Part shown: piece by piece, positions 1 through 37,653 of the stretch
Layout of the letters: each line of letters opens with the position of its first letter
Numbering within the stretch: the stretch's first letter is position 1
Source: an uncultured Veillonellaceae bacterium
GTDB taxonomy: Bacteria > Bacillota > Negativicutes > Selenomonadales > Selenomonadaceae
Length of the DNA stretch: 37,653 bases
Assembly: GCA_900315575.1 (NCBI GenBank)
Contig: OMZR01000026.1
Location: 1-37,653, forward strand
Reading direction: 5' to 3'
The notes under the pieces: generated by a model
Told to the model about the DNA's origin: nothing
Database searches by the model: none
What the model saw: the letters and a program-made list of their open reading frames with translations, nothing else
Position numbers and translations under genes: made by a program

Positions 1-1
1 C

Positions 2-298
2 ACGGACGTGGTCAAGAGCCTGCAAGACAAGTTCCCGCTCTACGCCGCAAACTTCCCTATCTGGGCGCAGCAGTCGAACGGCATGCTCCAGATCAGCATC
101 TGGGCCGGCCTGCGCGAGCTCGGCGTCGGCGCGAATATCCAGCACTACAATCCCGTCATTGATGACGCCGTGAAAAAGCTCTTCAGCCTTCCTGAAAGCT
201 ACCAGCTCATCGCACAGATGCCATTCGGCGGCATTGCAAAGGAACCGGAGCCGAAAGAAAAAGAAGACATCACGAAGCGCGTCATCATCGCAGAATGA
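2..298 (+). CDS. Nitroreductase-family protein, C-terminal part (5' end outside window)
   Basis: The reading frame is open from the window edge and ends at TGA 296-298, so about 98 C-terminal residues are visible. The segment with [18 protein letters not shown], the [11 protein letters not shown] stretch and the closing QMPFGGIA resembles the C-terminal half of the small FMN-dependent nitroreductases of the Frm2/Hbn1 type, which reduce nitro compounds or quinones with NAD(P)H in the cytoplasm. The flavin-binding N-terminus is missing because the window starts inside the gene, so cofactor residues cannot be checked. Its stop codon overlaps the ATG of the following UvrA-like remnant (ATGA), which suggests the two were once translated together. 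The family call is by motif recall, the substrate is unknown. Confidence 0.75.
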
Positions 299-1598
299 AG
301 CCAATGAACATCAAACAGCCAGACCATATCGAGGTACGCGGAGCGAAGGTACACAATCTGAAGAACATCGATGTCGACATCCCGCTCCATGAAATCGTCG
401 GCATCGCTGGCGTGTCTGGTTCCGGAAAATCCTCGCTCGCGCTCGGCGTGCTCTATGCGGAGGGCTCACGCCGCTACCTCGAAGCGCTCTCGACCTACAC
501 GCGGCGGCGCATGACGCAGGCATCGATTGCCGATGCCCGCTCGATCCGCTATGTTCCGGCGGCGCTCGCACTCCGCCAACGGCCGGGCGTCCCCGGCATC
601 CGCAGCACGTTCGGCACGATGACGGAGCTTCAAAGCAGCCTGCGGCTCATGTTCTCACGCCTCGCGAGCCATCGCTGCCCGAATGGGCACATGGTGCCGC
701 CTTCCATGAACGTCGCAGCCGAGCGAGAAATCGTCTGCCCGACGATTCTCTCACAATCGACGAAGGTGCCGTCCTGCCGTGGCAGCGCCTCATGTGGTCG
801 CTCATGAAGGACATCGCGCGCGACCATGTCGGCATCCGCACAGACGTCCCGTTCCGCGACCTCACGGCGCGGGAAAAGGATCTCGTGTTCCACGGCCCGG
901 CGAAAAAGTACCACATGCTCTACCATAACGAAAAGACGAATACGGCGGGCGAGATGGACTTCACGTATTTCAACGCCGTCTACGCCGTCGAGAACGCGCT
1001 CGCAAAGGTCAAGGACGAAAAAGGCATGAAGCGCGTCGAGCCGTTCCTCACGGAAGGGCCCTGCCCCGACTGCCACGGCGCGCGCTATGCGCCACAGGCC
1101 TACGAAATTTGTCGGACGGCCGAAGATGGAAAACCGTATGCCCTTCCAGACCTCATGGCCATGAGCATCGACGATGTCCTGCCGCTCTTTTCCCAGCGCA
1201 CCGCCATCCATCGTCGTCTGCAAGTGCTCCACGACCTCGGGCTCGGCTACCTGACCCTTGGAGAAGAAACGCCGGGGCTGTCCGGCGGCGAAGCGCAACG
1301 GCTGAAACTCGCAAGCGAAATGGGGAAAGGACAGGAAGATGCCGTTTTCGTCTTCGACGAGCCAACCATCGGTCTGCATCCCAAGGACGTCATGACGCTG
1401 CTCGGCGTTTTCGAGCGCCTCATCCAGAAAGGCGCGACCGTCGTCGTCATCGAACATGACCTCGACGTCATCCGGAATTCCGACTACATCATCGACATGG
1501 GGCCCGGCGGCGGCATCGATGGCGGCCGCAGCGTGGCTATGGGGACGCCAGAGGAAATCCATGCCTCTCCCACCAGCATCACGGGACGATACCTGTAA
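295..1598 (+). pseudogene. UvrA-like ABC ATPase (excinuclease A paralogue), internally deleted and frameshifted
   Basis: The first frame (295-807) carries a UvrA-type start: a Walker [10 protein letters not shown], then [15 protein letters not shown] and a conserved [15 protein letters not shown] stretch. Around 733-740 similarity leaves this frame and continues in another one as [13 protein letters not shown], running to the stop at 1598 with a CPDC zinc motif, the ABC signature LSGGEAQRLKLA, Walker B VFVFDEPTIGLHP and a closing TGRYL. The zinc-binding stretch normally found at the junction is absent, so a deletion rather than a one-base error is likely. Family members are about 800 residues with two ATPase domains; only about 430 codons remain, with the Walker A of domain 1 and a signature that looks like domain 2. 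Such paralogues remove or sense DNA adducts or drugs; this copy is probably inactive. No promoter of its own is seen. Confidence 0.75.
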
Positions 1599-1645
1599 TA
1601 TTCTTGCACGGAATCATGACGCAATGGACTTGTTCTTTTTTCAGA

Positions 1646-3064
1646 CTACAGCTGCCCGAACCACGGCACAAACCGCAGGCACGCGCAGCCGACGGCGGTC
1701 GTCACGAGCATGTTGAGCACAGTCAGGCGCAGGCCGAGGCGGATCTGCGTGCCCGCTTCGAGGCCGAAGCCGACGGGGATGGCGCGCGTCGAGACGGGCA
1801 GGACGTACGCGCAGTTCGCCGCGACGATGACGATGAGGATGTAGGAAGCTGCGTCCAGCCCGAGCGCCGTGCAGATGCTGATGACGATGGGCAGGGCAAT
1901 CGACACGGCGGCCGTATTGCTCGAAACCTCCGACATGCATGAAGCGAACACGACGAATGCCAGCACCGTGCCGAAGCCGCCGTCAAGATTCCACGATGCG
2001 AGCATCTTTGCAAGTGCATCGACCGCGCCCGTCTCGATCATCACGCGTCCGAGCGCCATGCCGCTCGCAAAGAGGAACATCATGCCCCACATGATGTTGT
2101 GCTCGGCGTATTTCCACGTCAGCATCGGCGCACCCTTCTCGTCGTGCAGGAAAAACAGGAGGAAGCCGCAGAGCAGGAAGCTGTACGCGGGCTTGAGCCC
2201 CGGCAGCACATCCGCATAGAGCGGGCGCAGAAAGACGAGCACGGCGGCCAGCACGAAGAGCCAGAGCCCGATGCGCTCGCCGCGCTTCATCGCGCCGAAC
2301 GATGCATAGCTCTTGCGGAAATACGCGCGGCTGCCATGCGCATGGACGTCCGGCGTGTAGTGCCAGAGGAACACGAGATTCAGCGCCGCGACGATCGCGA
2401 GGATCGGCAGGAAGCGCACGACCCAGTCGACATACATGAACTCGTGTCCAAGCAGATTCTCGAGATACGAAATCGCGACGAGATTCGCCGAGCCGCCAAT
2501 CGGCGAGCCGAAGCCGCCGATGCCGCTGCCCCAGCCGATAGCGAGCAAAATCGGCATCGCCATGCGGCGGTCGGTCGTGCCGCCGCCGAGGAATTCGAGC
2601 ATCGCGACGGCAATCGGGCAGAGGATGGCCGCGACGACGACATTCGGCAGAAAGACGGACAGCACGACCGAGACCATGAGCCATGCGAACACCTGCGCCC
2701 GCATCGACGCGCCGATATGGCAGAGCACGCGCACGGAAATACGGCGGTCAAGCCCCGTCGTATGCCATGTCAGGCACAGGAGGTCGGCGCCTAAGAGCAG
2801 CACGACGATTTCCGAAAAATACTGGCTGATGACATGCGACGCCGGAATCAGGTCGAAGAGCGAATTGATGACAATCGGCAGCATCGACGTCACGGCGATG
2901 TCCACGGGGCGGAATACCCACCAGAGTGCCATCCAGAGCGCCATGCCCATCGCCGCCGCGCCTTTCGCGCCAAGTTGCGGTGCGCAGAGAACATACCCGA
3001 GCACAAATGCCGCAGGCCCGGAAAGGAGCGGCATCTGCCGCTGGAGCCAAGATTTCACCATCAT
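1646..3064 (-). CDS. DASS/SLC13-family anion:Na+ symporter
   Basis: This is an integral membrane protein of about 472 residues with at least ten hydrophobic segments. Two half-repeats show the family's paired substrate and sodium loops: GSPIGGSANLVA in the first half and the SSNTAAVSIALP stretch (an SNT motif) in the second, as in divalent-anion:sodium symporters that import dicarboxylates, sulfate or related anions. The frame is open to a TTG at 3079, but that TTG overlaps the likely ribosome site GGAGG (3073-3077 on the opposite strand). The ATG at 3064 sits 8 nt downstream of GGAGG and is the better start; ATG 3061 is next. It is divergent from a LysR regulator, the usual layout for a transporter controlled by its neighbour. 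The substrate cannot be read from sequence. Confidence 0.85.
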   Translation of the reverse strand: MMVKSWLQRQMPLLSGPAAFVLGYVLCAPQLGAKGAAAMGMALWMALWWVFRPVDIAVTSMLPIVINSLFDLIPASHVISQYFSEIVVLLLGADLLCLTWHTTGLDRRISVRVLCHIGASMRAQVFAWLMVSVVLSVFLPNVVVAAILCPIAVAMLEFLGGGTTDRRMAMPILLAIGWGSGIGGFGSPIGGSANLVAISYLENLLGHEFMYVDWVVRFLPILAIVAALNLVFLWHYTPDVHAHGSRAYFRKSYASFGAMKRGERIGLWLFVLAAVLVFLRPLYADVLPGLKPAYSFLLCGFLLFFLHDEKGAPMLTWKYAEHNIMWGMMFLFASGMALGRVMIETGAVDALAKMLASWNLDGGFGTVLAFVVFASCMSEVSSNTAAVSIALPIVISICTALGLDAASYILIVIVAANCAYVLPVSTRAIPVGFGLEAGTQIRLGLRLTVLNMLVTTAVGCACLRFVPWFGQL

Positions 3065-3091
3065 CCCGAACGCCTCCAATCGACATCGACA

Positions 3092-3125
3092 AAAGCAGCT
3101 GCACGCCCTCCTGTGCAGCTGCTTT
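3092..3125. promoter_or_regulatory. Perfect 13-bp palindrome in the divergent LysR/transporter region
   Basis: AAAGCAGCTGCAC and its exact complement flank an 8-nt spacer. It lies between the transporter start and the LysR promoter. It could be an operator for the LysR regulator, since it is dyadic and placed between the two starts, or a hairpin in the transporter's 5' leader. On the minus strand its loop reads AGGAGGGC, which would hide a ribosome-site-like sequence that is not used at this distance from the start. The sequence alone does not decide between these roles. Confidence 0.55.
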
Positions 3126-3149
3126 CATTTTAGAAGCGCTCCCTACAAA

Positions 3150-3178
3150 TTGCAAACGGTTCTTTCTTTGTATATACT
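3150..3178 (+). promoter_or_regulatory. Sigma-70-type promoter for the LysR gene
   Basis: TTGCAA (3150-3155), a 17-bp spacer and TATACT (3173-3178) lie 28 bp upstream of the LysR ATG, with a GAGG ribosome site between. Spacing and both hexamers fit a housekeeping promoter. Confidence 0.65.
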
Positions 3179-3205
3179 ACAAGAAAAAGCCTGTGAGGTA
3201 CCAAG

Positions 3206-4135
3206 ATGAACCTTCTTCCCATGCAATACTATCTCGCGGTCGTCAAGGCGCGCAGCATCAGCCGCGCGGCCGCCTCGCTCCATGTCACGCAGCAGACGCT
3301 CAGCGCGCACATGGCCGCTATCGAGCGCGAACTCGGCTGCCGCCTGTTCGAGCGCCCGCCCCGTTTCGCCCTGACGGATGCAGGCAGGCGCTTTCAGCAG
3401 TATGCCGAGCGGTTCTGTGCGCTCGACGCTGCCATGCACGACGAATTCCGCGACCTCGCAGACGGCCGGCGCGGTACGCTCGCCATCGGCATCGCGCCGT
3501 CGCGCGGCCGCTACTGGATGCCGCGCCTGATCCCGCTCTTTCACCGCACGCACCCCGACATCGAAATCCATCTCATCGAGGCGACGAATGCCGCACTCGC
3601 CGCACGGCTGAAAGAAGGGGACGCTGACATCATCATCGCGCAGCTCGAACAGCCGCAGCCGGGCCTCCATGTGGAAGCGTTTTACGAAGAAGAAATCGTC
3701 CTGCTCGTCCCGCTGTCGCTCCTGCCTGCGGACTGGAACGACGCTGCGCCCATCGCCGAGCGGCTGTACCAGCTGCGAAGCTGCCCCTTCATCCGCAACA
3801 GTCCCGAAAACATCTACGGCCGCCTCGGCACGTCCGTACTCGAAACGGCGGGAATCGTGCCGCACACGAGCGTCACAGCCAAGAACATCGAAACCATCCT
3901 CGAACTCTGCGCCCGCGGCGAAGGCGCCTGCTTCGTCTCGCCGCTCATCGCGAAGCAATACCTCTCCGAGGGCGAATGGGCCTCCCTCGCCGTCCTGCAC
4001 CTCGGCATTCACTTTCCGCTGTCGCTCGCCTGGCAGGAAAAGCCCTACGTCCGACAGGCAATCCTGCAATTTGCCGGCCTGTGCCAGGAAGAAAAATCCA
4101 GAAAAATAAGGCGCTTCCCCCATGCTTACGGGTGA
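3206..4135 (+). CDS. LysR-family transcriptional regulator
   Basis: The protein has 309 residues, a normal length for the family. Residues 1-60 form the winged helix-turn-helix (YYLAVVKARSISRAAASLHVTQQTLSAHM, split here by no gap but typical in order: helix, turn, recognition helix), followed by LFERPPRFALTDAGRRF, the standard linker start. The remainder is a periplasmic-binding-protein-like effector domain. It is divergent from the DASS transporter and probably senses that transporter's substrate or a metabolite of it. The start at ATG 3206 has a GAGG ribosome site 8 nt upstream. A hairpin covers the stop codon. Confidence 0.9.
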   Translation: MNLLPMQYYLAVVKARSISRAAASLHVTQQTLSAHMAAIERELGCRLFERPPRFALTDAGRRFQQYAERFCALDAAMHDEFRDLADGRRGTLAIGIAPSRGRYWMPRLIPLFHRTHPDIEIHLIEATNAALAARLKEGDADIIIAQLEQPQPGLHVEAFYEEEIVLLVPLSLLPADWNDAAPIAERLYQLRSCPFIRNSPENIYGRLGTSVLETAGIVPHTSVTAKNIETILELCARGEGACFVSPLIAKQYLSEGEWASLAVLHLGIHFPLSLAWQEKPYVRQAILQFAGLCQEEKSRKIRRFPHAYG

Positions 4136-4141
4136 AGCGCC
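4110..4141. other. Hairpin over the LysR stop codon
   Basis: GGCGCTTCCCCC (4110-4121) pairs with GGGTGAAGCGCC (4130-4141) with one mismatch. No T-run follows on the plus strand; on the minus strand it is followed by TTATTTTTC, so it looks more like a terminator for leftward transcription, although no leftward gene is seen here. It may partly end LysR transcription or be an mRNA-stability element. Confidence 0.45.
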
Positions 4142-4180
4142 ATGAAACAACGGTATTTTATTATTGAAGAAAAGGGAACG

Positions 4181-5506
4181 GTGACGAAGTTGAAAGACAT
4201 TACGAAAGACCTTCTGGCGCGCTGGCGTGCCGATTATGACAGCGATGCATCGGCGCATGTGCTGAATGCGGCGCTCGCGAAGACGGACATGGCCGAGCTC
4301 GCCTATGTTCCGATGAACGGGGCAAAGCTCAAGGGCGGCTTTTCCATCGAGGTCAAGACGCGCGGTATCACGGCGCAGCGCAAGTCCGGCCGCTGCTGGA
4401 TGTTTGCGGCGCTGAACATCTTGCGCGAGCGCGTGGCCGAAAAATGCCATCTGGAAGAATTCGAGCTCTCGCAGAACTATCTGACGTTCTACGACAAGCT
4501 CGAAAAAGCCAACAACTTCCTCGAAATGGTCATCGAGCACGCCAGCGAGCCGCTGAACACACAGCGCATGCGCTATGTGCTGCGCGCGATGGATGACGGC
4601 GGCTTCTGGTGCGAGGCCGTCGATCTCATCGAGAAATACGGCGTCGTGCCAAAGCAGGTGAACCCTGAAAGCTACCAGTCCGAGCACACGGATCTCTTCC
4701 TCAAGACGATCAACCGCCTGCTGCGCAAGGATGCGATGGAGCTCCGCGAGCTCGTACAGCAGGGAAAAGCCCCCTACGCGCGCAAGGAAGAGATGCTTGC
4801 CGAGGCCTACAAGGCGGAATGCATTGCCTTCGGCCAGCCCGTGAAACAGTTTGATTTCGCCTACCGAGACAAGGACGAAGCCTATCACTGCGACCGCAAT
4901 CTGACGCCGAAAGCGTTTTATGAAAAATACGTCGGGCAGGATCTGCGGGAATATGTGCCCATCATCAACGAGCCGACGTCGGACAAAGAGCTGCATGCGC
5001 CCGTCGCGTTCCATGCCATCGAGAACATGTACGGCCGCGACATGAAGGCGCTGAACCTGCCGCAGGAAGAGCTCGAAGAACTCTGCCTCAAGCAGCTGAA
5101 GGACGGCGAGCCCATCTGGTTCGCCTGCGATGCCGGAGCATTCGGCGCGCGCAAGGAAGGCGTCTGGGATCCAGCGAGTGTGCAGTACGAGCAGCTGCTC
5201 GGCGGCTTCGACCTCTCGATGCCGAAAGGTGCCGGTCTCGAGTACCGCAGCTATGCATCGAACCACGCCGTGCTGCTCACGGGCGTGAATCTCGACGCCG
5301 ACGGCCAGCCTGACCGCTGGAAAATCGAGAATTCCTGGGGCGAAGATGTCGGCGAGAAAGGCTACTTCGTCTGCTCGGAAGCGTATTTCCGCGCCTACGG
5401 CTACGAAGCCGTCATCCAGAAAAAGCACCTGAGCGAAGAGCAGAAACAGATGCTCGAAAAGCCGCCCATCCTGGTCAATGCCTGGGATGAAGACGCGGGC
5501 TGGTAA
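4181..5506 (+). CDS. pepC: Aminopeptidase C (bleomycin hydrolase family, peptidase C1B)
   Basis: This is a cytoplasmic papain-like cysteine aminopeptidase of about 441 residues that trims N-terminal residues from peptides. Catalytic elements counted from GTG 4181 are Cys72 in QRKSGRCWMFAALN, His362 in SNHAVLLTGV and Asn384 in KIENSWGE, all present and in family order. The protein ends near a lysine-rich tail and NAWDEDAGW. The frame is open to ATG 4142, but that start lies in the hairpin after LysR; GTG 4181 gives the usual MxKxITKDLL-type N-terminus and has AAGGGA just upstream, so I prefer it, with moderate certainty. A strong terminator follows, so it is probably transcribed alone or with LysR. 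Confidence 0.9.
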   Translation: MTKLKDITKDLLARWRADYDSDASAHVLNAALAKTDMAELAYVPMNGAKLKGGFSIEVKTRGITAQRKSGRCWMFAALNILRERVAEKCHLEEFELSQNYLTFYDKLEKANNFLEMVIEHASEPLNTQRMRYVLRAMDDGGFWCEAVDLIEKYGVVPKQVNPESYQSEHTDLFLKTINRLLRKDAMELRELVQQGKAPYARKEEMLAEAYKAECIAFGQPVKQFDFAYRDKDEAYHCDRNLTPKAFYEKYVGQDLREYVPIINEPTSDKELHAPVAFHAIENMYGRDMKALNLPQEELEELCLKQLKDGEPIWFACDAGAFGARKEGVWDPASVQYEQLLGGFDLSMPKGAGLEYRSYASNHAVLLTGVNLDADGQPDRWKIENSWGEDVGEKGYFVCSEAYFRAYGYEAVIQKKHLSEEQKQMLEKPPILVNAWDEDAGW

Positions 5507-5541
5507 CACTTTTATCGTACACGTTTTCGAAATATCATCGC

Positions 5542-5583
5542 GGCGGCGCCGGAGTCCTGTGAGACAACGGCGCCGCCTTTTTT
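5542..5583 (+). terminator. Rho-independent terminator after pepC
   Basis: GGCGGCGCCG (5542-5551) pairs perfectly with CGGCGCCGCC (5568-5577), followed by six T. It lies 35 bp after the pepC stop. Confidence 0.9.
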
Positions 5584-5622
5584 GCGTGCGTTCACTCTGG
5601 CAATTGAACAGATATTTTAAAT

Positions 5623-5685
5623 TTGTCAACATCCAATTTTGATATAGATTCGGGGATGTTTCATCGTGTTCCCATACGCTATGAT
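5623..5685 (+). promoter_or_regulatory. Candidate promoter region of the clostripain-like gene
   Basis: Two weak possibilities are visible. TTGTCA (5623-5628) is 16 bp from TAGATT (5645-5650). A good -10, TATGAT, lies at 5680-5685 but without a clear -35. The region is AT-rich compared with its surroundings and follows a terminator, so a promoter is expected here. Confidence 0.35.
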
Positions 5686-5739
5686 AGAAATGTGGAGAAA
5701 ATTTTCACACAAGAGAGACAACGAAAGGAGATGGATCTT

Positions 5740-7713
5740 ATGGACGATCGTTGTTTTATGAGGCGGCGCGCTGGGCTGTGGAAAGCCCTGACGGCCGTGC
5801 TCTGTGTGGTGTTCCTGATGCTTGCTTTCGCCGGCTGTAGCGATGATGGTGAAAGTTCGTCGGGGGGGCAAGGAAAGATCGATGGCCTCGGCGAGAAGAC
5901 GACGGGCACATGGGTCGTCGAGATGTACGTCTGCGGCACGGACCTCGAATCCGAGAATGGCGCGGCGTCGGACGACCTCGCGGAGCTCACGAAAAAGAAA
6001 CCGCCGGAAGGCGTGACGTTCGTCATCCAGACCGGCGGCGCGAAGAAATGGCAGAACAAGGACGTCAAGCGCAAGGAAATCGACCGCTTTGTCTATGACA
6101 AGGATGGCCTGCGGAAAGTCGAGCACAAGAAAGATGCCGACATGGCTGCGACGGACACGTTCGCTGATTTCCTGCACTACGCGAATGACAACTACGCGGC
6201 GGATCACCGCATCCTCATCGTCTGGGATCACGGCGGCGGCACGGTCGGCGGCGCTTGCTACGACGAGCGCTCTGGCAACATGATGAAGCTGAACCAGATG
6301 CAGGACGCGCTCGCGAGCACCTACAACAAGAACACGGAAAAGCCGCCATTTGACATCGTCGGCTTCGACTGCTGCCTCATGGCGACGTATGGCGTGGCGA
6401 ACGCGTTCGAAGGATACGGCCGCTATCTCGTCGCGTCGCAGGAGCTCGAGCCGGGCAACGGCTGGTATTACACGGGCATCGTCAACGGCTTCAACAAAGG
6501 CGTCGGCAGCGATCCGCTCGTGCTCGCGAAAGTCATCTGCAACGCGTACATGAAAGGCTGCGAGGAAGCCGGCACGGAGGACCTAGCGACGCTCTCCGTC
6601 ACAGACCTTTCGAAGATGCCGCAGCTGCGTGCCGCGTATGAGAAGATGGGCGACGAAGCGCTCAAAGTCGCGCAGGCCGATCCGAAGAAATTCTTCTCGC
6701 GCTATGGCCGCCAGGCGAAGAAGTCCGAGAATTTCGGCGGCAACACGCGCGACACGGGCTTCACGAACATGATCGACCTCGGCGATTTCGCGCAGCGGAC
6801 GGAAAAGCTGCTGCCGAAGACGTCGAAAGATGTCATGGCGGCGCTCGATAATGCCGTCGTCTATCGCGTGAACGGCGACCTGAAGAAAGATTCGCACGGC
6901 CTGTCGTGCTACTATCCGTACCAGGTTGAGCAGCAGCCGTACTTCGAGGACGTGCGCGCCGCAAGCGACAGCTACAAGAAGCTCTACCGCTACCTCGCGA
7001 CGGGCAAGGCGCCGAAAGGCACAAAGAAGTCTGTGATGTTTGATGTCAGCAGCATGGAAGACCTCAAGCTCGATGCGGACAGCGAAGGCACGGTCTTCTG
7101 CAAACTCACGGAGCAGCAGATGGAAAATCTCTCGACCGTGCGCTGCGACCTCATCTGGTATGACGTCAACCAGGGTTCGCTCGTCATGCTCGGCAACGAC
7201 GCGAATGTCGACATGGATTGGGACAGCGGTATGTGCAAAGACAACTTCGACGGCACATGGGTCATGATCGACAAGCATCCCGTCTACATCGACGTGACGG
7301 ACGAGACAGAAAATCACATCACGTACGCGATCCCGATCAAGCTGAATGGCAAGCAGATGAACCTGTTCGTCTCGTATGATATCAACGCGAAAGCATACAA
7401 AATCCTCGGCGCGCGCGCCGGCCTGAACGAGAAAGGCGCGGCCGACCGCAACCTCGTGAAGCTGAAATCCGGAGACAAGATCACGACGCAGTTCTACGGC
7501 GCCAGCATCAATGGCAGCGGCGATGACGTCGTGCTCGTCGATGCCGATACGTTCACGATCAGCGACAACACGACGGTTTCCGACGAGCCGCTCGAAGACG
7601 GCACGTACGGCTACGTGTTCGACTTCATCACGCCGACCGGCGACTACTCGATGTCCGACCTTGCGACGTATGAGCTGAAGAACGGCAATATCACGACGAC
7701 GGTATACGAATAA
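5740..7713 (+). CDS. Clostripain-family (C11) cysteine peptidase, lipoprotein
   Basis: The protein has 657 residues. The N-terminus is basic, then hydrophobic, and ends in a lipobox LAFAGC with Cys33, so it is probably lipid-anchored outside the cytoplasm. The caspase-like core follows: VVEMYVCGTDLES (the strand and acidic motif of C11), the catalytic His164 in VWDHGGG, and Cys212 in FDCCLMATYGVANAF, where two adjacent cysteines occur and the second aligns with the usual DACLM. The last 250 residues are a beta-rich region without a recognised domain. C11 enzymes cut after Arg or Lys and often self-process. ATG 5740 is 9 nt after AGGAG, while ATG 5731 directly abuts it, so 5740 is chosen. The acidic-tail gene follows 58 bp later, probably in the same transcript. 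Confidence 0.88.
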   Translation: MDDRCFMRRRAGLWKALTAVLCVVFLMLAFAGCSDDGESSSGGQGKIDGLGEKTTGTWVVEMYVCGTDLESENGAASDDLAELTKKKPPEGVTFVIQTGGAKKWQNKDVKRKEIDRFVYDKDGLRKVEHKKDADMAATDTFADFLHYANDNYAADHRILIVWDHGGGTVGGACYDERSGNMMKLNQMQDALASTYNKNTEKPPFDIVGFDCCLMATYGVANAFEGYGRYLVASQELEPGNGWYYTGIVNGFNKGVGSDPLVLAKVICNAYMKGCEEAGTEDLATLSVTDLSKMPQLRAAYEKMGDEALKVAQADPKKFFSRYGRQAKKSENFGGNTRDTGFTNMIDLGDFAQRTEKLLPKTSKDVMAALDNAVVYRVNGDLKKDSHGLSCYYPYQVEQQPYFEDVRAASDSYKKLYRYLATGKAPKGTKKSVMFDVSSMEDLKLDADSEGTVFCKLTEQQMENLSTVRCDLIWYDVNQGSLVMLGNDANVDMDWDSGMCKDNFDGTWVMIDKHPVYIDVTDETENHITYAIPIKLNGKQMNLFVSYDINAKAYKILGARAGLNEKGAADRNLVKLKSGDKITTQFYGASINGSGDDVVLVDADTFTISDNTTVSDEPLEDGTYGYVFDFITPTGDYSMSDLATYELKNGNITTTVYE

Positions 7714-7771
7714 AATTTCCATGTTCCCATAGCATTTTCACCATTCACACACACGAAAGGATGACAATACC

Positions 7772-8752
7772 ATGAGCACGCACAAACTGAATATCCGTTT
7801 CACCGACAAGCAGGGCAACCGCGGCAAGATCCGCATGTACTTTCCGGAGATTGATATGGATGAGTACGGCTGGTTCGCACTCGGCGACGAAGGTTCGGAG
7901 CACATCGTCGTGGCCTTCGACGAGAAGCCGGACCTCGACGAAATCTTCTCCGAGGACGAAGAGCCGGAGCTCATCAAGGGCACGGACGAGGACGGCAACA
8001 AGATCTACATCGCCTATGCCGGCATCGACGATCTCTCCGATATCGAAATCGAAGGCGAGGATGGCGAGATCATCGGGGTGCAGTACAGCGGCGGCAGCTC
8101 GAGGTCCCGCTCCGGCGGCGGCTCGAAGAACAAAGCCGGCAGCCTCGCGGACAAGCTCCGCCGCAACCTCGGCAAGGGCGGCAAGTCCACGGGCAAATCC
8201 AGCGGCGGCCGCTGCGGCAAAGGCGGCGGGCAGAAGTGCACGAAATCCATGATCAACAAAGCCGCGCGCGCCGCCGGCGTCAGCCCCGCGACGTATGCGT
8301 CCGTCATGGGTTATGAGCTCATTTCCGAAGACGAGTACGAGGACTACATGGACTCCGACGACTTCGAAGAATTCGAGCTCGAAGACGACGACGACATCGA
8401 TTGGGACGACATCGACGACGACGATGATGACGATGATGACGACGATGACGACGACGACGATGATGACGACGATGACGATGATGATGATGACGACGATGAT
8501 GACGATGACGACGATGACGACGACGATGACGACGATGATGATGAAGACGACGATGACGAGGAGGATGATGACGACGACGATGATGATGAAGAAGATGATG
8601 AAGATGATAGTGATGATGATGATGAAGAGGATGATGAAGAAGATGATGAGGAAGATGATGAAGTAGAAGACGAAGGGGACGACTATGACGACGACGGCGG
8701 CGATGACTACGACGACGGCGGCGACGACGGCGGCGATTACGACGACGAATAA
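7772..8752 (+). CDS. Poly-aspartate-tailed protein, shares a new domain with its neighbour
   Basis: I do not recognise the family. The 326 residues fall into four parts. Residues 1-107 look folded (MSTHKLNIRFTDKQG onward, with alternating strands) and there is no signal peptide. Residues 108-153 are Gly/Ser/Lys-rich. Residues 154-214 carry a compact block, from QKCT through MGYELISEDEYEDYM to DIDWDDID, that recurs in the next gene. The remainder is almost entirely Asp and Glu, including about 43 consecutive Asp codons, ending in Gly/Tyr-punctuated DDGGDYDDE. The start has AAAGGATGA 9 nt upstream. Being encoded just after a C11 lipoprotein peptidase suggests a surface or cation-binding job, but that is guesswork. 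Confidence 0.8.
   Translation: MSTHKLNIRFTDKQGNRGKIRMYFPEIDMDEYGWFALGDEGSEHIVVAFDEKPDLDEIFSEDEEPELIKGTDEDGNKIYIAYAGIDDLSDIEIEGEDGEIIGVQYSGGSSRSRSGGGSKNKAGSLADKLRRNLGKGGKSTGKSSGGRCGKGGGQKCTKSMINKAARAAGVSPATYASVMGYELISEDEYEDYMDSDDFEEFELEDDDDIDWDDIDDDDDDDDDDDDDDDDDDDDDDDDDDDDDDDDDDDDDDDDDDDEDDDDEEDDDDDDDDEEDDEDDSDDDDEEDDEEDDEEDDEVEDEGDDYDDDGGDDYDDGGDDGGDYDDE
8414..8542 (+). repeat. (GAY)43 trinucleotide tract
   Basis: An unbroken run of GAC/GAT codons encodes 43 Asp. The mixture of GAC and GAT lowers perfect-repeat slippage but still makes length changes in multiples of three likely. The region continues to 8670 as mixed Asp/Glu codons. Confidence 0.9.
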
Positions 8753-8755
8753 CGT

Positions 8756-8842
8756 CATTTCGTGATGCCGGAATGCATTTCGTGCCAAAAAAGTGCATTT
8801 CGTGCCACATTTCGTCCAGAGCGGGGCGAAATTTGCTATGAT
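8756..8842 (+). promoter_or_regulatory. Direct-repeat box promoter A (LytTR-type architecture)
   Basis: Copies of CATTTCGTG start at 8756, 8776 and 8796, exactly 20 bp apart; the last two have the full TGCATTTCGTGCCA. An extended -10, TGCTATGAT, places its hexamer at 8837-8842, 41 bp after the last core start. No -35 hexamer is visible. A partial fourth copy, CATTTCGTC, lies at 8808. This is the only one of the five sites with three in-phase copies. It precedes the exported acidic protein gene. Confidence 0.8.
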
Positions 8843-8904
8843 GCCATCAGATTAAGGAAATGTGGAGCCGCCATCCGGCGGAAAACAGGGAGGATGTGGA
8901 CATC

Positions 8905-9828
8905 ATGAAACTCACCATGAACAACCAGAAGAACAACAAACGCATCGCTATGCTCGTGGCCTGCTCGTTCGGCTTCAGCGTCGCGTTCGGCTTCGCGCCG
9001 ATCGGGACGACGAGCAGCTCAGCCCTCGGCGGAAGCATTGTGGAAGCTGCTTCTGCACAGACGGCCAGCAGCAACCTCGTGGGCCACGACAAGAAAGACA
9101 AGAAGGACAAGAAAAAGAAGAAGGGCAAGAAGCACGGCAAGGTCAAGAAGCCGACGAAGCCGCAGCAGAAAGTCAAGAAAGACGGCCGCGGCAAAGGCCA
9201 GAAGTGCACGGCGAAGATGCTGTCGAAAGCGGCTGCCCGCTCCGGCCTCAGCGTCCCGGCTTACGCGTACTACATGGGCTATGTTATCGTGACGGAAGAA
9301 GAGTATGCGGAGTACATGGAATCCTCGGATTATGAAGAATTCGAGCTCGTCGATGACAGCGACATCGATTGGGATGACATCGATGACGAGGAAATCGAAG
9401 ACGAGACGGAAGAATGGGAGGAGTACGAAGAGGAAGAGGAAGAGTACGAAGAGGACGAAGACGAGGACGACGAAGACGAGGAGGATGAAGACGAGGACGA
9501 AGACGACGAAGACGAGGACGACGAAGACGAGGAGGATGATGAAGAAGACGACGATGAAGATGAGGACGACGAAGACGAGGAGGATGAGGACGAAGACGAC
9601 GACGACGCCGACGATGAAGACGAAGACGCCGACGACGAAGATGATGAAGACGCCGACGACGAAGACGATGCCGACGATGAAGAGGAAGATGTCGATGAGG
9701 AAGAGGATGACGTCGACGAAGAAGAGGACGCTGACGACGGCGGTGACGAAGATTACGACGACGGCGGCGACTACGACGATGGTGGTGACGACGGCGGCGA
9801 TTACGATGATGGCGGCGACGATGAATAA
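8905..9828 (+). CDS. Exported protein with Lys-rich segment, shared domain and Asp/Glu tail
   Basis: The protein has 307 residues and its family is unknown to me. ATG 8905 lies 11 nt after GGGAGG and gives a signal peptide: basic NNKRIAM, a hydrophobic stretch, then AASAQ as a likely cleavage point near residue 49. Residues 57-98 are extremely Lys-rich (DKKDKKKKKGKKHGK). Residues 99-160 repeat the domain of the previous gene: QKCTAKML, YMGYVIVTEEEYAEYM, EEFELVDDSDIDWDDID. About 145 residues of nearly pure Glu/Asp follow, ending in YDDGGDDGG repeats. A basic block next to an acidic tail makes a polyampholyte that may bind divalent cations, wall polymers or itself. It has its own box promoter A and seems to lead a transcript that includes the small gene at 9874. 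Confidence 0.8.
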   Translation: MKLTMNNQKNNKRIAMLVACSFGFSVAFGFAPIGTTSSSALGGSIVEAASAQTASSNLVGHDKKDKKDKKKKKGKKHGKVKKPTKPQQKVKKDGRGKGQKCTAKMLSKAAARSGLSVPAYAYYMGYVIVTEEEYAEYMESSDYEEFELVDDSDIDWDDIDDEEIEDETEEWEEYEEEEEEYEEDEDEDDEDEEDEDEDEDDEDEDDEDEEDDEEDDDEDEDDEDEEDEDEDDDDADDEDEDADDEDDEDADDEDDADDEEEDVDEEEDDVDEEEDADDGGDEDYDDGGDYDDGGDDGGDYDDGGDDE

Positions 9829-9873
9829 TCGCAGCCGGGCGCAGATTGCCGCCTGATGACAAGGAGGTGTGTC

Positions 9874-10116
9874 ATGGGATTCCTGAATTTCCTAGATAGA
9901 AAACTCGACGATCTCAATGATGCAGTAGAACGTTTTGGTGATAAAGTCGATGAGTATTCCGATGGCATTGACAAGCTGGAGGAAGACTATGCAGGCCTGA
10001 GCACGGATGAACTCCTCAAGATCCGTGACCAGGACGGCCATTCTCTTGACATCCTCCAGAAGCGCGCGGCAGCTGCCCAAGTGCTCAAGTCGCGCGGCAT
10101 CGGCGACGACGACTAG
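9874..10116 (+). CDS. Small helical protein of unknown function
   Basis: The 80-residue product is highly charged and predicted to be helical (FLDRKLDDLNDAVERFGDKVDEY, then LSTDELLKIRD), ending in GIGDDD. It has no signal or membrane segment. ATG 9874 follows AAGGAGG at 6 nt, so translation is well supported; the frame also extends upstream to 9856. It starts 45 bp after the acidic exported protein and before a terminator, so the two are probably co-transcribed. I do not recognise it. Confidence 0.75.
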   Translation: MGFLNFLDRKLDDLNDAVERFGDKVDEYSDGIDKLEEDYAGLSTDELLKIRDQDGHSLDILQKRAAAAQVLKSRGIGDDD

Positions 10117-10209
10117 GGAGGGCAGCGTGCCTCGGACGGATACGGTTTTTCGCTCCGGGGCCACCACTCCTTCCCGCATTCCTATTCCTATTCCTAATTC
10201 ACCGAGAGG

Positions 10210-10238
10210 AGGGCTGCTGCTATCGCACAGCCCTTTTT
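10210..10238 (+). terminator. Rho-independent terminator
   Basis: AGGGCTG (10210-10216) pairs with CAGCCCT (10228-10234), followed by five T. It closes the acidic-protein transcript. Upstream at about 10178-10198 there is a short tandem ATTCCT repeat (three copies). Confidence 0.75.
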
Positions 10239-10274
10239 CTCGTTTCTGAAAACAAATCTTACGGAGGGATCCTT

Positions 10275-10751
10275 ATGGCAGAAGAAAAGAAAAAAGAGGA
10301 CGGCGAGAAGAAGCTTTCTGACCGCCAGACGAAGCTCGTGGCACTCACGGCACTGCTGCTCGCCATCTGCGCGACGTTCTCGTCGCTGAAAGCCGGCGGC
10401 CTGTCGAATGCGGCCATCCTCGCGCAGAGCCAGGCCTCGGATCAGTGGGCGTACTATCAGGCAAAGAGCCTGAAGGAGAACACGTACAAAGTCCAGATCG
10501 ATGCCATCAAGCTGCACAAAGGGCAGTTTGACACCGCGCAGGCGGACAAGATCGCGGCGGGCTATCAGGAGAAGATCGACCAGTACAAGCAGGAAGAGCA
10601 GGAGATCAGCGAGAAAGCGAAAGCGCTCGAAGCGCAGCGCGACCGCTCTCTGGAGCTTCGCAAAGGCTTTTCAAGCGGCCTGACGTACCTGCAGATCGCC
10701 ATCCTGCTCGCATCGCTGACGGCGCTCGTCAAGCAGATCATGTTCTGGTAA
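10275..10751 (+). CDS. DUF4337-like membrane protein, truncated by an in-frame TAA
   Basis: The 158-residue product has one membrane segment near residues 18-36, the characteristic ASDQWAYYQAKSLKENTYK stretch of DUF4337, a coiled-coil middle, and a second membrane segment (TYLQIAILLASLTAL). It ends at TAA 10749-10751 right after IMFW. Translation in the same frame continues past that stop as ASIVVGVIGAYYFFSTLLLL to a second TAA at 10812-10814. Members usually end with a third hydrophobic segment beginning near WY(A/V)S, so the TAA most likely replaced a Tyr codon. The function of DUF4337 is unknown. The ribosome site is GGAGG 9 nt upstream. The gene may be functional in shortened form or decaying. 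Confidence 0.8.
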   Translation: MAEEKKKEDGEKKLSDRQTKLVALTALLLAICATFSSLKAGGLSNAAILAQSQASDQWAYYQAKSLKENTYKVQIDAIKLHKGQFDTAQADKIAAGYQEKIDQYKQEEQEISEKAKALEAQRDRSLELRKGFSSGLTYLQIAILLASLTALVKQIMFW

Positions 10752-10839
10752 GCGAGCATCGTCGTCGGCGTGATCGGTGCGTATTACTTCTTCTCAACGC
10801 TGCTGCTGCTATAACAACAACATACAGGGAGGAATTTTC

Positions 10840-12438
10840 ATGAAACGGTTCTTTTGCTGCCTGCTGCTCGTGCTGAGCCTTCTGACGAGCACGGCATTCG
10901 CTGCCGATTTTTCCGATCTCGTCATCCTGCACACGAATGACACGCATGGCTATGACCAGCGCGCGGCGGAAAGCGGCGTCAACGGCATGGCGGCCGTCGC
11001 CGAGGTCCGCGACGAACTTCTTGCACAGGGCAAGAACGTGTTGCTCGTCGATGCCGGCGACGCCATCCAGGACAACAACCTCGTGAATTTCAGCAAAGGC
11101 GCATCGGCCATCCAGTTCATGAATGCCGTGGGTTATGACGCGATGTGCCTCGGCAACCATGAATTCGACTATGGGCAGGATGTGACGCTCGCGCGCATCC
11201 GCGAGGCGCATTTCCCGATGATGGCCTGCAACATCGTCGTCGAGGCGACGGGCGACCTCTTCACGCAGCCATCGACGATTGTCAGGAAGGGCAAGCACAA
11301 GATCGGCGTCATCGGCATCACGACGCCGGAAGCGGCCACGAGCGCTTCGCCGATGGCCGTCGCGGGCCTGAAATTCCTGCAAGGCAGCGACCTCTATGCC
11401 GCCGTGCAGACGCAGGTCGATGCTTTGAAAGCGAAGGACTGCGACCTCATCGTGGCCGTCGGCCACATGGGCAGCGAGAATTTCAATATCGGCAATCGCT
11501 CGAATGACGTGCTCGAAAATGTCAAGGGCATCGACGTCTTCATCGACGGCCATGACCATGCCGTGAAAAATCTCTATGTGAATGGCACGCTGCTCGCGGA
11601 GACGGGCAGCTACACGCACAACATCGGCCAGGTCATCTACAAGGATGGCAAGTGGCAGGAGGAACTGCTGCCGTTCGATGAAAACCGCGCGCAGGATGCG
11701 AAAGTTGAAAAGCTCATCGACAGCGTCGCAGCCGATGTCAACGCCAAGCTCTCGGCTCCGATCGGGGAGACCGCTTTTCTGCTCGATGGCGCGCGCGATC
11801 CCGGCGTGCGCACGATGGAGATGAATGCCGGCGACTTCGTCGCGGACGCTTTCCTCTGGCAGGCAAATCAGGCCATGGTGATCGACGGCGTAAAGGTCGA
11901 TGCGGCTATTGTGAATGGCGGCGGCATCCGCGCGGGCATTCCGGCAGGCACAGTGACGCTCGGCAGCATTTCGCGCGCCGTGCCGTACAACAATGTGCTC
12001 TACGTCATGACGCTGAAGGGCAAAGACCTTTTGGAGCTCATCGAGGCCGCGACATGTGCGACGCCGCGCGCCATCGGCGCTTTCCCGCAGGTCGCCGGCA
12101 TGAAGTACACGGTCGATACGCGCGTGCCGTATGAAAACGGCCGGCAGTATCCGGCCAGCACGTACTTCGCGCCGAAGAATCTCGGCTCGCGCGTCACGAT
12201 TACGGAAGTCGGCGGCAAGCCGTTTGACATGGACGCGACGTACCGCGTCGTCACGGTCGAATTCGTCGTCCGCGGCGGCGACGCCTACGGCCACTGCGTC
12301 GAGCCCGGCGCCATCACGATGGCCAGCATCGGCTATGTCGACAAAGACGCTATCCAGAACTATCTCAAAGAAGAACTGGCGGGCATTGTGCCGGACAGCT
12401 ACCGCACCCCGCAGGGGCGGATTACGATTCTGGAGTGA
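10840..12438 (+). CDS. Secreted 5'-nucleotidase / cyclic phosphodiesterase family (UshA-like)
   Basis: The protein has 532 residues with a clear signal peptide (hydrophobic LLLVLSLLTSTAFA, cleavage after AFA-A). The metallophosphatase domain shows all metal motifs in order: HTNDTHG, LLVDAGD, CLGNHEFDYG, VGHMG and IDGHDH. The C-terminal 5'-nucleotidase domain (from about residue 300) has VNGGGIRAG and the substrate-stacking region near YNNVLYVMTLKG. Such enzymes act outside the cytoplasmic membrane, taking phosphate from nucleotides, sometimes also from cyclic nucleotides or UDP-sugars. ATG 10840 is 6 nt after GGGAGGA. It starts 88 bp after the DUF4337 stop with no terminator between, so co-transcription is possible. 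Confidence 0.92.
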   Translation: MKRFFCCLLLVLSLLTSTAFAADFSDLVILHTNDTHGYDQRAAESGVNGMAAVAEVRDELLAQGKNVLLVDAGDAIQDNNLVNFSKGASAIQFMNAVGYDAMCLGNHEFDYGQDVTLARIREAHFPMMACNIVVEATGDLFTQPSTIVRKGKHKIGVIGITTPEAATSASPMAVAGLKFLQGSDLYAAVQTQVDALKAKDCDLIVAVGHMGSENFNIGNRSNDVLENVKGIDVFIDGHDHAVKNLYVNGTLLAETGSYTHNIGQVIYKDGKWQEELLPFDENRAQDAKVEKLIDSVAADVNAKLSAPIGETAFLLDGARDPGVRTMEMNAGDFVADAFLWQANQAMVIDGVKVDAAIVNGGGIRAGIPAGTVTLGSISRAVPYNNVLYVMTLKGKDLLELIEAATCATPRAIGAFPQVAGMKYTVDTRVPYENGRQYPASTYFAPKNLGSRVTITEVGGKPFDMDATYRVVTVEFVVRGGDAYGHCVEPGAITMASIGYVDKDAIQNYLKEELAGIVPDSYRTPQGRITILE

Positions 12439-12448
12439 AGCGCAAATG

Positions 12449-12515
12449 CATTTCGTGCCAAAAAAGTGCGTTTCGTGCCACATTCCGACTTTCGCCCGCA
12501 GAAATATGGTAAGGT
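12449..12515 (+). promoter_or_regulatory. Direct-repeat box promoter B
   Basis: TGCATTTCGTGCCA and TGCGTTTCGTGCCA have cores starting at 12449 and 12469, 20 bp apart. The extended -10 TGGTAAGGT has its hexamer at 12510-12515, 41 bp after the second core. An overlapping TATGGT at 12505 is an alternative -10. The site begins 10 bp after the nucleotidase stop and precedes the 12584-14912 operon. Confidence 0.78.
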
Positions 12516-12583
12516 ATCCTCAGAAGGAAAAAAGAGATGCCATCCGGCATCGGGAGTCCTAAAATCCAAAGGAGGAAACCATC

Positions 12584-12841
12584 ATGAAAAACGCAACCAC
12601 CTCTGCACCAGTCAAAGAGAAGAGCATGGCCATCGCCATGATTCTCGCATTCCTGTTTGCTGCTGGCGGCTTCTACGTCGCGGGCGCGAAGAAGGGCGCG
12701 ATGCTGTTCTTCGGCTGCTGGATCCTCGGCATCATCCTCATGCAGGTGTCGCCGATGCTCGCGCCGATTACGAACATCGTGAGCTGCTTCGTCACGTACA
12801 AGTGGCTGAAAGAGTACAACAGCGGCGTCGCAATCGCGTGA
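12584..12841 (+). CDS. Small two-segment membrane protein
   Basis: The 85-residue product has two hydrophobic segments (about residues 15-34 and 40-64) joined by a short basic loop, GAKKG, and ends YKWLKEYNSGVAIA. It is not clearly assignable to a known family. AAAGGAGG lies 8 nt before the ATG. It is the first gene after box promoter B, with a TPR-containing exported protein gene 28 bp downstream. Confidence 0.7.
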   Translation: MKNATTSAPVKEKSMAIAMILAFLFAAGGFYVAGAKKGAMLFFGCWILGIILMQVSPMLAPITNIVSCFVTYKWLKEYNSGVAIA

Positions 12842-12869
12842 ACGCGCATGCGAAGACTGGTGATGCAGA

Positions 12870-13946
12870 ATGAAGCCATGGCGTGTGTGGAAACATACCA
12901 ACCATACCTGGAAGAAACCAGTGGCGGCGGCGCTGGCTGCGACGGTGCTGCTCTCGGGCGCACCGTGCGGCATGCAGCGCGCCGAAGCCGGATGGGACGG
13001 ATGGGATGATGTCATCGAAGCTGTCGGCGGCACGCTGATCGCCTTGCTCCAGCGAACACAGCTGCTGGACCTTGGTGACAATCCCGCCGTGCAGGCCGAG
13101 CTCTGCAGCCAGGCAGAAAAGGAAAATGACGGCCGTCCGGATCGGAGGGCCGTCATTTTGACGGACAGCGTCATGACGCGCCTCATCGAGCAGGCGTACG
13201 CAGACGATGCGCGGACAGGCGCACGGGAGACATTCCTGACAGACGAGCGCGAGCACGAGGCGGACGTCGAGAAAGAACGCGCGAAGCAGGCCGCGGCGGC
13301 TGAGGCATCGCCGAAAAAGGCGGCGAACGGCGACATGTATCTCGAACTCGGCCTTACCAATTTCGCCGAAAAAGAATACGCGCGCGCCAAAGCGCTCGAC
13401 GAAGAGAATCCGGACGCGGCCTGCGGCCTTGCCATGGTCGAAGGGCGGCGCGGCCATCATGAGCAGGCGCTCGCGATGGTGGACGAGGTGCTCGCGAAAC
13501 ATGCTGGAAACGCGCATGCCCTCGTCGCCCGCGCAAAAGCCCTCGAAGCCTACCGCGCCTACCACGAAGCCGCCCCGGAAGCCTGCGACATCCCTGCAGA
13601 TTACATGACGATGCTGGTCGATGGCATCACACACAGGATGGTGAAGGAAGATGAAAAAACTCGATTTCTGGCTTCGCGCCGGCGCACTTGGTACAGTGCT
13701 GGCATTTGCCGTGCCGCAGGTGCTGCCCGCGCCGCGTATGATGTCCGCACCCGTCGCTCGGGCGGCGACGGACTGGGACGCGATGGACGAGGACGAGCTC
13801 GCAGAACATCTCGGCGAGATGTCCGCCGAGGCCGTCATTGCTGTCATGCGGGACGAAGACCTCGACGATCCCGACATTCAGTCCGATGTCGAGGGCGAGA
13901 TCTGGGAGCGCGCGGAAAAAGCTGGCTGCGACCATCTGCTCGATGA
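12870..13946 (+). CDS. Exported TPR-containing protein whose frame overruns the next gene
   Basis: The frame encodes 358 residues. Residues 1-40 look like a signal peptide (WKKPVAAALAATVLLSGAP, ending near AEA-GW). Residues 145-235 contain two to three TPR-like helical pairs (MYLELGLTNFAEKEYARAKA, EQALAMVDEVLAKH). From about residue 260 the frame overlaps the CAP gene by 296 nt and reads as Arg-rich shadow sequence, so the natural C-terminus is probably near 13650 and the original stop has been lost; in the next frame a TGA at 13642-13644 sits just before the CAP start. A perfect hairpin lies inside the gene at 13123-13159. The N-terminal part vaguely recalls M48-type exported peptidases without any HEXXH, so it may be a remnant. 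Function unknown. Confidence 0.6.
   Translation: MKPWRVWKHTNHTWKKPVAAALAATVLLSGAPCGMQRAEAGWDGWDDVIEAVGGTLIALLQRTQLLDLGDNPAVQAELCSQAEKENDGRPDRRAVILTDSVMTRLIEQAYADDARTGARETFLTDEREHEADVEKERAKQAAAAEASPKKAANGDMYLELGLTNFAEKEYARAKALDEENPDAACGLAMVEGRRGHHEQALAMVDEVLAKHAGNAHALVARAKALEAYRAYHEAAPEACDIPADYMTMLVDGITHRMVKEDEKTRFLASRRRTWYSAGICRAAGAARAAYDVRTRRSGGDGLGRDGRGRARRTSRRDVRRGRHCCHAGRRPRRSRHSVRCRGRDLGARGKSWLRPSAR
13123..13159. other. Perfect 12-bp hairpin inside the TPR gene
   Basis: AAAATGACGGCC and GGCCGTCATTTT flank a 13-nt loop. The shape is that of a bidirectional terminator, with A-run before and T-run after, yet it lies within an open frame. It may mark an old gene boundary fused into this frame or cause partial termination. 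Confidence 0.6.
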
Positions 13947-14523
13947 CGAGACCGTCGAACAGCTCGCAAAGCAAGCCATTGAGGTTGCTTGGGAAGAATT
14001 CCCATCCGGCTCGCTCGACGATGAGGATGACGACGATACGACGTGTGAAGACGGCTCGTGCGATGACGAGGATGACGATGAAGACTACGACGATGACGAC
14101 GAAGACTACGATGAAGACGATGATGATGACGAGGACGATGGCAGCTACGCCGAATACGCCGAAGACGTCCTTGCCGCCGTCAACCGGAACCGTACCGCGT
14201 ACGGCCTCAGCCCGCTGACGCTCTCTGAAGATCTTTGCGAAGACGCGGACATCCGCGCTGAGGAAATCGTCTCGAACTTCTCCCATACGCGCCCCAATGG
14301 CTCGTCGTGCTTCACCGTCATCAGCGGCAGCTACCACCGCGTTGCGGAAAACATCGCGGGCGGCCATGCGACGGCGGAAGAGACCGTCGATCAGTGGATG
14401 AACTCGCCGCCCCACCGCGCGAACATCCTCGACCCCGCGCTCAAAGAACTCGGCGTCGGCTACTGCCACGCACCAGGAAGCGCATATGAGCACTACTGGG
14501 TGCAGCTCTTCCGCACGCGCTGA
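13651..14523 (+). CDS. Exported CAP/SCP-domain protein with acidic linker
   Basis: The protein has 290 residues. A signal peptide (KKLDFWLRAGALGTVLAFAVP..., cleavage near ARA-ATD) is followed by a helical acidic domain to residue 125 and an Asp/Glu/Tyr linker at about 125-165. The C-terminal CAP domain (about 168-290) shows VNRNRTAYGLSPLTLSEDL, FSHTRPNG, AENIAGGHATAEETVDQW, MNSPPHRANIL and the closing HYWVQLF, all family landmarks. Bacterial CAP proteins are extracellular and bind lipids, wall material or host ligands; activity varies. GGAAG lies 4 nt before ATG 13651. The acidic linker echoes the tails of the genes at 7772 and 8905, suggesting a common property needed at this cell surface. 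Confidence 0.88.
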   Translation: MKKLDFWLRAGALGTVLAFAVPQVLPAPRMMSAPVARAATDWDAMDEDELAEHLGEMSAEAVIAVMRDEDLDDPDIQSDVEGEIWERAEKAGCDHLLDDETVEQLAKQAIEVAWEEFPSGSLDDEDDDDTTCEDGSCDDEDDDEDYDDDDEDYDEDDDDDEDDGSYAEYAEDVLAAVNRNRTAYGLSPLTLSEDLCEDADIRAEEIVSNFSHTRPNGSSCFTVISGSYHRVAENIAGGHATAEETVDQWMNSPPHRANILDPALKELGVGYCHAPGSAYEHYWVQLFRTR

Positions 14524-14540
14524 CGGGAAAGGAGACGATC

Positions 14541-14912
14541 ATGAATGACATTTCCTGGCCCCGCCGCCTCGCCGCTGCCATCACCCATGCGAGCTGGATC
14601 GTCGGCGGCCTCGGCGCGGTCTGGCTGCCTCTGCTCTTCTGGTTGCTGTTCCGAAAGGACGATTTCGTGCGGCCGCATGCAAAGCAGGCGCTCTCGTGGC
14701 AGGTGCTGTCCCCCATCTTTGTCGGCGCGGTCGGTGTTGGCGTCGTGCTCGCCGGTCTTGCCGACCAAGACATGCAGACGGCCGCCATCATCCTCTGCGC
14801 CGCCATCGTGCCGACCGCGATCTTTCCGTTCATCGGCACGGTGAAAGCGCTCGCAAAGGAGCCCTACGGGTATCCGCTCTTGAAGATTTTTGTAGAATCT
14901 GGAAAAGAATGA
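14541..14912 (+). CDS. DUF4870-like small membrane protein
   Basis: The 123-residue product has three hydrophobic segments: an N-terminal THASWIVGGLGAVWLPLLFWLL, then a polar KDDFVRPHAKQALSW loop and two further segments. The arrangement, with a conserved HAKQALSWQ-like stretch after the first membrane segment, matches DUF4870 (Tic20-related fold), whose function is not established. AAAGGAG lies 7 nt before the ATG. It is the last gene of the operon from box promoter B and is followed by a strong terminator. Confidence 0.75.
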   Translation: MNDISWPRRLAAAITHASWIVGGLGAVWLPLLFWLLFRKDDFVRPHAKQALSWQVLSPIFVGAVGVGVVLAGLADQDMQTAAIILCAAIVPTAIFPFIGTVKALAKEPYGYPLLKIFVESGKE

Positions 14913-14930
14913 ACGTATTTTGATCACAGG

Positions 14931-14964
14931 AGCCGTTGCAAAGTGCAGCGGCTTCTGTTTTTTT
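14931..14964 (+). terminator. Rho-independent terminator
   Basis: AGCCGTTGCA pairs with TGCAGCGGCT (one G-T pair) around a 3-nt loop, followed by TCTG and seven T. It closes the 12584-14912 operon. Confidence 0.88.
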
Positions 14965-15007
14965 GATGGATTCTCAAACTTTTCCAAACCTGTGGCAAAA
15001 TTGGGGC

Positions 15008-15036
15008 TTGACAAGGTTTTTTATAAAATTTATAAA
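15008..15036 (+). promoter_or_regulatory. Near-consensus sigma-70 promoter of the LytTR operon
   Basis: TTGACA (15008-15013), a 17-bp spacer and TATAAA (15031-15036). It has no copy of the direct-repeat box, so the regulator genes look constitutively transcribed. The leader to ATG 15106 is about 60 nt and AT-rich. Confidence 0.88.
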
Positions 15037-15105
15037 ACTACATGTGTTATCGTAAGAAATAAGAAAAATTTTGAACAAAACTTTGAATAAAAGGAGGGGA
15101 ACGGC

Positions 15106-15816
15106 ATGGGAAATGAACTGCTGATCTACATCTGCGACGATGAAGCCGACTCCGTCGAGGCCATCGAGACGCTCATCCACCAGGAACGCACAATCCGCGT
15201 CCGCACGGAAGCTTTCTCGTCTGGCGAGGAATTGCTGCCCGCGCTGAAGACGCGCCTGCCAGACCTCTTGATTCTCGATATTTTCATGGAGGGCATGGAC
15301 GGTATCACCGTCTTGCGGCAGATCCGCAGCATTGCGCGCGACCTGCCCGTCGCACTTTACAGCACGAGCACGGACTTCGCGCTCGAAGGCTACCGCCTGA
15401 AGGCCGTGCGCTATCTCGAAAAGCCCGTGAAGCAGGCCGACGTCCGCGAACTGCTGCGCTTCTTGCGAAAGACGCAGAGCGGCCGGCCGCTCTTCTACCT
15501 CGGGCAGAACGAATCCGTCCCGCTTGCAGACATCCTGTACTTCGAGCAGCAGAAGCACAAGATCGTGCTCCATCTCACGACGGGCGAGGAGCGGACGTAC
15601 TACGGCAAGCTCGACCAGCTCGAGTCGCTGAGCCCCGCGTTCGTCCGCAGCCACAAGAGTTATCTCGTGAACCTCGACCATGTCGTCGCCATCGATCGCG
15701 AGCTTTCGGTCTTCCGCATGCGCAATGGCTCGATGGCCTACATCCGCAAAGGCGAGCTGCCGGCCATGAAGCGGCGCTATGAAGAGAGGCTTATCGAGCG
15801 CGTGAGGTCCGAATGA
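15106..15816 (+). CDS. LytTR-type response regulator 1
   Basis: The protein has 236 residues. Residues 1-120 are a receiver domain with acidic CDDE near the N-terminus, phosphoacceptor Asp58 in LLILDIFMEGMDG and the conserved Lys in YLEKPVK. Residues about 130-236 are a LytTR DNA-binding domain (ILYFEQQKHKIVLHL, FVRSHKSYLVNLDHV). LytTR proteins bind two direct repeats spaced by about two helical turns and activate promoters lacking a -35, which is the design of the five box promoters in this window. AAAGGAGGGG precedes the ATG. The stop overlaps the kinase start (ATGA), so both are translated together. Confidence 0.93.
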   Translation: MGNELLIYICDDEADSVEAIETLIHQERTIRVRTEAFSSGEELLPALKTRLPDLLILDIFMEGMDGITVLRQIRSIARDLPVALYSTSTDFALEGYRLKAVRYLEKPVKQADVRELLRFLRKTQSGRPLFYLGQNESVPLADILYFEQQKHKIVLHLTTGEERTYYGKLDQLESLSPAFVRSHKSYLVNLDHVVAIDRELSVFRMRNGSMAYIRKGELPAMKRRYEERLIERVRSE

Positions 15817-17666
15817 TGGCGCGGCTGAAACGGTGGACGACGGGGCATGTCATCGCGGCGGCCGCCGTGCTCCTCATCGTGCTCGCCTTTGCACTTTCGC
15901 TGCCGTACCACCTCCGCGCGCTGCCGGGCGGCGCGCTGCCCGTGCAGCATGCCGAACAGGTGACGGCCACGGTGAATGGCGAGCGGCAGCAGCTGACGCT
16001 TCCCTATACGTTCCGCAACCTGCCGCCCGAGACACCGGTTGCCATCACGTTTCCTGTCGAATCGCGCGTCCCGTTCTCCGTGCTCGTGAAGACGGTCTAC
16101 GCGCCGGATGAAGTCGCGTTCAATGGCGAGACGGTCAGCACGTATGGCGCGGAGGGGACATACCCTTCCTTCTTTGACGACCCGCCGACGACCGTGCGCG
16201 TCTACAATTTCCGCCCCGATACCGATGGGGATGGGAAAAATACGATTACGGTCACGTACCATTTCCCGCATGACCGCGCGCAGCTGCCGGTCACGCCCTT
16301 TGTCATCGGCAACACGTCGGGCATCTTCCGCTATGAGTACATGGGACTCCTGGCCTGCTTCTTCCTCGAAGCCTTCCTGGCAATCACGGGGATTGTGCTC
16401 ATCCTGCTGTCGCTCTCCGTCTATCGTCTCGAAAAAGGGCGCAGGATGCTGCTGCAGCTCGGCCTGTTCTTTCTCGCCGTCGGCGTCTGGAACATCGGCG
16501 AAAATGATTTTTCCGTCTTCGTCATCCGGAACCCCGTGCTGCTGTACATGATGGCGTTCACAGGCCTGTTCTTCGTCATCGCGCCGCTCTACGGCTTCGC
16601 GCTGAATGCCGTGCCGTTCCGCTGGCGGCGTTTGCTGACCGCCGTGTTCTACGCGTCGGCCGCACTGCCGGCTCTCGCGCTGCTGCTGCAGCTCGCGGGG
16701 CTCGTCATGATGATGCAGAGCCTGTTCTTCTTCCACGTCTTTCATCCGGCGGCGCTGCTGCTGCTGACGGCGGCGCTCATCCATGAGGCCGTCCGCGAGG
16801 AAAACCGCCGGGCGCGGTGGATGCTTGTGCCCGTCGCCGTGCTGCTCGTGTCGGCCGTCGTGGAAGTGCTGAACTACTATGCGTTCCACAGCTTCGAGTT
16901 CTCGCTGATCTTCCTGTTCGGCTCATTCGTCTTCCTGCTGCTGATGCTCGTGCTGGCCGGCGTCTTTTTGCACAAGGATGCGCAGATGCGGCAGGCGTAC
17001 GAGCGGCAGCAGCACGAAAGCGAGCTCATGGCCGTCCGCCTGTCGGCGGAAAAAAAGCGCCACGACATGATGATGCGGGAAGAGCGGCGGCTCGCGAAGC
17101 TCCGGCACGACCTGAAGCACCATGTCGCGCTCTTGACGTCGTTCATCGCGGACGGCGACCCCGGACGCGCGCAGGACTATCTCGCGGAGCTCTCGGAGAA
17201 CATCCGCCGCAAGACGTCTGCGCCCTGCTGCGAGAACGTCGCCGTCAGCGCCGTCATCGAGCACTATGCAGCGCTGGCGCGCCAGGACGGTATCGGCGTC
17301 GTCATCGACACGGACGTCCCCGAAAAGATCGGCGGCCTTTCCGACACGGAGCTCGCCTCCGTGTTCGGCAACCTGCTCGAGAACGCGCTCAAAGCCTGCC
17401 GCCGGGGGAATGGAGAGAAGGCATCGTTCATCCAGCTGAAAGCGCGCATCCTCGACCAGCGGCTCGTGATCCTGATGGAAAATTCCCTGTTCGAGCAGTC
17501 GAGGCCGAACGGCGAGTTTTACCATTCGTCGAAGCGCGGCGGCCAGCACGGCATCGGCCTGCGCTCCATCGCCGACATCGCTGAGGCGCATGGCGGCACG
17601 GCGCGCTTCGAAGCGGACGGGGACGCGTTCCGCTCGTCGGTGATTCTGGAGCTTTCGGCGCAGTGA
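15813..17666 (+). CDS. Sensor histidine kinase with extracellular domain and 7TM-type region
   Basis: The protein has 617 residues. One membrane segment (about residues 12-30) is followed by an extracellular beta-rich domain (to about 175), a block of seven hydrophobic segments (about 180-390), a coiled linker and a kinase core. The arrangement matches 7TMR-DISM sensors. The H-box is LRHDLKHHVALL with His432, close to the AgrC-like HPK10 form that pairs with LytTR regulators. The ATPase has an N-box NLLENALKAC and a G-box HGIGLRSI. It lies between two LytTR regulator genes and overlaps the first by 4 nt, so it probably phosphorylates one or both. The ligand is unknown. Confidence 0.92.
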   Translation: MMARLKRWTTGHVIAAAAVLLIVLAFALSLPYHLRALPGGALPVQHAEQVTATVNGERQQLTLPYTFRNLPPETPVAITFPVESRVPFSVLVKTVYAPDEVAFNGETVSTYGAEGTYPSFFDDPPTTVRVYNFRPDTDGDGKNTITVTYHFPHDRAQLPVTPFVIGNTSGIFRYEYMGLLACFFLEAFLAITGIVLILLSLSVYRLEKGRRMLLQLGLFFLAVGVWNIGENDFSVFVIRNPVLLYMMAFTGLFFVIAPLYGFALNAVPFRWRRLLTAVFYASAALPALALLLQLAGLVMMMQSLFFFHVFHPAALLLLTAALIHEAVREENRRARWMLVPVAVLLVSAVVEVLNYYAFHSFEFSLIFLFGSFVFLLLMLVLAGVFLHKDAQMRQAYERQQHESELMAVRLSAEKKRHDMMMREERRLAKLRHDLKHHVALLTSFIADGDPGRAQDYLAELSENIRRKTSAPCCENVAVSAVIEHYAALARQDGIGVVIDTDVPEKIGGLSDTELASVFGNLLENALKACRRGNGEKASFIQLKARILDQRLVILMENSLFEQSRPNGEFYHSSKRGGQHGIGLRSIADIAEAHGGTARFEADGDAFRSSVILELSAQ

Positions 17667-17698
17667 GCCGGCGAAAAAAGGGAAGGGAGGGGAAGACG

Positions 17699-18433
17699 AT
17701 GGAAGACATGCGGATCATGATTCTCGACGACGATCTCGAGGCCCGCACACGCCTCGAACGGCTCGTCGAGTATTGGATGACGAAAGAGCATCAGGAAATC
17801 TTCCGTGTGCGCACGTATGGCGACGCGGCCTCGTTCCTCGAAGCGTTCCGCGCGCGTCCGGCCGAGATCGTCTTTCTCGACATCCTGCTCGAAAAAGATG
17901 TCAACGGCATTGGCGTTGCGGCTGAGGTGCGCGAGCTCGCGCCGGAGTGTGTCATCTTCTTCACGACGGGCACGCCGGAATATGCCGTCGATGGATTTGC
18001 CGTCCATGCGCTGCACTACTGCGTGAAGCCGATCCGCCCCATCGACATCGCCGAGTGCATGCGGCGCGCACAGGAAAAGCTCCACTGGGCTGAGAGAAGC
18101 ATCGACCTGCGCATCTCGGCGCAGACGATCCCCGTCCCGCTCCGCGACATCACGTATGTCGAGAGCGAACTGCACGACCTGATCGTCCACCGCGCAAATG
18201 GAAAGGCGCCGCTGCGCACGCGCATGACGATGACGGAGGCGGAAGCCATCTTCACCGATCGGTGCTTCCTGCGCATCGGGCGCAGCTTCCTCGTCAACAT
18301 GGACGCCATCCGGGAAGCGCGCGGGGATGTCTTCGTCCTCACGAACGGCACGGAGCTCCCCCTGCGCCGTCAGGGCCGCGCCGAGCTGCGCCGGATCTAT
18401 GAAACGTACCGGTACCAGAAGATGCGGGAATGA
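17699..18433 (+). CDS. LytTR-type response regulator 2
   Basis: The protein has 244 residues. The receiver has ILDDD near the N-terminus, phosphoacceptor Asp61 in IVFLDILLEKD and Lys in HYCVKPI; the LytTR domain covers about 145-244 (ITYVESELHDLIVHR, RCFLRIGRSFLVNMD). It differs clearly in sequence from regulator 1, so this is not a recent duplication. ATG 17699 follows GGGAGGGG at about 7 nt; an upstream GTG at 17663 overlaps the kinase stop but has no ribosome site. One kinase flanked by two LytTR regulators allows either divided output or mixed dimers on the paired boxes. Box promoter C begins 44 bp after its stop. Confidence 0.93.
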   Translation: MEDMRIMILDDDLEARTRLERLVEYWMTKEHQEIFRVRTYGDAASFLEAFRARPAEIVFLDILLEKDVNGIGVAAEVRELAPECVIFFTTGTPEYAVDGFAVHALHYCVKPIRPIDIAECMRRAQEKLHWAERSIDLRISAQTIPVPLRDITYVESELHDLIVHRANGKAPLRTRMTMTEAEAIFTDRCFLRIGRSFLVNMDAIREARGDVFVLTNGTELPLRRQGRAELRRIYETYRYQKMRE

Positions 18434-18438
18434 AGTTA

Positions 18439-18465
18439 GGCCCCCTCGATGAGGGGGCTGGTTTG
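18439..18465 (+). terminator. Probable terminator after the LytTR operon
   Basis: GCCCCCTC (18440-18447) pairs perfectly with GAGGGGGC (18451-18458) around GAT, then TGGTTTG. The T-run is weak, so some read-through into the HD-GYP operon is possible. Confidence 0.6.
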
Positions 18466-18476
18466 TACACGAAATG

Positions 18477-18543
18477 CATTTCGTGCCAAAAACATGCATT
18501 TCGTGCCAGGTTCGGCCATCGGCCCGATATTTTCTGCTACAGT
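18477..18543 (+). promoter_or_regulatory. Direct-repeat box promoter C
   Basis: Two identical TGCATTTCGTGCCA copies have cores starting at 18477 and 18497 (20 bp). The extended -10 TGCTACAGT has its hexamer at 18538-18543, 41 bp after the second core. It drives the HD-GYP/receiver/BMP/hybrid-kinase operon; the leader to ATG 18569 is under 25 nt. Confidence 0.8.
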
Positions 18544-18568
18544 AGAGAAGGGAAAGAAGGTGCTGGAT

Positions 18569-19642
18569 ATGGAGATGAAACGCCAAGATTTATCGGCGCG
18601 TTCTCTGACGCTCGGCCTGCCGCCGTGCATTCTGGCCGTTGATGATGACGAAATGAGCCTCATGATGATTGAGCGCATCCTCGGGGAATCGTATGAAATC
18701 GTGAAAGTGACGAGCGGGAAGGACGCGCTTGCGTATCTTTCGGAACACACCGTCGATCTCGTGCTGCTCGACTACATGATGCCGGAGCACGATGGTATCA
18801 CGGTGCTCACGCGTATCCGCGAAACGCTCGAGACGGCAGACCTGCCCGTCATCCTGCTGACAGGCGACATGACGGCAGACTTCGAGGCGCGCGGCTTCCA
18901 GGCTGGCGCGACGGATTTCCTGCACAAGCCGTTTTTCCCCGACGTGCTGCGCATGCGCGTCGCGAGTATCCTGCGCTATGAATACCTGCAGACGCATCTC
19001 GAAATCGAGGTCGAGCGCAAGACAGCGCTCGCCGAGGAACGTCTCGCATCGAGCGAGCGGCTGCTTGATGAGCTCATCCTCGCGCTCGCGAAGACCGTCG
19101 ATGTCAAAGACCGCTATACGAGCGGCCATTCGGAGCGCGTCGCGACGTATTCGCGCGAAATCGCGCGGCGCGCAGGCGATAACGAAGAGGCGCAGGCGAC
19201 GATCTACGCCGTCGGCCTCCTGCACGACATCGGCAAGATCGGCGTCCCGATCGAAATCATCAACAAGACGTCGCGCCTCACGGATGGAGAATACGAGGTC
19301 ATCAAGTCGCACACAACGAACGGCGCGAGTATCCTGAAAATGGTCAGCGAGTTCCCGGATCTCTCCGTCGGCGCGCGCTCGCATCACGAGCGCTACGACG
19401 GGCGCGGCTACCCGGATGGCCTCAAGGGCGAAGAAATCCCGCGCATGGCGCGTATCATCGCCGTCGCCGACAGCTACGATGCCATGACATCGCGCCGCAG
19501 CTACCGCGACGCCCTGCCGCAGGCCGTGGCGAGGAGCGAGATCGTGAAAGGCCGCGGCACGCAGTTCGACCCGCAGTTTGCAGACATCATGCTGCAGATG
19601 ATTGACGAAGATACGGAGTACACGATGCGGGACAAATCCTGA
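18569..19642 (+). CDS. Response regulator with HD-GYP domain (probable c-di-GMP phosphodiesterase)
   Basis: The protein has 357 residues. A receiver domain (about 18-140) has VDDDE, phosphoacceptor Asp68 in VLLDYMMPEHDG and the Lys of FLHKPF. A coiled linker leads to an HD-GYP domain with HDIGKIG (His219) and HHERYDGRGYPDGL (His272/273), the complete metal-binding and GYP signatures of enzymes that hydrolyse c-di-GMP. The likely start is ATG 18569, 8 nt after GAAGG; the frame extends upstream to 18449 through the promoter. It is first in an operon with a hybrid kinase carrying an HPt domain, which could phosphorylate this receiver and set c-di-GMP levels. The pga operon nearby is a typical c-di-GMP-dependent output. 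Confidence 0.92.
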   Translation: MEMKRQDLSARSLTLGLPPCILAVDDDEMSLMMIERILGESYEIVKVTSGKDALAYLSEHTVDLVLLDYMMPEHDGITVLTRIRETLETADLPVILLTGDMTADFEARGFQAGATDFLHKPFFPDVLRMRVASILRYEYLQTHLEIEVERKTALAEERLASSERLLDELILALAKTVDVKDRYTSGHSERVATYSREIARRAGDNEEAQATIYAVGLLHDIGKIGVPIEIINKTSRLTDGEYEVIKSHTTNGASILKMVSEFPDLSVGARSHHERYDGRGYPDGLKGEEIPRMARIIAVADSYDAMTSRRSYRDALPQAVARSEIVKGRGTQFDPQFADIMLQMIDEDTEYTMRDKS

Positions 19643-19663
19643 GCCTCCCCCACTGGGGGAGGC
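19643..19663. repeat. Short GC hairpin of a dispersed family
   Basis: GCCTCCCCC/GGGGGAGGC around ACT lies directly after the HD-GYP stop. The same hairpin occurs at 34491-34511, and similar ones form the ends of the two MITE-like elements. No T-run follows, so it is unlikely to be a full terminator. Confidence 0.7.
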
Positions 19664-19687
19664 TGGCGCTGAAAGGAGCGATTCCAT

Positions 19688-20065
19688 ATGACGGAGCAGA
19701 AAACGGTGCTCATCATTGATGATGACGAAATGAACCGCATGGTTGCGAAAATGGTGCTCGAAAAAAGCGTCGGCTGCCGCGTGATTGCAGCACCGGGAGG
19801 CTTTGACGGCATTACGATGATGAGCATGGAGCCCGTCGACCTCGTGCTGCTCGACCTTGAAATGCCGGAGCTCGACGGCTTCCAGACGCTTGACATCGTG
19901 CAGAAGCGGCCGGATCTCGCAGCCATCCCGGTCATCCTGCTCACGGCCTCGTCAGACCGTGATACCGTCGTGCGTGGGAGCACGTACGGCATCCGCGACT
20001 ACATCAAGAAGCCGTTCCTGCCGGACGACCTCGCGCGGCGCGTGAAGAAGCTGCTGCTGAATTGA
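19688..20065 (+). CDS. Single-domain receiver protein (CheY-like)
   Basis: The 125-residue protein is only a receiver: LIIDDDEMNR, phosphoacceptor Asp in LVLLDLEMPELDG, TAS and KKPF with the conserved Lys. It has no output domain, so it probably acts as a phosphate shuttle, sink or protein-binding switch. The EMNR after the acidic pair is the same as in the receiver of the hybrid kinase three genes downstream, which suggests shared partners, such as the kinase's HPt domain. GAAAGGAG lies 9 nt before the ATG. It is flanked by dispersed GC hairpins. Confidence 0.92.
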   Translation: MTEQKTVLIIDDDEMNRMVAKMVLEKSVGCRVIAAPGGFDGITMMSMEPVDLVLLDLEMPELDGFQTLDIVQKRPDLAAIPVILLTASSDRDTVVRGSTYGIRDYIKKPFLPDDLARRVKKLLLN

Positions 20066-20069
20066 AAGC

Positions 20070-20086
20070 CTCCCTCTGAGAGGGAG
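20070..20086. repeat. Short GC hairpin, MITE-end relic
   Basis: CTCCCTC/GAGGGAG around TGA is followed by CCAGAAGCGTGAGG, resembling the outer part of the MITE ends at 24942 and 26525. It is probably a solo end or relic. Confidence 0.6.
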
Positions 20087-20116
20087 CCAGAAGCGTGAGG
20101 AAAGGAGGCGGCCTCT

Positions 20117-21199
20117 ATGCGCATGCTCGCTGGAATCGGCACCATCTTTTTCATCGTGTTCCTCATCATCGCCGGGCTCACGTCTTCGCCGCATGCCGCA
20201 ACGCGCCCGCCGGCCTACCGTGTCGGCGTGCTCCTGATCGGCGATGCCGCGATGAGCAGCTGGAACGCCGCGCACATGCAGGGCCTTTCGAAAGTGGCGG
20301 ACGAGCTCGGCCTCACTCTGCAGTACAAGGAGAACGTGGCACCGGAATCCTGCCGTGAAGCCACGGACATGCTGATTGCGGACGGCTGCAACATCATCGT
20401 CAGCACGTCTATTTCTTTCGAAGAGGGTATCGTGCAGGCAGCCGAGGCGCATCATGACGTCATGTTCCTTCAGGCGACGGGCACGAAGGTGCGGCCGAAC
20501 CTCGTGCCGTACATGGGGCGCATGTACCAGGCGCGCTACCTCGCCGGGCTCGTCGCGGGCCGCACAACGAAGACGGGCGTCATCGGCTACATCGCGTCGA
20601 CACAGATTCCCGAAGTCGTGCGCGGCATCGATGCATTCACGCTCGGCGTGCGCCGTGTCAATCCAGAGGCGCGCGTCTATGTCCATTACATCGGTTCGTG
20701 GTCGGAGGACGGCGAGGCGCAGCAGGCGACGGAGCAGCTGCTCAGCGAGGTCCCTGCCATCGACATCCTCGCGATGCACGCCGACACGTATGGGCCGCTC
20801 GCCGTCGCGCGCGCGCATGGTATCCATGTCATCGGCTGCAACATCGCAGCCCCCGCATATCAGGACATCCTGCTCACGGCGCCGATCTGGCACTGGGAGG
20901 CAATCTATGGGAAATACTTGCGCGAGGCCATGAAGGGCCGCCTTTCCGGCCGCAGCTATCTCGCGGGCATCGAGACGGGCATCGTCGGCCTCGCGCCGCT
21001 CTCTTCGGACGTGACGCCCGAGACTTCGCGTGCCGTGCGCCAGATGACGAAGCTCCTCGAAGACGGCGAGATGGATGTATTCTATGGCCCGATTCGCGAT
21101 ACCAGCGGGAAGCTCCGCGTCGCCGAAGGCGACAATCTTTCGGATACCGAGCTCTTTGACCAGCTCGACTGGTACGTCGAGGGGGTGGAGCTGCGATGA
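20117..21199 (+). CDS. BMP/Med-family binding protein 1, membrane-anchored
   Basis: The 360-residue protein starts with an uncleaved-looking hydrophobic segment (GIGTIFFIVFLIIAGLT) and no lipobox Cys. The rest follows the BMP/Med periplasmic-binding fold: RVGVLLIGDAAMSSWNAAHMQGL at the N-lobe, ISFEEG, YLAGLVAG, TGVIGYIAS, GIDAFTLGVRRVNP and HADT. BMP proteins usually deliver nucleosides or lipids to ABC importers, but no permease or ATPase gene is nearby. Instead a close relative and a hybrid sensor kinase follow with 4-nt overlaps, so it probably serves as a ligand receptor for the kinase. AAAGGAGG lies 8 nt before ATG 20117. Confidence 0.88.
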   Translation: MRMLAGIGTIFFIVFLIIAGLTSSPHAATRPPAYRVGVLLIGDAAMSSWNAAHMQGLSKVADELGLTLQYKENVAPESCREATDMLIADGCNIIVSTSISFEEGIVQAAEAHHDVMFLQATGTKVRPNLVPYMGRMYQARYLAGLVAGRTTKTGVIGYIASTQIPEVVRGIDAFTLGVRRVNPEARVYVHYIGSWSEDGEAQQATEQLLSEVPAIDILAMHADTYGPLAVARAHGIHVIGCNIAAPAYQDILLTAPIWHWEAIYGKYLREAMKGRLSGRSYLAGIETGIVGLAPLSSDVTPETSRAVRQMTKLLEDGEMDVFYGPIRDTSGKLRVAEGDNLSDTELFDQLDWYVEGVELR

Positions 21200-22323
21200 A
21201 GCCGATGTGGGAAAATCAGATGTGGGAAAACCATACGCTCTTTTTCGTGTTCTGCGCCATCGCGCTCGCGCTCGTCATGGGTATCTCCGCGCTCATCGTC
21301 TCTATCCGGCGGCAGGAAGACGTCATCGCCGTGCGGCAGAAGCCGCGCATCGGCCTCATGCTCTATGGCGGGCAGGACGAGGCCGGCTGGAACCGGCAGC
21401 ATGCGGCAGGCGTCCTCCAGGCGGCGCGCCGCGTCGGCGTTGATGTCGATATCATCGATCATGTGACGTTCGATCAGGCGCGTGCCGATGAGGCGCTTTC
21501 GCGCCTGGCTGCGGAAGATGGCGGCCATGACTTCACCATCGCCACGAGTGCCGATTTCGCTGAGGCGGCCCAGATGCTGCACGACGGAGGCAGCTACATG
21601 GACGTCGCCCTGCCGAGGCTCGATGGGCAAGGCAAGAACTGCGTGCCCTATTTCGTGCGCCTGTACCAGGCCGAATACCTCGCGGGCATCCTCGCAGGCA
21701 TGGAGACGCAGACGGGGCGGATCGGCTACGTCGCCTCGACGCGCAATCCCGAAGTCTGCCGCTCTGTCAATGCCTTTCTGCTCGGTGCGCAGGAGACGCG
21801 GCCGGACGTCCGCGTGCTCGTCAAGTTCGCCGGCGGCTGGAGTGCGCCAGATGACGAGCAGCAGGCCGCTGCAGAGCTCGTCGCAGAGGGGTGCGACATT
21901 TTGAACAGCCATCAGGACACGATGAACGTGCAGGCGTATGCCGCCGCGCATGGCGTGATGTTCCTGGACTACCTCGAGCCGTATGCGACCTCGTCCGGCC
22001 TCGGCCTCGCAACTGTCGAATGTCGCTGGGACATGGTCTATGAAGCGATGCTCCGCGACTACCTGCGCGGACGGTTCCGCAGCATGTACTGGATTGGCAT
22101 CGAGGACAATGCCGTCGGGCTCGGCGGCTTTTCCCTGCGTGTCAGCGAGGAAGCGCGGGCCCGCGTGATGGTCGAGGAACAGCGCATCCGCGAGAATGGC
22201 AGCGTGTTCACCGGCCCAATCTATGATACGGACGGCGTGCTGCGCGTCGCAGACGGCGAGATGCTCTCCGACGCTGCGCTCATCCATCTCGACTGGTATG
22301 CGGAAGGAGTGGAGTTCCCATGA
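21196..22323 (+). CDS. BMP/Med-family binding protein 2, membrane-anchored
   Basis: The 375-residue paralogue of the preceding protein has an N-terminal membrane segment (LFFVFCAIALALVMGISALIV) after a short cytoplasmic stretch containing a duplicated MWEN. BMP-fold landmarks are IGLMLYGGQDEAGWNRQHAAG, YLAGILAG, GRIGYVAST, VNAFLLGAQETRP and HQDT. The two proteins share the closing LDWYVEGVE/LDWYAEGVE element but are otherwise diverged, so they may bind different ligands or form a heterodimer. Start and stop overlap neighbours (ATGA at both ends), showing tight translational coupling with the kinase. No ABC transporter partner is present. Confidence 0.88.
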   Translation: MKPMWENQMWENHTLFFVFCAIALALVMGISALIVSIRRQEDVIAVRQKPRIGLMLYGGQDEAGWNRQHAAGVLQAARRVGVDVDIIDHVTFDQARADEALSRLAAEDGGHDFTIATSADFAEAAQMLHDGGSYMDVALPRLDGQGKNCVPYFVRLYQAEYLAGILAGMETQTGRIGYVASTRNPEVCRSVNAFLLGAQETRPDVRVLVKFAGGWSAPDDEQQAAAELVAEGCDILNSHQDTMNVQAYAAAHGVMFLDYLEPYATSSGLGLATVECRWDMVYEAMLRDYLRGRFRSMYWIGIEDNAVGLGGFSLRVSEEARARVMVEEQRIRENGSVFTGPIYDTDGVLRVADGEMLSDAALIHLDWYAEGVEFP

Positions 22324-24926
22324 AGGCAGAAAAAGTCCTCCAGAGGCTCGAAAGCCGCAAGACCGCGCTGCTGCTGTTCCCCGTGCTGTTCCTCGTGCTG
22401 CTCATCGTCGTCGGCGTGCTCCTGCAGCAGCGCATCCGCACGATGTTCCACACGTACGTCGAACAGGAAGTCGCCATGAACGTCGACATGCTCGCGAACC
22501 GTCTCGACGCGCGCTTCGGTGCCGAGCTCATGGGCATGGAGAACCTCATCCGCGTCAAGGGCACGGACTCGTGGGAGAGCCTGCTGTCGGACAATGATGT
22601 CGACGGCATGGGCATCAAGCGCATGGGCGTGCTCGCGCACCGCGGCCGCGCCATCGTCGGCGACTCGCTGAAAGTCAGCGAGTGGGACGGCATCCGCCAG
22701 TCGTTCCAGGGGTATCCCGCCATCAGCTATGCAAGCGGCAAGGGGCTTCTCTTGACCGTGCCCGTGTTCTATGGCGAGAACATCCGCTACGTGTTGTACC
22801 GCCATTATACAGAGCGTGAGCTCGCGCGGGAATTCGACATCGACTGCTTTGACGGCGCGGGCCGCGTGATGCTCGTGCTCTCGGGCGGCTCCGTGCCGAT
22901 GAGCAGCCGCGAATGGTCAGAGGCCGACCGCAGCTACATTGACCGCATGGAGCTCGGCGGCATCCTGCGCCAGCTGCGCGCGCGCCTCTACAGCGCGCCG
23001 TCGGCCGCGCTCTACGATCAGGAGGAGAACGTCGTGTTTATGGCCGACCTCAAGCGCATGGACGGCCAGGTCATCGGCTTCGTGCCAGCGTCGGCGCTCG
23101 ACGGCGGCCTGCTCGCCGTCACGCGGCTCGTCATCTGGGTGTTCTCCATGCTCGTGCTGCTGTTCGCCATCAGCGCGGCCTATCTCTTCACGCGCGAGCG
23201 CCGCGTGATGGAGGCCGACCAGGCCAGCCAGGCAAAGAGCGCGTTCCTCGCGCACATGTCGCACGAGATCCGCACGCCGATCAACGCCATCCTCGGCATG
23301 AACGAGATGATCCTGCGCGAGAGCCGCGAAAAAGACACCCGTACCTACGCGCATCGTGCGCATGAAGCCGGGCAGACGCTGCTGAACCTCGTCAATGACA
23401 TCCTCGACCTCTCGAAAATCGAAGCGGGCAAGATGGAGCTCGCGCTGGCGGGATTCCGCCTCGCGGACGTGCTCGAGCGCGTCTGCACGCTCGTGCGCCT
23501 GCGCGCGGAAAAGAAAGGGCTCGATTTCCATGTCATGGTCGATCCGGAGCTGCCGGCCGCGCTCTACGGCGATGGCGCGCGCGTGCAGCAGATCATCGTG
23601 AACCTCCTGACGAATGCTGTGAAATACACGCGCAAGGGCAGTGTCTCGCTGACCGTCCTTCGCGCAGAGCCCGAGGAAGCACCGGAGGGCGTTATCGTGC
23701 CAGCAGGAGACGTCCTGCTCGTCGCCAGGGTCGAGGATACGGGCATCGGCATCAAACCAGAGGACAGGAAGCGGCTGTTCGGCGACTTCGTACGCTTCGA
23801 TGCGCAGCGCAACCGCAACATCGAGGGCACGGGCCTCGGCCTCGCGCTCACGCTCCGCTTCGCCCGCCGCATGGGCGGCACGATCACGGTCGAGAGCACC
23901 TATGGCGAAGGCTCGATCTTCACGGCGTGGATTCCGCTGCGCGTGCGGTCGAAAGAAACCATCGGCGACTTCGATGCGGAACGCGTGACCGAGAGCGAGA
24001 GCGTGCATACGGCCCCGTTCGTCGTGCCTGACGCGCACATCCTCGTCGTCGATGACAACGAGATGAACCGCTTCGTCGCGCAGAGCCTGCTTAAAGAGAC
24101 GAAGGCGCACGTCCGCCTCGCCGCCAGCGGCCGCGAATGTATCGGCCGCCTCCGCAGCGAGCATTACGACGTCGTGCTGCTCGACGACATGATGCCGGAG
24201 CTCAGCGGCACGGAGACGCTCGAACGCATCAAGAATCAACATCTCGCCGACGGCACGCCTATCGTCGCGCTGACGGCGAATGCCATCACCGGGGCACGCG
24301 AAGAGTACCTCGCCGCCGGCTTCGACGACTACCTCGCCAAGCCCATCGCGCCCGACGCCCTCATAAAACTGCTGCGTCGCACGATCCCCGAGACGCTGCA
24401 GAAAACGGAAGAAGCGCAGGAGTCGAAAGAAGCGCAGAAACCAGAAGGGACGCAGGAACCAGAAGGAGCGCAGGAACCAGAAGAGACGGCGGCGAATATC
24501 GAAAACGCGGGACAACCGGAAGAAGCAACGCCGAATGCCGAGGACGCGCCGCTGCTCGACACCGAGCTCGGCATGAGCTACGCCGGCGGCATCCTGGAAC
24601 TCTATCAGCCCATGCTCCAGATGTTCGCCGACCTCCAGCCCGAGAAAACAAAAGCCATCGCGGCCGCCTACGATACGGACGACTGGAAAACCTACGCCAT
24701 CGACGTCCACGCCCTGAAATCCAACGCCCTCTCCATCGGCGCCCGCAGCCTGTCAGAGCTCGCAAAGACGCTCGAACTCGCCGCCAAAGCCATCGGCAAG
24801 GAAGAAACGACAGACGAAGAAAAGCAGGAAGCCGAAGCCACCATCCGCGGGCATCATGAGGAACTGCTGGAAATGTATGAAGCCGTCGCTGAAGAAGCAA
24901 AAAAGTTACTTGCCAAAAATCCGTAA
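22320..24926 (+). CDS. Hybrid sensor kinase: sensor-HisKA-HATPase-REC-HPt
   Basis: The protein has 868 residues. Two membrane segments (about 18-36 and 263-290) enclose an extracellular sensor region. HisKA has His315 in AHMSHEIRTPINAILG; the ATPase has NLLTNAVKYT, DTGIGI and GTGLGLALT. The receiver has VVDDNEMNRF and Asp622 in VVLLDDMMPELSG. A Pro/Glu/Gln-rich linker with EAQEPE-like repeats (about 695-735) precedes an HPt domain with His797 in DVHALKSNALSIGA. All phosphorelay residues are present (His-Asp-His). Co-translation with two BMP proteins suggests they are its ligand receptors, as in LuxP/LuxQ and TorT/TorS. The HPt could pass phosphate to the HD-GYP protein or the lone receiver at the start of the operon. 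Confidence 0.93.
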   Translation: MKAEKVLQRLESRKTALLLFPVLFLVLLIVVGVLLQQRIRTMFHTYVEQEVAMNVDMLANRLDARFGAELMGMENLIRVKGTDSWESLLSDNDVDGMGIKRMGVLAHRGRAIVGDSLKVSEWDGIRQSFQGYPAISYASGKGLLLTVPVFYGENIRYVLYRHYTERELAREFDIDCFDGAGRVMLVLSGGSVPMSSREWSEADRSYIDRMELGGILRQLRARLYSAPSAALYDQEENVVFMADLKRMDGQVIGFVPASALDGGLLAVTRLVIWVFSMLVLLFAISAAYLFTRERRVMEADQASQAKSAFLAHMSHEIRTPINAILGMNEMILRESREKDTRTYAHRAHEAGQTLLNLVNDILDLSKIEAGKMELALAGFRLADVLERVCTLVRLRAEKKGLDFHVMVDPELPAALYGDGARVQQIIVNLLTNAVKYTRKGSVSLTVLRAEPEEAPEGVIVPAGDVLLVARVEDTGIGIKPEDRKRLFGDFVRFDAQRNRNIEGTGLGLALTLRFARRMGGTITVESTYGEGSIFTAWIPLRVRSKETIGDFDAERVTESESVHTAPFVVPDAHILVVDDNEMNRFVAQSLLKETKAHVRLAASGRECIGRLRSEHYDVVLLDDMMPELSGTETLERIKNQHLADGTPIVALTANAITGAREEYLAAGFDDYLAKPIAPDALIKLLRRTIPETLQKTEEAQESKEAQKPEGTQEPEGAQEPEETAANIENAGQPEEATPNAEDAPLLDTELGMSYAGGILELYQPMLQMFADLQPEKTKAIAAAYDTDDWKTYAIDVHALKSNALSIGARSLSELAKTLELAAKAIGKEETTDEEKQEAEATIRGHHEELLEMYEAVAEEAKKLLAKNP

Positions 24927-24941
24927 AGCAACGCAAATTTT

Positions 24942-25139
24942 AGCCTCCCTCACAGAGGGAGGGGGACCGCGAAGCGGTGGTGGGAGTGTCGAAGGTAGGA
25001 AGAACGTAATCCTCGATTGTGCAGTCGAAGGTATTGCATAAGTTTTACCTTCGCCGACAAAATCTTGCAAATAACTCTTGTCCTACCTTCGCCACTCCCC
25101 CAGTCAGCTTCGCTGACAGCCCCCTCTGAGAAGGGGCCT
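24942..25139. mobile_element. MITE-like element 1 (198 bp)
   Basis: Two 59-bp arms (24942-25000 and 25081-25139) are imperfect inverted copies; each holds two small hairpins and ends inward with CGAAGGTAGGA. The 80-bp centre contains another inverted pair (GTCGAAGGTA / TACCTTCGCCGAC). It has no coding capacity. It separates the hybrid kinase from the SPFH gene and may supply termination or a promoter. A transposase would have to act from elsewhere. Confidence 0.8.
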
Positions 25140-25176
25140 AAATTACCACCCACACCCAAAAGGAGGACAACACATC

Positions 25177-26463
25177 ATGGGACTCATCAAAGCAGCTATC
25201 AACTCCGTCGGCGGCGTGCTCGCCGATCAGTGGAAGGAATTTTTCGTCTGCGAGAGCCTGGACGCCGACACGCTCATGGCGAAGGGCGAGAAGCACAAGG
25301 GCAAGCGCAGTTCGAACAACGGCGACGACAACATCATTTCGAATGGTTCCGTCATCTCCGTTGCGGACGGCCAGTGCGCCCTCATCGTCGAATCCGGCAA
25401 GGTCGTCGAACTCACGGCGGAGCCCGGCGCGTTCACGTATGACAAATCGACGGAGCCGTCCATCTTCACGGGCGACCTCGGCAACAACATTATCGACATC
25501 TTCGGCGAGATCGGCCGCCGCTTCTCGTTCGGCGGCGACACGGGCAAAGACCAGCGCGTCTACTACATCAACACGAAGGAAATCACGGGCAACAAGTACG
25601 GCACGCCGAGTGACGTCCCATTCAAGGTCGTCGACCAGGCGTCGGGCCTGAACCTGCTCGTGCGTATCCGCTGCTTCGGCCAGTACAGCTACCGCATCAC
25701 GAACCCGATTCTTTTCTACACGAACGTCGCCGGCAACGCGGCGGATGTCTACACGCGCGACCAGATCGACAGCCAGCTCAAGACCGAGCTGCTGACGGCG
25801 CTGCAGCCCGCGTTCGCGCGCATTTCGGCACAGCACATCGACTACACGGAGCTGCCGGGCCGCACGCTGGAGCTCGCGGACGCGCTCAACGACGTCCTGT
25901 CGAAAAAATGGCGCGACCTGCGCGGCATCGAGATCGTCTCGTTCGGCGTCAGCAGCGTGCGCGCGAACGAAGACGACGAAGAAAAGCTCCAGAAAATCCA
26001 GATGGGCACAGCCATCGGCGGATGTCCCGACATCGCCATGGGCATGGCGGCTGACGCGCAGGCCGACGCCATGCGCCTCGCTGCGCAGAACGAAAGCGGC
26101 GGCGCGGCGATGGGGATGTTCGGCATGCAGATGGCAGGGCAGGCGGGCGCCGGCCTCTACCAGCAGGCCGCGCAGCTCGCCGCACAGCGCCAGGCGTTCC
26201 AGCAGCGCCCGGCCGCACCAGCCGCAGGCACCTGGACGTGCGCGTGCGGCACGGAGAACACGGGCAAATTCTGCCAGAACTGCGGCAAGCCGAAACCGGC
26301 CCCGGCCGCCACGAGCACATGGACATGCTCGTGCGGCGCAACGAACACCGGGAAATTCTGCCAGAATTGCGGCAAGCCCCGCCCGGCCGGTGACTGGACC
26401 TGCTCCTGCGGCACAAAGAATACCGGCAAGTTCTGCCAAAATTGCGGGAAGCCACGGCCGTAA
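25177..26463 (+). CDS. SPFH-domain protein with three C-terminal zinc ribbons (YdjI-like)
   Basis: The protein has 428 residues. Residues 1-270 form an SPFH-like region of the virion-core/YdjI type (WKEFFVCESLDADTLMAKG near the start, then ISVADGQCALIVESGKVVE). An Ala/Gly/Gln-rich middle leads to three tandem zinc ribbons of the form WTCxCGxxNTGKFCQNCGKP, each with four Cys. No membrane segment is obvious; such proteins sit at the membrane through partners. B. subtilis YdjI works with PspA-type proteins at the membrane and is encoded near YdjG, matching the zinc-ribbon gene downstream here. AAAAGGAGG lies 12 nt before ATG 25177. Function is likely membrane stress or organisation, not shown by sequence. 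Confidence 0.87.
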   Translation: MGLIKAAINSVGGVLADQWKEFFVCESLDADTLMAKGEKHKGKRSSNNGDDNIISNGSVISVADGQCALIVESGKVVELTAEPGAFTYDKSTEPSIFTGDLGNNIIDIFGEIGRRFSFGGDTGKDQRVYYINTKEITGNKYGTPSDVPFKVVDQASGLNLLVRIRCFGQYSYRITNPILFYTNVAGNAADVYTRDQIDSQLKTELLTALQPAFARISAQHIDYTELPGRTLELADALNDVLSKKWRDLRGIEIVSFGVSSVRANEDDEEKLQKIQMGTAIGGCPDIAMGMAADAQADAMRLAAQNESGGAAMGMFGMQMAGQAGAGLYQQAAQLAAQRQAFQQRPAAPAAGTWTCACGTENTGKFCQNCGKPKPAPAATSTWTCSCGATNTGKFCQNCGKPRPAGDWTCSCGTKNTGKFCQNCGKPRP

Positions 26464-26524
26464 GAATGTCATGAAGTTCAGAAGGAAAACATCAAATGAT
26501 GGGAACGCTTGCGAAACGTACCTG

Positions 26525-26717
26525 ATACAGCAGGCTCTCCCACTGGGAGAGCTGGCACGCGAAGCGTGACTGAGAGGGTAATTGGGAGCATTTTGCCGAA
26601 CAATTTCCAGAAGCATTTCCTTAGGGATGCCGATATCATTGGCGGGCTTCTGCCTCCTGCTACCCTCTCCGCCTCGCATACGCTCGGCACCTCTCCCAAG
26701 GGGAGAGGCAGCTGTAT
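26525..26717. mobile_element. MITE-like element 2 (about 193 bp)
   Basis: The ends ATACAGC/GCTGTAT open two imperfect inverted arms (26525-26580 and 26661-26717), each with a CTCTCCC...GGGAGAG hairpin and ending inward with GAGAGGGTA. The centre of about 80 bp has no gene. It resembles element 1 in plan but not in sequence of the inner ends, so it is a different subfamily. It occupies most of the 329-bp gap between the SPFH and zinc-ribbon genes; the rest (26718-26792) shows only a GAGGTGA ribosome site. Confidence 0.78.
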
Positions 26718-26792
26718 TCGTTGTGTTCAGCAATAGACCAATGGGATGAATGACATTGAAATCCATCTATTTTGAAGAAATGAGGTGAGCAC

Positions 26793-28133
26793 ATGCCAGC
26801 AACATCGGTCAGCTACAAATGTCCGAACTGCGGCGCGCCGCTCTCGTATCTCCCCGGCACGGATCACGTGACGTGCGAGTACTGCGGCACGAGGTTTGAA
26901 ACGGACGTCATCGAAGATATGTTCCAGAAAGCGCAGGAGCGCGCCGCCGCCGCCGAGCGCGAGCAGGAAGAGAAGTGGGCGACGGAGACAGCGGGCGAAG
27001 GCTGGAGCGAGGAAGAAGCCGCCGGGCTGCATGCCTTCCACTGCTCCGCCTGCGGCGCCGAGCTCGTCACGGACGCGAACACGATGGCGACGGAATGCTG
27101 CTACTGCGGCAACCCGACGATGATTCCCGCGCGCTTCGACGGTGCGCTGAAGCCCGACGAGATCATCCCGTTCCAGAAGACGAAGAAAGAAGCCGTCGCC
27201 GCGCTCAAAGCCTTTTACGAAGGCAAGCGCCTGCTGCCCGCGGCCTTCAAGAAAGGCAACCGCGTCGAGCATGTGCAGGCGATGTACGTGCCGTACTGGC
27301 TGTTCGATGCGAAAATCAAGGCGCAGGCCACGTTCCGCGCGAAGCACATCCACGAATACGATGACGGCGACGAGAACGTCAAGGAAATCTCCGTCTACGA
27401 ATGCTACCGCGAAGGCAAGATGACATTTTTGCGCGTCCCTGTCGACGGCAGCGAAAAGATGGACGACACGTTCATGGAAAGTATCGAGCCGTTTGACTAC
27501 AGCCAGCTCGAAGACTTCACGCCTGCGTACCTCACGGGCGCGCTCGCCGACCGCTACGACGTCGACGCCGACGCCGCCGTGCCGCGCGCCGACGAACGCA
27601 TCGCGCAGAGCGCGGCCGACCTTCTCGAAGACACCGTCGAAGACTACGACGAGGTCGAAATCAATGGCGAGCCGGACATCCGCAAGAAGAAAGGCGATGT
27701 CGCCTACGTCATGGCGCCCGTCTGGATTCTCACGACGCGCTACGAGAATACGCCGTACATGTTCCTCATGAATGGCCAGACCGGCAAGATGGCGGGCAGC
27801 CTGCCATACGACAACAAAAAATCCTATGTCTACTTTGCCATCTCGACGCTCATCTCCTGGCCCATCCTCTACTTCCTGATCGACTTCGTCAGCGAGGACG
27901 ACGGCATCCGGTTCTCCCTCCTCGTCCTCTTCGTCGCGTTCGTTGCCGCTCTCTTCTGCGGCTACGCCGTGCGGAAATACTTCATCGACCAGATGAGCAA
28001 CGTCCATCCCGCGCCCGACGCGACGGAGTACCTCAAAAAAGGCAGCTTCAAACTCACCGACGAAGACGACACGTATCTCTACACCCGCACGATCCGCACG
28101 AAAAAAGGAAAGCGGCGGGATGACGACGACTAG
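26793..28133 (+). CDS. Zinc-ribbon membrane protein (YdjG-like)
   Basis: The protein has 446 residues. Two zinc ribbons stand at the N-terminus (YKCPNCGAPLSYLPGTDHVTCEYCGTRF and a second with CSACGAELV...CCYCGNP). A long middle domain with VPYWLFDAKIKAQ and APVWILTTRYENTPYMFLMNGQTGKM follows, then two membrane segments (about 348-364 and 370-392) and a basic/acidic tail KKGKRRDDDD. The layout matches YdjG-type proteins that occur with YdjI/SPFH and PspA homologues. The ribbons are sometimes annotated as replication- or primosome-like, but the membrane segments argue for a membrane role. The GAGGTGA ribosome site is 5 nt upstream. It is followed by a good terminator. Confidence 0.85.
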   Translation: MPATSVSYKCPNCGAPLSYLPGTDHVTCEYCGTRFETDVIEDMFQKAQERAAAAEREQEEKWATETAGEGWSEEEAAGLHAFHCSACGAELVTDANTMATECCYCGNPTMIPARFDGALKPDEIIPFQKTKKEAVAALKAFYEGKRLLPAAFKKGNRVEHVQAMYVPYWLFDAKIKAQATFRAKHIHEYDDGDENVKEISVYECYREGKMTFLRVPVDGSEKMDDTFMESIEPFDYSQLEDFTPAYLTGALADRYDVDADAAVPRADERIAQSAADLLEDTVEDYDEVEINGEPDIRKKKGDVAYVMAPVWILTTRYENTPYMFLMNGQTGKMAGSLPYDNKKSYVYFAISTLISWPILYFLIDFVSEDDGIRFSLLVLFVAFVAALFCGYAVRKYFIDQMSNVHPAPDATEYLKKGSFKLTDEDDTYLYTRTIRTKKGKRRDDDD

Positions 28134-28148
28134 CATCTGACAACCTCC

Positions 28149-28181
28149 AGCCTCCTCTCGTTCTGCGAGGGAGGCTTTTTT
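28149..28181 (+). terminator. Rho-independent terminator
   Basis: AGCCTCCTCTCG pairs with CGAGGGAGGCT (one bulge), followed by six T. It lies 15 bp after the zinc-ribbon gene and 12 bp before box promoter D, isolating the pga operon. Confidence 0.85.
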
Positions 28182-28193
28182 ATGCTTTTTATG

Positions 28194-28260
28194 CGTTTCG
28201 TGACAAGAAAATGCATTTCGTGCCACATTTCCCCAAAACGTCGTGCCAACATGGTAAGAT
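28194..28260 (+). promoter_or_regulatory. Direct-repeat box promoter D (pga operon)
   Basis: TGCGTTTCGTGACA and TGCATTTCGTGCCA have cores at 28194 and 28214 (20 bp). The extended -10 TGGTAAGAT has its hexamer at 28255-28260, 41 bp after the second core. An additional TCGTGCCA lies at 28241-28248. The leader to the pgaA-like ATG is about 70 nt. Confidence 0.78.
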
Positions 28261-28337
28261 GATTTTGAACAGAAACAATAGAACTTTTCACGGAAAGGAT
28301 CATGACAAGAAATGCAGGAAAGCGAGGGGAAGGATCG

Positions 28338-30233
28338 ATGAAATGGAAAGAGATGCAGGCCGGGCTCTTAGGGTGCGTCTGCGTTCTCGGAGCTTCTGCG
28401 GCGCCAGCGATGGCGGCGCAGCCGTATTGGACAGATTACGATGATGGCGTCGCCGCGCTTGAGCGGCACGACAATGTGACAGCAGAGGCTTGCTTCGAGC
28501 GGGCAGTCGCAGAAGTCCCCGAAGAAGATCGGCAGCGTTTCCGCTTTGACGTGGATGCGAAGCGGGCGGCGCTCTATATCAAGAACGGGGAACCCGACCG
28601 TGCGGAAAAGATTCTCGCGCCCTATGTGATGGCGGGAACGGACAACATGAAAGTCGTCAGCGACTATCTCATGGCGCTGCGCATGAATAACAAGCCGAAA
28701 GAGGCCATATCGTATTTTGAAACATATTGCACGGACTGGAGCCGGATGCCGGTCTACGGCCTTCAGAACATGGGCGACGTGTACCTGCGCCAGGGAGATT
28801 GGAAAAAGGCGCACAAGCTCTACACGTACACGCTGCCGCAGTCGGACAGCGACTTCGTCCGCATGGGCGACGCCTACGCACTCGCCAACCTCGGCCGGAA
28901 AGAGGAAGCAATCGGAGAGTACAAGACCGTCGTCAAGCGGAACCCCGTCCGTCAGACCATCGTGCCGATCGATGCGGCCGTCTTCCTCCAGCATGGCGAC
29001 GTGGCGTTCGCGCGGAAGATGTTTGCCATGCTCGGCCAGACGCCGGAGGAACGCGAGCATTACCAGCTGGCATATGCTCAGGCGCTGCTGGATGCGCAGC
29101 GTGACAAGATTGCAGACCCGAAGCAGCAGTTCCTGCGCGATGAGCGCCTGTCGGGCCGCGACTATCATCGCGAAATCGACAAGGTGCTCGCGCCGCTGCT
29201 CGAAAGCGGAGACGAAGACGTCCGCACGCAGGCGCTCGCGCTCAAAGCGCGCAACCAGCTGCAGCGCGGCGCGGTTCGTTCGGCGGAAAAGACGCTCGAC
29301 CTGTCGCTCGAACATAACACGCAGGCCCCGGCTGCCTTCCGCACCGGCTCGGATCTCTCAACGACGTTCCGTCACGAGCTGACGGTCACGGCGGGCGAAA
29401 ATGTCGATACCGACAGGAACCATTACCGCGATGTCGGCGTGGATTATCGGCAGTATCTCGGCAGCAATCTCTACGCCCTCGCGGGCACGGGCTGGTCGCG
29501 CACGGAAGACGGCGATGTGGCGGGCACGTACAACGAATCGTATGCGGGCTTCGACTGGCGCCAGCCCTGGGGCTTTTTCCAGCTGACATACGACCGTGCG
29601 ATGGGGGACATCGAGCGCGACGGCTATGACGCGCTGCTGCATTACGATCCGAACGACCTCACGAGCATCGAGCTCGCGGCCGGGCGTCATCCCTACGACG
29701 CGGCGCGGGCCGTCCGCGCTGGCATCTACCGTGATACCTATGCGCTCCGCTTTGATCATTTCCTGACGAACCGCTGGCGGCTCGGCCTCACGGGCGAGCG
29801 GGCGGACATCTCGGACGGGAATGACTGGTGGGCGTTCGGCATGGACACGTCGCTCGACATCGGCGGCCGCCACAACTACCGCGACCAGCTGCTGGCCTCG
29901 TACCGCTACAGCCATTACGACGAACCAGCTGACGAATACAATGCACCAAACCGCCGCGTCGAATACGCGTTCGGCACCAGCCGGAAGTGGACGGTGCCGC
30001 GCCTCCTGGCGTCGTGGGAGCTCACCCCGATGTTTGGATGGAATCAGGAGGACGGCGAAGGGACGGAATTCTCGCCGAGCCTCCGTCTCGCCTACCGCCG
30101 CGACTTCGCCCACTACCAGAGCCTGGCACTCGGCCTCCAGTATGACTGGCGGCAGCACCGGCCTGACCGTGCCGATGTCAATCACCGCAGGAGCGGCTGC
30201 AGCGCAGACATTTCGTATGAAGTAGGATGGTGA
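28338..30233 (+). CDS. pgaA: PgaA-like outer-membrane exporter of poly-N-acetylglucosamine
   Basis: The protein has 631 residues. A signal peptide (LLGCVCVLGASAAPAMA-A) is followed by TPR-like helical repeats to about residue 340 (DDGVAALERHDNVTAEACFERA, MGDVYLRQGDWKKAHKLY). From about 350 the sequence alternates in the manner of an outer-membrane beta-barrel and ends in an aromatic residue (SYEVGW). A periplasmic TPR domain plus barrel is the design of PgaA, which guides the deacetylated polymer through the outer membrane. It is shorter than the E. coli protein (about 800). The order of genes that follows (deacetylase, glycosyltransferase, small membrane protein) confirms the role. ATG 28338 follows GGGGAAGG; the frame extends to 28302. 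Confidence 0.85.
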   Translation: MKWKEMQAGLLGCVCVLGASAAPAMAAQPYWTDYDDGVAALERHDNVTAEACFERAVAEVPEEDRQRFRFDVDAKRAALYIKNGEPDRAEKILAPYVMAGTDNMKVVSDYLMALRMNNKPKEAISYFETYCTDWSRMPVYGLQNMGDVYLRQGDWKKAHKLYTYTLPQSDSDFVRMGDAYALANLGRKEEAIGEYKTVVKRNPVRQTIVPIDAAVFLQHGDVAFARKMFAMLGQTPEEREHYQLAYAQALLDAQRDKIADPKQQFLRDERLSGRDYHREIDKVLAPLLESGDEDVRTQALALKARNQLQRGAVRSAEKTLDLSLEHNTQAPAAFRTGSDLSTTFRHELTVTAGENVDTDRNHYRDVGVDYRQYLGSNLYALAGTGWSRTEDGDVAGTYNESYAGFDWRQPWGFFQLTYDRAMGDIERDGYDALLHYDPNDLTSIELAAGRHPYDAARAVRAGIYRDTYALRFDHFLTNRWRLGLTGERADISDGNDWWAFGMDTSLDIGGRHNYRDQLLASYRYSHYDEPADEYNAPNRRVEYAFGTSRKWTVPRLLASWELTPMFGWNQEDGEGTEFSPSLRLAYRRDFAHYQSLALGLQYDWRQHRPDRADVNHRRSGCSADISYEVGW

Positions 30234-30238
30234 ACCAG

Positions 30239-32041
30239 ATGAAAAAGACAAGGAAGCTCCTGGCGGCGTTCGTCGGCGCATGCTGTGCAATCGGTGCGTT
30301 CTGCATGTCCGGCGGGACGGCCGCCGCGCAGGTCTCGGTTTTCTGCTATCACGAAATCGAGAAGCCGAAAGACCCCTATGCCATCCCGCAAAGAGAGCTG
30401 GAGCAGCAGATCAAGGACTGGAAGGCGCAGGGCTACCGCTTCGTTTCGCTCGATGAATACGAAGCCTACATGAAAGGCGAGCTCACGCTCCCCGAAAAAA
30501 GCGTCATGCTGACATTTGACGACGGCTATGCGTCCGTCTACACGAAGGTTTATCCGCTGCTCCAGAAATATCAGGTCCCGGCGATGATTGCACTCGTTAC
30601 TTCGTGGACGGAGGGCGAGAGCAAGCCAAGCGACGTCGGCGACCTCCTGACATGGGAGCAGATTCGCGAGATGGAGGCGAGCGGCCTCGTGAGCGTCGTG
30701 TCGCATACGCATGCCATGCACAAGCAGCAGGCCATCGACCCGCAGGGGGACCGCAATGCCGTAGCGGGCAGTCATCTCTATTTCCAGAACCTCCCGCAGG
30801 CGGACGGCAGTGTCCAGAATCGCTACGAGACGGAAGAAGAATATCAGACCCGTCTCCAGCAGGATTTGAAGAAGGTCCAGTCGGTCTTTGAAGAGCGCCT
30901 TGGCCATCCCGCCCGCGCCATCGTATGGCCGTATGGCACATTTTCCGGCGAAGCGCAGCGAGCTGCGCAGGCAGCCGGTATGGAAGCCGCGTTCAATCTG
31001 AATGCGAGCGCGAACAACACGCCGGGTCAGACGACCCTCATGAATTCGAACCGTGCCCTGATTTCCAAAACGACGCAGAAAAAGGAAATCCAGCATGACC
31101 TTGCGGGCTATCGGGTGCCCATCCGCATGGCGCAGGTGGACATCGACGCCATCTATGACGAAGACCCCGCCGTGCTCCGCGAGAACATCCGCGGCGTCAT
31201 CGAACATCTCAACAACAACAAGATCAACCTCGTCGCGCTGCAGGCATTCGCCGACCCCGACGGCGATGGCAACGTGGACAAAGTCTATTTTGAGAATTCC
31301 GTCGTACCCGTCGAAGCAGACGTCTTCAACACCGTGGCGGACGCCATCGAGGCCGACGGCATCGACGTCGTGGCCTGGCTGCCGGGCCTGAGCTACACCG
31401 CGCTCGCAGCGGCGGACGGCAGCAACCTCGTACAGGCGGATGGCGAAGCGGGCTGGTATCATCGCCTGTCGCCGTTCGATGCGGCGAACGAAGCGAAGCT
31501 CGTGGCGCTCTACCGCGATCTCGGACGCTACACCGTGGCGCAGGGCGTTTTGTTCCAGGACGACCTCTACATGAACGATTTTGAAGACGTTTCGCCTGCG
31601 GCAAAGGGCGCGAATACGGCAGCGAAAACGAAGCGCCTGACCGACCTCTCGCTCGCGCTCGGCGCGGCATTCCGCGAAAGCCATCCCGATGGCCTGCTGC
31701 TGCGCGACATCTACGACGAAGTCGTGCTGAATCCGGCGTCGGAAGAATGGTTCGCGCAAAACTACAAAGACTGCCTGCAGCACTACGACTACGTCGTCGT
31801 CATGGCGTATCCGTACATGGATCACGAAAAGAAGCCGCTCGACTTCCTCGCTCGCGTCGCCAAGGCCGTCGAGAAAGCTGGCGGCACAGACAAGACCATC
31901 GTCAAGATCCAGTCGTACGACTGGGAGAAGGAACGCTGGTTCAGCAACAAGAATTTTTCTGCCCAGATGAAGACGCTGAAGCAGGCCGGCATCCGGAACC
32001 TGGGATACTATCCGAACACATTCTGCTACTGGGAGAGATGA
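30239..32041 (+). CDS. pgaB: PgaB-like poly-N-acetylglucosamine deacetylase/hydrolase
   Basis: The protein has 600 residues and an exported N-terminus (LLAAFVGACCAIGAFCMSGG). The polysaccharide-deacetylase domain (about 35-260) shows FCYHEI, the catalytic LTFDDGYASVYT and SVVSHTHAMH. The second domain (about 290-600) is the glycoside-hydrolase-like module of PgaB, with VDIDAIYDEDP, LFQDDLYMND and MAYPYMD. PgaB deacetylates part of the polymer in the periplasm, which export requires. No lipobox is clearly placed, although two Cys lie in the hydrophobic segment. The frame is open from ATG 30227, which abuts its ribosome site; ATG 30239 is preferred. It starts 5 nt after the pgaA stop. Confidence 0.9.
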   Translation: MKKTRKLLAAFVGACCAIGAFCMSGGTAAAQVSVFCYHEIEKPKDPYAIPQRELEQQIKDWKAQGYRFVSLDEYEAYMKGELTLPEKSVMLTFDDGYASVYTKVYPLLQKYQVPAMIALVTSWTEGESKPSDVGDLLTWEQIREMEASGLVSVVSHTHAMHKQQAIDPQGDRNAVAGSHLYFQNLPQADGSVQNRYETEEEYQTRLQQDLKKVQSVFEERLGHPARAIVWPYGTFSGEAQRAAQAAGMEAAFNLNASANNTPGQTTLMNSNRALISKTTQKKEIQHDLAGYRVPIRMAQVDIDAIYDEDPAVLRENIRGVIEHLNNNKINLVALQAFADPDGDGNVDKVYFENSVVPVEADVFNTVADAIEADGIDVVAWLPGLSYTALAAADGSNLVQADGEAGWYHRLSPFDAANEAKLVALYRDLGRYTVAQGVLFQDDLYMNDFEDVSPAAKGANTAAKTKRLTDLSLALGAAFRESHPDGLLLRDIYDEVVLNPASEEWFAQNYKDCLQHYDYVVVMAYPYMDHEKKPLDFLARVAKAVEKAGGTDKTIVKIQSYDWEKERWFSNKNFSAQMKTLKQAGIRNLGYYPNTFCYWER

Positions 32042-32076
32042 CACAGCTTTGAAATCTTACGAAAGGACTGTTTGAT

Positions 32077-33321
32077 ATGACCGCGAATGGATTCGTGGAA
32101 ATCATGAAAGCGTATGTTTTTTTCTATCCGCTCATCATGAGCATCGCCTGGATCATCGGCGGCATCTTCTTTTATTGGCGCAGGGAAAAAGGACACAGCA
32201 AGGAGCCGCCGAAGCTCAAAGAGCATCCGAAGGTCAGTGTCCTGATCCCCGCGCACAACGAAGAGCGCGACCTGCGCGATGCCGTCACATCGATTTACAG
32301 CAACTGCTATGAAAATCTCGATGTCATCGTCATCGACGACGCCAGCACGGATGGCACGCAGGATGTCATCGAGCGCCTCATGGTGGAATATCCGACGCTC
32401 CGCGTCGTCCGCCTGACGCGGAACATGGGCAAGGCGAACGCCCTCAATGCGGCGCTGCCGATGACGCGGGGCGAGATCATCGTCACGCTCGACGCGGACA
32501 GCATGCTCGACGAGCACGCCATCGAATGGGCGGTCTGGCATTTCGTCAACTTCCCGCGCGTCGGTGCCGTGACCGGCAACCCGCGCGTCCGCAACCGCAC
32601 GACGCTGCTCGCGAAAATCCAGACCGCGGAATACGCGAGCGTCATCAGCCTCATCAAGCGCACGCAGCGCCTCGTCGGCAAGCTCATGACCGTCTCCGGC
32701 GTCGTCGCGGCCTGGCGGAAGACGGCGATCGTCGGCGCCGGCGGCTGGGACCCGCGCTCCGTGACGGACGACATCGACATGACATGGCGTCTCGAGACGC
32801 GCTTCTGGGACATCCGCTACGAGCCGAACATGCTCTGCTGGATGCTCGTGCCCGAGACGCTCCGGGGCATCTGGCGCCAGCGCTTGCGATGGGCGCAGGG
32901 CGGCGTCGAAGTCATCCGTATGCACAAAGGCGTCTGGACAGACTGGCGCGAACGGCGCATCTGGCCAATCTACGTCGAGTATGTCATGGGCATCCTGTGG
33001 TCGTATGCGTTCCTCGCGTATCTCCTGCTCTGGGGGATGAGCCAGCTCACGGGCGTCGGGCGGGAGATCGTCGGCAATCCGTTCTGGGGTTGGAACGGCG
33101 CCGTCATCGCCTGCGTCTGCCTGCTCCAGTTTGCCATCAGCGTCCTGCTCGACATGCGCTATGACGAAGATTTGTGGAAAGTGATTTTCTGGGTCGTCTG
33201 GTATCCCGTCGTGTACTGGGCCTTCAATGCGATGGCGGCAGCCGTTTCGTTCCCGAAAGGGCTGTTGCGTTCCATGGAGCAGCCGGCGACCTGGGTGAGT
33301 CCTGACAGGGGGGTTCGATGA
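32077..33321 (+). CDS. pgaC: PgaC-like family 2 glycosyltransferase
   Basis: The protein has 414 residues with an N-terminal membrane segment (IIMSIAWIIGGIFFY) and several C-terminal ones. The GT2 core has SVLIPAHNEERDL, VIVIDDASTDGT, ATVTLDADS-like IIVTLDADSML, TDDIDMTWRL and the QxxRW motif as QRLRWAQGG. This enzyme polymerises UDP-GlcNAc into beta-1,6-GlcNAc at the inner membrane and in E. coli works with PgaD under c-di-GMP control. AAAGGA precedes the ATG. The stop overlaps the start of the next gene (ATGA), as expected for the PgaC/PgaD pair. Confidence 0.93.
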   Translation: MTANGFVEIMKAYVFFYPLIMSIAWIIGGIFFYWRREKGHSKEPPKLKEHPKVSVLIPAHNEERDLRDAVTSIYSNCYENLDVIVIDDASTDGTQDVIERLMVEYPTLRVVRLTRNMGKANALNAALPMTRGEIIVTLDADSMLDEHAIEWAVWHFVNFPRVGAVTGNPRVRNRTTLLAKIQTAEYASVISLIKRTQRLVGKLMTVSGVVAAWRKTAIVGAGGWDPRSVTDDIDMTWRLETRFWDIRYEPNMLCWMLVPETLRGIWRQRLRWAQGGVEVIRMHKGVWTDWRERRIWPIYVEYVMGILWSYAFLAYLLLWGMSQLTGVGREIVGNPFWGWNGAVIACVCLLQFAISVLLDMRYDEDLWKVIFWVVWYPVVYWAFNAMAAAVSFPKGLLRSMEQPATWVSPDRGVR

Positions 33322-33728
33322 TGAAACAGCAGAAACCAGTCATTGATTGCAGTGAAAAAAGAAACATTCTGATCCGTCGGGCGGAACAGCTCATTTCCAC
33401 CATCGCCACATTCGTCTTGTGGATTGTCGCGTTCTACGCCATCCGCCACATCCTCGTGCTCGGGAACTATCCGCAGGATTCGATGATGAAAGTCCTCGCC
33501 ATCCTGCTCCTCGCGACGCTCCTGCTCCTCTTCACGAGCGCATTCTGGCAAGTGTACAACATCTGCCTCTTCCGCGGCCGCGACCGTCGCAAAGCCGTCC
33601 CGATGCCATCGGAAGAACAGCTGGCCGCCACATTCTCCATGACGCTCCAGACCTACGAAGCCGTCCAGCACAGCGCATACGTCGAAGTCTCATCGCTCGA
33701 CGGCAGGGGATATTGCGTGATGAAATGA
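33318..33728 (+). CDS. pgaD: PgaD-like accessory membrane protein
   Basis: The 136-residue protein has two membrane segments (about 27-48 and 57-78), followed by a cytoplasmic tail with RGRDRRKAVPMPSEEQLAATF. Size, topology, position after pgaC and 4-nt overlap identify it as PgaD-like; sequence alone is less specific. In E. coli PgaC and PgaD together bind c-di-GMP and are unstable without it. The arginines in the FRGRDRR loop are plausible for such contact, but this is inference. It is the last gene of the operon; no terminator is seen before the toxin-antitoxin promoter, 42 bp downstream. Confidence 0.8.
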   Translation: MMKQQKPVIDCSEKRNILIRRAEQLISTIATFVLWIVAFYAIRHILVLGNYPQDSMMKVLAILLLATLLLLFTSAFWQVYNICLFRGRDRRKAVPMPSEEQLAATFSMTLQTYEAVQHSAYVEVSSLDGRGYCVMK

Positions 33729-33769
33729 ATGGTATGAAAAAGATCGAGGCCGCAGAACGTGTCAATCTC

Positions 33770-33798
33770 TTGCCCCAGAGTTTTTTTTATCGTATAAT
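33770..33798 (+). promoter_or_regulatory. Sigma-70-type promoter of the toxin-antitoxin pair
   Basis: TTGCCC (33770-33775), 17-bp spacer, TATAAT (33793-33798). The consensus -10 and an AT-rich spacer stand out from the surroundings. No box copy is present. Confidence 0.75.
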
Positions 33799-33829
33799 AA
33801 ACAGAGAAGTAGCAGGGAGGGTGAGCAGT

Positions 33830-34036
33830 ATGAAAACGTTGGACGGTGTTCTTCGACCGGAAGTGCTGGCGAAATTGAAAAAAGAGGCGCGTCAGAATAC
33901 GCATTATAACGAAAACGGATATGCGACGATGAAACGTGGCAGCGAGATCGATGAAGACGATGTTTGGGAGAAGGACTATGAGGAGCTGATCAAAGCTGAA
34001 CGAAGATCTGCTGTTGCAACTGCTGAAACCGCGTGA
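33830..34036 (+). CDS. Probable antitoxin
   Basis: The 68-residue protein is charged and has no recognised DNA-binding fold (MKTLDGVLRPEVLAKLKKEA, then GSEIDEDDVWEKDYEELIKAE). ATG 33830 lies 8 nt after GGGAGGG. The frame is open much further upstream into the pga operon, but that part is shadow sequence. Its last 23 nt overlap the PemK/MazF-like toxin, the standard order and coupling for a type II antitoxin. The acidic C-terminal helix fits a toxin-wrapping tail. The call rests mostly on context. Confidence 0.7.
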   Translation: MKTLDGVLRPEVLAKLKKEARQNTHYNENGYATMKRGSEIDEDDVWEKDYEELIKAERRSAVATAETA

Positions 34037-34337
34037 CATCTGGCTTGCGTATTTTCCCTACGAAGACCGGCCAGATGAAGGAAAGGTTCGTCCCGTTCTT
34101 GTTCTGGACGTGCAACAGGAGACAGCAGAAGTCCTCGTCATGATGATTACGTCTCATCCGCCTCGAAGTGATGATGATATTGCCATAGAACATTGGGCGG
34201 AGATTCCATTGTTGCATCAGTCTACTCTTCGTACCCAGCGCGTCCAGTTTGTATCTGTTCGAAACATCCGAAAGCGTCTGGGCAAATGTCCGCAGGCGGA
34301 ATGGGTGCTTGCGCTTGAAAAACTAAATGAGAGATAA
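34014..34337 (+). CDS. PemK/MazF-family toxin (endoribonuclease)
   Basis: The 107-residue product has the family opening KPRDIWLAYFPYEDRPDEGKVRPVLVLDV, with the GKVRP element that holds a catalytic Arg, and a compact beta-rich body; family members cut mRNA or other RNA at short motifs. No ATG is available: the frame is bounded upstream by TGA 33987-33989 and offers only CTG 33996 or TTG 34014 before the conserved Lys-Pro-Arg. Start by TTG inside the antitoxin gene would keep toxin output low and coupled to antitoxin translation. A terminator follows 10 bp after the stop. Confidence 0.85.
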   Translation: MQLLKPRDIWLAYFPYEDRPDEGKVRPVLVLDVQQETAEVLVMMITSHPPRSDDDIAIEHWAEIPLLHQSTLRTQRVQFVSVRNIRKRLGKCPQAEWVLALEKLNER

Positions 34338-34347
34338 AGCCACGACG

Positions 34348-34388
34348 AAAAAGGAGGTACTTCCTGCTGGGAGGTCCCTCCTTTTTTT
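34348..34388 (+). terminator. Rho-independent terminator after the toxin gene
   Basis: AAAAAGGAGG and CCTCCTTTTTTT flank an inner region with a further GGGAGGTCCC-like pairing. The T-run is seven long. It lies 9 bp before box promoter E. Confidence 0.75.
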
Positions 34389-34396
34389 ATTTTCTG

Positions 34397-34463
34397 CATT
34401 TCGTGCCAAAAAAGTGCATTTCGTGCCACATTCCCCCATCTGCGAGGGATTTTGTGGTATGGT
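34397..34463 (+). promoter_or_regulatory. Direct-repeat box promoter E (adhesin)
   Basis: Two identical TGCATTTCGTGCCA copies have cores at 34397 and 34417 (20 bp). The extended -10 TGGTATGGT has its hexamer at 34458-34463, 41 bp after the second core. Confidence 0.8.
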
Positions 34464-34490
34464 AGCGGTGTGAAAGAAGGAACTAGGAAA

Positions 34491-34511
34491 GCCTCCCCCA
34501 ACGGGGGAGGC
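34491..34511. repeat. GC hairpin in the adhesin leader
   Basis: GCCTCCCCC/GGGGGAGGC around AAC lies between promoter E and the adhesin ATG. It is the same dispersed hairpin as at 19643. It would fold in the mRNA leader 20 nt before the ribosome site, without a T-run. Confidence 0.65.
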
Positions 34512-34870
34512 AGGAATCGTACAAGGGAGTGGAGCATTATGAAGACGACATGCCGTACAACGCATATTTACAAACCGCACAGCAGGGCGGAGCGGGCGCT
34601 GGTGCTCGCGGTGCTCACGGCGCTGCTGTCGGGCGCGGCGGCGACGCCGGCGATGGCGAGAGATCGAACGATTGCAGAGGACGAAACGGTCACGGTGACG
34701 AATGCGACGAGGGAAACCAATCACAGGGCATGTCTCACATACAGTGCGACGGAAAAAGAGTCCGACACGAACAACATCACGAACAGCACCTCCGGCAACA
34801 CGCTCACCCTTCTTGGTACGGTGGATGCCAGCGTAGGGAATTATATGGCATGGATTACACCTGCTTATTC

Positions 34871-34877
34871 GGGGGGG
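34871..34877 (+). repeat. Homopolymeric G7 tract (candidate phase-variation switch)
   Basis: Seven G in codons following Tyr-Ser shift the adhesin out of frame. One added G makes the upstream and downstream coding parts continuous (AYSGG then ADVLSKN). Confidence 0.8.
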
Positions 34878-34997
34878 CAGATGTCCTCTCTAAGAACCAT
34901 GTATTCATCCAAGGCGGCACGACCTACTATGGGATTGTTTATGGCTGCTGGTCCAAGAGCGGCGCGGTGAAAGAGAACCGGGTGGATATGTCGGTCG

Positions 34998-35625
34998 GCA
35001 ATGTCAATTTTGCCTACGGCGGCTGGTCCGTAAATGGCGACGCGACGGACAACACCGTCGCGCTCACCGGCGGCAAGATCTCTGGCGATGCCTACGGCGG
35101 CCACTCCAACAATGGCGCCGTGACGGGCAATAAAGTCGCGATCTCCGGCGGCACGGCTCTCTGGGTCTGCGGCGGCCATTCCGAAAATGGCGCCGTGACG
35201 AAAAACACCGTCGCGATCACCGGCGGCACCGTCGGGATCGCCCAGGGCGGCTATGCCACTCAGTATGGCGCCGTGACAAACAACACCGTCACGCTCGCAG
35301 GAGGCACGGTCAAACTTGTCGTCGGCGGCCAGTCCGACAATAATGGCGACGTGACGGACAACACCGTCACGATCTCCGGCGGCACCGTCCAATATTCTGA
35401 TGTGGGCGTCTACGGCGGCCGCTCCGTGAAGGGCACCGTGAAGAACAATCACGTGAACATATCAGCCGGTACGGTCGATGGCAGTTACCCATCTACATCT
35501 AGTGGCATCTTCGGCGGCTGTTCCTATAATGGCGCCGCGACAAACAACAACACCGTCACGATCACCGGCGGCAAGATCACGGGCAAGGTGGTCGGCGGTG
35601 CGAGCAATACCGCGACGGACAACAA
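34998..35625 (+). repeat. Degenerate in-frame adhesin repeats
   Basis: About nine degenerate units of 60-75 bp encode patterns such as GGHSNNGAVTGNKVAISGGT and GGYATQYGAVTNNTVTLAGG. Each holds a YGG/CGG/VGG turn and an N-T-V strand. A second cluster lies at about 37150-37440. Such repeats are prone to recombination. Confidence 0.7.
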
Positions 35626-37653
35626 CATCATCCTCGCCAAAGGCGCAGCCGCAGCCAATCTGCAGAGCGCCACGCTCTACGGCTCTATCCGAGACGCCTC
35701 CTACCATGGAGACGTCAGCCTCCCAGACACCCACAGCGGCAACACGTTGACGGTCGAGGGGGAGAAAAACATCACGGTCGCGAACGTGAAAAACTTTGAT
35801 ATTTACAATTTCGTCCTCCCCGCCGACGTGCAGAACGAAGCCCCCTTCCTCATTATCAACGATGGCGGCGATACAGACCTCGGGAAAGCATCGGTGACGG
35901 TCACGGGCGAACCAGCCCTTTCCCTCAACACGGGCGACACGCTCTACCTGCTGAAAAAAACCAGCGGCGCCCTCACAAACATCGGCGAAACGAACCTCGT
36001 CTACACGAACAAAGCGGGAAACGCCACGGTCCGTACCCCGGGCACGCTGGCGTCGGACGGCAAAATGACCGTCGGCGACAAGACGTACTGCACGTTCGAC
36101 CTTTCCCCCGATGTGACGAACGGCTACAAGTTCCTCGCCTCCAAGTACCTGGCAAAGAAGAAGATCGGCATCGATAACGTGGCGGTGACGACGAGCGGAG
36201 GAGTCCTCAGCAAGGGAGACAGGCTCGCCCTGGTGGACGGCACCGCCGTCACGCCCACGTACACCGGCGACGCAAAAGCGGTGGATGTCACCTACGAGAA
36301 CGACGACAAAACCGCCACCATCCAGACGACGGGCACGGTGAAAGCGGACGGCAAAAACCTCGTCCTGGACATTGACGGCGTGAAGTACCATTTCGTCCTT
36401 GCCCCGACGATGGTGAAAGGAGATACGTTCCTCACGTCTGCGAACACGGGAGAAACGAAGATCGACGCCGACGACGTGACGCTCGACGAGAGCAAACTTG
36501 CCAATCAAATGCTTTCCCTCCGCAAAGGCGATACCGTCTACCTGCTGAAGAACGACACGGCGGGCACGCTCGCGTATACCGAGACCAGCGGCGCAAAAGA
36601 GCTGAACCACACCTACGAAAACAGCACGGACGCCGGAACCGCTACGGTCACGACGCATGGCAAAGTGGAGGCAAGCGGCAACGACCTCGTTTTGAATGTC
36701 AACAATGTGAACTATACGTTCACGCTCGCTCCTGCCGTGACAAGTGGGGCGAAGCTCCTTTCCCTTTCAAGCGCGGGAGAAACGAAAATCTACCAAGACG
36801 ACGTGAAAGTGACTGCCAGCGACGCGCTGAAGAATCTCAAGGCGAAGGACAAAGTCTATCTGATCCAGAATACGGGCGGCGGCAAGCTGAGCGCTGATGG
36901 CACGAAGACCGTCACGCTGCCCATCGTCTTCCAAAACGTCACGGGCACGGTGGCAGCTGTTGACAACAACCTCGTCCTCACAATCACAAACGCGGAATCC
37001 CTTACGCCTGCGGATAGTTCCTATAAATATATCGTCATCGTGGAAGATGCAACGAAAAGCGCGAAGAACGCGGTCACGGTCGGCACGGGCGAAACTGCCG
37101 ACAAGAGCGCCATCGCCGCTTTGGCGAAGAGCGACACGGATGATACGGAGCTGAAGGACAACACTCTGACCGTCAATGGCAAGGTGACCGACCGCGCCGT
37201 CGGCGCGAACAGCGTGGCTGGCAATGCCACGCAGAACAACGTCACGATCGGCGCTGGCGCAACCGTGGACGGCTTCGTCGCCGGCGGCATGACGCAGGAC
37301 GGGACGGCGAATAACAATACCGTCACCATCAACGGCGGCACGGTCACGGGCGACGTCTACGGCGGTTATAGCGAAAAGGAAGCCACGGGCAACACCGTCA
37401 CGATGAGTGGCGGCACGGTCAAAGGGACGATTTACGGCAGCAACCTTGGCAGCGGCACGAGTTCCGGCACGACGGTGAAGAAAAGCAGTCCGCGGCGGGC
37501 GCCAGCTTTGACGGAAACTGAAAGCACCTCCAGCGGCAATACGATGAAGATTTATGGAAAGGACAACACGGCTGGCAATATCGCGAAGTTCGACAACTAC
37601 AACTTCTATCTCCCCGCCGGGACGTCGAACGGAGCCACCATGCTCCATCTCAC

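Follow-up and report, generated by a model that had tools for sequence, protein, structure and literature searches.

The window, that is, the whole 37,653-nucleotide stretch of DNA that was analysed (contig OMZR01000026.1, from an uncultured Veillonellaceae bacterium), contains three genes that run head to tail on the forward strand in the order RR1-kinase-RR2 (15106-18433). RR1 (15106..15816, starting at ATG 15106; 236 aa), which accompanies the kinase gene in relatives, and RR2 (17663..18433; 256 aa from the listed start, GTG 17663) are both composed of a receiver and a LytTR domain, and between them lies the gene of a sensor kinase (15813..17666; 617 aa; assigned from Pfam, hydropathy and a structural model). 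Pfam domains in all three genes bear out the proposal of a first-pass annotation that one kinase stands between two complete LytTR regulators, and a genome-wide match revealed these two as the only LytTR genes of the whole 3.16-Mb genome.

RR1 and the kinase gene overlap by 4 nt (ATGA). Upstream of RR1 lies a promoter on the forward strand, TTGACA-17-TATAAA (15008..15036), read by eye with TTGACA at 15008-15013 and TATAAA at 15031-15036. As previously claimed, it is near-consensus and lacks the direct-repeat box described below; upstream of it, the closest resemblance to a half-site is one lone copy at 14662 with two mismatches. Our promoter scan left it unlisted because T was required as the final base of the -10. 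The block CAAAATTGGGGC, starting at 14996 upstream of the RR1 promoter, is conserved in relatives. The preceding TPR-CAP-DUF4870 operon ends in a strong terminator hairpin on the same strand (14926..14958; 15 pairs and a T run; -25.3 kcal/mol, z -6.5), and a hairpin with a poor T run follows RR2 (18439..18459, forward strand). Judged from gene layout and signals, RR1, the kinase and RR2 form one operon, which agrees with the single-transcript layout proposed earlier; it is a real, somewhat unusual regulatory operon. The dN/dS ratios of the three genes (0.04-0.40) are low to moderate and not discriminating, and no listed NCBIfam model scored above its own cut-off for any of them. No peptide-pheromone gene was seen among the named genes beside the operon.

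The kinase has a GHKL ATPase domain (PF14501, 51.8 bits) and an H-box, RHDLKHH, with His432. Hydropathy indicates one N-terminal transmembrane segment, an extracytoplasmic region at about residues 39-175 and then some seven more hydrophobic segments at residues 176-392. An AlphaFold2 model of low confidence (pLDDT 50.5) likewise has a mostly beta region followed by seven long helices at 176-392, in keeping with the "7TM" description of the kinase. Sensor kinases of the 7TMR-DISM type have an extracytoplasmic beta domain followed by seven transmembrane helices, a layout with which the hydropathy and the low-confidence model agree. The Pfam model 7TMR-DISM_7TM gave 9.8 bits (E 0.96), below its cut-off of 29, and a search of solved structures returned no match to the kinase.

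Both regulators pass the Pfam cut-offs, RR1 with 70.9 bits for the receiver (PF00072) and 56.6 bits for LytTR (PF04397), and RR2 with 40.3 and 52.5 bits, respectively. For RR2, the ATG at 17699, which stands behind GGGAGGGG, is by eye a likelier start than GTG 17663. The acidic pair, the phospho-acceptor Asp (D58 in RR1; D61 in RR2, counted from ATG 17699) and the Lys are all kept in both proteins, which could both be phosphorylated, and the earlier statement that each retains the receiver Asp and a full LytTR domain is confirmed. The two share only 27-28% identity and fall into different clades of a LytTR tree with long branches. Their LytTR DNA-contact motifs also differ, FVRSHKS in RR1 versus FLRIGRS in RR2.

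The box is a direct repeat consisting of TGCATTTCGTGCCA, six bases and TGCATTTCGTGCCA again, with a period of 20 bp. Allowing no more than one change across the 18 bases searched, the genome holds seven copies, of which five lie in the window and two at contig ends. At up to two mismatches, six matches were found in the window against none in 100 shuffles, and the box is therefore far beyond chance there. All five boxes of the window lie on the forward strand. They precede a predicted secreted protein gene at 8860 (box at 8774..8807, with a third, weaker half-site 20 bp upstream at 8758), the TPR-CAP-DUF4870 genes at 12870-14912 (12447..12480, one change in the right half), an HD-GYP response regulator gene at about 18569 (18475..18508, with an extended -10 located 30 nt downstream), a pgaABCD-like operon at 28302-33728 (28192..28225, two changes in the left half) and a repeat-rich surface protein gene at 34539 (34395..34428). 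Within the pgaABCD-like operon, the matches are strong for a PgaB-like protein (polysaccharide deacetylase/GHL13) and for a PgaC-like glycosyltransferase; those to PgaA and PgaD are weak (E of about 2e-4, under the Pfam cut-offs). The half-site differences reported at the boxes labelled B and D were reproduced, amounting to one base at 12450 and two at 28195; in the G175 and G176 orthologues of the 12450 site the halves are identical.

For promoter geometry, 26 box sites were gathered from six genomes. This set leaves out overlapping third half-sites (G000 8758, G175 C204:860 and G176 C100:6518), chance-like matches with two mismatches (G175 C315 and G176 C22), a site with three mismatches (G180 C34:20126) and matches in genomes beyond the five that carry RR2 (see below) and G125. 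Over 14 bases the two halves are identical at 16 sites, differ by one base at seven and by two at the remaining three. In all 26 sites, many of which are orthologous promoters and not independent, an extended -10, TGnTAnnnT, follows the right GTGCC at a distance of exactly 30 nt; an earlier -10 finder applied to the same sites had given 30 nt in 19 and 20, 25 or 35 nt in seven. The 26 promoters share no conserved TTGACA-like hexamer at the usual spacing.

Orthologues of RR2 (at least 62% identity) occur in five of the 189 family genomes, G000 (this genome), G174, G175, G176 and G180, the next best-scoring match having 32% identity. The genomes with at least three full-form boxes among the same 189 are precisely these five. 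The co-occurrence of RR2 and the multi-copy box gave a Fisher p of 5e-10, a value that ignores relatedness and has as its base five related genomes in two genera; that of RR1 and the box is weaker (p 3e-6). The order-wide box search covered the same 189 genomes with an altered pattern and threshold. Class-wide, eight of 380 genomes match: the five with RR2, G125 with a single variant site, and G111 and G315 with chance-like single matches. Within the genus, all four members with RR2 have boxes and none of the three without any LytTR gene (G171-G173) does; in two of these three, an HD-GYP homologue (52-53%) persists that has no adjacent box. The completeness of the genomes concerned is 90-100%.

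RR1 orthologues were found in G000, G174, G175, G176 and G126, with broken fragments in G182 and G183. Of these, G126 has RR1 and the kinase intact, and no boxes were found in it, in G182 or in G183. The four genomes with an intact RR2 all hold RR1 too (cut by a contig end in G176, where the kinase reading frame is also split), so RR2 may still depend on RR1. The only genome with RR2 and without RR1 is G180, whose RR2 carries an in-frame stop; hence no genome examined shows an intact RR2 working without RR1. Altogether, the distribution suggests that only RR2, and not RR1, reads the box that precedes the biofilm and surface-protein genes, and it argues against RR1 at the box. Named relatives are the uncultured Veillonellaceae RUG371 and RUG043 and Selenomonas sp. 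RUG12578; RUG names denote rumen genomes. If this reading is right, RR2 would be a candidate master regulator of the PNAG and surface-protein genes of a Selenomonas-like group from the rumen.

A similar arrangement has been described in Lactobacillus plantarum C11, where, according to PMC2714321, the kinase PlnB and two co-expressed LytTR regulators, PlnC and PlnD, belong to one operon, and the two regulators share 59% identity and bind the same repeats with opposite effects. Both systems unite a kinase and two LytTR regulators in one operon and have paired direct repeats upstream of promoters. This precedent would favor RR1 and RR2 each binding the same box as homodimers and opposing one another; the first-pass annotation had also mentioned opposition. 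We regard such opposition as improbable and found no support for it, because an intact RR1-kinase pair exists in G126 without any box. Moreover, RR1 and RR2 are 27-28% identical and belong to separate clades, compared to 59% for the highly homologous PlnC and PlnD. Unlike in PlnBCD, the box here tracks RR2 more than RR1, and the operon looks recently joined.

Comparison of gene orders indicates how the joining may have occurred. In G126, G174, G182 and G183, RR1-kinase adjoins a clostripain-like gene divergently. The G174 block TPR-CAP-DUF4870-RR2-box-HD-GYP holds no RR1-kinase, which lies about 14 kb from RR2 on the opposite strand, so that the two form separate transcription units. RR2 ends there the box-led row box-TPR-CAP-DUF4870-RR2, and folding of the DUF4870-RR2 spacer does not exceed that of shuffled sequence (z 0.04); RR2 of G174 therefore probably owes its transcription to the box ahead of TPR. 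RR1-kinase sits between DUF4870 and RR2 in G000 and G175; in G176 the contig starts inside RR1, and the kinase and RR2 come next. Upstream of the clostripain-like gene, a copy of the promoter block of RR1 is present in G000 (5624..5641, reverse strand) and in G175, with a one-mismatch match near that gene in G176. It is likely a mark of the former RR1-kinase site; alternatively, it could be an operator retained for clostripain. By parsimony, the gene orders of G174, G126, G182 and G183 and the block copies at clostripain make the kinase-between-two-regulators order the derived one. In this clade, RR1-kinase appears to have reached its place before RR2 by a recent move, the direction of the move being deduced from these orders. 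The pair would have carried its own promoter into the position between DUF4870 and RR2, and the insertion would have separated RR2 from the box-led row behind which it lies in G174. The full sequence of rewiring, in which the pair and its promoter came to stand before the unrelated RR2 of a box-led row and gave a branched pathway of one kinase and two regulators with RR2 alone running the biofilm and surface-protein regulon, is put forward tentatively, at somewhat less than even odds.

The separate units of G174 also bear on the earlier suggestion that RR1 and RR2 form heterodimers with one regulator on each half-site. They do share an operon here, each has a full receiver and LytTR domain, and RR1 accompanies RR2 in all four intact-RR2 genomes. 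Nevertheless, we consider heterodimers very unlikely: the halves are near-identical, within two of 14 bases at every site in the collection, the regulators are distant in sequence and differ in contact motif, the box is tied more tightly to RR2 than to RR1 across genomes, and G174 has the two in separate transcription units on opposite strands.

The same separation in G174 would also suit a scheme in which the kinase does not serve RR2 at all, their adjacency reflecting shared transcription and another donor phosphorylating RR2. A candidate donor is the hybrid kinase (HisKA, HATPase, receiver and Hpt; 22320-24926), which G000, G174 and G176 carry downstream of RR2, within the HD-GYP block. Matches to this hybrid kinase are also present in G182 and G183, however, both without RR2, whereas the RR1-linked kinase gene is present in all four genomes with an intact RR2 (frame split in G176), and G180 lacks both an intact RR2 and the kinase. 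Another donor is accordingly rated unlikely, though the least so of the alternatives considered.

We propose instead, with a probability of roughly 0.6, that two separable units have been joined, such that the kinase phosphorylates both regulators, an RR2 homodimer activates the box promoters and RR1 acts elsewhere. Several findings count against this reading: the co-occurrence comes from five related genomes in two genera and is seen, more weakly, for RR1 too; every intact RR2 has RR1 in the same genome, and the RR2 of G180 carries a stop; the kinase frame is split in G176; and the box period is 20, where the PlnC/PlnD repeats of 9 bp with a 12-bp spacer imply 21. RR1-kinase would represent an ancestral two-component pair, divergent from the clostripain-like gene in other genera, with RR1 as the original partner of the kinase, and RR2 would belong with the repeated LytTR box. 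The kinase would sense an extracytoplasmic cue and phosphorylate RR1 and, once joined, RR2 too. Phosphorylated RR2 is predicted to sit on the box as a homodimer, each subunit on one of the two half-sites, which are spaced by about two helical turns. From a position of about -75 to -43, it would activate promoters in which an extended -10 is not accompanied by a usual -35. The putative regulon comprises the pgaABCD-like PNAG genes, the HD-GYP regulator, secreted TPR/CAP proteins and surface repeat proteins. RR1 may have targets elsewhere, its own promoter and that of clostripain being possible ones. A tentative candidate for an RR1 site is the block CAAAATTGGGGnTTGACA, conserved both at the promoters of RR1 and at the clostripain gene; further copies occur elsewhere in G182 and G183, and no paired repeat was seen.

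The operon is of interest for the joining of two separable modules and for a rigid, RR2-linked surface and biofilm regulon. If the proposal is true, close relatives preserve the states before and after a two-component network gained a branch, with the separate state in the sister genome G174 and RR1-kinase without RR2 in G126. The order of events would then be directly testable through gene adjacency, shared transcription and phosphotransfer specificity. A search of an open-access paper library found none that mentions both Selenomonas and LytTR.

Direct repeats in pairs, spaced by about two helical turns, precede promoters here with a 20-bp period and co-occur with RR2, and their half-sites can be compared with those of known LytTR proteins. 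The LytTR fold is shared with AgrA of Staphylococcus aureus, whose contact motif is given as FhRhHRS in PMC4227749, unlike the FLRIGRS of RR2. YpdA/YpdB of E. coli is a LytS/LytTR-type pair according to PMC5552118; in contrast to its one regulator, two are present here, with the kinase type judged by Pfam and NCBIfam. YpdB recognises a direct repeat of GGCATTTCAT, as stated in PMC4847170. Compared to that reported sequence, the half-site TGCATTTCGTGCCA matches at eight of ten bases; for G125's variant site, the right half matches at nine of ten.

The box, a pair of direct half-sites with a 20-bp period, is joined at the promoter of the secreted protein gene at 8860 by a third, weaker half-site located 20 bp upstream (window 8758-8807). 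The same promoter in the genomes G175 (locus L056, 840-888) and G176 (L058, 6498-6546) has retained the third half-site. Genome G125, which belongs to another genus, has one variant box on contig C94 (L068, 7344), composed of TTTCATGCC repeated twice, with the extended -10 spaced 30 nt as at the other boxes; its sole LytTR match is only 28% identical to the regulator RR2.

The box-led surface repeat-protein genes contain an internal poly-G tract, which in all four genes compared lies between an N-terminal signal-bearing frame and a long downstream frame. The tract consists of 7 G in the window (~34871) and in G180 (C34, L062), and of 9 G in G175 (C74, L054) and G176 (C182, L060). As 8 G would fuse both frames, each tract is one base away from fusion. 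Judged from sequence, this arrangement looks like slipped-strand phase variation, with the genes apparently OFF in all four assemblies.

Downstream of the HD-GYP gene, the segment 19688-24926 encodes one single-receiver protein and two binding proteins of the Bmp type, together with a hybrid kinase that carries an Hpt domain; this set possibly constitutes a second signalling chain.

Copies of the conserved RR1 promoter block are also found distant from the regulator gene RR1, at window 5624-5641 (minus strand) and in G182 (L064, 15560-15630), the latter being the palindrome CACCCAATTTTGTACAAAATTGGGTG. In G182 and G183 (L065), members of genus g27, the RR1-kinase matches are partial or broken, and both genomes lack RR2 and the box; the system there appears as if it were decaying. 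RR1 of the window (15106-15816) shares 69-70% identity with its orthologue in G126 (L066), a genome of another genus, whereas the own-genus orthologue in G174 (L050) reaches only 65-66%. This closer relation to G126, seen in sequence comparison, hints at transfer of RR1 between genera.

Follow-up and report, generated by a model that had tools for sequence, protein, structure and literature searches.

The gene that closes the analysed stretch of DNA, hereafter the window (37,653 nucleotides, the whole of contig C38), encodes a putative surface protein and is probably a slipped-strand contingency, or phase-variable, locus whose transcription lies under a separate, shared promoter. Strand slippage at an intragenic G tract would put the rest of the gene in or out of frame; with the seven G of this assembly, translation would end after 143 codons, and the assembled sequence would represent an OFF state. 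A separate transcriptional layer would be provided by an activator-type paired-box promoter common to a pga-like operon, an HD-GYP response regulator and other secreted proteins. The source genome is a 3.16-Mb draft of 221 contigs, the closest named relative found being an uncultured rumen Selenomonas MAG (RUG12578). The gene runs off the contig end, with its 3' end beyond the assembly.

Two reading frames at the G tract

The features of the locus are listed in Table 1. The tract sits about 110 codons into the gene, and the upstream frame stops at 34968-34970, 31 codons past it. An earlier note on this DNA had described a frame with a signal peptide and a frame of more than 900 codons meeting at seven G, and both frames and their junction were recovered here. 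The downstream frame could be opened ahead of the ATG by a GTG at 34529. This codon was rejected as a start: it overlaps the ribosome-binding site and gives a product without signal peptide, and in the second copy of the gene, on contig C171, the frame has no start codon before L009:3312, a position within the gene.

Table 1. Coordinates of features at the surface-protein gene, as positions in the window
Feature	Position	Strand	Basis
Paired direct-repeat box TGCATTTCGTGCCA-N6-TGCATTTCGTGCCA, 20-nt period, putative activator site	34395-34428	+	Box matches in window and genome
TATGGT, -10-like hexamer	34458-34463	+	Exactly 29 nt past box pair
AAGGGAG, ribosome-binding-site-like	34523-34529	+	Sequence
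Upstream frame (putative OFF product)	34539-34970	+	143 codons from ATG 34539
Signal peptide-like N-terminus, 40 residues	34539-34658	+	Conserved in C171, G001 and G002 copies
G7 tract	34871-34877	+	Junction of both frames; homologous tract in three other copies
Downstream frame, 924 codons, repeat protein	34880-37651	+	Open from tract to contig end
Region predicted as beta-solenoid	34880-35640	+	High confidence for about the first 200 residues

Exact G7 runs number 59 in the genome, so G7 by itself is unremarkable here; what stands above chance is the position of the tract at the junction of two conserved coding frames, the homologous site in three other copies, and the use of GGG. Most glycine codons of the gene are GGC, with GGG accounting for 9 of 123, and the tract nevertheless keeps GGG GGG. 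Seven G is the low end of tract lengths for fast slippage. The tract reaches the cut-off of at least seven G/C inside a reading frame that is accepted for Campylobacter, where lengths peak at 9-10 (PMC6321876), and it is flanked by conserved coding frames that a change in its length joins or parts. A second G7 run of the window (5862-5868) lies within a clostripain-family peptidase ORF (5623-7713), apparently in frame.

The downstream frame has been preserved through considerable divergence. The copy in genome G001 differs from the window by 299 substitutions and 17 indels, and the C171 copy by 770 substitutions and 27 indels. Every indel in either comparison is a multiple of three, and stops number 0 in both, where about 7.1 (G001) and about 19 (C171) would be expected in the absence of constraint. 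The dN/dS of the downstream part, about 0.6, fits a surface protein that is relaxed or diversifying. This stop-free, frame-keeping divergence therefore indicates that translation has read past the tract for much of the history of the gene, even though no assembled copy is in frame. A conserved frame behind an out-of-frame tract is predicted by a reversible switch and not by a long-dead gene.

The N-terminal region of the gene occurs once more in its own genome (C171) and also in three of the six congeners. At the homologous place, the tract is G7 in the window and in C171 and G9 in G001 and G002, so that its length varies between homologues, both paralogues and species. None of the four tracts is in frame; C171, G001 and G002 are shifted in the direction opposite to the window copy, and both wrong phases are thus represented. 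An ON allele was found at none of these four tracts, which is not evidence against switching, because the chance of this outcome is 0.2 if the phases are equally likely. The more distant homologue in G003 has no homologous G tract and carries a C10 run that breaks the signal-peptide frame, if the upstream ATG is the start. Neither a second allele in viral contigs nor homologues of the gene in plasmids were found. In G002, a congener, the frame of the surface-protein gene (L022, G002:C74) continues stop-free into an AAA_14/DUF4143 ATPase, the product of either recombination or an assembly chimera.

The candidate phase variation put forward in the earlier note gains support from the varying tract lengths, the conserved downstream frame and the long G runs in typical contingency genes described below. 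That note had set against it an invariant G7 with stops piling up downstream; the lengths observed are 7, 7, 9 and 9, and the downstream frame carries neither stops nor frame-breaking indels over hundreds of substitutions.

Less likely readings: decay, slippage during expression and assembly error

The main rival is a decaying pseudogene, in which the frameshift at the G run marks an irreversible loss within a gene family that is redundant and shrinking. Damage of this kind is present in the family: C-terminal copies on contigs C37 and C92 carry deletions that lie in no G tract, both the ribosome-binding site and the start codon are gone from the G001 copy of the window gene, L025 has several lesions, and four of four homologous tracts are out of frame. 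Decay has also been argued over switching for the Campylobacter capC autotransporters (PMC7168839). However, the 924 downstream codons of the window show no stops or frame-breaking indels, and nor do those of G001 and C171, over hundreds of substitutions, while the four copies are all broken at the same few bases and not at random places, which makes decay an unlikely account, if the most serious of the competing ones.

Slippage of RNA polymerase or of the ribosome on the G tract would give some full-length protein at every tract length, leaving DNA switching unneeded, and is distinctly improbable. The conservation of four copies that are all out of frame agrees with it, but the shift that would restore the frame in the window copy is opposite to the one needed in C171, which rules out a programmed ribosomal frameshift common to the copies, and two thirds of phases are out of frame anyway. 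Equally improbable is its corollary, a family formally out of frame in all genomes whose small amount of full-length protein amounts to low-level surface display. A homopolymer error of assembly or sequencing is the least probable reading, and very much so: the genome is a draft in 221 contigs, and the consensus length drawn from a mixed population can be arbitrary, but four copies in three assemblies are broken, with tracts of 7, 7, 9 and 9 G and in both directions, and other long tracts of the same assembly, such as the G10 of a flagellin gene, are in frame.

Paired-box promoter and predicted product

Alongside the putatively phase-variable tract, the gene carries the promoter element that the earlier note had described as a shared box, and this element is real. 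Box matches in the window number 11 against 0.37 expected. The paired box TGCRTTTCGTGCCA-N6-TGCRTTTCGTGCCA occurs as seven pairs genome-wide (at most 3 mismatches), five of them in the window, with 0 in the reversed control. At all seven sites, a TANNNT hexamer lies exactly 29 nt after the box pair (by eye, TATGAT, TAAGGT, TACAGT, TAAGAT and three times TATGGT). The boxes precede the gene for an HD-GYP-domain response regulator (18475), the pga-like operon (28192), secreted proteins without Pfam match and the surface-protein gene. The pga-like (PNAG) operon occupies 28192-33728 of the window and encodes a TPR protein, a polysaccharide deacetylase/GHL13 and a family-2 glycosyltransferase. A sigma-70 -35/-10 pair was not found at the surface-protein promoter, which suggests that this promoter is activator-dependent. 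The fixed geometry of the paired-box promoter supports the two layers of control proposed earlier, for which we infer an activator at the one and slippage within a population at the other.

A beta-solenoid is predicted, with pLDDT mostly >90, for the ~200 residues that follow the tract; comparison of this region with the PDB returned non-significant matches only, with antigen 43 and tapirin among the first. The C-terminal domain of the family, seen in L025 and L138, has Phe as its last residue. Outer-membrane barrels likewise end in Phe. The family C-terminal domains gave no Pfam match even at E 10 and no NCBIfam or PDB match; the type Va autotransporter barrel (PF03797) was not detected in them, nor by a comparison of PF03797 with G001, and the C-terminus of the window gene itself lies off the contig. 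An N-terminal signal peptide, as in a type Va autotransporter, is read from the sequence and its conservation. An AlphaFold2 model of the L025 C-terminus, built without alignment, had a mean pLDDT of 33 and is uninformative for a barrel. The product is probably a large secreted beta-solenoid protein, an adhesin, which may be autotransporter-like, exposed at the surface and active in adhesion. The name adhesin given in the earlier note thus keeps the support of the signal peptide, the repeats and the predicted beta-solenoid, with a family match absent.

Long G runs in the genome and comparison with known switches

The genome contains 49 runs of at least G8, about a dozen of them in hairpin or terminator-like repeats. 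Other long G runs lie in DNA methylase, methyltransferase, acetyltransferase and flagellin genes, some in frame and some out. DNA methyltransferases, FkbM methyltransferases and flagellin are kinds of gene that carry contingency tracts elsewhere. Runs of G9 and G8 break the frames of a type III-like N6_N4 DNA methylase (PF01555; L057, G000:C60:28637) and of a fused N6 methylase and specificity domain (L058, G000:C66:27611), respectively; both are candidate phasevarions in a rumen Negativicute. Long G runs also occur in SAM and FkbM methyltransferases (L059, L063, L097), in a GNAT acetyltransferase (L105) and in a flagellin (PF00669, PF00700; L061, G000:C69:17932), where a G10 is in frame in the central variable region. 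At six loci (L077, L096, L068, L087, L098, L078), G8-G11 runs lie between -35-like and TATAAT-like elements, flanked by TGTCTTGC, and are candidate promoter-spacer switches.

Exact G9 and G7 runs stand at 51:240 in the genus, against 13:629 in other families of the class (odds ratio about 10, p about 1e-16). A short-ORF family (L071, L083, L090, L100, L103) carries G8-G10 a few codons past the start, in frame in some members and not in others, with a common downstream stretch containing CCACAG. The 2.0-Mb genome G018, from another genus of the family, holds 16 exact G9 and 2 exact G7 runs, most written C-G9-T. Genome-wide in G000 (L027-L105), GTC[CT], a motif chosen post hoc, lies at most 11 nt upstream of 14 of 38 long and 33 of 722 short G runs, in unrelated genes. 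Hairpins flanking G tracts showed no enrichment.

Most of what is known of poly-G contingency switching comes from pathogens, for example Campylobacter and Neisseria. The Campylobacter capD autotransporters (PMC7168839) resemble the present locus in being large surface proteins with an intragenic poly-G whose position is conserved, tracts of around 7-10 and decaying family members; here, in contrast, the phylum is another, the family has no PF03797 barrel match, and transcription is tied to a paired-box promoter common to a pga-like operon. Like the Campylobacter poly-G phasome (PMC6321876), this genome has dozens of poly-G tracts with an excess near G9, placed in surface-modification and DNA-methyltransferase genes, whereas here one draft genome stands for each species. 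In Bifidobacterium breve (PMC9187656), also a gut commensal, slippage at a G tract inside a gene turns a surface structure ON or OFF; the structures there are Gram-positive sortase pili, and switching was measured by maximum depth sequencing.

A search of the open literature on Selenomonas and phase variation found no paper on the subject. Slipped-strand contingency is a known kind of switch, and what is new, as judged from that literature, is its occurrence in this lineage. The locus suggests that an uncultured rumen Negativicute has a full switch set, to which DNA methyltransferases, flagellin and surface-sugar enzymes belong, and that its surface-protein switch shares a promoter type with an operon for a biofilm polysaccharide.
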